Assembly (NCBI GenBank): GCA_013368375.1
Contig: JAACJP010000009.1
Coordinates: forward strand, 1-64,000
Reading direction: 5' to 3'
Source of the DNA: Tricholomella constricta
Lineage: Eukaryota; Basidiomycota; Agaricomycetes; Agaricales; Lyophyllaceae
DNA: 64,000 nucleotides
Below, piece by piece: positions 1 through 64,000 of the stretch. Within the stretch, counting starts at the first letter, position 1. Each line of letters starts with the position of its first letter. The position numbers and the translations under genes are program-made. The notes below the pieces were generated by a model. The model did no database searches and was not told where the DNA came from. It saw only the letters and a program-made list of their open reading frames with translations.

Positions 1-129
1 GGGTAGGCCACGACGCGACGGGCGATCGGCTTTGCGACTGCGATTGGTGTCGTCGGGTCGGAGGGGTTTTGTACGTCTTTGTCGGTCGGTTCACTCGTCG
101 GAATAGCAGCAATATTAGGTGTATTGGCG

Positions 130-1400
130 TATTCTACGGATAAAGGAGCGAACCGATTACGACTAGACAACGGGGGCGTACGTTCCACCCGTTGTGTATT
201 AAAAACCCTCCTCGGCGTCGGAGGCCGCGTCGGCCGACGATGGAGTCGGTCGGCGGGGACTGCGTCTTGCGAGCTAGACGTTCCATGATAAGCGCCTCCA
301 GCTCATCATCGAGCATGTGGCGCACGTCCCAGCGCAAGGGCAGTCACGAGTAGTGACCCTTTTTTTGCACCGAAGCAGTGGTCGTCGGCAGGCGCGACCT
401 CGCGCATCCGATCTACGTCCATTGGGATGCCCTGGGGGATCGGCCTGGGGCTGGTGCGAGGAGCGCGGGGGCGGGGGAGCGGAGCGGGAGTGGGAGGGAG
501 GGGGGCAGTAGCGAACGCCCATCGTGCAGCTGCGGTGGTCGGGCGGCTGTCGGCGCCTTTGTCGGGACCATCCGACGGTGGAAGTCGTCCTCCGACCTCA
601 TGATGAAGTCTTGAGAACGGCGATCCTCAGCCACTCCTCAATCTTCTCGTCGTGCGGGCGACCCGTGGTGATGCTTCCGAGTCGCCTCGAAGCTTTGGGT
701 CCATTCCCCGACGGAATTTGAGGACCAGGTGACGCCCATCGGGTAGCCTGCCTTGACCCACAGGGATCGGAACGAGTCGATGTACTCGTCGATCGATCGA
801 CCGTTCTGGAAGTACGCCGTCGACTCCAGATGAGCGCGGCATCGGCGACTTCGTCGAAGAGGAAGAACTCGCCGCGGAAGGTGTCTTCGAAGTCCTTCCA
901 GGCGGGAAAGACGTCCTTGGCGGTTCCGAACTGGAACACCCGACTGACGAAGTCGGCGGCTCGCCGTGCTGCATGTACGACAGCACCCATACTATTCGGG
1001 CGTGGTCGTCGGCGAAACTTCCCCGCACAAGGAGAAGTAGAGCTTGCAGGCGTTCAGAACGCGCGACCGCCCGATCGGGCGCCGTCGTAAATGGGAGGGG
1101 GCGACGGTCGGAGGTGGTGCGATCCCGATCGCGAGAGCCTGGCAGCGGGGTCGTCTCGGCGGCGGAGGCGTGTCAGGCGGCGGGGGTCGTGTCTGCTTCA
1201 GGAGCAGCGGGGGTGGGATTGGGGGGTGTCCCCGACATGAGTTTTTCGAAAGAGCGGAGAGGCGATCCATAGAGGCCGTGTTGGAGGTGTTGAGGCGGAG
1301 AGAGCCGAAATCGTGCTTCCATATTCGCCAACCGCTCCTCCGTCGTGAGGAAGGGAGAGAACGGTCGTTCGAGTGGCATGTCACCAAATCGGACATCTCA
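130..1400 (-). pseudogene. Ty3/Gypsy-type gag remnant
   Basis: Pieces of a fungal Gypsy-type gag can be read on the minus strand in several frames. In order there is a Pro-rich N-terminal piece (about 1379-1170), CKLYFSL (about 1040), DFVSRVFQFGTAKDVFPAW (about 950-900), YFQNGRSIDEYIDSFRSLW (about 820-760), KFRRGMDPKL (about 700), GRPHDEKIEEW (about 650), a damaged zinc knuckle ending RDCP (about 340) and a following FDVRYM-like RWDVRHM. Order and spacing match the retrotransposon capsid domain and knuckle, but at least four indels separate the pieces, so nothing can be translated whole. No LTR, protease or reverse transcriptase was seen. The stretch is much more G+C rich than the genes to its right. 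The family call rests on motif recognition. Confidence 0.75.
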
Positions 1401-1522
1401 AAACGGGACTGGCGGGCGATCAGAGCGAGCGCGCGTTGGACGGTCGCGTGTAGCAGACACGTGTTTCGGCGCGGAAGCTGGTCGGTCGGCTTCGTCGGTT
1501 TCTAAGAGACACTATTCTGCTG

Positions 1523-4500
1523 TTAGGGCGACCTTAGAGCAGAGCTTAGTCGTGCTGGCAAAGGGGAATCCAAAGTTATATTGATGTACAGCAAACGAAG
1601 GTAAGTAAGGCTTACCTGGCAAAGGGGAATCCAAAGAGAATAGTGTAAAGGATTCCCAGATGCCAGGGGGCCGGCTATATACGAGTGTACTGTACATGTG
1701 ATAATAACGAGCGGTTCCGGATGCTGTCTGATGGTAACCGTCGTCGGGATGTCGGGTGATCGGGAAACAGTGTCAGGCCTAAACAGGGAAGGGAGGGAAA
1801 TGACAGGAGTCAGAGCATCAGGGTCGGGATCGCGATCGGGCAGGAGCGATCGCACGTGTCGAGGGGCGGCGATGAGGAGCGCGAACGGGTGTTCCCCTAA
1901 CAGAAACAACCAGCGCGCACGCCTGAAAAGAATATCGTCCCAAGACTGTGGTGGCTTCTGAGCACGGCCCCATGTGATAATACGAGCTTTATCGGTCATA
2001 TCTGGTATAAAAATGGCGTCCCGCAAAGCTATTGCGAATTCACGAAGGAGTCCATGGCTGGCAGATATGTAAAACTGGTTGAACACATGAAATGGGTCTT
2101 TCAAGACTCGACTCCGAATGTGCATGACCCAGTCTGAGTTCACGATGTCGTCCAGAGCTTTTCGGCCTTCAGCCTGGCTTGCAGGATCTGGAAAATACCC
2201 TCCAATGGCTACTCGTTCTGGGCTCGAAGCATGAGGAGAAGGAGACAAAACTTCACAGAGAAGATCTCCGACACCAGGCACCTGTCCGATTGAGGTACAT
2301 TGGCTATCAGAAATTCCTAGATCGTCACTTTCTGCCAGTGTGATAGTAGCAATGTCACGTGCTGGGTCTATGCTCGAACGATGGGGTAGCTCGCTATCCT
2401 GTGGACTTGGTATGCTATGATTCGAAGGAGGTGACTGGAAAAGATGGCTGCGAAGACAGAGCAGCTGAAATGGTGGCAAACCATGATACTCCAGAGGTTT
2501 TCGATTCGATGGATGCCGTGTACCATTTAGAATCAGAGCCCCGGGAACAAGAACCTCTTGGACGACAATCATTGCGCGCGATGGGGTGATATCAATGCCA
2601 TCGAAGCTCCCATTTTTCATATACGGTGAAATATGACCACGAGCGAGGATAGCAGATCTGTCGGTGTTAAAAAGGATAACTGGAGTACCAATCTCGGGAT
2701 TACTGGGGAGTGGTTGGGGTGATGAAAGTTTTGTGAGTGCATCGTACACAGAAAGCGATGCATGCACATCCAATGCAGCATACTGAATCTGCTCTGGAGT
2801 GAGGTCTTCATCCTCCCAGGCTGTACTGATGCGCTCTGGTACGTCCTTGTTTAAGCTGCGTGAAATGACAACAGCACAGAGGTCGGCCAAGCTTGCGCGT
2901 GCTGTCTTGACGACGAGTTTCTCCTTTGCAAGCTTTCCCAAATCGAAGCCCCCCACGAATGGCATGTCAGACTGACATGTTTCCTGCAGGTACTTCAAGT
3001 CACCTGCAACACATCGTCCAACCTTGCAAATTTTCGGATTAGCCAGGACTTGTTTGAGCATTTGAGGGAGCTGGCTTCCAGCGAGCATGTGCCCAATCTT
3101 GAATTCAGATATATTCAGAAAAAAACATGCATGTCAACAAAAGCTAAACTCACTTGAAGAATATAAATTGTTGTGCCATGCGCGATCTGGAGAACCGCTG
3201 TCTGTCCACGGCCGGTGACGTAGCCTTGCTGTGAGATTTCAACGTTCCATTCAGCGTTGAGACCGATGGTAATCGTGCGAGAGCTGTCGTTTTCGGGTAA
3301 CAGTTCAAGGATGGTGCGCATGGCATCGTCAATAGTGGTGGCAGATTTTTTGACAGAAATCTGGAAGTGGGAAGGAATCTCTAACGGCTGGAGATGAGAG
3401 TATTGAAGCGCAACGGGAACTACATCATTCCGAAGGGAGGGAAAACATTTTTCAAGAAACTCCTTGTCCGCCATATTATCGGTATAGAAAATGCTGGGTT
3501 TGTTGTGGCCATACTGATTGAGAGATTCGCGCATGCGCTGCAGCGCAAGCTCGAATTGCGAGTGTGACTTGGTTGCCACAAGGTTACAAACTCGAATTTC
3601 ACCCCTTTCATTTGTCACTGTCAAGAGGGCCATGAAAATCTGCACCCCATCAACCCTTGCGATATGCTTCGCAAGCTGAAAAATCTAAGTCAACCTTCAA
3701 ACAAATCTATATTATTGAATTGCTTACCTTGAAACTGTGATCAATAGCGCAGATATTTCCCGTTGCATGGACATGTGTTGGTTCAATTCCTGCTGGTGCT
3801 CTTGAATAAATGTATCGTAGACGTCCCGTAACCACTGTGCACTTGGAACGAACCCCTGAAATCCATCCGGAGAGCGATCATCGAAAGGTGGAAATGATTT
3901 GAATTTTCGCATGAACTGTCCAGTCAAGAGAAGGTACCGCGACGCTATGTTTTGAAGATATCGAAGGTGTAGGCGGTCATAATTCTGAAGATGCTGGACA
4001 CGGATGACATTAGAGAATTGCTTTGAGCCCATCCCATGCTGGAAACATGAGCGCATAAGAGATAAAACATCTGTTGAGATGCCACTGCGATACGTCAAGC
4101 GAGCTGGAAATTCAGCTGCGAGGTCTGGAGGGAGTCGTGCAATAATACGAGGATCCCAACTTTGAAAGATTACAGGTTTGGGGGGCAGCACTCAGGACAC
4201 TGATATCGATACCCGACCATCCGAAATGAACCGTTCAAGTCGACAACGCGACGAGGTCGACGAATGTGGCTATGACGCCAGAGCCGAGCTGTACATCCCT
4301 CGTTAGGGCACTGAATTCCATTTACCAGGAGGGCCAACGGATCCCACAAGAAGAATCGCCGATCATAGAATTTTTGAGGTGAGATATCGTCGTCTTTGAG
4401 TATGAAGAATGTCGCCTGTTGGGGAAACCAGAATGTTTGGTGATCGCAATAGAGAGGGGGTAGACCATCTGGTCCACGTTCTGGGACTCCTTGACATACT

Positions 4501-5689
4501 TGTTGAAATCCTTCAGGATCCAGGGTGCAAGAGGGTGGAGTGGTACCTTCGACGATTGAGCTCGAGGTTCAGAATTGGCATCCTTGTCCTCATCGCCATC
4601 ATCATCCTCGCCTGCACCATCCTCTAATAAATCGGATTCTACATCCTCACCACCAGTGATGTTGTTGGTGTCGTCATCTTCAAACAACAGGTCAGAAGGA
4701 TCGACATGCGGTCGCAAGAATGGTCTCGTGTCCTGATTCCGCCAGCGAGACAGGTTCATTGGCTTGTTCAAGCCTGGAGCTGCCTGATAAAGGCATAGAT
4801 GGACGAGAAGAAGCCACACAATGATCTTCAAGAATAGTTGCAGGACATGACGTTGGATTATACATTGCAGAGAATGGCGCCACCACAGACGACTCTGAAG
4901 GTGACGAAGAAGAAGCACCACTCGAACTCATCGAACGATGAGATGGGCCGGTCGCATAAATACCGGGAACACGCTAATGTAGATGTAACTGGTGAGGCAG
5001 AGTATTTCGTGCAATGTAGTCGACGACACTTACCAATCCTCTGATAGAATATTTACGAGAAGTCTGGCTAGGCGACCCGAAAGCCACATATTTTCGCGGT
5101 CTTCCTATGGGTTTCTTCTTTGCCGGGGCCTTCTGACCTTGAGCTGCTTCGATTTGTCGTGGTCCAGAACCGCGCGGCCGACCCACAGGTTGTTTGACCT
5201 TTGGTGCCTTGTCCTCTGCAAAAGTGGGGGCCCTGTCCTTCGTTGGGTGCCCGGGTCCGCATTTTTTGGGTAGCTGGCTGAGTTCCTCATGCATTTCCTC
5301 AGGTCCTGTGAGGATGAACACAGGTGTTGAAGAAGTGACCTCCGTGTCCCCATTGATCGGAGTGACGGACTCGTCTGTCGACCGTGCACTGCTACACTAT
5401 GAGAAAAATGTGTGTAGGTATCAAAGAGCAGCTCACATTGAAAAGGATTCAGCAGCTTCGTCGTTTGTTGCAGCCGTCATGAGTGAGCTCTGTGTAGCGC
5501 TAGAAGTCTTGTACATAAAAAAAACCATGCTCGTTGAAGTTAAAATGCGCACCTGTTCGAAAAATATCTCTTTTTGAGTTCATCAAGCTGTTGAAGGTCA
5601 TCGAGTGTGAACTGTAGGTCCTCGAGCGCCTCGTTATAGATGTCGTTGCCCATAACACTTGGTGGTAGCTTAACAAATGACTGGTCCAT
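1523..5689 (-). pseudogene. AT-hook / DUF6729-like zinc finger / DEDDy 3'-5' exonuclease family gene, broken
   Basis: The order of parts is that of a multicopy mushroom gene family. It starts at MDQSFVKLPP (5689), has two short introns, then two AT-hook-like GRPR motifs (about 5190 and 5110), an acidic stretch (about 4690-4560), a four-Cys zinc finger (CPNEGC and YRYQCPEC, about 4290-4200), the FQSWDPRIIARLP block, and an exonuclease domain (3650-2700). Splicing 3153/3098 joins IYILQ to IGHMLAG in frame. The exonuclease closing motif YAALDVHAS is intact, but the first acidic residue of motif I is Asn (NAEWN, about 3265). Frames break near 4740, 4468, 4188 (in a run of six C) and 3750. After GRAQKPPQSWDD (about 1935) the family's usual C-terminus is replaced by unrelated sequence. 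It is a decayed copy; the family's role is not known to me. Confidence 0.8.
1555..1636. repeat. 21-bp direct repeat, 61-bp spacing
   Basis: The words ctggcaaaggggaatccaaag at 1555-1575 and 1616-1636 are identical. They lie where the exonuclease-like reading to the right has lost family similarity, so they may mark a junction or the end of another element. No function can be assigned. Confidence 0.6.
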
Positions 5690-7178
5690 GTGTGAGTGGG
5701 CTTCTGGATATCGGAAAAAATCCTCTTACGTCTAAGATGGAGAGTCAAACCTAATAGTTGGATAGTAACAAGCGGAATAAGTAATAGAGTACTTAGGCTC
5801 ATGTTTCAGACTTTAAATTAGTGACTGAGTGCAGGTGGGGACCAGGATGAAAATGTTCCATTGATTTCTTCTACTTCAACATTTGTGACAGGTTGGCCTC
5901 GTTGGATATACAAACTAGAGAAATTCAAAGTGGAGAAACGGACAGGGAGGTTGTGGAGTGGAGTGAAGCAAATCGCGCGGTCGGCGATTCCAATTCCCAA
6001 AGCGGCTGGGCTACACACGCGTGAGATCTCGTGATTGTGAGATTTTGATTTTAAAACTCCGTAGTATCAGAATCCAGTATCCTTCAACCCAATGAGTATC
6101 GAGCCGATTTTCCGAAAACAAAACCCCTTTTAGTGCATACCGACCACCATCATCAAAAACTGAAAAAGCGTAAATAATATGCCATTCAGCGTAAAAAGTG
6201 AACGGAACAGGGCAAACATCCTGTCTGAACACCCTGCTGCAGTTTTATGAAGTGGAAGAGTGAGAATTGTGAAACGAGAAGGAGTGCGACGTATTTCACA
6301 GCGTTGTTACCGAAAGCAGCCCTATACGGTCTGAGTAATGTCCATAAAGGGGATATCTAATAGCCCTGGGCACAGGCTGCACATATAAAGCACCAGATTG
6401 CAACACAACAGGACCTTGTCAGTATAATCTTCTCCTCCTCCTACGCACACACGCAATGCAAACAACGGTGAACGAGCAGGCTAGCTCACCACACAGTCGA
6501 GGCATTGGTGCGTGGAAACAAGATGGACACTGAGACACAGACAACCCCTGACCCTAAGATCTGACGTTATAATTTATTACGATGAACCATTATATGTTCA
6601 TCGAGAGGATCTATAATACCTCGATAAACAGCATGCATGCCCTGAGGGACAGCAGACCATCTATTTTGAGATTAACCTCTCAAAAAGAGAAGGATCTCCG
6701 CCCCCCTCTGTAAGTATGTGTGTACTATGGAAGCTGAAATGGGTGATATAGGACTAATCAATGTAGATTTCAATAATGTATTACTTAAGTAGGCCCATGG
6801 TGAACTGGCTGTTCCTGTTCAGGGACCTTGTCAGTATAATTTACTCCTCCTCCTCCTCCTGTAGTGATCTGCACCATAGGACAGAGTTGACTGTACATAA
6901 TCGATATCATGACCAAATAATACAACATTTTGCGGGTATACTCCCAATGATTGTCCAGGCAGGATGGTTAAGTGACTCGCCACCACAGCTATCGGCTCTA
7001 TTCGGGATCTAGCGCCACTACCAGTGAACCGTCTTGCTGATGTGGATTACTTATAGGAAAGAATACTGAGATGGCTGATTTTTCAGTGTAACTGTATGCC
7101 ATCAATGGGCGAAATCAGAAATCATTGAGAATTTGGGTAAACTAAGCACTACATTTGTTGATTACAGTGAAAGACGGC
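5690..7178. other. Intergenic stretch, no gene recognised
   Basis: Only short unsupported frames are present. A motif of about 30 nt (accttgtcagtataat followed by CTCCTC repeats) occurs twice, near 6412 and 6823. The leftmost part should hold the promoter of the exonuclease-family gene, and 7010-7178 the 3' end of the next gene. Confidence 0.5.
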
Positions 7179-8674
7179 TCAGTCGGTGAGTGCATCCTCG
7201 TCAGGCTCCTGTGAACCCAAAATTTCTACGGCGACAGTAGGTAATGTCCTGAGATCCAACACCATCTGACATCAACTGAAGGCCTTATCAATCTGTTGCG
7301 TGACTCACCTGAGATTGACTCCAGGACATTCAACAGTATTCAACGCTGTGATTTCGTTCCACCAAGTAATGTTCACCTCTGGAACTACCACTTCATAGCT
7401 ATCCGAGAGGCTATTAGCCGCCAGTGCAATCCAAGCATATACAGCAACGATTGGCTGCTTAGTGATTGCGGAGATAAACAAGGTCGTGTCATCGATGCTA
7501 TACTCGTCCGATTTGGCATTGGCCACTGAAGTCTTTCGGTATAAAAGGTACAACAAAGAGCCGTTAGATAAAATGGAATATCTAACGCCGTGGTGCACCA
7601 TCTGGCACCACACCTGAAATCTAATGTGAGTTTAACTTTGTCATAAAAGCCATGCATGCCACATACCTGTATAAGTATCCGGTCTTCTGATTTTAACTCA
7701 GAGGGTCCTTCTGGCCAGATAAATTGGGTGGCCCAACCAAGAACTTTTCGGATGTCTCGAAGAAACGGACCTGCGACTCGGTCTAACGTGATTGGCCGCA
7801 GAGCAGCTTCAGTCTTCATCTCGACTAGGAGCCGTGAGATTATCTGTGAGTACGTGGGGTAATTTGCCACCACATCTGCATCTGGAGGGCCAGTGGTCTT
7901 GCTGACGAACTCCCGAAGTGCAAAATCTGAAATGTGCGCTGCGCCTTTCATCGAAGATATGAAAAAAGGAAATGTCTGTCTGAACTCCTCTGTCTCCGAA
8001 AATGCCATGATCTCGTGAGATGTGAGATTCGGCGAAGCATCCTTTGCCTTTACATAACGCAAGAGCGTTATGGCCGGGTTCAGGTACGTAGACCGAAAGA
8101 TGACCTCGCTATCCTTTTCGGTAAACGTTGCAAGGGGTAGAGTTAACGAAGTGTATTGTGGATCAATACTGGCTGTGAATCGATCTCCAACAATTGCGGT
8201 GAATTCTTCCGCCTGCTTTTCCACCAATGGTATAAGCTGATCCACCAACTTTGGGAGAGCAACAATTTGTCGAAGTTCTGGTCCCGAAAATGCCTCCATC
8301 TTCGCTTCATTTGCGACGTTGGTTGTGCCTTTGCTAGTTGCAATCAAGAACGGTGATCTGGGGGGTCTCGCTCGAAGTGCTTCCATGAGCGTGATAACTC
8401 TTCCTGGCTTAAGGGGAAGTGGATCCAACCCTGGAGGAGTCGAGGGGTGGGCAACTGTTGGTGTGGTTATCTTGGAGGTATGGGGCGGCATGATCATCTC
8501 ATCGTGAAGATGATTAGTGTCCTGAACACCATCTACGGGAGCACGGCTAGTAAAAGAAGCTTTATCCGAGCCTTGGGAAGGGTGATGAGGATTGCCTCCC
8601 GATGCTCGGTCAGGAGCACTTGTAACAGTTTTCGTCGATTTATTCCTTGTACTGCGTCGGAGATGTGTATCCAT
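7179..8674 (-). CDS. Hypothetical protein with PD-(D/E)XK nuclease-like core
   Basis: Three exons (8674-7667, 7613-7309, 7248-7179) give 460 residues with clean GT-AG introns. The first about 120 residues are Ser/Thr/Pro rich and probably disordered. The folded part holds a strand with E-x-K (LLVEMKTEAAL, about residue 285), followed by a helix with Gln (ILIQVWCQMVHHGVRYSILS) and a strand (LLYLLYR). That order is typical of PD-(D/E)XK-fold fungal proteins. Which acidic residue completes the site is not certain, so nuclease activity is an inference. It is transcribed away from the kinase-like gene across about 650 bp. I know no named homologue; it could be an inactive fold member. Confidence 0.75.
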
Positions 8675-9330
8675 TGTAAAGCAAGTAGTTTGGTGTTCGA
8701 AAGTATCGACAGCGGTAGTTGGGTATTTATATTCAATTTAGACCACGCACGGTGGCCACAGCGGTGAACGCTGGCGAACAGCTGGCGGATTTCACATGTG
8801 GCAAACAATAAAACAACAGAGTTACAGAAGGAGGACTAGTCAGAAAATTTGATGGACTCGGAAGGATGTCGAACGAGCCATCAACTAGCCAATGACTGTT
8901 GAAAGCGATTACAGAAAAGCAATGGAACATCATTCAGCACTCATTCGGATGAAAGAAAGAAAGAAATTACCTTGTCCTTCTTGTTGTTCACGTACGCGAA
9001 GCGGCCGTCTAAACAACAGCGCTTCCAAGATTATCCGGACACATGTGAACTTGTGATATGTATCCTTCTGTCTAATCCTTTTGACGAGCTATTCTCGGAT
9101 CAGAACGTGTCTGTTCAGAGCCTCAACACAAGAACTTGAACCAACTTTTGTAGTAATCGGCAAGCACAAACAACAGATAGGAGTAGTCGCTTGTCGAGAT
9201 GTGAAGAAATGAGAAATGACGGCAAGAAAGACCAATAAAGAATGGGGATATTAGCTCACCACTCAATAACTTATTTAAAGCGTCCTCACTTCATACTCGC
9301 CCATTACAATTTTTATTCACGTCCCCCTCC
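8675..9330. promoter_or_regulatory. Divergent intergenic region
   Basis: 656 bp between two genes read outward. No open frame has coding character. The last 40 bp before 9331 (gcccattacaattttt) is also found before the start of the inverted pseudogene copy (14880-14838), so the core promoter or leader was included in that duplication. Confidence 0.5.
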
Positions 9331-10433
9331 ATGTCGAGCAGCATCACTTTCCAGAACAACAAGCCTTACGACCCCATCACACTTTCCATTTGGGACGACA
9401 AGTATGCAATTCAGGCTCCTATCGTCCTAGAAGATGCAACACTTGTGAAGGATTGCTTGTTCATCTACAAGGCAAAAATGAAGTTTGTCAATGACGCCGC
9501 CGGTCAGGCAGCCCCAGAGACGACTATTGTCAAGTTCAGCAGCGGCGACCCTTATCAGATGATGAAAATGGAAAAAGAAGCGAATTTCTACGTGGACCAT
9601 CTTAGGACAACGTATGGTAACGGTGTCCCGACGTTCTACGGCCTCTACAAGGGAAACTATAGTAGGAAGGATCGCCGTGGCAACCTACACACTGGAAAGT
9701 GTGCCTGTCTCGTCCTCCAATATTGCGGAGAACCGCTTCGTATCGCGATGTTCAAGGAACTAGAGAATGACCGGCCATTCAGGTGTGTCGTCCGTATTGT
9801 TAGCCATTGTTACGCCGTTTATGTTGCTTACGGAGGATACAAAGGCAAAAGCTCGTTGAGCTCTTTGAGAGATTGCACATCCAGCTGGGCATCTGGCACC
9901 GCGACTTGTATCCTTTTGACGTCCTGAACAACGACGGCGTACCTTTTATCATCGATTTTTCCAATGCATCGTTACATAAATGCGAAATTTCTGTTGCCAT
10001 CGTGGAAGGCGAGGTGGAGCCGTCACCAAGGTTGATTCCTTGCCCAGAGTTTTCAGCATTTCTGGACGCCCTCGATACCTGGTGGCTTCCCAGTATGTGG
10101 TTCTACGAAAAATTCTTGCCGATATAATCTGATCAGAACACCCTACCTTTAGCCGTAACCGTGTGGCATCGTGGCCTCTATGTCACAAATAACAGGGTCA
10201 AAAGTGCAGCCTATATTTTTGAGCGAATACGCCTTGACAGGTATCTCCGTGAGGACGGATTGACAGACGAAGATTTCTGGAATGAGGCCGTCGTTGCTTG
10301 GAAGACGATACGTTCTCACTGGGCCAAGTATCACCCAAAAGACTCGACCATCCCTCCTCTAGGAATCACGGACTATGAGGAGTACTTGGCAAAGAAAGAC
10401 GGCAGGAATGATGCACTGGCCAAAGCTGGGTAG
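9331..10433 (+). CDS. Atypical fungal protein-kinase-like protein
   Basis: Three exons (9331-9782, 9845-10092, 10153-10433) give 326 residues. An N-lobe-like stretch with EKEANFYVDHL (about residue 85) precedes a hinge-like CLVLQYCGEPL, the catalytic-loop-like IWHRDLYPFDVLNN and a metal-loop-like FIIDFSNAS, where canonical kinases have HRDxKxxN and DFG. Lys after HRD and Gly after DF are absent, so true kinase activity is doubtful, but both Asp are kept. The C-terminal exon (WHRGLYVTNN to the end) is conserved in the pseudogene copy. The second acceptor was chosen by agreement with that copy. It belongs to the lineage-expanded kinase-like proteins of mushrooms; its substrate is unknown. Confidence 0.8.
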
Positions 10434-10789
10434 TACTCTCTGTTCATGTCGACAGCCTGCTCGAAATATGATCTTCATAGGCTTGTGTATGCCTAGTTGA
10501 AACTGTTAATGAATACCTGTTGTTAGTATCCTGTGAGTTGAATGGTGTCTTGCGTTGGCGGTCTCCCATCGGCGTCGCGATTGTTGGTGGTCGACCATGG
10601 GCTCACGGAGTTCGATTTTCGAAGCGCTTGCCGCGACTGGCGTACAATTTGATTTGGAAATCAAAGACGCACACATGCATGCGCAAGCGCGTGCAACGCA
10701 AATCGCTCCTGACGCACATGTAGAGAGTGCGGTAAGCAAAGCTCCCATAGACGTAAGTACATACAACAAATAGCAATACAGTCGAGGCA
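10434..10789. other. Convergent intergenic region
   Basis: It holds the 3' end shared by the duplicated kinase-like arms (to about 10540) and the 3' flank of the minus-strand MMTAG2-like gene. I see no gene; short frames here are not supported. Confidence 0.5.
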
Positions 10790-11647
10790 TCATCGCCTCC
10801 CCACACCACGATCACGATCCCGAAAACGGTCGCCGTCCGCAGGCCGCTCGCGCCGCGCATTCCCGTCCCACCGCCGGCGGTCGAAGTCGCGTTCGCGTTC
10901 CCGGAAGCCTTCGTCGTACGGGCGTCTGCCTCCCCTGGGCTCCTCCCGCCCCATCCGGTCCTTGTCGTATGGCGGCGACCTGGAGCGGCGGCGCGGGGAA
11001 AGCGCACGGGGCGCTGAGTGATCGATGCGGCGCGGGGGGGAGCGGGAGCGTAGTCTCTCCCTCTCGCGTTCTCTTTCTGGGCGCGGGGTCCTCGATCTCG
11101 ACCTGGACGTGGACCTCACGGCCCGGCGGTGCTCCTTCCTAGCGCGCTTCTCCTCCCGCCGGGCTTCTTTCCGACGACGCTTTTCTTCCTTTTCGAGAGC
11201 CTTGGCGGTGGAATCTGTTATGGGTTTGGGTTGTGCTGGAGAGGGCGGGCTGGCAGCGGCAGTGGGACTACCCGCGGGTGCTATTGTCTTTTTAGCAGGC
11301 TCGAATCCCCTGGGTATGGGTGTTAGTATGATATGGGTTGGGTGGATTTGAACGCACAGAGCGACGGCAAGGGCATCGGCTTCGAGTTCCTTGACTTTGC
11401 GGATTTCGTCGTCGCGCTCGTGCTGGGTCTGGGCTTGGTCACGATTGTACCAGTGGACGTCCTTGTTCTTCTGCCAACGACCGGTGGGGGCGTTGATGCT
11501 GTGACCGAGATAGTTCTGTGGGAATGGGGGTTAGGTGGGACTTTGACTGAGAGTAGAACACACCTCGCGGTCTTTGTCTGCAGAGACGTCGGCCCATTTG
11601 AATTCAGCTTGACCACCGCGGGTACCGCCTCGGACGGGCTCAAACAT
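10790..11647 (-). CDS. MMTAG2-like (kinase phosphorylation domain) Arg/Ser-rich protein
   Basis: Three exons (11647-11564, 11515-11358, 11309-10790) give 253 residues. The N-terminus, MFEPVRGGTRGGQAEF then RENYLGHSINAPTGRWQKNK with WYNR, is the signature of the multiple-myeloma-tumour-associated-protein-2 family. A basic charged helix (EKEEKRRRKEARREEKRARK, about residues 105-125) and a long Arg/Ser/Asp/Glu tail with many RS and RE dipeptides follow, as in nuclear splicing-related proteins. Known family members are nuclear; the precise role is not settled. Start and splice sites are unambiguous because the conserved block begins at the first Met. The start lies 102 bp from the divergent MARVEL gene start, implying a shared promoter. 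Confidence 0.9.
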
Positions 11648-11749
11648 GATGGGTGGTGGAAGAGAAGCGAGCACGTGGGCTGACGGACATCAACTGAGAC
11701 TGCGCACGAAACCGAGTCGACACGAAACCACGACGACACGACTACGACT

Positions 11750-13203
11750 ATGGGCGTTCTCGACAAGATAACTGACCTCGCAGCACGCTTCTCTCCACCC
11801 AAATCCTTGAAACCACATGCACTATCAGGAGGAATCGGCCATGGCGGCCACAGTATAGTATTCGATAACAACGTGAGTCTCTACATGAGATTTACGTAAA
11901 CTCCTTGTTCTTTCATGGGCAGCCGCACGCCTGGCGAACTCGTCTTTTTGCTGTTTATTCCTGTTCTATGGCTACCATGGATCTGGGTTTATCTTCTTTC
12001 TTGGAATTGTTGTCATCTACACACACTGACTACCCGTTAACATTCAGATGATCGTGTCCAAACCTACGATCGTGTTTCATTCCTCTCAAATCTTCTTCAA
12101 CTTTCTTGCCATGGCGTGTTTTGCAAGCGTTGCTGCCTTTCAAGCAAGATGGAAAGTCGGCCCATGTATGTCGCGTCTCCTCCACTCAACACACAATCAC
12201 TCACACGCGCCCTACACAGCCGGCCTCTCAGGCTTTGCCCTCTTCATCTCCATTGCAGGCATGTTCCTTTCCGCCTTCATGCTCCTCATCCCCGTCCTCT
12301 ACGAAAAATACGACAAGTTCGTGCGTCTCGCCCGGGCTCTCAAAGAGGTCCGCGTCGGCTTCATACTCACCGGGACTGGCACCACTGCATCCCTCCTCAT
12401 CGCGTGCGTTTCCCTTCACTTGAATCTACACTGATACTAAAACCCCCTCAGCTTCATCGTGACCATCTCCGCGTGGACACAGCCCGGTTGCAAGAACCCT
12501 GACAACGATCCGCACGAGGACCTCGGCGACGACTTTAAGAAGGGCCTCGATGGCTGGTGCAGCACGAAAAAAAGCCGCTGCCATCTTCTTCTGGCTCGCT
12601 TTTGGTCCGTCGTCTTCTCTCCCCTCTATTATTTCTTTTCTCAACTTCTCACCAGCATTCTGGCTCGCCTCCTTCATCCTTCTTATCCTCGACTGGCGCT
12701 CCGGCAAATTGCACACCGCCCACCCACGCGACCCCCCCTTCGCACGCCCCGAGAGCACGCATCCCGATGACGACGTCGACCAGGACGACGACGACTACAC
12801 CCACGTCCCCCGCCCCGCCCAACAGACACAACAATTCCCATCCCATTCACAGGCCTTCCAGCAGCCGCCCGGAGGATACTCCCCTTCCTCATCATCCCCC
12901 TCCACCACTGCCCCCCCGGCACTGCGGTACGACCCCGATCCCGCCTCGCCCTTCGCCGACCCCAACCCCTACACGCCCTCCTACCCCACCCCTACTCCCG
13001 CCCCTGCAGCGGGCAGACCAAGCATGGACGCGTACGGCGCGTTCTCGGACCCTGCGCCGACTGGGTTCGCGGGAGCAGGACAGGAACCGCGGGTGAGCCG
13101 CACGATGCAGTATGCGGATCCGTACTCCGCTGTTCGGGCCAGTGTGCAGGGGTCCGGCGTGGGGGGGCCGCCGAGTTATGAGGGATATGGAGGATATCGG
13201 TAG
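11750..13203 (+). CDS. MARVEL-domain four-helix membrane protein with Pro/Ser-rich tail (one apparent frameshift)
   Basis: Five exons: 11750-11872, 12048-12165, 12220-12403, 12452-12604 and 12656-13203. There are four hydrophobic segments (IFFNFLAMACFASVAAF; GFALFISIAGMFLSAFMLLI; VGFILTGTGTTASLLIAFIV; AIFFWLAFAFWLASFILLIL) with a Cys/Trp-containing loop before the fourth, as in fungal MARVEL proteins. A soluble tail of about 180 residues, rich in Pro, Ser, Asp and Tyr, follows. Exon 4 has a run of seven A (12566-12572); one A fewer restores the conserved frame (374 residues), so this is either a homopolymer error or a real frameshift. Intron 4 is 51 nt, in frame and stop-free. It probably acts at the plasma membrane or in eisosome-like domains; this is inferred. 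Confidence 0.8.
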
Positions 13204-13678
13204 GGTTATCGAGGGGGGAGGGGGGTGGTGACGATCAATCCGCACCGCATTGCATCGCGCTGCGCCATGTTTGTTATTTATCCGTTTATCGCATTTTGCA
13301 TGCATGTTGTGCTGTGTGCGTACATGCATGCATGTGCTATGTGTGTGCTTTTCACTACTATCTTTTTTAATGTACGAGTACACGCGCCGCGGTGGTGTGT
13401 GTGTTGTGTTTTGGATGCTTGTGGATGGACTTGGAGGATGTGGTTGCTACTGCTCTGTACTGGTGTTGGCATGTCAAGTAATATACTTGCTTGTATGGAG
13501 CCCCCTCGGACTCTGCCAATTGCTGCGTTCCGATGGGAGAGGGCTGACCTCCGCCAACCACGAGTCTTCGAAAACGCGCTGGACACTAACAACGGCTATT
13601 CATTGACAGTCTCAACTAGGTGTACACAAGCCTACGAAGACCATATTTCTAGTAGGCTGTCGACATGAACAGAGAGCA
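13204..13678. other. 3' region and duplication border, no gene
   Basis: T/G-rich 3' flank of the MARVEL gene with repeated catgcatg words (13300-13335), then from about 13570 the tail of the inverted kinase-like arm. The short frames here have no coding support. Confidence 0.5.
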
Positions 13679-14837
13679 CTACCAAGTCTCGGCCGATGCA
13701 CTATCCTGATCCTCTTCTTGTGCCAAGTACTCCTCATAGTCCGTGATTCCTAAATCAGGGATGGTCGAGCCTTTTGGGTGATACTTGGCCCAGTGGGAGT
13801 GTATCGTCTTCCAAGCAACGACGGCCTCGTTCCAAAAATCTTCGTCTGCCAATGCTCTGTCCTCGCGGAGACGCTCGCGGCTCCTTTGCTCGAAAATCTC
13901 AGCAGCACTCTTGATGCTGCCATTTTTAACATAAAGGCCACGATGCACATCGTATAGGCTTAAGTGCAGGAGGTGTTTGAATCAGATTATATTGGCAAGA
14001 ATCTTTTTGTAAAACTACATACTGGGGAGCTACCAGGTATCGAGGTGGTGCATAAACATTACAAGCTCTTTACAGGCAAGCTCGGTTGGCATCGGCTCCA
14101 CCGCGCCGTCCTCGATGGCAACAGAAAGTGGACATCCATGTGTACTTGCATTATGAAAGCCGATGATGACAGGCTCGCCGTCCATGTTCAGGACGTCTGA
14201 AGGATACAATTCGCCGTGATCGATGCCCAGCTTGGTGTACAATCTCTCAAGGAGCTTGACGAGCTTGTGCCTTTAGATTTGCGATTCTGGGCCGTCAGCA
14301 ATTCAAACGGCGTAATAATGGTTGACAACTTGAACAGCGACACACCTGAATGGCCGGTCGTTCTCTAGGTCCTTGAAAAGCACGATACCAAGGGATTCTC
14401 CGCAGTATTAGAGCACGAGGCAGGCGCACTTTATAGTGTGTGGGGTGCCACTGCGATCCGTCTTACTGTATTCTCCCTTGTAGAAGCCGTAGAACTCGGG
14501 AACGCCGTCGCCGTACGTCGGCGCAAGATGGTCCACGTAAAAGTCCGCTTCGTCCTTCAGGTCGATTATTTCATGTTGGTCATTGCTGATCATGAAGTTG
14601 AAGATGACGGTCCTCTCTGCGGCTGCCGCGTCCTGGCCAGCGGCATGGTTGACATGCTTCATTGTTTGCCTTGTAGATGGATGTGCCCTCCGAGTCCGAG
14701 TCGCTGCAATGCCTCCAGATAGTTGCGTCTTCCAAGACGATAGGAGTTTGATCATGGACTGCGTACTTGTCGCCCCAGATGGAGAGAGTGATGGGGTCGA
14801 AGGGCACATTATTTAGGAAAGTGAGGCTGCTAGACAT
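13679..14837 (-). pseudogene. Dead inverted copy of the kinase-like gene
   Basis: It aligns over its full length with the gene at 9331-10433. Damage seen: one extra base at about 14665 (AAACAATG where the active copy has AAAAATG), a CAA to TAA stop at about 14408, catalytic-loop HRD changed to HGE (about 14225), and the metal-loop Asp lost (GFHN for DFSN, about 14170). The splice sites flanking the first intron are kept. An 8-codon insertion (DSDSEG region) is present near residue 25. Intact short pieces remain open, but no full protein can be made. Confidence 0.88.
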
Positions 14838-15129
14838 GGAGTGGGACAAGAGAATGAAAAAATTGTGATGGGCGAATACTTAGATATGAAGTGAATTCGG
14901 AATGTGATCAGAAAATATCCACTTTGTTTCTCGCGAAATGAACGCGGAAGGCGTGAGATCGATGATATGTTGTTTCCGAGTCAATACGCGCGTACTACTA
15001 TGTGCAGAGGGTGAGTGGAGCCTCGTTCGACGCAGGGTCAAGACGTGGCGGAACTTCCTGGTCCATATTACCGGGCCAGGGCTTAGGTTCAAACAGACCC
15101 ACCGCGATACGATGGTGTGCTTTCCAAGT

Positions 15130-15507
15130 TTACGTGTGTGTGCCTGCCACAAATGTATCGGGCGCAAGATGTTGCAAGTGTGGCGAAGGCCTTCTGTGTC
15201 GTGTACTCCTGGTTAGCTGGGGTCGTCGGCACCGGCAGGTGAGGTCAAGCCACGGACCTCCATACTTAGTAAGGTACATATATTCCAATGACTCGGAAAG
15301 AAAGTGGCGCACACTTCTTGAAATATTTGCGTCAACATCGCGACAATGGTACAGTTCCCCGACGAGGGCTTTTGAAATGGCCTTGAGCGTGGCAGAAAAA
15401 AGCAACTGAAATCGCCAAGAGGCAGATGCGGCATCGCCAGTCCAGTACTCAGTACTTAATTTCGATACATACTGCAGAACACGGTCAAATTCTTCCCGCT
15501 GCACCAA
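15130..15507 (-). CDS. Unrecognised small ORF
   Basis: A 125-codon frame starts MVQREEFDRVLQYVSKL. The first about 90 residues look like plausible helical protein, while the Arg-rich end reads like intron or UTR, so a second exon may exist. It sits 22 bp downstream of the eIF4B stop on the same strand. No family is recognised; it could be part of a 3' UTR. Confidence 0.25.
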   Translation of the reverse strand: MVQREEFDRVLQYVSKLSTEYWTGDAASASWRFQLLFSATLKAISKALVGELYHCRDVDANISRSVRHFLSESLEYMYLTKYGGPWLDLTCRCRRPQLTRSTRHRRPSPHLQHLAPDTFVAGTHT

Positions 15508-15528
15508 TAATCTTAAGTCAAACAGAGC

Positions 15529-17508
15529 CTAGATCGCTACCTCCGCGACCTTCTCCACAACCTTCTCAACGTCGTCTGCCTCAGCCTTGGCTCTCTTCTC
15601 ATCCTGTGGCTCTGCCTTTTCATTACTGGCTGCTGCGATCGCGGACGCAGCATCCCTTTTAGCAGCAGCAGCGCTGGCAAAGCTCAGCGTGGGCCGCACA
15701 CTGGGCGCCAACGCCGGCTTGGGATGCGCGGGCGTGGTGGCGCTGGCAACTTTTGGCGAGCCAGAACCGGTGGACCCAGTGGTGGGAGGCGTGCGAGCGC
15801 CCGTGAGGGGGCTCCGCTCGGAGGCTTGACGCGAGTTCGTGCGCGATATCGTCAATTTGGCTACCTCCCGCTCCTTGTCGAGACGCTCTTCGACCTCCTT
15901 GTCCTTGTTGGTGACGTCAACGGGCCTGGACGCAGCACTGGTCAGATGTGCGCTAAAGGCAAGGGGAGGAGCGCGAGAGCTTACCGTGCGGCTCCGAAGG
16001 GGCTTGCACGTGCGCTTGTAGAGACCGCGGCAGGCGTGGAGCTCATTTTGGGGGAGGATAATGGGGTCTGGGTGACAGACGCACTGCCCGACCGCGGGAG
16101 AAGCTCGAGCTTCCTCCGACCCATCTGTGGTGTGGGGGGTGTCGAGCTATCTGCTGTGACATCGTCCGGCCAAACAGTGATCAGAAAATGGGTACGGGTG
16201 CGGCGGCAAACTGAAGCTCCAGATAGACTCACGAGAAATGTTAGATTTGGGCCTGGCGCTCCTCCAATCGCCTTCATCAAGAGCCGTATCTCTGGGAGGT
16301 CCCATGTCCCCTCTGCCCCTCATGCTGCCAAACTTCTCTTCCGAGGGGTTGGCAGACGGCACAAATTTGCTGCCTTTGGTCCACACTTCTGCTTGATCGG
16401 CGGCGCTGGCCTGGCCTTCAGGGGTCGAGAAACCGGATCTGCGCCTGACGGGCGGCTCGTCGGGGACAGAGGGACGAGCTGCGCGGCTGGAACGCCAATC
16501 GCTCGCGCCCTCAGCGACGCTGGGCAAGACACGCTCTGTGGAAGGAGGCCCATCGAAACGGCGGCGTGAGGAATCGCGAGATTGGCCGATGTCAGGAAGA
16601 GGGCCGTCGCGCCGCCAGGGGTTGTCGAATTTGGCTTCATCGTCGAACCCATTGCCTCCACCGAATCCGCTGCGTTCCTTAGCTGTAGGCGGGATTAGCT
16701 AGAACCTCAGAAAGGAGAGAAGTGGATCATTTACGAGGTTCCGCGACGCTTACTCGGACGGTTCGACCGGAGAAGTTCTGTGAGGTAGATAAGATTAGCG
16801 GGCATGCAGCAGGAAGGGAGTGCTGACCGAGCCGCTTTTTGCCAATGCATCTTTTAATCCGTCCAATTCTTCGAACTCGATGTAACCAAAGCCCTTGGGT
16901 TTATCCTCGCGGTCCTTGATGATTTTCACAGATTTTGTCTATTCGAAATGTTAACGAAGCGAGTCGTGGGCTGCGGCGACAATAGACGGACCTTGGACGG
17001 ACCAAAGAACTCCTCTAATTCTGATTCGGTGAGATCAAAAGCCAGATTGCCGATGAACGCAGTGTACGGAGGTTGAGTAGGCATTGGGACATCATCCCTA
17101 GGCGGGCCAAGTCTGTCGGCTTGAAAATATAGATAGGAGAGTTCAACGATCGACTTCATGAACCAAGGCAGACGAGCTCACGTCGGCTGGACAAAAAATC
17201 ATCTCTTCGGCCGTAGCGATCTCCGGGATCGTCATCGTTGCGCGCAGCGGCTATTGCATGGTTTTACAAGAGAACCAGATATCAGATCATTGCCACGTAC
17301 GAGCACTGGGAAGCGAGTCCATCTCGTCCGCCCATGATCCCAAGGCTATTGCACAAAGGTCAGGTTCGTGAAGGGTAGTGCACGATCGCAAACTTACCGT
17401 CGTTCCCAAGGAACTCGTTAAGCGGTATTTTCTTTGCTTTCTTTGGAGCTGCGCGATATCTTTGGTCAGTAAATGCAGAATCGCTGAAAATCAGAGAGCC
17501 ATACGCAT
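15529..17508 (-). CDS. Translation initiation factor eIF4B
   Basis: Ten exons (17508-17505, 17448-17398, 17345-17301, 17250-17182, 17119-16992, 16938-16828, 16777-16735, 16682-16233, 16153-15985, 15925-15529) sum to 488 codons plus stop. Features: Lys-rich KKAKKIPLNEFLG start, SWADEMDSLP, one RRM with YTAFIGNLAFDL (RNP2, about residue 83) and KGFGYIEF (RNP1, about residue 115), Arg/Asp-rich repeats with NPWRRDGPLP, and an acidic-basic tail with VDVTNKDKEVEERL. This is the fungal eIF4B/Tif3 plan: an RNA-binding cofactor of eIF4A in mRNA recruitment to ribosomes. The first exon is only 4 nt (ATG plus C); this start is inferred from the family N-terminus and is the least certain part. Confidence 0.9.
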
Positions 17509-17656
17509 TGCTTGTCACTGTGATTGCTGGAATTCCACTTGTCGCTAAATTTCTGCCAGTGCAATTTCTCACACAGCTGCCAAAAACGGGACTTTCCGGT
17601 CAGCCGAAGTGTGCCGCGGACATGAACAATATATTTTGCTTAACATCCCTGACTGT

Positions 17657-17759
17657 TGCCTTCTTGGCTCAGTTGGCTAGAGCGCAGGTCTCATAGAAAT
17701 ATGACGCATTCTGTGAATGTATAATCCTGAGGTCGCAAGTTCGAGCCTTGCAGAGGGCA
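17657..17759 (+). tRNA. tRNA-Met(CAT), elongator type, with 28-nt intron
   Basis: The acceptor stem TGCCTTC pairs with GAGGGCA (one G-T pair). The D arm is GCTC..GAGC, the anticodon loop CTCATAA with CAT, and the T arm GCAAG-TTCGAGC-CTTGC. An intron at 17696-17723 interrupts one base after the anticodon, the canonical place. The T arm and anticodon region match eukaryotic elongator rather than initiator tRNA-Met. Confidence 0.9.
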
Positions 17760-17973
17760 TATGCCACGCATCCATTAGTTTTTTTTGTCTGTAAATATCT
17801 ACTACTGCCGCTTGGAGCTCAGATAACATTGTGGATAGAGCCTAGTCTCGTACCAGGACCGTACACATGTAGGTGCTGACAATTGAATTGGGCAGTCTTT
17901 CGCTGTATACGTACATAGAAAAGCCTCTAATTTTTCTTTTTTCGCGTCCGGTGCTCGCATCTCTTTTATGCAT

Positions 17974-18093
17974 TGCCTCCTTGACTCAGTTAGTCCAGGT
18001 CAGAGCGCAGGCCTCACAGAAGGACGATGCCATGCATTGCTGAGGTCATTCCTGAGGTCGCATTACAGAGGTCATAGATTCAACCCGTTGCAG
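17974..18093 (+). pseudogene. Degenerate tRNA-Met-like sequence
   Basis: tgcctccttgactcagttag, agagcgcaggcctca, cctgaggtcgca and a weak B box (gattcaaccc) recur in the order found in the tRNA-Met gene 300 bp upstream, but the anticodon CAT is now CAC and insertions split the arms. It is read as a decayed tandem copy. Confidence 0.6.
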
Positions 18094-18684
18094 TTTCTTT
18101 TTCCGTCGCACCCAAGCCACATCACGGTCTGCAGTCATGGAAGATTGGGGAGCCCCATAGAATAAAATGCAAAATCCTGACCTCGAGGACTCTGGTCACT
18201 TCATATACATGCCTTTTACGCCTCGAGGCACTGCCAGGTCATGATTCCGGGGATTGGTTCTGGGGTATCATCAATGACAGCATTTCAAGTAACGGGTGTG
18301 CTGACCCGACAGGCATCGTTGTACGCCACGTGCATTATTGGTCCATTTTCTTTTGGCAGGTAAGCATCATTCGAGTGGGTATAGGTGCCGATGTCGACGT
18401 CGACCTGGCAGGAACTTTATGTCATAGAATGCAAGGGCAAATTTACATGGTTGAATTCAGAGTTTGCATATCGTAGGTGATTAAATGGGCCTGAACACAG
18501 AGAGCCGGTAGGCCTGCTGCTCAGCAGTTGGATGTGACTCTGAGGTGGGGGGGGACGCATGGAAACACGCCCAAGTCCGGGACCAAGACTCTGATTCAGA
18601 AGCTGAAGGGAGCATTAAACAAACCCGCGGATAAGTATCTCGTGAGATAAAATCAGCGTCGAACAATTACGCCCAGAAGATACA
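18094..18684. other. Intergenic stretch, no gene recognised
   Basis: No frame with coding character. It lies between the tRNA relic and the 3' end of the cyclophilin gene. Confidence 0.5.
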
Positions 18685-20013
18685 TCACCGAGAGTCGTGG
18701 TATCGCTGACTCAGCTCCGGATCCACGAACTTCATCCTCCCCCGCCCTATGAAAATGCCGGATGAGCACGAAGGTATGACGAGAATCAGCAATAACATAC
18801 CCTTGAACCTGACACCGTTGTTGCTCTTTAGCTCAGCTTCAAATTTCTCCTTGATCCGCGCGAGCTCCCGCTTCCGTGCCGCCTCAAGCCGTTCCTTCTC
18901 CTCGCGCTCCAATCGAAGATCGTATTCCTCCTCTGTCTCCTCCGTAGGGTCCTTCGGGGTAGTTTTGGATTTGGCGTCGTCGGAAGCGGGTGAGGTGCCG
19001 TCGGGGGAGTGTCGCCGCTTGGACTTTTTCTTCTTTTTGCGATGCCGCCGCTCGCGGTCGCGATCAGGGCTGGGGCTACGTGAGTCGGAACGGGAGCGTG
19101 ACCGGGATCGCGAGGGGGAACGAGAACGTGAGGGAGATCGCTTGGTACGCCGCTTCTCGGAATTTGCATGCTCGCCCGAGGTCGATCCCGTTGGTTTAAC
19201 TGGTGGGTTGAGATCAGCGATCCAAGTACAAGGAAATGAATGGCGGCGGGACGGACTTGGTGGTTTGCGCAGTTCAAGTTCGCCGCAATTGGAGATGACG
19301 ACAGGTGTGAGAGGCCGGTCTTTGGCGTCGACAGGCAGGGTCGATATTTTCTGCACGACATCGAAGCCGCGGATGACGCGGCCGAAAACAACATGTTTGC
19401 CTGTAGGAGGATGGAATTATTATATACGTTGAAGACTGAATGATGGGTACGCGCCATTGAGATGTGGGCATTCGCGCAGGGTAACGAAAAATTGCGAATT
19501 GTTAGTGTTAGGGCCCTTGTTCGCCATGCAGAGGAGGGCTTCGTTATCCAGTGGTCGCGTGAGGTCTTCGTCGGCGAAGGTACCGCCATAAATGGATTCG
19601 CCGCCGGTGCCGTTAAATTTGGTGAAGTCTGGCGTAGGTAGATGATAGTTAGACGGATGGTAATCGTGAGTTGGAAGCTATGGACGTACCTCCGCCTTGG
19701 ATCATAAAATCTTTAATCGAGCGATGGATTGTGCTGTTTTTGTAGTACAATGGGTGTTGGCTGGCGGGCGAGACACCCCGTTCTCCTGTACAGAGAGCGC
19801 GAAAGCTGGTCACGGCATGAGCAGTTGCGCCGCGTTTTTTATATTAGAATGCGCTCTCGTACTTTTCAGCGGTCTTTGGCGCAGTGTCGTTATACAGCTC
19901 AAATATGACTCTAGACCGACTTCAGCGCAGATTAGCAGAATAAGAGGCTTTACATACCTGCCCAATGGCTCATGGTTGAGTGAAAAGTCGAGGAAAGTCC
20001 GGGGGCGCACCAT
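18685..20013 (-). CDS. Cyclophilin-type peptidyl-prolyl isomerase with RS-rich tail
   Basis: Seven exons (20013-19958, 19910-19863, 19805-19690, 19628-19455, 19400-19257, 19199-18801, 18746-18685) give 332 residues. The cyclophilin domain (residues about 5-180) has [10 protein letters not shown], the catalytic [20 protein letters not shown] and NSQFFVTL. The Trp that contacts cyclosporin is His (ECPHLNGKHVVFG). An Arg/Ser, Arg/Asp tail and a Lys-rich stretch follow, ending in [15 protein letters not shown]. This layout is that of nuclear spliceosome-associated cyclophilins. Intron 4 appears to use a GC donor (gcgcgt), and intron 5 (57 nt) is in frame without a stop, so retention would still code. 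The start lies 176 bp from the divergent GTPase start. Confidence 0.92.
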
Positions 20014-20189
20014 GTGGTTGTTGTATACAAGGTACAGAAATGGTCACGCTCAACCATGTCCTCGCGCCAAAGCTCTCACGGCCGACAGGTACACTGCTTT
20101 TCTCTTCGTTCTGTTATTCTCCCTGCTTGTGCACTCCTCTGAGCGGCGATACCGTTATCTCTGCCATTCTCTCATTGAGGATCACGGTT

Positions 20190-21168
20190 ATGCGTCAGTT
20201 TAATGTAGTCGTCCTTGGAGGTGAGCCGCCGTTCAAATGGTCGAGAGTGGCGCTTGCTAACCCCGGAATGCAAAGCTGGAGGAGTCGGAAAGTCCGCGCT
20301 CACAGGTACGTTCAATGTTGCCTTGGGAATCGAATTGGACGTTCAGGCTGGTCTAGTTCGCTTCATTAGGGACGTCTTCGTGGAGAATTACGACCCTACA
20401 ATAGAAGGTGCCCGCTGACATCCGCTCCAATTTTACTTGGGCTTATACATGGATAGAGGAGTATCGGCGGACTATCATGATAGATGGGAAACTGTCGTCA
20501 GTGAGTTCGTTTTTGACGATTTCATAGGAAAGCGTGTTTCCATATCGCTTGATTACCCCTGTGTGCCGAGCCACGCACTAACGTGATTTTCCAAAAGCTC
20601 GAAGTCTTGGATACGGCAGGAGCAGAACAGTTCACTTCTTTGAATGAGGTGTACATCAAGGTGTGTGTGCAAGTGCCTGACCTTTGATGATACACGCCAA
20701 TCTATCAATCTGTAGTCTGGTCGGGGTTTCGTGCTAGTGTTTAGGCAAGTTCGCAGAACTTTCATGCCATATAGTCCTTATCCCATCACCTCCTAGTTTA
20801 ACTCAAGAGGCGAGTCTGCAGGAGGTCGACAATCTTCGACAGCAGATATACCGTATCAAAGGAGGAGACACGGTCAGTGGCCCTGATTTTGGCCCGTCCC
20901 GCTGAAACTGACTATTTGTCGACAGGGAATCCCCATTGTCGTCGTCGGCACCAAACTCGACCTCGTGAATGAACGTGAGGTACAGCGAAGTACGATTCAA
21001 ACTCTCGCAAGCCGCTGGGCGCTTCCGTTTTATGAGACTTCAGCCAAACGAAACTGGCACATCACGGATGTCTTTGAAGACCTCGTTAGACAGATGCGGG
21101 CTCGATACCCGGAAGAAAAGCCCACTAAGAGAATAAAGAAGCATTCACCAATTTGTACAGTCATGTAA
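20190..21168 (+). CDS. RSR1: Ras-family small GTPase, Rap/Rsr1 (Bud1) type
   Basis: Eight exons (20190-20220, 20276-20305, 20357-20407, 20457-20500, 20598-20660, 20716-20744, 20797-20872, 20926-21168) give 188 residues. Seen: P-loop GAGGVGKS, effector loop YDPTIEEEYRR, switch II DTAGAEQF (Ala where Ras has catalytic Gln and Rap has Thr), GTKLD in place of NKxD, ETSAK, a basic stretch KRIKKH and a C-terminal CTVM CaaX box for farnesylation. Rsr1 proteins mark growth sites and recruit Cdc42 regulators at the plasma membrane in fungi. The intron after exon 6 has a GC donor (gcaagt). A general Ras paralogue is possible, but the EQ after DTAG favours the Rap/Rsr1 branch. Confidence 0.88.
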
Positions 21169-21560
21169 ACTTTCTCTGTGAGTTGCACTGGTGTCTTTTC
21201 AAGTGATAACGCTCGCTCACCACTTGCAAGGCCGCTCTCTCTCGTCTCACTTGCTTTTTCATCGATAAGCTCATCGGCCTGTTACTTACACACACGGACA
21301 AGACCCTCCCTCATCTACCAAGTACCCATATACCAGATACCCTCCTTACGAAGGCCTACTGTATTATTCTGCTCAATGTCCTTAAGTACGAGATTTCGCG
21401 GAGGAGAGATCCTGATGCGGCCCCGAGTGGCGGTGCTGTATTTGTAAGTGTTGTGAATGAAAGTCTTGTAAGGCCTTGTTTGGAGAAAATTTCACAACTT
21501 GGTTCCTTGCACTCACCTTTGCCCCCAACCTTTTCATTCTCTTTACCTTTACATACAAAA

Positions 21561-24174
<2,614 letters not shown>

Positions 24175-24588
24175 AACGTCTTCTGGACCCGACGATGTCA
24201 TCCCTCCCTGGTCACCCACAACATCATCCCCTCTGCGATTTTTTAGATCCATCATCGGCATCATACTCTCGCATGCATTCACCACACGCCTTCCGGTCTT
24301 GCAAGGGATCAGTTTGACATTTAGATTTGTAGACCTGTAGACACAAGGCTAACCGATATCATCCCACCCATCCTGGGACCCACGGCCATTTTGTCGCTTA
24401 TTTTCTCGTCTCTTCGTTCGCATCTGGCTGCTCGGTAGAGCGAGCGCCTTATAATCTTGATATCAGTATCTTGTGCACTACTCGTACTACTACTATAGTT
24501 GACCATATGCCATATATTTGTTTCACACATTGGGGAAATTCGTGATCATGAGGTACCCTTTGTTCCGTGCTTCTTGAGGCCAACGATC

Positions 24589-25689
24589 ATGTCACCTGCA
24601 AATAAACAACCGTTGGTTATTGCAGGACTCGAAGTCAATATTTATTCTGCTGCTCCCATTACTGCTGGAGAAAGGAATCCGAAAGAGATTGCAGTGATTT
24701 TCCTTCTCCATGGACGCTATGGTTCTGCCGAGGCGATCGATCCCATTGCGCGGTCTGTGATCGACCAGACGAAGAACAACAGGCGCGACCTCCTGATCGT
24801 CACTTTTGTGAGCATGCTCTTCATGAACCCTTTATGGGACCTCCTTGACGTGGGCTTGAGTAAAGGATCAAAGAAACCACGGAAAGCGCATAGTGGATCC
24901 CAAAGGTAACGATGCATGGTCTAAGGACAAGATCAAGCACAACGAACGACATGCGTGAGTTGTCTTTAGAGTTACCTGACCGAGCAGTTATCTCCGCTCA
25001 CCGTGCGTTGGTGGTTCAGGGTCGATATGTACGCCATTCAAAGTTTGTAGTTCAAGTAGCTGCCTGCGCTTCGAGCGGTTGCTAAAGCCAACTCCCAAAC
25101 TGTAGCTGGGACGGCGAGGGACGTGAGCCTGCTCGTCGATTTCCTCCCATCGTTCTTATATCCCAATAACGAATCACATAATATCGTGGAATGGGGTGTA
25201 GCAGGAATAAGTCTTGGCGGGCATGCGACTTGGATAACATTGGCGAACGGTACGTGGTATGCATCCGAGGACATCTGATATTCACAAACCTCTCATTCAC
25301 TTTTGGCAGACAAACGAGTCAGAACAGGCATTCCTATTATCGGATGCCCCGATTACAATAAGCTTATAGCGCTTCGCGCGCAACAGGTGGGCGTCGCATT
25401 GGAGGGTCCAACCTTTCCAAAGAGCTTCAAAGGTATCGTTGAGACGCTAGACCCCCCATTCCTGATCAAGGGCGCTGAGAATCCGTTCCTCGGCAAACGA
25501 GTCCTGGTTCTATCCGGCGAGGCGGACCAGCTGGTGCCGTGGGAGGCGAGCAAGGAGTTCGTATTAGACAAACTGGACGTGGGGAAGGAGGGAGTGAAGA
25601 CGGTGAGCTTGTATAGAGGAGTTGGGCACGAGTGTACAGATGCCATGGTCCAGGAAATGGCCGAGTTTATCGCGAAACATTGCTTGTAA
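24589..25689 (+). CDS. Alpha/beta hydrolase
   Basis: Five exons (24589-24807, 24866-24954, 25020-25042, 25106-25249, 25310-25689) give 284 residues. Seen: oxyanion-side FLLHGRYGSAEA (about residue 45), DQRNHGKR, nucleophile elbow GISLGGHATW (Ser about residue 143), an acid-bearing strand VLVLSGEADQLVPW (about residue 225), and a catalytic-type His in GVGHECTD (about residue 265). All three triad positions are present, so it should be active, probably on an ester; the substrate is unknown. No signal peptide is visible, so it is presumably cytosolic. An upstream Met in frame (24499) is not favoured because the conserved part starts at MSPANK. Confidence 0.88.
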
Positions 25690-25787
25690 TACTAGCGTGC
25701 TTCAAATCGATAGTACTAGTAGCCGCGTCAAATTTGGGTAGCTTCGCAAGGATAATGATCAAGTGAATACAATGTATCTCTCCTGTT

Positions 25788-27060
25788 CTATATTGCCGTT
25801 ATTTCCTTCTTTCTGGACCATGTCATGTAAAGTTTGAGGTAAAAGCTTCTAGCAGGGTCATCGAATTCTTCCAAATGTGCTTGTTGGACCTCTGGAGTTA
25901 TACCAGCTTTGGAGACAAAGTTTGATATACTGTGCGCACCGACGCTCTCATCACACGTCCGATTCCAGCGACGCTGGCACCTGAGAATGTTGTAGACCGT
26001 GAGCTGGGTGAATATGTTTGAGTGGAATGTTACCGTCGCCTTTTCCATCCATGGGGCATCTGATTTCTACGTTACTGACTTCCCTATGGTGCCAGTTTAA
26101 TCAGTACAACCCACTACTTATGTCCAGAACAATCAAACTCGCGAGAAGTGATTTGTCGTTTTAGAATGCCTTCAAGCTTCGTGCCGACCATGAAGTCAGT
26201 ATTTTTGATGAGCTGCATAAGCGTCCCAGATACTGTAGTATCTCCGCATCCCTGGCCCAAGCTCGCTATTATCATCAAACATGACATGGGTGACGTCCTC
26301 AATGAGAAGCCACCCTCCAGGTTGCAAGAGAGCTATAACGCGCTGAAGGATGGCTTCCCATTCAGGCAGCTGGTCCGATTGGAATCAATTGCGTTGTTTT
26401 ATCTGAGGTTCAGCAATCAGGTTGACGCAACTACTGACATGCAGAAAAATAAATCGAGCGTGGACGATATCGAAACTGGCCGACTCGAAGGGTAGCTCCT
26501 GGATTACATTCATTCTTTGAAACTTGACATTCCTGGGGAGTGGACGGGGGGGCAGGGTAGATATGTCAATTGCAGTCACAGTGGCGTCGGGGTAGATTTC
26601 CGCTGCTTGTATGGTCCTTTCAACGTATACCACTGAGCGTATGTTCGGAAAGACATTTGGTTACAAACCATGCGCCCGTACCAGACCTGTACTGCGTGAG
26701 CATGATCTCGGAGGATAACAGTGTTCGGTGCCTTGTCCAATCTCAAGTATCTGCTCGACATTCATCGGGAGTGGCGCAAATGAAAGTTTGTGGCCAAATA
26801 AGCATTGATTCCCTCGTGCATGTCGTTTGGCCTAAAAAGACCATTGAATGCGCTAATGGTGCCTCTATCGTATGTGCGTCCTTACCGCTTTCATTCTGGG
26901 GCATCGTTCTGAGGATTGTGAGACGGCAAGCAGTAGCAATGAACTAACGACAGACAGAAAGCACGTAAGGGGCATCTTCGTCATGGAATGACCAAGTCTG
27001 CACGGCGGGGCCCATGATTGGACTGGAAAATTGGCTTTATAGGGGTGTATAAGGAATGCC
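25788..27060 (-). pseudogene. Dead paralogue of SAM-dependent methyltransferase
   Basis: It aligns with the intact gene at 27722-28961: QTWSFHDEDAPYVL (about 27020), NDMHEGINAYL (about 26820), FAPLPMNVEQILEIG (another frame, about 26775), ATVTAIDISTLPPRPLPRNV (about 26580), LQPGGWLLIEDV (about 26330), AGITPEVQQAHLEEF and KLYMTWSRKK at the end. Damage: TGG to TGA after NDAPE (about 26900), one base missing near 26800, and one-base shift in an A run near 26205. Exon order is preserved, so this is a tandem duplication that decayed. Confidence 0.85.
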
Positions 27061-27721
27061 TCGTAGATTGCGCACATACCAATACAAATGAATTGCAGGC
27101 CGGAGAATCAATGATAGGAATGTCATTTACTCATCGCAAAAGTAAGCGCATGTGAACACATACATCCGGAGTGAATCCGAATCACTCACCGAGAGCTATC
27201 AGGTGCAAGAGCCACATACTGATTATGAAGTACAAACGACGTATCAGTAAACTTCATTCCGGGATCTCGTTGAACCATACCGAGTTGACGAGGTGGTCTA
27301 GCGTAGATAGCGGCAGAAAGCTCTGTGTGAAGTTTGCGAAGTTAAGGTGGAATCAGGATGGAAGGAGAATGCCTATGCCCAGAGTCTCTAGAGTCACTCT
27401 ATGTATTTTAGCTTTGAAATGGATGGTGGCAATGGGAGCTCACTAAATACTGTTATTACAATACAAGGCTTCCTGAACATCCGAATCCTTCTTCAGCATG
27501 AAAGACGTAAGGGATTCCCAGGAACTACCATGTGGCAGTTGGACATGTTCATGAGACTATGTCCAAATGGCCGAGCTTCTTGTTAACAGAGTCTGATTGT
27601 AACTTGCTCCGCTGAAATAATGGGCTGGGGAGCTGAGTTCGAATTTTATCAACGATTTGAAGTAGTACAAGTACAAAGCACTGCGATGGACATCAAACTA
27701 GGATGGATAGTACCTTGCCCA
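27061..27721. other. Spacer between tandem methyltransferase copies
   Basis: No gene recognised. The short plus-strand frames at 27171-27590 show no family features. Confidence 0.5.
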
Positions 27722-28961
27722 TCATTTCTTTCTCGACCAGGTCATGTAGAGCTTGACATAGAGGCCTCTAGCACGGTCACCAGCTTCTTGGAAAAACCCT
27801 TGTTGCACTTCTGGCGTCAATCCAGCAGCAACAAGCCGAGGATTGAGGTCCTTGTACACCGTAATCAATGACTTCCTCATCGTGCGGCCGAGCGCATGAA
27901 GGCTAGGATCTGTGAGGATTCCGCCAATTGCGCATCACATAGACGTTATGAGGAAGACACGTGCTGCTTACCGTTGCTTCCACCGTGAAAGGGACATTTT
28001 ACTTCAATACCATTGACGATTCTGTTGTCGCCTTTGATTGGATAACCTCTTTCAACGCAAGAGGTACCCTCACTCACGAAAACAGGTTCAGCCGCTTCAA
28101 TGTCCCTTCGAGCTTCGAACCAACCATGTGGTCGACGTTCTGAGTTGCTGCAAAAGCGTGATAGATATTGTAGAATTTTTGGACTCCGGGTCCGGCGCCC
28201 CCGTTGTCGTCCAAGGCAATGTGGTCGATATCCTCGACAAGCAGCCACCCTCCGGGCTTCAAGAGTGCAGTAACGCGCTGAACGACGTCTTCCCACTTAG
28301 GCAACTAGTGGACACTGATTGATCTAGCAGTTCGAAAAAGAGGATGACTAAATGGCTGACGTGGGTGAGGAGAAATCGAGTGTGGATAATGTCGAAGCTG
28401 GCAGGCTCGAACGGTAGCTCCTCCTCTACGATATTGAGCTTTAGAAACGTGACGTTCTTGGGGAGGGGGCGAGGGGGCAAGGGAGATAGGTCGACTGCAG
28501 TCACCGTGGCATCTGGGTAAGTTTCGGCCGCTTGAATAGCCCTGTCGACGAAGGCCATGAGCACGCTATGTGCACAGGAGTGCAGGCTTAAACGACATAC
28601 CAAGCGCCCGATCCGGACCTGTACGTGAGGGAATGAGCGAGACTTATGAGGAAGTTATGAGGAGCCCACCCAATCTCCAGGATGCGTTTAGCGTCCTCCG
28701 AGAGAGGTGCGTATGATAGTTTGTGACCAAGGAAGGCATCAATTCCCTTGTGCATTTCGTCCAACCTTGTAAAATGAGAATAGATTAGAGAGCTGGTATG
28801 CATCATTTGCTACTTTACCTGTTCCATTCTTGGGCATCGTTCTGGTGTGAGCTTTGTGAGAGGCTGGGGAAGTGTAGGTATATAAGAGATGGACTGACAG
28901 GAAGCATGTACGTCGCAGGGCCTTCTTGGAAGGAGCGAGCCTGAGGGTCAACGGTGGACAT
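27722..28961 (-). CDS. SAM-dependent methyltransferase (LaeA-like class I fold)
   Basis: Eight exons (28961-28899, 28841-28819, 28765-28670, 28618-28601, 28565-28361, 28304-28078, 28021-27972, 27909-27722) sum to 289 codons plus stop. Motif I is ILEIGSGSGAW (about residue 58), motif II VTAVDLSPLPPR with the acidic residue that would bind the ribose, motif III-like FEPASFDIIHTR, and ALLKPGGWLLVEDI. The C-terminus LTPEVQQGFFQEAG to KLYMTWSRKK matches the fungal methyltransferase-domain proteins related to LaeA/TAM. The target could be a small molecule or protein; no secondary-metabolite gene is next to it. Motif I is split by two introns around an 18-nt exon. Confidence 0.88.
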
Positions 28962-29422
28962 GGACGCGTTCTTGGGAAGGGGGATGCATTAAAGATGATC
29001 GTTCGAGCTTTTGTAGGGAAAGAACGAGAAGTAGAAGGTTCAGAGCCTTCTGTTAGCAATTTATGGTCCTCGATAAGGATCCATTGCCGCAATCAATGTG
29101 TCATGATAAGGCCTGCGGACTTCAATGAGCTGTATAATAGAGGCAGACTGATCATTTCACTATTAGTACGCGGTTTGGGATATTTGCAGGAAATCGTATG
29201 AAACCAGAGGCAGAGAGGATGATTACCTAAGCAAAAGTTGAGAATTGGTGGCACCCTGATCCCGAAATCAAAACGGCTCGAGGTCGCTGTCGTGAACATC
29301 CCGCTCGCCACAAATTTTACCGCCGTCGCTGTCTTTCGCGTTATCCACCACTATACAAATTTTATCCTCGGCGTTGTGTATAGCGAGCACACGTGTGGCT
29401 CCGTCGACCTTGTTTGCCAGTG
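28962..29422. promoter_or_regulatory. Divergent promoter region
   Basis: 461 bp between the methyltransferase and the PHD gene, read in opposite directions. No ORF or repeat is supported. Confidence 0.5.
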
Positions 29423-32400
29423 ATGCCTCGCCGGGTCTCCGCTCGCACTCAGCCGCCGCGCGAAGAGTCACCTCTAGCCCAGCCTCAAGCGCAACAAGTC
29501 ACATTTTCTGACCCTCTCACTCAACTACGCACGCACTGGAAATGGGCCGCGTTTTCCCAATTCTTCTTTACGTTCAACCACCTCTTCGCCATGAATGATG
29601 TCTCGCTCAACGTAGGTGCCCTCCTCCGCCATCTCTGTCAATTAAAATAGCTTACAACTGCAAAGGCTATTGAAGAAGACCTATTACACGGTTCAAACAT
29701 CGTCCTGCCTCGCATCATGCAGAGGTTGCTCTACACTGTCTCCTACGACCGCAAGGTCTCGTGAGTACCCGCCAGATCTTCGCTGCAACGCCTATTTGAC
29801 GCGTTTAACAGTCTGGATAACTGGCAAACCGCTCTCCGCAAACAGTATCGCAAACGCGACCCAGCCGCCAACCCCATAGGCCCTGAACCACGCGTCGAAG
29901 AACCCGAGCAGCCGTCCAGCCCTGTCGCCGAGGAACTACCTGAGGCGTCTCCGGGCGGTACTTATGCCCACCTGCCGGAAGATGAGGAGGAGAATAAGCC
30001 GGGTCCGAGTGTGGAGCCAGATGAGGATGCGGATAGCAAGGTGCCGGAATCCACTCGCGCAAGCACACTTGAACGCGGGTTCAGCCTCGGCGCAAGCGTC
30101 AAGGGCCTCTCCGTGCAGCCATCGGAACCCGACTCTATCCAAGTCAAACATTCGTCAATAAGCGACGACGCGGCGGAGCAGGAGGAATCGAAAGACTGGC
30201 GGGACCTCCCAATGCTCACGAAACTCGACTCGATGCACCTCCTCACCGAATGGCAATTCCAGAACCCGATGAGGCTGAGGACGCTTATGCGCAGCGACGA
30301 CGAGAACGCCTTGTGGGTGCGTGGGCTGGTAGTTCGAAGACTCGACAATTTTTAACTCAATGAATCTTTGGGTTATTGTGCAGCGGATAGAACCCATCGG
30401 CTACGATAGCAAGAAGAACGCATATTGGCTCATAGGCGGTACGTTTCCTGTTGTATTGTGTAGTCTATCCCCTGTTTAAATCCCCTCTCTATCCTTAGCC
30501 GACCGTATTTGGCTGCAGCGCCCGATCCCAAAGCCACCTCGCCCAAAAGGCTCTGCCAATGCGGCATCATTGAAACGCAAACGTGGCCCAGCTAGCGCGA
30601 AAGCGGCCCCCAAAGTAAAAGGCCGTGCGGCGCCAGCACCAACGCCGGCACCGGCAGCGAAACGGCCTCGTCTGCATGCGGAGGAGGAGCTTGTGGGGCG
30701 GGGGCGGGGGAGGGCAGCGAAGGCGCAGGCAAAGGTGAAGCTGGATGCGCAGGCAAGGGAGCTTGCGGAGCTGAACCGGCAGGCGGCGGTCCTTGCGAGG
30801 GAGGGGTCGGGCCTCAGAACGTCGATGAGGGGAAAAGGTACGAATGCGAGCACGAGCACGAGTCCGGGGAAGAAGGCGCTACCGCCACCGCCGAGGGGGA
30901 CGAGGCTGAGTGCGAGGTTGAGGGGGAGAGAGGATGAGGATGAGTGGCAGTCTGTTCCCGAGGAGTGGCTGAATGGTGGGGAGGGGAGTGGGTCGAAGAG
31001 GGCTGCGAGGAAGACGGGGTTGGAGAGCGATGGGAGTGAAATCAGTGATTTGACGGAGTTGACGGAGGAGAGTGGGGATAAGGGTTTGGATGAAGATGAA
31101 GATGAAGATGAGCAAGAGCAGGAGGGGGAGGGGGAGGAACAGCCGAAAGACAAAAATGAAATGAAGCCTGTAGATAATGTCCCCACGGTGCCCATGGACG
31201 ATCGAGGATTAGAGGCACCGCCTGTTTTGCCGGAAGGCTTCATTGAGTGGGAGACGGTGCGTGCATTCTCAATGATACAACACTGCATTTACTTACAGAT
31301 CTTTTGGACGGCAGATATGTGTGACGCTCAATGAATGGGAGCACGTTGCAGAGCGCTTTGAAAAGGCGACGCATTACACGGAAAAGGCACTGTACAAGGT
31401 TCTAGTCAACGATATCGTGCCTGTGGTCACCGAGGAGCTAAGAGTAAGTCTCGTCTTTACTTTGTTCCCTTCTTATGCATGAATTTCTTTAGGAAATTGA
31501 ACGCAGGCAGAAACTTTCCATGGCGATAACGCAGCGGAAGCGGTCGTCCCGGCTTCTTATTAGGCAGTCTGAGAAGGAGGAGGCGGAGGCGGCAGAGCGT
31601 AAGCGCCGGGAGGAGGAGGAGCGAAACGGTCGTGCTCGGCGGCAGGAGGCGCGGGCGAAGAAGGAAGAGGCCGAGCGGGAGCGACGAGAGATGGCGCGAG
31701 ACCTGAGGAGGAGGGAAAGGGAGGAGAGAGAAGAGAAGGAGAGGGCACAGGCCAACGGCGAGACTGCTGAGAGGTATGTCTCCTCCACTATTTTTCTGCT
31801 CCATGTTTACTGAATATGTGGTACAGCTCTGAGATGCAGGTCGATGTGGTGGGAAACGGAACAGATGCCGACAACAAGCAGCATCTGAAGCACCCACGCA
31901 AGGACGTTGCGTCTTCGAACATTCACAACGGAAAAGGCCATGCTGTGCCCAAAGCGTCAGGGAGTGGCTCGAAGACGCCTGTTGGAGAGGATTGGGAGCT
32001 TAATTGTGAAATCTGTCACCGGCGCGGCATCAATCTCGTAAGTTCTCTCTCTGTCCTTGCGGTCCTGCCAGGGTTTATAAGGTTTGCTTAGGACGATGGT
32101 ACACCCATGATGTCGTGTGGTCTCTGTTCGAAATGGCAGCATATAGCGTGTCACGACCATGCAGATCAACAAGCCGGGCGACGGAGACGCAATTGGGATG
32201 TCGTCGAATTTCTCTGTCGGCAGTGTCAAATGAAAAAGGCGGCGGCTTCCCGGTCGCATGCACCACAGACCCATGCGCAGACCGCAGGCATGGGGCAGCA
32301 GCAGCAGCCGCAGACGCGCAACCCGTACATGACGCCGTCGATTGCGAGCCTGGCGCAAGCGAGCCATTACATGAATTCGAACTATGCTCGGGCCCCTGCC

Positions 32401-33010
32401 TCCATGAATGGCAGCACCTCATACGCTCGCGATCCACAGATGTCCAACGCTCGTTCCGCCGTTCCGTCGACGGCCATACCGCAACACCAACCAGCCCACC
32501 ACCCACCACAACACCAGCCCTACCCCGCTACGATCTCCTTCAGTCATTACCAACCCCAGCAACGCGGCTTCTCGTCAACTACAGAGTCCTTTTACGGGCC
32601 CTCCAACCACACACAACCTTATGGCTACTCCGCCACACATAGCCAGTACCCCCAATACCCGATTATGAATGGCGGTAGTCAGTCTTATCAGGTAATTTAC
32701 ATTTGTCGGATCTCACTTACATTAATTCATATCAAGTCTGACATCCGGTTTTGTGTCGCAGGATTCTCAAGCCAGGTGGAACGCCAGTAATACATCTTCG
32801 CAACGATCAACCTCCGAACAAAGCGCGGCTGGTCCTACGCCGGATGGCGTCGGCGCGAGTCAGTATGGGCATTCTGGGACTCCACCGACGCAGGCCTCGA
32901 TGCATTGGCAACATCCGCACCCCCATCCTTCCTCAGCCGTCGCAGGCCACAACGCCGCCTCACAACACTTCCGATATACGACCACTCCATATCAGCCTGC
33001 GCCTTCATAA
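29423..33010 (+). CDS. DDT/WHIM-type and PHD-finger chromatin protein
   Basis: Ten exons (29423-29611, 29666-29760, 29812-30316, 30384-30438, 30499-31256, 31315-31443, 31493-31773, 31827-32037, 32092-32691, 32762-33010) give 1023 residues. A DDT-like helical block (WKWAAFSQFFFTFNHLFAM, residues about 40-110) precedes a WHIM-like RIEPIGYDSKKNAYWLIG (about 265), basic and acidic disordered segments, a long charged coiled coil (about 590-680), and a PHD finger (CEICHRRG to FLCRQC, about 760-810). The end is Gln/His/Pro rich. This arrangement resembles fungal relatives of ISWI/RSF1-type remodeler subunits, so a histone-reading scaffold role is likely. The exon 6 acceptor (31314) was chosen because the alternative at 31297 hits a stop. 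Confidence 0.88.
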
Positions 33011-33400
33011 AAGAATGCCACATTTATCTAGTTACTATTGTGAAATTATTGTGATTCGCACGTAGAATAGAGACCCGTGTACTTTCGTATGTCCAGTGTG
33101 TTGGACTTAGTGTACATCACCTCCACGTTCGTTTCGTGCTCACTCCGTGCTTTCGACTCCTAGTTTGTTGATACACAAACTCATATGCTAAGGTGGTAAG
33201 GTCAGCCCGCCTTTCGGCAGGAGAGCCTGGGGGTCTGCACAAGCAGGTTGAAGATAAAACCTACTTGTACTACGTATGAGAGTATATATGTATATCTGAA
33301 GATAAAGAATATCGGAGGCAGGAAAGTGATACATAAATATGTAATGATATTGATCGAGAAGATGTGATGAGTAGCGTGAGCAGGAGGATATTCAAAAGAC
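33011..33400. other. Intergenic stretch
   Basis: 3' flank of the PHD gene, then A/T-rich sequence. No gene recognised. Confidence 0.4.
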
Positions 33401-34547
33401 TCTGCAGAGGCAAGACATGCCTTGCTAGGCAATGCGGTCACAAGGTGAGCTTGACAATGTCAGGTGGGACACCTGAAAGTAGCAAGTGATAGGATCATTA
33501 ACAAACTGGCAGGTAATGATGACATCTTTACCGACAGCACCACTGGTCTTAGTCTGAGGCAAATGCAGGATGTGAGAGCTGTTGTTGTTTAGAGAAGTCA
33601 GGTTGGATCAGCATGGCAAATGTAATGCAGAATTTCCACTTGTCAGAAGGAGTTTTCCAAGCCGGGTCTGGCCCCAGAAAGATATAGCCGTGACACAGTA
33701 GATAGTGCAGTCTTCGAGGTCAGAGTTCATGTAGAGGGCATTGAGCATTGAGAGAGTGAAGGGTTTCTGGGGAGGAGAGATTGAGCTAGCAGGCTGCAAA
33801 TTCTCAGAGCCCTTGATAACATAAGAGAGTTGCAAACCTCCCATCCAGGGAACACCGACACAGATGTGCCAACTTCAAAGGGCTGCACATTTGTTCTGAA
33901 TTGTTCTGCCAGTGAGACGGCCTGAGAAAGAAGCAGCAAAAGAGCATAGGAGAGGTTCTGAGGCTGGCAGGCAGTTGACAAGTAGAATGGAGGTTGTTGA
34001 GTATGTCTTACCAGGACGTCTCCATCCTTCCATCACATTCCTTCGATCACTACCTTCTGCTTTGGGACGAGTCTTGATGCCGAGCATCGAGACTCTATAC
34101 ATTCGCCGCTGGGCGGCTTATCTCGGGTCCGGAAGTTTTACCTATAGTCCGGGATTCGAATAGATTGAGCTAGCAGGCTGCAAATTCTCAGAGCCCTTGA
34201 TAACATAAGAGAGTTGCAAACCTCCCATCCAGGGAACACCGACACAGATGTGCCAACTTCAAAGGGCTGCTCATTTGTTCTGAATTGTTCTGCCAGTGAG
34301 ACGGCCTGAGAAAGAAGCAGCAAAAGAGCATAGGAGAGGTTCTGAGGCTGGCAGGCAGTTGACAAGTAGAATGGAGGTTGTTGAGTATGTCTTACCAAGA
34401 CGTCTCCATCCTTCCATCACATTCCTTCAATCACTACCTTCTGCTTTGGGACGAGTCTTGATGCCGAGCATCGAGACTCTATACATTCGCCGCTGGGCGG
34501 CTTATCTCGGGTCCGGAAGTTTTACCTATAGTCCGGGATTCGATTAG
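33400..34547 (-). pseudogene. Tyrosine recombinase/integrase relic (Crypton- or DIRS-like)
   Basis: Minus-strand pieces match the core-binding and early catalytic parts of basidiomycete tyrosine recombinases: GWRRPGKTYSTTSILLVNCL and LCSFAASFSGRLTGRTIQNK (about 34020-33890), LQLSYVIKGSENLQPASS (about 33830), then a helix pair ending FWGQTRLGKLLLTS (about 33660), where the Arg fits the first catalytic Arg, and ILHLPQTKTSGAVGKDV (about 33560-33510). The later HxxR and Tyr motifs are not found, and frame changes and stops occur. The N-terminal half is duplicated in tandem. Whether the source was a Crypton or a DIRS-like element cannot be told. Confidence 0.65.
33778..34545. repeat. 384-bp tandem duplication (two copies)
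   Basis: Copies at 33778-34161 and 34162-34545 differ at about four positions (for example near 33887/34271, 34013/34397 and 34046/34430), so the duplication is recent relative to the recombinase relic that it copies. Confidence 0.95.
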
Positions 34548-34806
34548 GGCCCCCTCAGTCGTCTACCACCCCATGTAAGGCTCTGAGGGTGAGCCATTCT
34601 TTATCTTATTTAATGTTGATCATTTATTGACTACCTGTAGTTAACCGTTACACGATTTTCTATAGGTACATAATAAAGTCGTCTACCACCCCGTGTAAGA
34701 CTGTGAGGTTAACCGTTACATGATTCTCTACAGGTTATCGGGCCCCCTTGCATTTCTGCTGAGCAAAATACAAGACCTTTACTAGACGGACTGACTTTAC
34801 ACAACC
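34548..34806 (+). other. Leader of the Copia relic, possibly a damaged LTR
   Basis: It contains two pairs of near-repeats: gtcgtctaccacccc at 34558 and 34679, and gttaaccgttaca at about 34639 and 34709. The word gggcccccttgc/gggccccctcag flanks the block. No matching downstream LTR was found, so LTR status is only suggested. Confidence 0.4.
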
Positions 34807-36345
34807 ATGACCACTGCTGCACACAACCCACCTTCATTCCCCAAAGCCCAACAGTTTGACAGGACGAACTATGTAAACTTCAAAGACAGAGTATTGATCA
34901 CTACCAGACTGCGCGGTGCCCGGGGCTACCTCGACGGCACCATAGGGAAGCCTTCCCCCTCACCCGGGGCGGTTGCACCCAGCACCACCGAGTAGCCAGA
35001 CCCCTCGCCGTCTCTAATCAAGTGGGAGATGCGGGACTTGTGGGCGCATGCACTCATTGTTTACAATTCGAAGAACCCTGTCAGGTTTGGCATCAAAATG
35101 GGGGGAACAGCTGCTGAGGCCTGGACATCACTCACAGATGCGTATGGTACGGCCTCGGAACTCGCAGTGGCCAGCGCTGAGAAAACCCTCCGCTCTGTCA
35201 TGTATACCGATGGCGGCGATTTCCTGGCGCACATAGCAGACCTTCGTACGAAATAGCACCAAGCCATGGAGAAGGGAGCGAAGGTCGATGATGGCACCTT
35301 CTGCAATATTGTCATTTTGTCCATGCCGGCATCGTGGAACACGATAGTAGCTAGCGTGTACGCTACCAAAATGTCGGCAGAGGCTATAGTGAGTATAACA
35401 ATTCACTGGGATCGCCTGGTGGCACAGGGTGCCACTACTGGTACTGCCACCACAGCACTGCAAGCTCGCGCCACACCAGAAAAGCCGAAGTTTGTCTGTA
35501 TCAACACAAACTGTGGGCGTACCAGCCACACCATCAAAAATTGTTACTGGAAAGGGGGAGGGAAGGAAGGTCAATTCCCATCAAATTTCCGTAGCCGAGG
35601 ACGCACCACAGACACCGCGACAAGCACCACCACGCTGACCGCAAAAATTGTGATCGCAAATGACACCACCGCCTCAGTCGCTACGTACACATTGCTCGCA
35701 CAGAGGCCATTTGCGCCAATAGCGCTCTACGGTGAGAGCATGACCAACCTGGAGACTATCCCCAAACACAAATACTCATCCATTGCTCAGGACTACCTAT
35801 CAGACACCTCCAAGGAAGGAAATACTCCAGCAATGAAGGCGAGTGTGGGGGAGATCTAGACGTACATGAACTCCAGAGCTAGTGACCATTGCTTCATTGA
35901 AAGGGACGTCTTCGAAGACTACCAAGCACTCACCACACCGCTTTTCGGACAGTCCGCATCCAGGGACGGCCGGTTCAGACATTGTTGGCTGCGGTATCGT
36001 CAAGAAAGCGTGACAACCAATGGCCTGACATCCCATCTATCATTCTATGGAGCCCTTCACACACCTGATCTGTCAGCAAACTTAGTGTCCATCACAAAAT
36101 TCGATGCAGCTGGATTTTTGGTCACCTTTAATGGAGGACAAGCCACGTTCTGAGACCAAGGAGGTCGCAATGTGTTGATCAGAAAAGGGGCGAACAGGAT
36201 GTACACCCTCGACACCTTCGACCAGAACCCAAGACAGCCACTGATCCAGGTGATGGTGGCCTGCTCCTTAGCGATCCCAGAAAACCTCGATGTCTGGCAC
36301 TGCTGTTTTGGCCATGCCGGTGACACCGCGGGGAGAAGCCCAAAA
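34807..36345 (+). pseudogene. Ty1/Copia gag to pre-integrase relic
   Basis: One continuous frame runs from MTTAAHNPPSFPKA to DVWHCCFGHAG but is cut by four stops (34993, 35254, 35857, 36151). Domains in order: UBN2-like gag (34840-35430), zinc knuckle CINTNCGRTSHTIKNCY (about 35510-35560), degenerate protease start NSRASDHC (about 35870), and GAG-pre-integrase with WHCCFGHAG (36290-36330). Integrase and reverse transcriptase are missing; similarity stops near 36345. No frameshift is needed over 1.5 kb, in contrast with the other elements here. Confidence 0.85.
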
Positions 36346-36830
36346 TAACACCTATTTTAGTTTGATTTTATTTTGATTATATTTTAAATTATGATTTACC
36401 ATCAATCCAATGGTCAAAGCATGAATAAGTTTCTGATAAGATCAAACAGATAGTCACCATGTGGTTTAGGCCTTTATCAAGATTATCTTAGTGATAAGAT
36501 CTCACTTTACTTCTCAGTTATATTTGGATTTTTTTTTAAAATCTGATCACTCTATTGATGGTAGATATCAAGTTGATCTTATTGTGAACATCAGTGACGG
36601 ATTTATCTTTATAATCAGTGATATTTGAGTGGCGAATTTATCCTGATCATTTTGAAAATATATTCAGCCTCAATTCCGAGCTTTTATTGGAAATCTTGTC
36701 GCATGACTATCACATGATCATGATCTGGATGCCTCAGTGTGTGGGACACGGCAGTGCAGGGGGTTGTGATGATGGCACTGGCGCTTTAGTGTGTCATGTT
36801 GTGTAGGTACATATACTCTAGTGTGTTTCG
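36346..36830. other. A/T-rich stretch, nothing recognised
   Basis: Rich in tgatca and ttttattttgat words. No coding frame; probably decayed transposon DNA. Confidence 0.4.
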
Positions 36831-37029
36831 TTAAAGCCTGCCGTTGAAGCCCAAAAGATTGTATGCCGCATTAGGAAGAACGCGCACCCCATCCGCGAGC
36901 GTAAATTTACCAAGTGGTATAAGATTATAATCAAAGCAATAATCAATGCAGCAAAAGCGAGGGGTACGTAAGTATATCTGCGATCCGCCATGTATAGTAA
37001 GTATAGCAGCAGCGTCGACGTTCACCATG

Positions 37030-37410
37030 TCAGCCATGACCACCCGTGCCAAGCAGCATCGACAGCAGGACCGACACACCAGGAATCAAGGCCCGGAGCC
37101 CCTCCGCCGCATTAACAGAGCCAGAGCTCGTGCTCCCCAACTTCAAGTGTTCCTTCCCTGAATGCCCATTCGACGTAGCGAGCACGGGGAGGTCGATGGT
37201 CCCTGTGTTGACCATCTTTGTATAGGCCGTCGTCTCGAAGGTGAGTGCAGGCACATCGATGCTGGCCGCGGCGGGGGCGTTGGGGTCGCTGAGGAAGACG
37301 AGGGCGAAGGAGGGGGCTTTGACGGGGACGCGGCATTGGTTGGCGCCTTGGTCGCATTGGATAGTAGTGATATTCAGGTCGCCCTTGGAAACCCTGAGTA
37401 TTCTGCATCG
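37030..37410 (-). pseudogene. Orphan C-terminal exon of a secreted, GPI-anchor-like protein
   Basis: A minus frame reads NITTIQCDQGANQCRV, then APSFALVFLSDP, VLATSNGHSGKEHLKLG, and ends in a hydrophobic VSVLLSMLLGTGGHG after a small-residue stretch. That pattern fits the C-terminal part of secreted fungal glycoside hydrolase-like proteins with a GPI-attachment end; GH79 is my best guess but unproven. It has no upstream exons and abuts the CACTA relic, so it is a captured or truncated fragment. Confidence 0.45.
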
Positions 37411-37494
37411 TCTGATGTCGAAGAATCAGGATTGAAAGAAAGCGTGAGCTGCGAAGTAGTTAATGAGCAAGGAAAATAGAAATCAGATTTGTAC

Positions 37495-40400
37495 ACTTAC
37501 CCGATTGACAGGGAGTATATGAATCATTCCTGCACAGTCGCTGTCGTCGATTGGAGTCACGGCGACATCAGAAAATACCTGAGATCTTGATCACAATAAC
37601 GCTTGTTGCCTGGTTTTTTTGACGAAGAAAACCACCGATGAAACTGAATTGTCGATAAGGGTCAGTGTTGGGGTCCATTGGGATGTATTCCTGCACAGTC
37701 ATATAGAATTCTGCGACGTGCGGTTCTTTGCCTACAACCTCGTAAACGTGTTTGAAGATGTCAACAATGTATCCAGCCGTTGACCTTCCATCATTGATTG
37801 TCGGCTGGAAGAGAATGTTGCTGTCTCTGTATTTTGCTGAAGGCGAGGTCCCGTAAGTGACCCCTGAAATTGAGATCACGTTGACTGAGATCGCTCGTCG
37901 GGGAATTCGAATTTTGCGATGTGGTCCAGCAGACATCGTAACGATTGCATGGACGTGTTGGAGAATTTCGTCGGGAAGGTCAATTGGGAGGCCATTGGTA
38001 TCAAGAGTGTAGTCTGGGGCTGTGGGATCCAGGAGACTTGCGAGATGATACCCGCACCGGTCCTCTCGCTCCGTATCTTTGATTGCTTGTATCATTTCCT
38101 GAATGGTGCCTCGTAAGTCAGCATCCTCTGACAGAAGAGCGCGAAGGTTGGAAGCGCGAACAGCAGCCTTCAGAAGGGTGGACTCGAGCTCTCCTAAATA
38201 TAAGCCAGTATCATGATTGGCGTGTAGCACAGCAGAGAGTAACACAAACTGAGTTTTTTGTTAGTGTTTAGCCGATGAAAGAAATTAATGTATCGCTCGT
38301 AAAACGGGGAACTGTAGGCTTGTACAGGGCCAAATAATGCCATGAAATCATCAAGGTGAAGTGCAGCATGCAGACTAGGTTTCAATGACTCATCCGGATA
38401 TAATTCGATGCAACGGGAGGCGTAACGGAAGATAAATTCATTATAAGCTTTGATTTTCTCAGGCGAAGTGGCTTGAAGGTTGGCAATGTGGACTGCATTG
38501 ACGAGATCTAGAAAATGAATCAGCATCCGCCTCTTGTGACCATTATCCTGTCCCCAAAGGCGAATCAAGGTGATGACGAGATGTATGGTGCAGATGACAT
38601 GATACTGATCTGCACTGAGCTTTTCTCCTTTGTGTTGTGCTCCAATTAGGAGGTGCCGGCCAAATCCAGGAGGGAAGCTGTGTCTTTTTCATATCAGACC
38701 AAATAATTTCCATGATGTCGCATCCAAGGACGACACAATTCGCAGATCTAGCGGGCAAATAGGCCGCCAGCTGATGTAACTTGACTTCATCCTGATCAAT
38801 CTAGGAGATCATGATCAAACGACGTTGTCAATGTTTATTGATGCCATCAATTAGTGAGGAGGTCAAACAAGGGTCTCTTTGGCCTCAAATTGAGATCGAT
38901 ATGAGAGTAATCAATCTCAAGAATGTTGCATAAATAGGCAAATATGGCTCCAGTCTCCTGCTCATAGGCTTTCCGGCGGCCCCCTGCATCATCGGTGTTG
39001 GTTAGATGGATGATGCACATCGCTAAGGTTGGGTTGATCTGTTTGTTCTCTGGAAGAGCGGTTGGACCAACCGTGTTCATCTGAGTGTCAGGTAATGGTG
39101 TTGATTGGTCTGACACAGAATCCAAAGTAGGAGATATCAATAGCGTGTTAGGATTACGTTCTCTCTGCATGTATCTGTCAGGTCGCAGATAAGACGATGT
39201 CATAGGAAGCATTCTTGACCCAATGCACGATGTCATTCGTCAGAACCCACCGCGTTCTGACTACTAAGTTGTGGCCGGCACTCCTTATGTCATTCTCCGG
39301 CAGACAGTAAAAAGAACTCTGCGATTGAAGCCGAGCAGCCGTGCAGCCATACTAGGCTCATTCTGACGAACACTTTGAGGCATTGTCGTAAATCTGCCTT
39401 GTCCTTTGCGCTAGTCACAGTCTGGATAGTTGAGGGAGGAGGTTCTGAAGATCCATCGCCGCTGACTGGCATGTTCGCGACATCAATTCTAAAAAGTCGA
39501 CGCAGGTGATGTTGGAAAAGGCCTAGATCTAAAGCATGCATGGAGTCGATTGTGGCAAACAACACTGGATTCCAGTAAGGGAGGTCCAATAATGGCGTCC
39601 ACCATAAACCATATGCTTCGAAGAGGTAATTCTGATGCGCTTCAGTGAGCTTCCTTCCACTCCTCCGCAACTCGCCGGATATGTTCAACGTCTTTCTTTG
39701 GCCATTCCGTTCGGTCAAGGATGTTGATATCATCGTGATCAAGATCACAGCATGTGCAAAAATAGCGTGTATTCGCAGTACCTGGCAGTCCTAATACTTG
39801 GCGTGCGGCAAGCATGTCGCAGGCCAGAGGGACAAGCATCGCTCGAACGAGTTTCCCGGCGCGGTGATTATGGGTTCGAGTAAAGAAACCCGGCTCCCAA
39901 AATTCAAGCATATCTTTTACTACGAGCTTGAGTGCATGATTCTGTTGGCTGGTCGGAGGTTTACTGGGCCCAGGGATGATCCCGATGAGGAATACATTTT
40001 CAGGCAGGTAGCGTAAATGGGGGGGAAGATTGAGGAGGACAAGCCATATACCGGTTGACGAGGCTTGCTGCTTTGCCGTTTTCATATGAAACGGATTGAA
40101 GCTATCCACAGACAGGCTGAATACGAGCCGTCCTTCGCCAGCTGGGCCAAGAAAAAAAGGGTCTCCCTCCGGGCCAACCAACTCTTGGAACACCTTGGAG
40201 TTCCACACATCATCCACAGGTCCACTCCCTGCAGGAGGAGCATACTGGCAGTCCTCGAGAAGATCTTCTATCCCAGGGCGTGACAGAAGATGCCCAAGCC
40301 ACGACTTTAGATCATGGTGTATATGTCGTCGATATGGCGCAGACCTCTTGCAGCCTTGGCCAATATCACGCTCTTTCCATAGCGAAGCATTGCAAGGCAG

Positions 40401-41190
40401 ACTATCTGGTGTCTCCATATGGAAATCGCAGGGTCTTTGGGATCATGTGGAGTGTCACCTGGGTTATATGGGTGCAGATAAAAGCATTTGGGGCAGCATA
40501 TGAATTCTCGAGTTACTGGATCGAGACAAAAATGAGAACTTAGAGGACGAGGGTCCTTAGGTATCTCTTCTGCGATCTCTGGGGCTATCCCAGCTTGATG
40601 AAGAATGTCTCTATCCCCAGCAAGCCTTGCACGCAGAGCACGACAGGGCGTGAAAAACAAGCTCTCCAAAATTATGGAGGCCAGCGCCGTGGCTTTAGCT
40701 ACGAGATGTTTGGGGCCTCGCTTGTAGTAGTGTATTTCTGTTAAGATATGAGGTTTGGCATTGGGCCAATACCAAGTCAAACTCACCCGTATTCACTGTA
40801 ATTCTACCTGGATACAGGTCAGACCGTTGCTGAGCCCAGCTATGTTCCTTTTCTTGAATCAAACGATCCAGCTGATCTTGTAAAAAACATCGAGAGAGAG
40901 AGTCCCTTTTCTCCGATACTTCCATCTTATCGACGTAGCTCATGAGTTCACAAAGCCTATTTTCGGCATCCAGAAATTTGTGGTTCGCACGAGGCCCAGG
41001 TATCAAGGAATAAGGACCATGGTTTGAACGGAGGATGTCGGCCGGAGAAGGTCGAATAAATTCGCCACTGCTGGCGGGATCATTTCGAAAGATGAGCAGT
41101 CTCGTTGGAGATCTAACTGGAATCTCTGATAGCCACTCCACTTCGCGCTCCATCTGGGACATCCAGTCATCCACCGGATCCGATGCTAGA
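37495..41190 (-). pseudogene. CACTA (EnSpm) Tnp2-type transposase, frameshifted
   Basis: The N-terminal exon reads EVEWLSEIP to DLYPG (41174-40800). After an intron come CCPKCFYLHPYNPG, HDLKSWLGHLLSRPGIEDLL, the Transposase_21 core FSLSVDSFNPFHMKTAKQ with LRYLPENVFLIGIIPGPSKP and YFCTCCDLDHDD, then LLDLPYWNPVLFATIDSMHALDLG, and LIRLWGQDNGHKRRM with LHLDDF near the end. Frames shift near 40420, 39650 and 38640, so no full transposase is encoded. CACTA termini with TSDs were not found on either side. Confidence 0.85.
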
Positions 41191-41776
41191 GCAGCTCGCT
41201 ATGGCAGCTGATATGGAGCAGCTGCTGCAGATGGACTCGAGCTCCTCCACCAGAAAAAAGAGAGTAAAGATCGCTCTTTATCATGGCCTCCTGACTGACT
41301 TCCTGACGTGCCCGCTATTGGACTGGTGCGATGGGTTCCAAATAATGAAGAACATGATCTCTCTCCTGGTGAGGTTGCCCACTCTCAAGCCGCGAGAAGT
41401 TTGTCATCCTTGAGGTGATTAACCTTGGTTCCTTGATTATGAATCACCCCAGGGCCTTCATATTGCCCAGGGTCTAGAAGATAGGAGATCAGTTTATTCA
41501 TAAAGTCAGTTCTCGACTCACAGTGGATTGCGAGCCACGTTACGTTCCAATTCCAGGTCCAGCAGCAAGCTTGAGACAGTCAAAGTGCAAGCTCGGCGAG
41601 TAGCAATGTGTCTTGTTACTTCTGTAGGGTAGCTCAGGTGTACCGATTATCGACCACGTGCCCGACAATTACAGCGATCGTGATCAATGTGGCTGTACAT
41701 TTTATAAATAACTGCCGCGCATGGATGATCATGCGGTAATGCTGAGGTGACCCATATTAAGAAAGGTGTCGACACA
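41191..41776. other. CACTA 5' region, nothing further recognised
   Basis: The minus strand should hold the start of the transposase gene, but no Met-initiated exon with family features was found. The plus frame at 41183-41413 is an antisense shadow. Confidence 0.4.
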
Positions 41777-42340
41777 TTACTTTATTAGGAAAGGCGTCGG
41801 CGCATTGCTGGATTTGGCCATGGGTGTCCTATTAGACGTAGTGGACTGATCATAATTAATGAGCATGCTGCTTATAGGCTGACAGGAGTTAGTATTATAA
41901 TTACATTGGTCAATTGGAATAGATTTAAATCTACCAGAGCTTGCAATTGCAGCGTAGGGCAGGCCGGCGAGCACGGGCGATGGTGTCTTACCGCGAAGCA
42001 GCGCGCCGACTGGGCGGCTTTTGTGAAGCATCTCGTAGCATGGGGTAAATCTGAGGAGACGCTTCAGGACATCAGGGCTCGATAGGATGTAGAAATTTGA
42101 CTCAGCTTTTTTGTTTGAGATTCTGGCTGACGGTTTCCATCGTGATAGCGAGACAATGAGGGCAGGAGGGCATCTCTGACTGGCGAATGTGGAAGAGGTG
42201 CTGGTTGATGTAACCGGCACGCAGCGGGGCAACCGTGGCATGGGACGCCAGTGGCATAATTGAGTAGAAACCTGTCGATAGCATTGATAATCGGGATCTG
42301 GAAGTGGGGAGGCTTCTCAACTCTTCTTCCATTTTCCGTG
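41777..42340 (-). pseudogene. LINE-type element 3' relic (post-RT region)
   Basis: LRAGYINQHLFHIRQSEMPSC followed by PHC (about 42235-42160) matches the RTGHxPLNxHLHRI...C..C zinc-like region after the RNase H of fungal non-LTR elements. In a second frame FYILSSPDVLKRLLRF fits the element's end. At least one frameshift (about 42105). No reverse transcriptase core remains. Confidence 0.5.
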
Positions 42341-42967
42341 GAAGGCGGTGAGGTGTTCCTGTCGGAGGGCGGGATGCTGGCTGGGAGAGGCTTCTGTCTG
42401 AGGGGGACCGGAAGGATATTGGTGAGACTGGTGGCGCCTTGTGCTGCTGCGTTAGGTGCTTGTGAGTAAATCTGGACTCTGTAGCGGTCAGTCCAGAATT
42501 ACTCAGTGTTTCGCAACGCGGCGTTCTTCTCCGCGAGCTAATCGTTCCTGCTTAATATGAAGCTTCTCGACGGCGGTGTGGACGTAATCGACGTTGGTCA
42601 GCGGGGCTTTTAATTGCAGCTTGGCTGTCGCTTTCGATGGCCGTGATGTAGTCAGGGCTGCGGGAGAGATTGTTGATGGTCCAAGTTCAGTCAGAATAAA
42701 GCTAATCTTGACAAGGGCAGAACAGCACCAGGAAAAAAATTCCATCGCACCATGTTGCACCTGATCAAGCTGGACACCCAAGCGCCTATAGACGCCTCCA
42801 GTGTCCCTTCGAAATTGAGACAACTGCTTGGCTGTATAGTCTTATGTCTTCAATTCATATATTTTCTACCTAATGACTACTCATAGCTACATACTGAGAG
42901 GATGGTGGTGGGGCAGCAAGTTGGAAAGATTGTTTGGATTTGTGGTGCCACAATATGAGGGGCAGCA
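42341..42967. other. No gene supported
   Basis: A minus frame at 42503-42823 (106 codons) has ordinary composition but no recognisable motif. It may belong to the LINE relic. Confidence 0.35.
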
Positions 42968-43040
42968 GAAGTTTAGGGCAGGCCAGATCTATAATTAGTT
43001 TGGCCGGCCCTCAACAGATTCTGGCCGGCCCTAAACTTCC
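42968..43040. repeat. 19-bp inverted repeat upstream of Spt5-like gene 1
   Basis: gaagtttagggcaggccag (about 42968) and ctggccggccctaaacttc (about 43022) are complementary except for one position, with a third ggccggccct word between them. It could be a hairpin, a decayed MITE end, or a promoter element for the gene starting at 43154. Confidence 0.6.
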
Positions 43041-43153
43041 CTGGGATGTTATATACTGTGGCAAGGGAACACTGTCAGTTTTATTTCCCCCCTTCCTTAC
43101 CGTCCCGCTCTAGATATTCGAAGTTTAATTATTAGATATAAGTCAAATAGAAA

Positions 43154-43972
43154 ATGAATGCCAGTACTAGTAGTGAACATCATGAAGATATAATGAGTAG
43201 TCAAGATAGAGACACTAATGTAGAGGTATACAACTCATATGGTTATGGATTGCGCATGCTGATCATGACAGTACAAGCACCTGATATAATAGACTTCTGC
43301 CGCGATTGCGCGTCGTAATAATCGGAAGCGCTTTCACACAATGCGAGAGGTCAGTAAATATAATGAATTATAAGTATCTCAAGTATGGTTTTTACTGATA
43401 TCATGTACTTCAGAGTGATAGTGCTGCTCATGAAGACGTTCGACAGTTCCTGAGTTTAGAGGCCGAGGTCGATGACGATGAGAGCGAAGATGAACACGAG
43501 GAAGAGGACAACGGTATGTTTTTTGCAACTGGTCCGCAAATTATAATTAATTATCTACTAGACGACTTCATACTGGACGAGCCTCTCATTGCAGATCGGA
43601 GGCGCTCGCACCAGCGCCTCCTCCATGAAACCGCTCGTGTTCATGGTGACGCCGAATGGGATGCCTTACTGGAGCGGGCCCCCCATCGCGCAGGAGCATC
43701 TACTGGCAACTCGGATGATCATGACACTCCTCAGATCAAAATACCATTGGATCCCTTGGTTGGAGAAGCCCGTTTGTGGAAGGTCAAAGTAAAGGTTAGT
43801 GGATAAACAATCATGTTTTGCAATGTACTGATCATTATCATGTCATATTTAAACTAGCCTGGCCGAGAGGAAACTCTAGCCTTCCTATTGATGGAGAAAA
43901 TTGTTCGCAGTGGATCACTCAGCTCAACAGTCAAATCCATCATCGGGAGAGTCTCTCAACCTGGATGGATTG
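43154..43972 (+). pseudogene. Spt5-like gene 1, N-terminal part, cut by a SINE
   Basis: Five exons with good GT-AG introns read from MNASTSSEHHED: FLSLEAEVDDDESEDEHEEE (acidic N-terminus), DDFILDEPLIADRRRSHQRL, EWDALLERAP, ARLWKVKVK, then after an intron PGREETLAFLLMEKIVRSG and IIGRVSQPGWIV, the first half of an NGN-like domain. At 43973 the frame enters the poly-T of a SINE and the KOW part is absent. Spt5 is a transcription elongation factor; mushrooms carry extra truncated Spt5-like genes, and this is one. The exons up to the break show no damage, so the break may be young. Confidence 0.75.
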
Positions 43973-44285
43973 TTTTTTTTTTTCGAAATCCATATTTATA
44001 CCCCGGCGCCCGGTCGCAGTCCGGCTGGTGTGTAGTACATGATATATCTACAGTGACAGTAATGGTGTTGCATGTAACATGTGCATCTCGATATGCAGGC
44101 CGCTCGGAAGAGTCCCGCGTGGAGGCAGAATCTGCCAAATAGCGAGGGTGTGCTTGCTGAGAGGTTCCAAGTCGCAGAAGGACCCCTCCGCCTTGGCGGT
44201 GGGGCTAGCTTAGCCCTCCCGAGGGAAGGCACCACAGGAATGACCCAGAGGCCCCCTTCTGACGGTTAGGTACCAATCAGTCGAG
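43973..44285 (-). mobile_element. SINE copy 1
   Basis: About 310 bp, nearly identical to the copies at 51261-51582 and 62893-63185. Its A-tail is the T run at 43973-43983. In element orientation it starts near ctcgactgattggtacc and ends tataaatatggatttc plus A run. No clear target-site duplication. Confidence 0.85.
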
Positions 44286-44399
44286 CGGTGAGTGATTTCA
44301 TCCATGCATGGCGAGGCTCACTTCACGGCAGGCAGATGTCTGGGTGTATGATGAGGCAGTGCTGTAGCCTGAGGTCTGCAAGGCGCATTAGTGGTGATT

Positions 44400-44860
44400 T
44401 CGTTGGTGGTCAGGGCGGTGAAGCTCCCTGAGCCTCGGTTGAGAGAGCCCGTCCTGGTGAAGAAGGAGGCGGCGCTTCATGCCGGTGCCCATACAACGCG
44501 TCAGTGAGTGATCCGTCAACATGAGGTGGTGAGGCTGACTGGGTCGCGGCTAACGGGGCCCGTGATGGTGTAGAAAGCGGCACCGCTTCATGATCAGGCT
44601 GGGGTATATACAACATGTCAGTAATAAGTGATCCGTCAATGAGGCAATGAGGCTCACTGGGTCGCGGCTGACGGGGCCCGTGCTGGTGTGGAAAGCGGCA
44701 CCGCTTCAGCCTGGGGCCTATACAACGCGTCAGTAAGTGATCCGTCAAATTCAGTCAGCACATAGAACTTACTGGGCCACAGCGGGCAGGGTACGGGGAG
44801 GCGTGCTTGATGGCCGCTGACTTGCGATTGGCTCTGCTGCCCTATGCCCCGCATCAGATG
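44400..44860. repeat. Minisatellite, unit about 110 bp
   Basis: At least three diverged units share gatccgtcaa (44508, 44631, 44739), actgggtcgcgg and gcaccgcttca words. Open frames across it only reflect repetition. Confidence 0.75.
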
Positions 44861-47420
44861 TGCTATGATTAAACGATCGAGTGGTTAGTGAGCAGCGTGA
44901 CTTCGACGTGAAAGAGCGACACAGACTGTGTATCATTCTCTTCAATTGATAGGTCTTCGATGTTCTCTGCAAGCAGGCAGACACTGAGGGAGTTTTTACT
45001 TGATACACAGCAATGTGATCAATCAATATCCTAGAAGACATCAATATAGTACCCACCTTGGATGTTTTTGTCACAATTCAGATCTCGATACCAAGCTCGG
45101 TGAATTTGCCAAACATGTCTCTGCTTCTGGAGGGTCCGTCTTTGAATTTGGAGTCCTTTGCTTTTTAGATCTTGTCCTAGATCATATATATTTTGAACAA
45201 CTTTGGTCATCGTGTACAACAAAGGGGACATACCTTGGTAACCAGCCAGGCATATTATTATGGGGTGTTTGCAGCTCATCCTCATCTACCGTAGATTTGG
45301 AGATGGTAGATGTGTACCCTGAGGAGTCAATGATCTTCAGTCTGTCATTGATGAACTGATTTAAAAGTGAATTATGATGATAGTCAGTTCACCAAATGAT
45401 CAACGAGTCGTAACGGCGGTACTTACATCAAGACCGGCAATCGGAATGTACGTTTGCGCCGCGCTTAACTTGAGGATGCGCTGGGGGGGGGAACATTTTG
45501 ATGTGTAGAGGTACTGCAGGGAAGTTGCGATCATATCTTGCAAACATTTATCAAATCACAAACTACATGTCCCGCCTAAAGGTCGGCCGACACAAGATAT
45601 TGATCATGTTTATTGATGGAGAAATCATAACGAAAGTATGCATACAGTAGACTACATGATCAGATAACAAAGTCATTTACATCTTGGCATATCATGATTC
45701 CAAGTTCTATTTATAGAACTTGGTCTTTCTACTCCAAGAGCGCAGTGTGAGAAAATGTTGGATCAATTTTGATGATCAGTGATGATGTTTGGTTCTGAAT
45801 CCTGATGCTATCGTTGATTAGTCAGGCATGCATGGTGACTACGTTACATAAGTGGGTGCATCTGATCACGTTTTCGTACGAGCAATCGGACAAGCATGTG
45901 ACTATTGTATGGTCATGTGATCACATTATCGTCCGGACTCCGGACGCGCTGAATTTGCGCTGAATCATCTTCCGCGCACTTGTCAAAGACAATCCTAATC
46001 GTGGAGGTGGTTAGAATTTGAGACACAGTCGATGCCGGTTTTCCAGGCAAATCAAGAATCACTGTTCATTGTCAATTTCAGTAATTATGTCTATGTAAAT
46101 GTAAGTATGTGAAGCTGCCATCCTTCTCCTATTTAGGCTTGTCTGTTAATGCTGTGTAAAGGCAGCTGTGTCGCCTTCACGCTTATTATTATTTATTTAT
46201 TTTTGTATCATATTATCGTGTTCAAGGCGCATTGCGCCTATGGTCCACGGTACATGTGATTTGTAATTACATGGGGGCGCACTTATGATGTCGTTTGGTT
46301 GAATGGACGTCTTTGGTAAATGAAGGCATAACGAAACCAAACATTGCATTTTTTTATCCCCACCCTACCTGCCTCTGCCCACCACACACTAGTTCACATG
46401 GAGGGTAAGTCCCACTCACTGATCATGGTCTCCAGACTGTAACATCTGATGATAATTAGACATAACCATGTTACCACCTGACACCCCAGTTCCTTCTTTG
46501 GATACACCTGGCCGTGGTGAGTACCTGCATGTTTGCTGCCTGGTGCTGCTACTCATACCTACAGCTATAGACAACAGAAACTCAATCACTGCAATGGACG
46601 TCAACCTCGTCCCTCAGGCGCCAAGGCCGACTGCCGTTGCGGCCCCACAATCCCCTGGTGCGCCCATTGCATTTTATTTTTCCCTTCTTCTTCGAATTTT
46701 TCTCATAAGCAATTCAAACATCATGGACGTGGACCCAACGCCGTCCGTAGTTGTCAGCGCTCTCACGCCGCTCGTCGTCGCCAGCGCTCCCACGCCACTC
46801 GTCATCATCAACGCTCCCGCACCGCCGCTCACGCTCGACGATGACATTGTTATGGATGAGCTCCCCGTTTAGCGTAGGATCGACCAATGAATATGGCAAA
46901 AGCTGATTTTCGAATGTACGTGCGACCTTTTAAAACCACATATCATCTGACTTTGGTCTCTATAGCTAAATTTTTGGTTTTCTTGGCTCGTCACTTACGC
47001 CATCTTGCTGCGTATCGTATCGCCTCACGTAGGCTGTTCTCCTCTCAACATGTAGCATAATGTACTTTTTATATTGTATATATAGATTATCTTGTTGCAT
47101 CGTGTGGCGGTTACCGCATGACGTTACTGTTCACCTGATCATTGCAAGGAAATTGTTGATCGTAGGTCGTAATCTAATATCGCAAATAAAATAATCGCAG
47201 ATGTATTATAAGAAACTAATGTTGACAGCATATATCTCACGGATACCTTACAGAACTTGGTCCTGCCGTTCAACGGCCACACCTTACCTAGTCACATGTA
47301 CATACATGTACAGATCCATTAAATAAATAGAAGCTAACAATCGCCCCAGTTAGTTCTTGCAGTTGACCTTTGGTCAATCATTGTAGCGGAAACTACGGCA
47401 TCTATATGTACAGTTGATCA
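44861..47420. other. 2.5 kb without a supported gene
   Basis: A/T-rich with many gatcat words. A plus frame at 46468-46872 encodes a low-complexity Pro/Val/Ala peptide with an internal repeat (about 46750-46820) and is not convincing. A TTATT/TTTA run lies at 46183-46210. Confidence 0.45.
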
Positions 47421-47487
47421 TCATGTACTACACACCAGCCGGACTGCGACGTATAAATATGGATTTCAAAAAGAAAGAAAAAAAAAA
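47421..47487 (+). mobile_element. SINE copy 4, 5'-truncated
   Basis: Only the last about 45 bp plus A-rich tail of the SINE. It is flanked by the 9-bp direct repeat agttgatca (47412-47420 and 47488-47496). A 5'-truncated copy with a target duplication and A tail is the hallmark of LINE-driven insertion. Confidence 0.85.
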
Positions 47488-47653
47488 AGTTGATCAGTCA
47501 TCGAGCAGCAGTAAAAAACTAGAGGCTTACCGAAATATACATATATTTTTGGAGGGGTGTGCCCGTTCCGTACGCGAGTTCCAGGCGGGAAGTAAATCTG
47601 CGCAAATATATCAGGACTGTTATCAATTGAAAGCGGAGAAGAAAAAATAGGAC

Positions 47654-48010
47654 TTACACACGGACCGCCTTGTCAATAACAGCCTTCCTTACCCGCAGCT
47701 GTGTAACGTGTTGGCCTCTCACGAAGACCGCTACTTCACCTTGAAAGAGCTCCGGCTTGAAGGACTGGAGACTCCGATTCACCTGGGACATCTCGCTCCG
47801 ATAGCCGTAGATTAACAGCGTAGTATTCTCCACGTCGATTTTGGAACAATAGATTGTTGGACGGTCTTCGCGGGGGACGTTGAAGACCGCTGCGACATCG
47901 ATTATCGGGTGCTGGATACGGGAATGCGTGTCAGACGTGCTTGTATCTCCATCCAGAAAAAAGATACCCGTACGCAGGGCGCACTTCCATGTTGGGAAAC
48001 TGTGTGTAAC
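47654..48010 (-). CDS. Unrecognised coding-like exon
   Basis: A 118-codon stop-free stretch without an initiating Met reads FPTWKCALRTGIFFLDGDT, then IQHPIIDVAAVFNVPREDR, LLIYGYRSEMSQVNRSL and LFQGEVAVFVRGQHV. Balanced composition and alternating hydrophobic strands look like real protein. A donor-like gtaagt follows at its 3' end, and IYFPPGTRVRNG could be the next exon (about 47595). I do not know the family. Confidence 0.5.
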   Translation of the reverse strand, partial: VTHSFPTWKCALRTGIFFLDGDTSTSDTHSRIQHPIIDVAAVFNVPREDRPTIYCSKIDVENTTLLIYGYRSEMSQVNRSLQSFKPELFQGEVAVFVRGQHVTQLRVRKAVIDKAVRV

Positions 48011-48504
48011 TCAGAGTTTATCGATGAATTGTTTGCAAAATATGAACGTACATTGCGGGGAGCAACTGCGAGGACAGATTGCAGCAGATCTAGATCTGGA
48101 AGACTATGAAAATTTTAGACCATAATTAGTGTTCGAGTGCATGCGCCACTCACCCGTACCTTACGTGCAGGCGCCATGTTTTGCTGGTCGATTGTTATAA
48201 TCCTGTGTTCGCGATCCTGTGTATATACCCTCCGGATCCTGTGGTTCATGATCATGGGTATTTAATTCGAAAAGAGATAAAAAATATATGGCATTGATCA
48301 ATCACGAACGACATTGAGATTGACCATGACGTGATCTTCCAAGAGATCTAGAATTGAAGTGGAAATCCATGAACGCATGCGATCCCCACGTATCGTCATC
48401 TCAGATCTGAATTTACCGCCTTTGTTCAAGATATTGCATATAATTATAATGAAATGAACATGTGTACATGTGCTGACCACATTTGGGATACATCTAGTAA
48501 GTCA

Positions 48505-48735
48505 TCAATTGCGATTTGTATGCGAAGATTGAAGAACTGAGACTATACATACCAGCATAACTCCATCGCGATCCCCCGTAGCGAGATACTCTCCATCAGT
48601 GGAGAAGCGCATGACATTGATCTCGCGGTCATCGCTGTTCGTCAGCCATGTTGTATCGGAAGATAGTGTGATCGTAGACATGTAGGTTATATAAGAGCTG
48701 AGGTTTGCAAGAGAATGTTCTTCCGTTACAGTCAT
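48505..48735 (-). pseudogene. WD40-repeat fragment (minus)
   Basis: DREINVMRFSTDGEYLATGD with RDG is a typical WD40 blade beginning, preceded by LTNSD. A donor-like gtatgt follows. It is an isolated piece, oriented opposite to the second WD40 fragment nearby. Confidence 0.5.
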
Positions 48736-49089
48736 GGCTTCCAGGTTTTATCATCATCCATACTTGCCATAATTATCCGCCATAATTACCTTGGCCATTA
48801 TAATACTGAAACATCAACTATAGTGTCAAACCAGGGCCGGGAACGCCTCACGATTGCAAGTGATCATCACACCATGTCTTACGGATCCGAATTTGGAAGA
48901 GGAGGAGGATCGATACGTATACGCGTATATACGCATGCGCACTCTTTCAGATAAGATGAGTACCCCCATTTCGGCGCTTATAACAACTGTGTTTCAAAGT
49001 CATGTTAAACATGTTTTTAGAACCAGCTTGTCGTATATACTGAGATCTCTTAGCGCTACGCGAATGTGCATGTTCACTGCAAGTAATAG

Positions 49090-49560
49090 TATGTGTGCCT
49101 GGCTGCTGCATGTATGAGAGCCAATCCTGGAGGATTGTAAGTAATTACCGCGCCTCAACCGCCATTCGAGCCTTGGCATGGTATCCCGTAGCGGTAAACT
49201 GTCTGGTGGTGGGGCGCGATAACGGAGACATTAGCATGCTAGACATCGAAGCGGCCGAAGACGACCTCATGTCGTTCTCGAACCTGATTCACTGCGTGGA
49301 GTACAATCAGTCTGGGAACCAACTTGCAGTTGCGTATGGAACAGAGGTTTACCTGATCAACGGTGAGTCAAATAACGCTTGACTATGCCTTTAAAAAATT
49401 GACGAGATACCTTGATTAGACTTGCATGCTGAGACACCAGGCGTACACCTTGATTTGACACCATACGCAGTGTCACCTGCTAATCCAGCCATCCCCCGAA
49501 GCCTCCACTACATCAGCGATGATTGACTGGTTGTGTGCTTCATGGATGGTTATATTGTGT
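49090..49560 (+). pseudogene. WD40-repeat fragment (plus)
   Basis: AIRALAWYPVAVNCLVVGRD and NGDISMLDIE form one blade, IHCVEYNQSGNQLAVAYGTE the next. After an intron-like gap, PRSLHYISDD then TGA then LVVCFMDGYIV continues the same pattern with a stop inside. It is probably the downstream part of the same gene as the minus fragment at 48505-48735, separated and inverted by rearrangement. Confidence 0.5.
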
Positions 49561-49637
49561 GAGTGGATGGCTTCCCATTTTTACAGAGTACATACCGAAA
49601 CATCGATTGATTCCAGACTATACCATACAATGCCGCC

Positions 49638-50030
49638 CTATGAGAAGATACGGGACATCAGTCTGTCTGGAGTTCGGTGCAGCTGGGGGCTTCGCGCCAG
49701 CGCGCTGCAGAGGAAGTCGACGGACCCGCTCCCCTGGATGGTGCAGGGAATGGGGGGTAGTGGGTTCCCTGGGTAGGGAACGTGAAGAATACATGCATCG
49801 CGCACTGCACACAGTGCCCCGATGGTGCGGGGGTCGTTGCCAGCATCTTTGGCAAGGAGATTGATCAGGCCCAGATCAGCAGCGCCCTCAAAGGGCTCTG
49901 TGATGCGATGGGCCAGTGCGACGCACATTTCTGCGGTAAGGGGCGATGTAGAGCGCTCCCGGTGGTGGAGCCACTCCTTGATCGATAGGAGTGGGGTCTG
50001 GCAACGCTGCGGGAAAATGTGTGATAGCAA
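49638..50030 (-). CDS. Hypothetical 130-residue ORF
   Basis: The frame reads LLSIKEWLHHRERS, ALAHRITEPFEGAADLGLIN and LLAKDAGNDPRTIGALCAVR. Composition is protein-like, but no family is recognised and no splice structure could be fixed. It may be a gene relic in the transposon-rich region. Confidence 0.3.
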   Translation of the reverse strand: MLSHIFPQRCQTPLLSIKEWLHHRERSTSPLTAEMCVALAHRITEPFEGAADLGLINLLAKDAGNDPRTIGALCAVRDACILHVPYPGNPLPPIPCTIQGSGSVDFLCSALARSPQLHRTPDRLMSRIFS

Positions 50031-50254
50031 AACTGGTCCCGTCTGAATTTGGAAACGAGCAGATCCGAGATTTTTCCGCGAGGTTCAAGCCCCGCGCTTA
50101 ATCAACGGTGAGACTCTCACACCGTCGACATTGTCTATGACCATCTTTCCATCCCACCGAGGACTCTTCAATGGCTAGTTTTACAAGGTATACACTATTG
50201 ATCATGTATTATACTAAGATATCTATGAATTAAGACTTCCATTAGTGGCATGAA

Positions 50255-50650
50255 TTAGTCAATGTCCAACATATCTGCATCCTCAAGATCCTCGACATCC
50301 TCCCAATCCATCAGCTCGTCGCGTGTGATTGGAGGCGTTACTGGCCCCTGTGACTGGCTGACAACAACCGTGATCCTGAAGTGCGAGGGTGGCGGGTGTA
50401 TGGGAATGACGACGTCGAGCGTTGATTATTCCGATGCTTTGTTGGGAATGGGCCTTCTGTAGGGCGGTCTGCCTGTGTCCCACCATCTGGGACGCCAGGA
50501 ACGCATGAAATCCCCGCTAGCCGACCAGTACACAAAGCGCGACGCGTCGGTGCGTGATTTCTCGATCGCGTCAATTTCCTTTTTCGGTGGTGCCCGAGAT
50601 GTCATTCTGCTATACTCATCGTCTGCTTCCACAACACCTGGAGGCCTCAA
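50255..50650 (-). CDS. Hypothetical ORF pair with acidic end
   Basis: KKEIDAIEKSRTDASRFVYW and WDTGRPPYRRPIP lie in one frame, and STLDVVIPIHPPPSHFRITV with an acidic end DWEDVEDLEDADMLDID continues after a stop or shift at about 50425. It looks like one gene broken once; function unknown. Confidence 0.35.
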
Positions 50651-50915
50651 GTAAAGTACGGAAAAGTTGTTTTTCTACCCCCTGATCCAATCCCCTCGTG
50701 CAGAATCTTTCAAAACTTGTTCATTTCTGAAATATGTGTGTTTTGAGGTCGGCATTTGTGCTATATAACATGAACCACAACTTCCATAAAGTTTTTGCAC
50801 GAGGGAAACTGTTTATTATTATCTTGCAGTAAATTCTTCTCATACAAGCGAGTATTTTCGTGCGCTAGATGAGGCTACAAAAACGAGGACCATATTTTCT
50901 GTACAGCGTCGGAGT

Positions 50916-51170
50916 TTAAATTGGCAGGGCGTTGCTGGACCCCAATAGGAGGGAATCAAAGACAGCTTTGGCATCACTGTTGATGTCCCCATCACCTCCA
51001 GTGAGGCCTATGGGGGACTCGTTGAATCTTGCCCACCGAGCCAGATTTTTGAGATGGTTGCGCCGACATTGACCTACAAGGTTACGGAAACATTGACCGT
51101 GACTGGTACAGCGACAGTATTGGCAAGGACAGATGCTGGTGGATTTACCGTCTAATAGTGTTCCTGACAC
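50916..51170 (-). CDS. Cys/His-rich small ORF
   Basis: 84 codons with CPCQYCRC, HGQC and GQCRRNH, a possible metal-binding cluster, then IGLTGGDGD. It could be the N-terminal zinc region of a CACTA-type transposase or an unrelated fragment. Low support. Confidence 0.25.
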   Translation of the reverse strand: MSGTLLDGKSTSICPCQYCRCTSHGQCFRNLVGQCRRNHLKNLARWARFNESPIGLTGGDGDINSDAKAVFDSLLLGSSNALPI

Positions 51171-51260
51171 TTGGTGTATTGACGGGGTATGGGGTCATCG
51201 TGATCGTACGGCTCAGGATCCGAAGGGACTATCCATCAATAAGATATTGGCTTCGGTAGC

Positions 51261-51582
51261 TTTTTTCTTCTTTTTTTTTTTTTTTTTGAAATCCATATTT
51301 ATACCCCGGCGCCCGGTCGCAGTCCAGCTGGTGTGTAGTACATGATATATCTACAGTGACAGTAATGGTGTTGCATGTAACGTGTGCATCTCGATATGCA
51401 GGCCGCTCGGAAGAGTTCCGCGTGGAGGCAGAATCTGCCAAATAGCGAGGGTGTGCTCACTGACAGGTTCCAAGTCGTAGAAGGACCCCTCCGCCTGGTG
51501 GCTAGCTTAGCCCTCCCAAGGGAAGGTACCGCAGGAATGACCCCGAGGCCCCCTTCTGACGGTTAGGTACCAATCAGTCGAG
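51261..51582 (-). mobile_element. SINE copy 2
   Basis: Full-length copy in the same orientation as copy 1, with a T run at 51261-51286 as its tail. A 5-bp gtagc flanks both sides (51256-51260 and 51582-51586), too short to be certain. It abuts and truncates Spt5-like gene 2. Confidence 0.85.
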
Positions 51583-53200
51583 TAGCCCGACGCCTTGTTG
51601 CTGGTCAGCAAATATCAGTCCAGCAGCAATTGCTTCGTCTCGCCTTAGCAAGCGGAATAGTTCAGGTACCCAGACGAGATCTTCTGGGCATGCTGGTTGG
51701 TTGTGCAGGCCTTCGTCAGGCTGCATACGATGTGCTAATCTGCAGTGATGCACCTCGCAGCCGTTGCGATTTCGCGCAGGCTGGTCTGGTGGTTTTCGCT
51801 TTGGTCTGGCCTTGGGAAAGGGTGGAGGTGGATTTTCGCTTGGGAAAGCAAAGGTCCGTGGGTTGACCTCGAGGAATTTGAGGTAATTCTGACGAGGATA
51901 GTAGGAGGATATATGAACGATTGCCTCATCCCCGACAATACTCTCGACAATGCCTACAGCTCCTTGCGCTTGCCCATCTGCAACCTTCACGGGTTGCCCC
52001 AATAATAAGCGACGCACCCCCATTATTTCCAAAGTACTGCGTAGAAAGTCATCGGGTATATGATGTTCAAAAAAGCGCAGTTCGTCTGGGGTGGGGATGG
52101 CTGCTTCAGGATAGAAATCTTCCATCTTCAAGCAAAGATATCTATTGCAGTATTCGTTGCATCTGAAAACAAATGTCTGGTTTCGTTTCTCTACAGCCTT
52201 CGCCCCAGACCTGCCTTACTTTGTAAGGGCTGGCTGAGGACGACTGAGGCAAGTTTTTGGACATAGAGCAGGACTAGCAGCTTGCGTACGTTTACGTTTT
52301 CCATGCTGAGTTGTTGTCCGGGGCTGGAGATTGATGCGAGGTACGACAAGGACCTTGACCCCCCAAACGTCAAAATCCTCCACATAGGCTAAATCACCGC
52401 GGTATGGGTGCGTTGTCAAACGAAGCGATGGGTGGAGGGGCGTGTATGAAATGGCAGGATGGGGCGTTGTTTGGCTCAATAACTTGAATATGTTGCCAGA
52501 AAACATCGGATATGCCTTGGCACACCTCCTGGACTAGTGTTTGAGGGTTGTGTTACACCAACTGCAAACAACTGAAACTCAACTCGACTGCAACTGGAAA
52601 CAACCCGACTTCCAGTTGCAGTTGGAGACAAAAATTATCAGTTGCAGTTGCAGTTGCACAGAATTCTGAGCACTCAGCAACCGGTTGCAACCGGTTGCAA
52701 CCGGTTGCAACTGGTCATGACTGATTGCAACATGACCACTGGTCATGGACCACTTGATGCAAGATCTTGCACCTCAGCTCAGTCAATCACTAAGGTACTG
52801 ATACCTCAGTTTATTTTACCTTGTAATACTTACATACACCAGTTCCCTGCCCAACATATATCACTGTCTTTACACTGCAGAACTTGTAGTGTAAGGATTG
52901 CACTGTTTAGTACACTCTAAAGCAGTTACGACCGGTCGTGACCGGTTACAACCGGTGTCAGGTCGTAACCAGTTGTAACCGGTTGCAAGTGGTCATGCGA
53001 CCGATACCAACCGGTTGCAGGCGGTCGAGTTGTCAGTTGGACCTTTGAAGAGACTTTTACGACCAGTCGAGGTCGTGTCGGGGCTGAAAATGACAAAAGA
53101 CTGGACCCGACATGACCCTCAAACACTATCCTGGACGTCACTGGATTTTGCAGCTTCAACAGCAATCCATCCAGGCATCGCTTCTTGATCCAGCACCACC
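51583..53200 (-). pseudogene. Spt5-like gene 2, interrupted by a hAT MITE and ended by a SINE
   Basis: PGWIAVEAAKSSDVQE (53185-53137) continues after removal of the 594-bp insert as VCQGISDVFWQHIQVIEP (52526-52470), completing an NGN-like end. A one-base shift near 52400 separates this from YRGDLAYVEDFDVWGVKVLV. YPEAAIPTPDELRFFEHH and a KOW-like PVKVADGQAQGAVGIVESI lie at 52120-51900. The remaining C-terminus is lost at the SINE. Upstream exons are absent. It is paralogous to gene 3 one to two kilobases away on the same strand. Confidence 0.8.
52535..53128. mobile_element. Non-autonomous hAT-type MITE
   Basis: 594 bp with 14-bp perfect terminal inverted repeats (tagtgtttgagggt) and the 8-bp target duplication tcctggac at 52527-52534 and 53129-53136. 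Eight-bp duplications and TAGTG-type ends indicate a hAT transposase. The interior is filled with palindromic ccggttgcaa and cagttgca words, which may be subterminal binding repeats. No ORF. Confidence 0.92.
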
Positions 53201-53277
53201 ACATGCACACAAGTCGCAACCTCGCAACCTCTTCTAGCCTCTCTAGCCTTTATTTCTCGTTCGATCTCCTGCACCTA

Positions 53278-53480
53278 TGAGCAGCTCCGACGCCTTTTTC
53301 ACCACTACACCACCGGGATCCTCGGAGATCCCAGTGGATCCAATGGATTGGGGAGGGGATGACCTCGAAAACCACCCCCCAACGCCCCCAGGCGCCCAGG
53401 GTGCCTTCCTCGATGAAATCATCGCGACCAGCGTCGCCCTCTGCCCCAACACGCGACCCAAAGCGTTGGAAGGGAGATAA
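53278..53480 (+). other. Orphan N-terminal-like ORF
   Basis: 67 codons starting MSSSDAFFTTTPPG with DPMDWGGDDLENHPPTPPG look like a disordered N-terminus and continue as acidic DDADDENVSQEG after one stop or shift. The reading ends where Spt5-like gene 3 sequence begins (about 53570). Probably a truncated gene start. Confidence 0.3.
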
Positions 53481-53559
53481 GGACAGATCGGACGATGCTG
53501 ACGATGAAAACGTGTCCCAGGAGGGATAGTACCGCCCATACAGATGACCCTGTTGCATT

Positions 53560-54840
53560 CTATGGACAATCAGGCAACGGGTCCCCAGTAACGCCCACAT
53601 GGGGTCCGGCTGCAACGACGACTTCGTCCCCGATTGTGACCTTCTTTCGCAAAGCGTCGACGGGCAACGTGAGCTGCATATTGACAGACGATAAACGAAC
53701 GACAGCCTCCTCGTCAATGACGCTTTCGACTGTACCAGAGGCACCTTGAGCTTGACCTGTCACTATCCTGACGGGATCACCTGAACACAGGCGACGCGCT
53801 GCCATGATTTCCAATGTATGTGCTATAAACTCTTTAGGAATGGACTTCGAGTGACTGAAGAGCGCTATTTCATCGATCGACGGGATGGCTGCATCGGGAT
53901 GGAAGTCATCCGTTTCTAAGCATAAGTGTCCATCGAGAAAGAGTTTGCCCTTGAAAACGAAAGCCTGGTTTCGAGTTTCGACGGACTTATGTCCCCAAAT
54001 CTCTATTACTTTGTCGGCATCGAAGAGGGCTTGCTGGTGACGGGCGGTGCTTGCCTTCCCACTTCGAGGAGGACTGCTGGTATGTGTCCGTTTTCCAATG
54101 GTTGACTTTCGGCGCCGAAAGTCGATGCGAGGGACAACTATGACGTCCGCCCCGTCGCTGTAATCCTTGACGAAAGCCAGATCGCCGCGGTATGCGTATT
54201 TCGTTAGGCGAAGCCAGGATGGACTGGAGCGTAAGTAGGAAACACTTTCTTTGAGCCAAGGTGGTCCATCCTTAGGCTCAACGACGTGTACCTGTTTGCA
54301 AAATACATTAGCAACACCTTGACACAACTCCTGAACATCGCTGGCTTTGGTCGCTTCCACGACAATCCAGCCAATTTTTTTTCATCAGGACGAAAGCCAC
54401 AGACTCCTCACACCCGGGCTGGGCTTGTTGTGTTAGAGCTGATTTTGAATATGTGGTGTTACTCACTTTCACGACAACCCACAGACACGGGTTACCAACA
54501 ACAAAAGACAAATCACGAGGTGAATGTGTGAGTGACAAATGCGAATCATTAGTGCGCCCTCGGGCACGCGCACGATCAAGCAAGGAATCCCAACCATCCT
54601 CTTGCGCACGGGTGTTTTCAAGCAAAGAAGATGGTGCGAGCGCGTCCGGTCTAGGGCGACAGGCTCGTCATCATCGTCTTTATTATCATCTTGGATGAAA
54701 CTATCTAGAGGAAGCGTAATTTCAAAAACAAAAACATCACAGATGTTGAAACCACGAACCTTCTTCGTTGACATCGTCCTCATCCTCGCTGGCATTGTCG
54801 ACGGTCGCTTCCAATCCCGCGATTGAATCTTGGAAGGGCG
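53560..54840 (-). pseudogene. Spt5-like gene 3
   Basis: LEATVDNASEDEDDVNEE (about 54810-54760) is the acidic N-terminus; DSFIQDDNKDDDDEPVALDR and EDGWDSLLDRARARG follow in shifted frames, then CLWVVVK, an intron, and GCEESVAFVLMKK (about 54430-54375). The next about 25 residues of the NGN-like region present in gene 1 are missing at an A8 run. The frame then runs open from 54360 to 53560: VQELCQGVANVFCKQVHVVE, YRGDLAFVKDY, and two KOW-like segments (PVRIVTGQAQGASGTVESV; DEVVVAAGPHVGV). At least two frameshifts (54625 and 54380) make it a pseudogene. Confidence 0.8.
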
Positions 54841-57800
54841 CACCCATGAAATTCGGAATATGCTGACCGGCACCAGTCCTACAGCGAGTGTAATGAGAAG
54901 ATGCAAGTGGATGTTCTGGCATAAAGGTGTGCCGTGGCGAGCCGCTAGGTCTTTTGTTCTTTGCACCGCCTCCAAAAGGTGTTCAACGGATTTCACAGCC
55001 AACATCATCATTGTCATCTGAATCGCTGGCGTCGATAATGTGATCGTCATCCTTTGCACTGCCGAGCCGACCGTTGGTCAGTCGATCACAGGTAGATACC
55101 CAATCGTATAAATTCAGAGAGCTCAACTCAGGAGCACGATAAATGTAGTCATGAACACGAGACATTCCATACACGTTATCGTTCTTTTTGAACAGCACGA
55201 CCCTCTCAGGCGGCATATTGCCATGCTCTTTTGCATTAGGCCATGATTTCTGTACCTCTACAAAATCCTGCCAATATACATCACGGAACTTATGACTGAC
55301 TGGTGTAGTGGTCTGGATTTTTGAGAAGATACAAACACATCATGGGCGACCCCATCTTGGCCTTGGCACTGAGAGAGTTAACAAGTTTCGTCATAAGGCT
55401 CCGAGCTTTTTCTTTTGACGAGTCGGAACTGGCAATGATTTCGGTGTTTTTACTTAAAGCACCACGTATCGCCTCGAATGCAACATAGCTTTTCATGCTG
55501 GCTTTAGTTACATACTTGGTAACATAGTACAGCACTCCCTTGATAGCTGTACCAGACCTGAGACTGGTTACATCCGTGTTGCAGCGGAACAAATAAGTGA
55601 CAGCATAGGTAAAAGTGTTCAACCACGGTTGCATCTTCCTGACATGCAAAGATCCTGTGACAGGATCAACTTCTGACTGAGGAAAGACGGTACGAGGAAA
55701 GCGTGCCTTGCACTTCTTCCATATGTTGTCAAGGCACCCGAGATATGGTTTGTTCCTTTTTACTGAGCCATCCTCTTTCATGTTAGCTTGACAGGTGTGC
55801 ACGTTTGTACGCCACAGTATGTCGTTGACGGTAGAGTGAAACTGTGTCCACCAAGGTGAAAGCTCTGCACACGACACACAGGCACTGCACTTGCTGACAC
55901 AAGGCGAAGGAGGGGGAACAGGCATTGTCTGTGTTGGCTTTGCATACATGGGATCTTGAGCAGCCCTTTTAACATCTTCAGCAACGACATCCATAGAAGG
56001 CGCATGAAATTCACCTTGATAAGCGGCTTCCAGATATTGGACGAATTTGTTTTGAAAGTCGGACGTCGGATCCAATACGGCCTTCCTAACAGCCTCTGGG
56101 CTAAGAGCATTGCGGATCCACACAAGTACATGGAAATGGAGAGTCAGACGACCTTGTTGCTCTACCGCACCGTAATAAGCAGATGCTTCGCCATAAATTC
56201 CAGCTTTGCCTGTACCAGAAAGCTTCAACCATAAAATGAAAAAAGTGGGCAGCAGCAACAGGATTCTTCGCAATCAGTCTAAAACGCTCGTCGTCTTCAC
56301 GGAGCACGAGTTCGAACTTCTCCTTCGTGTCCGCAAAATAAAGGCATATAGGGTGATTGATATCCGCTGGAGACAATGTTATGTACCAAGAAGGAGCACC
56401 TTGATTTGCGACAAGAGACCATATCTCATTCCGCATGTACTGTTTGCTGGCGTTAGAACCACATACTTTAGCTCCGCAGTGTTCCACGTCGTTGACCAGC
56501 CTGAAACATTCTTTTTCATCCGGCGTGACCGGCTTGAAGTGTTCACCAGCTGCAAGTTTCGAAGCTATGTCCTGTAACACGTCTTGGTTCACAGTAAGAA
56601 TTTGTTCTGCTATATGGCTAAACTTTGCTGTCTTTGCAACAAGATAGCTGCTAGTAGCAGCGGCCGCAATCTGATGATGACTGAATGCAGCAAACAGAAA
56701 AGCAATATCAGACTGAAAATCGTGGTACATAAGCAGATGTTTTTTATGTATCAGCACCCAAAGTAGTGGAACCCACACCTCCTAGGCCGTATGGAAACAA
56801 CCAAGGAAACATCTGAGGATATAGTGCAGGATTCTTAAAGATGGAAGACGGTTCGGAAGAATGACCTACGCGCAGTACTTTGCCACCAGAACGCCAATGC
56901 TTTAAAGCCAGGCCCTTCAAAACCTCTGTAGACTTGGCTCCTAAAGAGTCTCCGGTAAGACCATGAACCACAAAGGGACAGTCCCCATGTTCGACACCAT
57001 CTTCATCTTCGTCCTTGTGAAGACTCGAACCTTCAAAAGTTTGAATAGAACCACTCTCCCGATAGATAGGTTCCGTTTCAGGGTATTCAGCCAGATTATC
57101 TTCGGATATACCTACGTCAGCGTAGTCCGGATGGTTCAGCACAAGCCAGTCCAATGCAGTACGGATAAAATTCCGCCGAACTAAGTACTGGAGTCCGTTT
57201 GTAATCCTCCTCCGTTGGTACAAGGTAATGCTTTAAAGCCAGGCCCTTCAAAACCTCTGTAGACTTGGCTCCTAAAGAGTCTCCGGTAAGACCATGAACC
57301 ACAAAGGGACAGTCCCCATGTTCGACACCATCTTCATCTTCGTCCTTGTGAAGACTCGAACCTTCAAAAGTTTGAATAGAACCACTCTCCCGATAGATAG
57401 GTTCCGTTTCAGGGTATTCAGCCAGATTATCTTCGGATATACCTACGTCAGCGTAGTCCAGATGGTTCAGCACAAGCCAGTCCAATGCAGTACGGATAAA
57501 ATTCCGCCGAACTAAGTACTGGAGTCCGTTTGTAATCCTCCTCCGTTGGTACAAGGTCCTGTAAAAAGTATGGATATTCGTCGAGTTCTTCTTTCGGCGA
57601 AGGAAGCATGGAATAAATCTTAGGAGTTGGCGATTCAAAGAAATAATATGAGCCTTCATTCGATGCCTTCCCGAGGAGGCGACACGAACGAAACAGTTTG
57701 AGTGCCGCACTCTGGCTACCAAGAATTTTTCCATGTACGTAAGAACAGCTAGCGGAGCGGGCACTGAACCAAGCCACAGACCTCTTGCCAGAGCAAATTT

Positions 57801-58700
57801 AGGCACTCGGCCGTCGCGGATCGCCCGTCTGCAGCGAACACATATATGGTCGCAAGCGGAATCGAGGACTTCGCAAATAGGTTCGTCGCGATGCAAACGC
57901 TCTGCGCGAGTTGGGCCAGGTGCATGCAATATGTGAAGCAGCTGTTTCACTTGCTTCAGGGGAGACAGCTCAGAAAGAGGAGTCAGCCCACAGACAGCGC
58001 AGCCGGCTTCTTCGAAAACTTTTGGTGCAGTGGCCGCACAGAATGCTGAAACAACTTGTTCGACAAGAGCAGGGGGGGGAACATGGTCGTAGAGGCTTCC
58101 ATATCATCAAAAACAGTAGGAGATGCAGCGGAAACGGAATGTATCGGGGTGGTTTTGCGGGCAAGAAGCAACTTCTTGGGTGCAGGAACCGGACGAAGAA
58201 CAGTGGAATACAGGGTGCAGGCCATACAATCGTGACCTGCGAAGGAAGATAAAACATCCGCTCTACACACCGCCCCATTCAAAGAAACGTTGTGGATTCG
58301 AGCAAGTGATCGTAAGCGGCTTACGGGAAGATGCGGCAGCATGGCGCTTACGGGCGTGTTGACCACTACAAGCTGGGGATCGCTCATGTACTGCAAAAGG
58401 TCAGCACTATTGACATGAGCGAGGAATACAAGAATATAGTTATCCAATGATAGAGTAGAAGAGCGTAAGACGAAAGGCTCCACATCAATCACGTTAAAAT
58501 AACACGTATACGTCTGTTTCCGTGATTTTGGCGCAACAGGCGTAGGAGGAGGTGTGAGAGGAGCAAGCACCTCCCTGGGAGGCGTGAACACATCAATATC
58601 AGAGGATCCAGTTGAGAAAGAAGGCACGTCGTCAACATTATTTTCGACAGGAGAGGCAGGCTACTGACAGCCACGGATGCTGTCCTCCGCAGGAGGAGTG
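54830..58700 (-). pseudogene. Helitron Rep region, decayed; helicase part missing
   Basis: Read from high to low coordinates: a Cys-rich N-terminal region (CVRCRRAIRDGRVPKFALA, about 57830), LDWLVLNHLDYADVGISEDN, GDCPFVVHGLTGDSL, YPQMFPWLFPYGLGGVG (about 56780), YMRNEIWSLVANQGAPSWYI, the HUH motif in GRLTLHFHVLVW (about 56130), the tyrosine motif YYVTKYVTK (about 55520), then VVLFKKNDNVYGMSRVHDYI (about 55190) and HPLASSHYTRC with IPNFMGAP (about 54900-54850). Frames change at about 56220 and 56780 and by a 331-bp duplication. The Pif1-like helicase that should follow is absent; Spt5-like sequence starts directly. Helitron ends were not identified. Confidence 0.88.
56896..57557. repeat. 331-bp tandem duplication inside the Helitron
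   Basis: Copies 56896-57226 and 57227-57557 differ at about one position (near 57130/57461). Because 331 is not a multiple of three, the duplication shifts the Rep frame. Very recent. Confidence 0.95.
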
Positions 58701-59748
58701 GGCTGCTGCATAAAGCGTTGGCGTCTAGGTAGAGCATGAGGAGTTGCGTCCAATTGAAATACACTCAATATGAAAGGAGAACAGCAAACAAAACTCGTGC
58801 TTGTACATCTTCGACTTCACAGGAATTGAATGTTGATGGGCAAGCGTGCGAAGAACTGAAACTAGCAATTTTGGTACCAACGTAGGAAGAGAAGCTCGAC
58901 TATACAGAAAGCCTTGACTGACGGGATATTTGTACAGGTCGTTTGGTGTTACATGAGCTACAAAGACATACTTGGAAGCCCGTGAATCTGAAGAAGCATT
59001 ACAATTAAACAGAGGATGAAGGTCGACAAGTCAGAAAGCAGGAAGAGGAGCCCCACCTGAAGGCTTTGAAGAGATGCAACTCTGTGATGGCTCGTTGCAG
59101 AAAGACAAAAGGCACATACGAGAGACGACATAGGTTAAAGATACCACAAACATTAAGTGAGGCGTAACCAGGAAAGCACGTTGAGAGGGAAAGATCACGA
59201 GTACGCTTAACAATTTTTGGTGAGCGCAGCAGAATGCCGCTGACAAGATGCGGTTGCAGATCAAATGCAAGAAATGGACCTTAAATAATGTACAGAGTGG
59301 TGGATACGGCAACAAACACGCACGAAGCGCCAAAAACGAACACCCGCGAGGGGCAGATAACATGAGACAAGCGCGGAGCATTGGTACGGGATTTGATAAA
59401 CACGCACGGAGCGCCAAAAATGAACACCCGCGAGGGGCAGACAACATGGAATAAGCACGGAGCTTCGGTACAGGGACACGGAGATGCGAGATAGGTCCAA
59501 CTGGCACACCAGTGAGAGGGCTTAGACCACTGGACGCGTTGGATGTCTGTATGCATATCAGATAGATTTGTAGATAAGAAAAAGCAGATAGGACGCACCA
59601 GCTGGGACGAAAACTCATGCAGCAGAACGTCTTGGATTGTACAGCGATCAGGCAAAAGCGTAAAAATTAAACACGACGACTCACGTGGCAGGTCTTGGGC
59701 ATATAAAACACCGTTAGAAGAACAGGCCAGCGCCGTGAATATCAGAGC
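58701..59748. other. Helitron 5' side, no gene; 84-bp direct repeat
   Basis: Non-coding by inspection. At about 59317-59450 the words aaacacgcac, gcgccaaaaa and gaacacccgcgaggggcaga occur twice with a spacing of about 84 bp. Open frames on the minus strand across this part follow from the repeat. Confidence 0.5.
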
Positions 59749-59944
59749 TGTAAGGACACAGGTCCATACTGGTCACCTGTTGTTGGCATTGTTTGGCAAC
59801 GCCTTCGGCGTTGCCTATATCTATTGTTTATATCTATTATTTTAAGTAGATCTTCGCAACTTCATGTATAACTAGCAGAAAAATGACATCTGGTCAAGCT
59901 CGGTTATAGTGTGAATTGCAAGGTCGTCCTGTAGCACGGCTACA
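59749..59944 (+). repeat. Left LTR
   Basis: 196 bp, TG..CA. It contains a perfect 9-bp hairpin with a 3-nt loop (59795-59815), also kept in the right LTR, where only the loop differs (ttc versus ttt). Confidence 0.93.
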
Positions 59945-60063
59945 TTTTTTTGAGCTATCCAGCTCTACTGCTATATACAGCTATATCCCGCTATAACCCA
60001 CTATCTGCTTCTTTTCTCAACCTGGCCAGTCAAACCCCTTTTGGCCAACACCGACATCTTGAT

Positions 60064-60615
60064 ATGACATCGAGAACCACCCAGGACCATGCGACACGCG
60101 CATGGACACATGAGGCCGCGGACACGTGGCCACGTCACTCGTCGGAACCGCAGCCTGCAGCTCGGAGAGGCTTTTCGATGCTCGAAGCATCGAAATTGAT
60201 GCCACGTCACACGGCAGAACCGCCGGTGACGGCTCCCTCGAGCAAACTCGAGCCGTACCTATGGAACAGCACAGGCGAATCTTCGTCGCCTGTGCACAAA
60301 GATTGGATCGAGCTCGCCCTTTTACGGCGCGAGCTTCAGTTATTCTGGTTGACTACTAGGATAACCAACGAAAGTCAACGACGTAGGCTCGAAGCCTGCG
60401 CCGAAAAAGTCGTATCAAGGTACTATGGACTAGTATACATTGATGTAGGACATACCGAGTACCTACAACGATATATGGATGCGCTACGTGCACTCTATCA
60501 AGAATGGTGCAGTCAAAGAACCGCACCGACTACGATTACTACACCTTTGATTTGGGAGGCCAGTCCTGGGCGACGACGGATGTCCAGAGCGAATACCGGC
60601 GTCGGAGGCTGCTAG
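60064..60615 (+). CDS. LTR element ORF1, unknown function
   Basis: 183 codons from MTSRTTQDHATR. The C-terminal half is helical with ESQRRRLEACAEKVVSRYYG and YLQRYMDALRALYQEW. A similar pattern (EYRRRRLLEATEKMYRKYG, TLRNVIEIYRKRR) opens ORF2, so the two may be repeats of one domain, weakly conserved. ORF1 overlaps ORF2 by 112 nt in the -1 relation, as gag and pol often do, but I see no classic slippery heptamer. Length and basic-helical character would suit a small capsid-like protein; this is a guess. Confidence 0.45.
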   Translation: MTSRTTQDHATRAWTHEAADTWPRHSSEPQPAARRGFSMLEASKLMPRHTAEPPVTAPSSKLEPYLWNSTGESSSPVHKDWIELALLRRELQLFWLTTRITNESQRRRLEACAEKVVSRYYGLVYIDVGHTEYLQRYMDALRALYQEWCSQRTAPTTITTPLIWEASPGRRRMSRANTGVGGC

Positions 60616-62372
60616 AGGCCACTGAGAAGATGTACCGGAAGTACGGTGCCACACGTATGCATCGTATGGCGGTCGGCGACTCGTACGCCGACAAAACTAT
60701 AACGACACTGCGTAATGTCATTGAAATCTATAGGAAGCGGCGTCCGAAGGATGCAAAACGAGGGGCATCGCAATCTTGCGATGCAAGTATGACAGCGCTG
60801 CAGGCGCAATCAACGTCGAAACTGGCGGGACCATCAGGTGGTCCTAAAAATATACGCTCGGACAGCTTGAGTGCCGCCCCCTTCCGATCCATAATGAAGC
60901 GCTCCGAAAGACGTGAGGGCAATGGGCTCGCGTTGGTGAACGTCACATATCGTGGCGGACACGAAGACCACAACTGGCGAGCACCGTCGCTGACACATAA
61001 TCAACATATGCGACAGTGCTCAGAGCCCAGACATGAGGCCCCCAAACAGGGCAGTGTGGAGGGCAGCGTCGAGCATCGAAGTATGCTAAATGGGACGCGA
61101 CCTGAGGCAAACATCGTAGATGGACGACGTTCTGGTGGGGAGGAGAGGTATCAGACCAGCCGCCATCCCACAGACGAGACAATGAATGAAACGTCGCAGA
61201 GCGACGTCTTACAATTCATGATGCCCAGCAAAGGCGCAACATCCGCTGGCAGGAAAAGCGTCAGCGACACAATGTCGGAGGTGTCGAAAATACGACCTCC
61301 GAAGGCCGAGGTGCACCAGAAGGGCGCAGGAAACGAGCACCGACAGAGTATGGTCTGGATAGACCATACTATAGTTGATGGCGCGCGGCAAGGCCGTGCA
61401 CATCGAATCAAATTGCACTTAGAAGGTGCACAGGAGGACAGCAAGTGTCCTCCTACCAAGCACATGGACAGGCCTGCATCAGCGTGCTTAATAGCCCGCA
61501 ATTCATTGTCTGGGTATTCCATATTCAGACTGTATAGTGGCACTATGGCCGCCACATCGGTGTCGGAGAGCGCCAGCGCGCGCCCTCAACCAGAACGAGC
61601 ACCGGAGCACCCAAGAAGAGGTGCCGGCAGCGATGGCGGAAAAGTGACCGTGCCCCAGATGATTGTGAGGCACCAAAATGGACCAAGGTGCTTACCTGGT
61701 CTGCAAAGTGATGGGCATAGCCCAGCATCGAATTCGAGTGAAGCACGTCTAGTTAAAGACGTGCGAGACAGGCATCCAGCATTAACGGATGTACGGACAG
61801 ACGTCCGCAAGGGAGGAGATGGGTGTGGCAAACGCCCATCGAGAATGCTTGAACGCCACGGGACGACGAATGCAAGGGTGCAGACGTCGGCATATCCGGA
61901 GGCAGACACCCACGTTGCGTGGTGGATAGCACAACACATCGTCGATGGAAGCGACTGGAACGAGACGTTCTGGGAGCTAATGCAAGATCGGCCAGAAGAC
62001 AATGCGCGCCGAGTCTGGAGGTGGGTGATGTACCACCTACGGCATCACAGAAAGGAACTCCGTGCAGGCACGGCGTTAATGAGCGTCAAGCCTGTTCCGG
62101 AGACGGCGCCAAACGCTGTATCCGATGATGGATCTAGTGACCGACTCAGTGAGGCTGGAAGGTCAAGATCGAGTTCGCGAAATGGACAGGAGCAAACACG
62201 CACCCCCGACCATGCCCTAGACTGGTTGGAGGGTAACTCGAGCACTTACTCGCGCAGTAGGGACAACTACAACATGGTGGTACTGACACCATCGGCAGTT
62301 CGGAACGAAATGCCCACTGAACGATTGGTGTGTATGCGCCAAATTGTTCATCGCACATATGGATTTCGATGA
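60504..62372 (+). CDS. LTR element ORF2, 622-residue protein of unknown function
   Basis: Open for 1.87 kb, starting MVQSKNRTDYDYYTFDLGG. The N-terminal about 90 residues resemble the end of ORF1. The middle (residues about 100-480) is low-complexity, rich in Ser, Arg, Gly, His and Gln. A C-terminal helical segment contains AWWIAQHIVDGSDW and WRWVMYHLRHHRKEL. No catalytic, zinc-knuckle or polymerase motif is visible. The coding DNA contains the densest set of short perfect inverted repeats in the window, so nucleotide-level constraint or a special mutation process may shape it as much as protein function. True start may lie upstream by frameshifting from ORF1. Confidence 0.5.
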   Translation: MVQSKNRTDYDYYTFDLGGQSWATTDVQSEYRRRRLLEATEKMYRKYGATRMHRMAVGDSYADKTITTLRNVIEIYRKRRPKDAKRGASQSCDASMTALQAQSTSKLAGPSGGPKNIRSDSLSAAPFRSIMKRSERREGNGLALVNVTYRGGHEDHNWRAPSLTHNQHMRQCSEPRHEAPKQGSVEGSVEHRSMLNGTRPEANIVDGRRSGGEERYQTSRHPTDETMNETSQSDVLQFMMPSKGATSAGRKSVSDTMSEVSKIRPPKAEVHQKGAGNEHRQSMVWIDHTIVDGARQGRAHRIKLHLEGAQEDSKCPPTKHMDRPASACLIARNSLSGYSIFRLYSGTMAATSVSESASARPQPERAPEHPRRGAGSDGGKVTVPQMIVRHQNGPRCLPGLQSDGHSPASNSSEARLVKDVRDRHPALTDVRTDVRKGGDGCGKRPSRMLERHGTTNARVQTSAYPEADTHVAWWIAQHIVDGSDWNETFWELMQDRPEDNARRVWRWVMYHLRHHRKELRAGTALMSVKPVPETAPNAVSDDGSSDRLSEAGRSRSSSRNGQEQTRTPDHALDWLEGNSSTYSRSRDNYNMVVLTPSAVRNEMPTERLVCMRQIVHRTYGFR

Positions 62373-62637
62373 AGACGGGAAGGAAATTCACGTCTACGAA
62401 GTGGAGAGCGATGGGGAAACCAGCGCTCTCGAGGCGGAATATGATAGCTATCCTGAACCTGGTAGCTATCAAGAGAAGGAGGAGAGTGGCGCTGAGCATA
62501 GCGGCTCGGAAGACGCTTGTGGTAATGATGAGCAGGAGAATGGCGCTGCACACAGCAGCCCAGAAGACACTCATTCAAACGACGAGCAAAGCAACGAAAG
62601 CGTTCATTGTGATAACGAGCGCAACGACTCCGATTGA
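62344..62637 (+). CDS. LTR element ORF3, acidic protein
   Basis: 97 codons, overlapping the end of ORF2 by 29 nt in another frame. Very acidic, with imperfect repeats of about 13 residues built on EDACGNDEQENGAAHS-type units. No family recognised; it may be a C-terminal extension reached by frameshifting. Confidence 0.4.
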   Translation: MFIAHMDFDEDGKEIHVYEVESDGETSALEAEYDSYPEPGSYQEKEESGAEHSGSEDACGNDEQENGAAHSSPEDTHSNDEQSNESVHCDNERNDSD

Positions 62638-62892
62638 GTGTGTTGGGCTCGTTGTGCCCAACAGTTCCTATCCAGGTCATTGAGATGCGATATGAGATGC
62701 ATCAGTCCGGCAGCCGTATCGGTTATGTGTCGACGTTGATAATGTCGAGGTGGCAGCCTACGCGACTTTAACCACAGTCGCAGCGATATCCATCGCTGAA
62801 ACCCTTGTGGCATATATGTCGGCGCGATAAATAGCGCCTCAGTCTTCTGCGGTAGTTCAACCAGCCTTGGTCTGGCAGTCGCAATAGCTGCC

Positions 62893-63185
62893 ATACCGTC
62901 AGAAGGGGGCCTCGGGGTCATTCCTGTGGTACCTTCCCTCGGGAGGGCTAAGCTAGCCCCACCGCCAAGGCGGAGGGGTCCTTCTGCAACTTGGAACCTC
63001 TCAGCGAGCACACCCTCGCTATTTGGCAGATTCTGCCTCCACGCGGGACTCTTCCGAGCGGCCTGCATATCGAGATGCACACGTTACATGCAACACCATT
63101 ACTGTCACTGTAGATATACCATGTACTACACACCAGCCGGACTGCGACCGGGCGCCGGGGTATAAATATGGATTTCAAAAAAAAA
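62893..63185 (+). mobile_element. SINE copy 3 with 16-bp target duplication
   Basis: Plus orientation, ending tataaatatggatttc and an A tail. It is flanked by the perfect 16-bp direct repeat agtcgcaatagctgcc (62877-62892 and 63186-63201). It begins at cgtcagaaggggg, about 20 bp inside the 5' end seen in copies 1 and 2. Nested in the LTR element, so it is younger than that insertion. Confidence 0.95.
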
Positions 63186-63597
63186 AGTCGCAATAGCTGC
63201 CGACGAGGAGTCGAAGACGGAGACAAAAAATCGATGAAGCCATAAATCACCGGGTGACGACTCGATTGGCGATTATTCAATCAACTTAGGCGCGAAAGTC
63301 ATCGTTGGGCATTATGTGTTCAACCCTAGCCAGTACGTCCGCGGAACATGGATGCCAATTTCTCAGAGACTGGAGGAACAAGTCGCGGTCGACAGCATCT
63401 ACACTACGTTAGGGCCATGACCTAACATTATCATTAGTCCATATTGTCGGGGTACCAATACCCAGACTCGACATACTGTGGCACATAAAATATGCGCAAT
63501 ACACTCGACTATTGTTGCGCGTAATGTACGCTCAATATATACGACATACTCATCGCTCGACATCTGCCCGGGTGTAAAGATTGCTGAGTGCAATCTT

Positions 63598-63608
63598 AAA
63601 GGGGGGTA
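63598..63608 (+). promoter_or_regulatory. Polypurine tract
   Basis: The purine run aaaggggggta lies directly 5' of the right LTR, where plus-strand DNA synthesis of an LTR element is primed. Confidence 0.8.
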
Positions 63609-63804
63609 TGTAAGGATGCAGGTCCATACTGGTCACCTGTTGTTGGCATTGTTTGGCAACGCCTTTGGCGTTGCCTATATCTATTGTTTATATCTATTAT
63701 TTTAAGTAGATCTTCGCAACTTCATGTATATCTAGCAGAAAAATGACATCTGGTCAAGCTCAGTTATAGTGTGAATTGCGAGGTCGTCCTGTAGCACCGC
63801 TACA
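63609..63804 (+). repeat. Right LTR
   Basis: 196 bp, about 96.4% identical to the left LTR (7 differences, no indels). Confidence 0.93.
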
Positions 63805-64000
63805 AGAGCACAGCAAACAGAAGAGGATAGCGCCGAGATGTGCATGTTAGCCAAAGATGCAAAGCAGCAGAGGATAAAAGAACAGAGACCAATCACCCCA
63901 AGCTGACCAGATGTCGTACGATGTTAGGCCATGTGATGTTTGATCACGTGTTAGGACGATTGCTCAGACAACAACGTGACGATCTGCTCACGCGCTCATC
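63805..64000. other. Right flank, no gene
   Basis: Begins with the target duplication agagc and continues the sequence interrupted at 59748. Nothing else recognised. Confidence 0.5.

Follow-up and report, generated by a model that had tools for sequence, protein, structure and literature searches.

Perfect short hairpins packed through a non-autonomous LTR retrotransposon of Tricholomella constricta and its Ty3/Gypsy relative

The 64,000-nucleotide stretch of Tricholomella constricta DNA analysed here (the window) contains an LTR retrotransposon densely packed with perfect hairpins. We think it likely that this element is a non-autonomous copy, probably mobilised by a Ty3/Gypsy relative, and that selection has given both families a genome-wide local self-complementarity. 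In both, LTR, leader and coding sequence alike carry a perfect hairpin, mostly of 7-12 bp, about once per 100-130 nt; the hairpin sequences are nearly all different. Their placement lies largely in synonymous codon choice, and the predicted folds of both families are very stable.

Results

Architecture of the element and its relatives

The window element is a non-autonomous LTR retrotransposon copy with a broken frame: an LTR pair, a target-site duplication and a polypurine tract are present and pol is absent (Table 1). The two coding pieces, separate in this copy, form a single frame in better-kept copies. In having these features and an internal frame, it resembles non-autonomous LTR retrotransposons with their own ORF, from which the family differs in that its ~950-codon frame has no Pfam match; nor has the 622-codon piece. 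A profile search with the ~950-codon frame found one database relative, in Lyophyllum atratum (33% over 15% of the query), and the 622-codon piece searched alone found none. Three Rfam matches in 50000-64000 all score under the gathering score, and none lies inside the element.

Table 1. Features of the window element (positions in the window; fractions are of the 21 loci of the family)
Feature	Position	Strand	Remark
Target-site duplication AGAGC	59744..59748		second copy 63805-63809; read directly
5' LTR, 196 bp, TG...CA	59749..59944	+	96% identity to 3' LTR
Hairpin within 5' LTR, GGCAACGCC-TTC-GGCGTTGCC	59795-59815	+	
Post-5' LTR stretch TTTTTTTGAGCTATCC	59945..59960	+	putative primer-binding place
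Coding frame, 5' part	60064..60615	+	starts at first ATG
Hairpin, 7-bp stem	60087..60105	+	stem at least 7 bp in 11/21 loci
Hairpin, 10-bp stem	60173..60195	+	stem at least 7 bp in 13/21 loci
Hairpin, 7-bp stem, 14-nt loop	60229..60256	+	C-G pair is T-A in L010/L012
Hairpin, 10-bp stem	60269..60295	+	stem at least 7 bp in 17/21 loci
Hairpin	60311..60335	+	12/21 loci; absent from the earlier list
622-codon open frame	60504..62372	+	portion of the ~950-codon frame of other copies
Hairpin, 7-bp stem	60672..60692	+	7/21 loci
Hairpin, 9-bp stem	60765..60784	+	10/21 loci
Hairpin, 6-bp stem	60828..60844	+	as long as 9 bp elsewhere; one pair is G-C in 11 copies and A-T in 8
Hairpin, 7-bp stem	61191..61207	+	10 bp in L015-L017
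Hairpin, 8-bp stem	61275..61302	+	5/21 loci
Hairpin, 10-bp stem	61347..61370	+	14/21 loci
Hairpin, 9-bp stem	61432..61454	+	16/21 loci
Hairpin, 8-bp stem	61743..61764	+	5/21 loci
Hairpin, 6-bp stem	62060..62073	+	shorter in other copies
Hairpin, 9-bp stem	62442..62471	+	up to 11 bp elsewhere; 14/21 loci; absent from the earlier list
Hairpin, 8-bp stem	62641..62663	+	20/21 loci
Hairpin, 7-bp stem	62781..62798	+	17/21 loci
Hairpin directly 5' of polypurine tract	63577..63597	+	17/21 loci
Polypurine tract AAAGGGGGG	63598..63608	+	coordinates include the 2 nt ahead of the 3' LTR
3' LTR	63609..63804	+	contains hairpin 63655-63675

The autonomous relative (L046/L049/L065) encodes a gag with zinc knuckle, RT, RNase H and integrase (Pfam), with Chromo and protease matches under their curated cut-offs, between 221-bp LTRs that are 100% identical; on this domain content it classes as a chromovirus-type Ty3/Gypsy element. 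Its family has in common with the window family LTR similarity, a stretch of the Gag frame and a motif near-identical to TTTTTTTGAGCTATCC trailing the LTR, and the window element is probably mobilised in trans by this chromovirus-like relative. A sister family, L050, has 66-72% amino-acid identity to the autonomous family in pol. Named pol matches include Phanerochaete, Trametes, Mycena, Phlebia and Agrocybe, database proteins reaching ~66% identity to L050 pol along almost its full length, and scanning viral contigs found no relatives there.

Hairpin density

An earlier note on this DNA had listed 15 inverted repeats, all of which were found at their coordinates with the stem lengths given; two have 6-bp stems and one a 14-nt loop. 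Counting perfect stems with loops of 2-12 nt, a definition that 60229-60256 falls outside, 60064-62800 holds 14 stems of at least 7 bp versus 1.32 expected and 6 of at least 9 bp versus 0.06 (300 dinucleotide shuffles, none reaching either count), so that the excess over chance claimed in the note stands, the window copy having about ten times the shuffle level. The note had also placed the longer listed stems (at least 9 bp) mostly in the 622-codon frame: three of the five are inside, and the other two are upstream, in a part that better-kept copies read as one open frame with it. Within the 622-codon frame, 7 stems of at least 7 bp compare with 0.97 in codon-order shuffles (1/300 reach) and 1.39 in synonymous shuffles (0/300 reach); the one stem of at least 10 bp was matched by 14/300 synonymous shuffles. 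A density no higher than in codon-preserving shuffles, or paralogues without the paired arms, had been named as grounds for abandoning the claim; the density is higher, and the arms are present in paralogues.

All 21 loci of the window family exceed every one of 100 own dinucleotide shuffles (stems of at least 7 bp). Nine full-length sister copies contain 28-33 hairpins each (expected ~2), the window copy 17, and the L002 frame has 23 stems of at least 7 bp against 2.3 in synonymous shuffles (0/300 reach). The autonomous element contains 105 perfect hairpins in 11 kb, over LTR, gag, pol and a third frame; by the same synonymous-shuffle measure (at least 7 bp, 0/300 reach) gag has 30 versus 2.4 and the 5' part of pol 13 versus 1.3. 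Across the window as background, 20 of 21 bins of 2.7 kb contain 0-6 stems each, the lone high bin (52.0-54.7 kb, 11 stems) being a palindrome-rich repeat.

Inspection of the loops by eye found no shared motif of the packaging-signal type. Loop A content is 0.37-0.43 in the autonomous family and L050 versus 0.26-0.32 overall, and this richness is weaker in the window family (0.30-0.33 vs 0.27). Stem phases are spread, and frame-locked stems were rejected.

Folding energy, strand and pair type

MFED (non-overlapping 350-nt windows, 10 dinucleotide shuffles) spans 15.6-25.8% when the window family and the two related Gypsy families are taken together: the autonomous family has 23.1-25.8%, L002 23.6%, and L050 16-21%, although L050 is poor in perfect hairpins (18 in 8.9 kb). 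The controls, for which 12 of the 24 loci L022-L045 were measured and the remainder skipped as likely near-copies, put one unrelated Gypsy family and one Copia family from this genome at -1 to 3.5%. Another Copia family, also unrelated, stands at 13-17%.

The direct sense-minus-antisense comparison of folding is mixed (z from -3.7 to +2.5): gag of L046 favours the sense strand (z -3.7), and the folding gain of autonomous pol pieces is near-symmetric. In the hairpin-rich families no consistent shift points to the RNA strand, and MFED strand bias was dropped as a proof of RNA-level action. In L050 and the structured Copia family the sense strand has the larger gain (7.0 against 3.6 kcal/mol per 150 nt in L050, 7.0 against 3.9 in the Copia family), although the direct test in L050 is modest (z -2.0 and -2.3). 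Tolerance of G.U pairs likewise failed as such a proof: singly changed stem pairs showed no preference for G.U over A.C (34 against 43, with 414 against 383 in the background; P = 0.23), and the same held for hairpins with a single inner defect (6 against 7, pooling L046, L049, L051 and L053). A further GU/AC count of 312 vs 300, from hairpins occurring in at least 4 loci only, mixes in post-insertion decay and does not serve as a test.

Silent-site conservation and turnover

Stems were chosen in one lineage and silent-site divergence was scored between two others. Between three autonomous lineages ~30% of third codon positions differ versus 3-5% in RT stems (stems vs rest: 2/76 vs 145/475, 3/59 vs 148/492, 3/70 vs 148/483). 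At fourfold sites over all pieces, stems are again protected (21/164 vs 222/794, 20/129 vs 275/816, 20/143 vs 285/808; P 3e-5 to 2e-7); outside RT the protection is weaker, still significant. Paired sites are thus less variable than unpaired ones in the autonomous family, as in GORS. In L054, a copy of greater divergence, the protection is weaker (9/59 vs 117/493 with P = 0.2 for one comparison of the three). The L057 'gag' piece is not homologous (50% identity) and L057 was omitted from this test and from the G.U/A.C, double-change and strand tests; with the piece kept, the silent-site difference appears in 5 of 6 lineage pairs, the L046/L057 pair not showing it (P = 0.1). In the window family the same third-lineage choice gives lower values in stems in 3/3 comparisons, but with P = 0.14-0.37.

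Individual hairpins turn over while density stays. Of 60 hairpins in L046, 21 are still perfect in L051 and 26 in L053; random site sets of the same geometry stay unchanged in 9-10% of cases, and totals are alike (60, 50 and 52). From the autonomous family to L050, stem conservation is not significant. The joint change of stem arms that the earlier note had proposed to look for did not rise above controls in the autonomous family: stem pairs there changed singly 108 times and doubly 6 times, and the 7 Watson-Crick swaps on both arms fall inside the slid-control range (2-8), so that paired double changes do not exceed the controls.

Discussion

The pattern reads as selected genome-wide folding, GORS-like, in an LTR retrotransposon with unusually perfect hairpins. 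GORS viruses, as portrayed in the sections consulted of one survey, have high MFED over the coding genome and strings of local stem-loops, with paired sites less diverse and individual pairings poorly conserved between relatives (PMC7642675). Here too the structure spans the whole genome including coding regions, MFED is clearly over the 3% threshold (given in the consulted part of PMC3950689) and over the unstructured controls, and stems are not significantly conserved to L050, yet L050 keeps a high MFED. The highest vertebrate RNA virus MFED given in the consulted sections is 23.4% (PMC7642675), which the autonomous family approximately equals or exceeds under settings that are approximate, not identical. 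In contrast to those viruses the hairpin-rich genome is an LTR retrotransposon, not a positive-strand RNA virus, and its stems are perfect, hence GORS-like but outside the virus set. Among retrotransposons, probing has shown Ty3 and Ty1 genomic RNA of S. cerevisiae to be structured, with well-folded regions dispersed along it and low-SHAPE/low-entropy regions covering as much as 30% of it; the portions consulted of that study do not report pervasive perfect hairpins or silent-site selection (PMC11381356).

What the folding does is a matter of more tentative judgement. We suggest, as a possibility that we hold at somewhat less than even, that collective folding and compaction would mark genomic RNA for packaging by the zinc-knuckle Gag of the lineage. 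Such a use would account for hairpins in the dependent non-autonomous family as well, and for the unrelated Gypsy and the one Copia family of the genome being without them. The structure of the second Copia family is an observation that Gag-specific use does not predict. Ty1 can lose as much as 5 kb of its interior, which makes it less likely that Ty1 depends on signals dispersed there, as far as the consulted portion of that work goes (PMC4974528). The same selected folding could instead protect the transcript against silencing by the host, with local hairpins blocking antisense or small-RNA pairing and copying into double-stranded RNA; we find this rather unlikely, though not much below packaging. 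It is consistent with hairpins over the whole length, with turnover at kept density, with the structured second Copia family and with the lack of G.U preference, because hairpins on both strands would impede sense-antisense annealing; in animal cells, unstructured viral transcripts elicited more interferon-beta than structured ones, according to the part of the study consulted (PMC3950689). Against it, one Gypsy and one Copia family stay unstructured despite the same host.

Action at the DNA level, through hairpins of single-stranded cDNA in reverse transcription or through cruciforms, seems improbable to us. Perfect complementarity would then count and strand would not, in keeping with G.U not being favoured over A.C and with the near-symmetric gain of the autonomous pol pieces, but the sense-leaning L046 gag and the RNA-type pattern of L050 and the structured Copia family speak otherwise. 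Cruciform extrusion, moreover, is rare for short inverted repeats of 7-10 bp. As to the two causes put forward in the earlier note, selection for structure is supported by the synonymous-shuffle excess, the silent-site conservation of stems in the autonomous relative and the high folding-energy difference, whereas hairpin-templated mutation, in which template switching during reverse transcription would make and repair the arms, is very improbable and was rejected as the main cause on the divergence, double-change and silent-site data. Template switching is a known mechanism in DNA replication (PMC8794818, in the part consulted), and the short perfect hairpins recall quasi-palindrome correction, down to one loop, GAA in L002/L004 but TTC in L003 with the same arms on either side, which is the inversion expected of it. 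The divergence pattern does not fit, however: against the outgroup L050, neither stem change (5.55 vs 5.68 per hairpin) nor the difference between arms (1.34 vs 1.46 random, sd 0.22; 29 pol hairpins) is raised, arm-templated repair should leave many double changes whereas stems evolve more slowly and change mostly singly, and an unrelated group of Gypsy elements, which has an RT of its own, shows 0 or 1 such hairpin in each of 12 loci. Chance, base composition or codon usage can hardly be entertained, since the counts exceed shuffles of all three kinds (dinucleotide, codon-order, synonymous) and the folding controls agree, and no point in their favour was found.

Pervasive RNA structure has been discussed as an RNA virus trait linked to persistence. 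In these retrotransposons a hairpin packing that selection appears to maintain resembles what some RNA viruses show, and it suggests that transposon codon choice can be governed by folding. It is conceivable, and to us nearly an even call, that ~100 exchangeable perfect hairpins, selected at silent sites and adopted by a dependant, constitute a sequence-independent mark for packaging or protection, at a strength equal to or above the vertebrate RNA virus record in the consulted part of one survey (PMC7642675). Structured and unstructured retrotransposon families in one host form a natural contrast which, with silent-site conservation as a readout, makes the function directly testable.

The window family and its hairpins

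LTRs, a target duplication, a polypurine tract and a post-LTR motif define the window element as an LTR retrotransposon. It has no pol, and a Pfam search of its frames gave no match. Searching the 44 Mb genome with it returned at least 53 matching stretches, and 21 loci of the family, the window's own included, were fetched. A single open frame of 947-962 codons is present in 10 other loci, and L005 has one of 863 codons; dN/dS is 0.44-0.53 among three copies with a long open frame, so the frame evolves like a protein gene under weak constraint. This frame is broken in the window copy, the 622-codon frame being a portion of it, and a 294-bp dispersed repeat is inserted downstream. The window-copy LTRs are identical at 189/197 sites, compared with 193-196 of 195-198 sites in nine other copies and 96.6-99% in L016, L017, L018 and L020 (L005, whose 5' LTR lies outside the fetched piece, is absent from this comparison), so the window copy appears to be among the older ones.

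Features of the window element and of its autonomous relative
Feature	Position	Description
LTRs	59749-59944 and 63609-63804	196 bp each
Target duplication		5 bp, AGAGC; flanks the window element
Motif TTTTTTTGAGCTATCC		after the 5' LTR of the window element
Inserted dispersed repeat	62893-63186	294 bp, A-run at end; 16-bp flanking duplication 62877-62892, 63187-63202
Autonomous copy	C3:975131-986101	LTRs 221 bp, 100% identical

The inserted repeat is SINE-like. The matches listed for a 271-bp query taken from it number 41, of which 38 (the repeat itself counted) are full-length at 90-100% identity; two further matches lie within the window (C9:43986 and C9:51289). By eye, the post-LTR motif is complementary to a short LTR stretch (59897-59901 with 59952-59956, 5 nt), as it is in the LTR regions of the autonomous relative L046 (6 nt) and its sister family L050 (8 nt), which we take to be suggestive, at most, of Tf1-type self-priming rather than a tRNA primer.

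All 15 hairpins listed in the earlier note were found at the coordinates it gives. Between 60064 and 62800 there are 14 perfect stems of at least 7 bp (loops of 2-12 nt) where 300 dinucleotide shuffles predict 1.32; stems of at least 8, 9 and 10 bp number 9, 6 and 3, and no shuffle (0/300) reaches the observed count at any threshold. The excess withstands codon-order and synonymous (protein-preserving) shuffles of the 622-codon frame, 0 or 1 of 300 reaching the counts of stems of at least 7, 8 and 9 bp; it is less clear at 10 bp or more (reached by 6/300 and 14/300, respectively). Its fold also far exceeds that of shuffled sequence in stability: for 60000-62000 the gain is 24.5% on the sense and 14.8% on the opposite strand. 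In the 30 bins that precede 60 kb the gain lies between -5.1 and +10.3% (+ strand) and between -6.4 and +12.2% (- strand). A repeat at 52400-53100 is rich in AACCGGTT palindromes and its 52-54 kb bin has a folding-energy difference from shuffled sequence (MFED) of 10-12% on both strands; a similar palindrome motif lies within an insertion in copy L015.

Paralogous copies carry the paired arms, sister copies being richer in hairpins than the window copy and not poorer. For stems of at least 7 bp, each of the 21 loci lies above all of its own 100 shuffles: nine full-length sisters (L002-L004, L006-L008, L010, L012, L013) have 28-33 hairpins for about 2 expected, the window copy 17 in 4060 bp, and the remaining 11 loci (truncated, internally deleted or insertion-bearing) 9-28. 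Hairpins occupy 76 positions in total, 46 of them in at least four loci. In some hairpins the pairing is kept by different letters from copy to copy: at 60828, one stem pair is G-C in 11 copies and A-T in 8, and within 61508-61530 two stem pairs vary between G-C and A-T among copies. Many other differences only break a pair. These show no bias (G.U in 312 cells, A.C in 300), as expected for post-insertion decay.

An autonomous relative and control families

Used as a protein query against the genome, the 951-codon frame matched, outside its own family, stretches with 36-41% identity over 77-90 residues; the frames that contain them are as long as 1097 codons. The fetched relatives are a Ty3/Gypsy element that encodes a zinc-knuckle Gag, RT, RNase H and integrase; its chromodomain match scores under the curated cut-off. 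Among 81 matching places listed for the RT part, 75 are 91-100% identical (fragments counted). Both elements share the post-LTR motif, the window LTR and adjoining sequence match the autonomous LTR region at 67% over 195 columns, and 32 bp of the window 3' LTR match at 91%. The arms of the LTR hairpin read GGCAACGCC/GGCGTTGCC in the window element and GGCAACACC/GGTGTTGCC in its autonomous relative: both arms changed, and pairing was kept.

The C3 copy has 105 perfect hairpins of at least 7 bp, overlapping ones scored separately (45, 29 and 31 in its adjoining loci L046, L049 and L065), or one per 105 bp, spread over LTR, gag, pol and a third frame 3' of pol. Synonymous shuffles, run for gag and the first part of pol, give 2.4 hairpins for the 30 observed in gag (maximum 7, 300 trials) and 1.3 for the 13 in that part of pol (maximum 5). 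The further long frame after pol (L049:2331-3500 and L065:1-1821; 390 and 607 codons in adjoining loci) is hairpin-rich, and a Pfam search of its first part gave no match.

Ten of 12 control RVT_1 (Gypsy) loci (2.0-3.5 kb) lack such hairpins, and the other two carry a single one each; the five loci compared form one family (96-98% alike), making nearly one control rather than twelve. The 12 Copia loci have 2-8 each. MFED, computed in 350-nt windows against dinucleotide shuffles for 20 sequences (12 of the 24 control loci among them), reaches 23.1-25.8% in the autonomous family, 23.6% in the window family (16.2% in the window copy) and 15.6% and 20.7% in L050. It is -1.0 to 3.5% in control Gypsy and 1.0-3.5% in one Copia family, so strong structure belongs to particular families. 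Another Copia family (L036, L037, L041, L044) reaches 12.8-17.3% with only 2-3 perfect hairpins per locus; the genome therefore contains a second kind of structured retrotransposon, unrelated to the first.

Probable selection on stems

Lineages L051 and L053 of the autonomous family are 82-88% identical to L046 (dS 0.5-0.8, dN/dS 0.05-0.17). As a guard against bias, stems were picked in one of the three lineages and divergence was measured between the other two. In the RT piece, 2/76, 3/59 and 3/70 third positions differ in stems, versus 145/475, 148/492 and 148/483 elsewhere; protection is weaker in gag and the rest of pol, yet still there (14-19% vs 29-34%, and 10-19% vs 26-36%). At fourfold sites of all pieces the counts are 21/164, 20/129 and 20/143 in stems vs 222/794, 275/816 and 285/808 elsewhere, with the same direction in 12/12 base-by-source comparisons. 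First and second codon positions are also less diverged in stems among the three lineages. Stems are less protected in comparisons with L054, a more diverged copy (three comparisons, P = 2e-4, 0.02 and 0.2). They show no significant conservation relative to L050, which is more distant (66-72% amino-acid identity in pol) and is well folded even though perfect hairpins are few in it (18 in 8.9 kb). In the window family, with stems picked in a third lineage, stems are lower in 3/3 comparisons, not significantly (P = 0.14-0.37). L046 hairpins are also perfect in L051 (21/60) and L053 (26/60), whereas 9-10% of random site sets pass the slightly stricter measure of being unchanged, and the overall number per lineage is similar (60, 50 and 52 in L046, L051 and L053). 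The picture is one of folding maintained while individual hairpins turn over.

Discussion

The earlier note offered hairpin-templated mutation as one cause. Template switching during reverse transcription would make one arm a reverse complement copy of the other, with extra divergence and paired double changes. Such a process may occur. Between arms that are identical, the loop of hairpin 61508-61530 is GAA in L002/L004 but TTC in L003, which could be a loop inversion by template switching. It does not explain the pattern, however: arm-to-arm divergence is no different from random sites (1.34 vs 1.46), stems lack extra divergence to L050, double changes are rare (6/114 scored) and Watson-Crick swaps (7) fall inside the slid-control range (2-8).

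The nearest known kind of folding is the genome-wide ordered folding (GORS) of RNA viruses. PMC7642675 describes hundreds of mostly unbranched stem-loops, less diverse paired sites and poorly conserved single pairings, with MFED of about 15% in SARS-CoV-2, 7.5-10.7% in HCV and at most 23.4% among vertebrate RNA viruses. The features tested here agree with that description, with two exceptions: the structures are carried by an LTR retrotransposon, and the tests do not single out the RNA strand. The RNA of Ty3 and Ty1 has already been probed for structure (PMC11381356, PMC4974528); among the titles and abstract openings listed from the open-licence literature, none described GORS, or pervasive hairpins under selection, in the coding sequence of LTR retrotransposons.

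The selected molecule could be genomic RNA, cDNA or both. If sense RNA alone mattered, C>T and A>G, which leave G.U, would be tolerated above G>A and T>C, which leave A.C; G.U-leaving changes are not favoured in stems (34 vs 43 A.C-leaving; background 414 vs 383; P = 0.23). A direct strand test is mixed across families (z = -3.7 in L046 gag, -1.4, +2.5 and +0.1 in autonomous-family pieces; -0.5 and -0.7 in the window family; -2.0 and -2.3 in L050). Genomic RNA is favoured on two grounds: in the sister and Copia families the sense strand has the larger folding gain, and the known precedent concerns RNA.

Because the hairpins vary in sequence, are exchangeable and occur along the full length, they likely serve a collective property. 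That property might be packaging or compaction via this lineage's Gag, a reading that fits hairpins common to the non-autonomous family and absent from two other families. They may also shield the transcript from silencing, which would fit their spread, the fact that neither strand is preferred, and the existence of a second structured family among the Copia elements.
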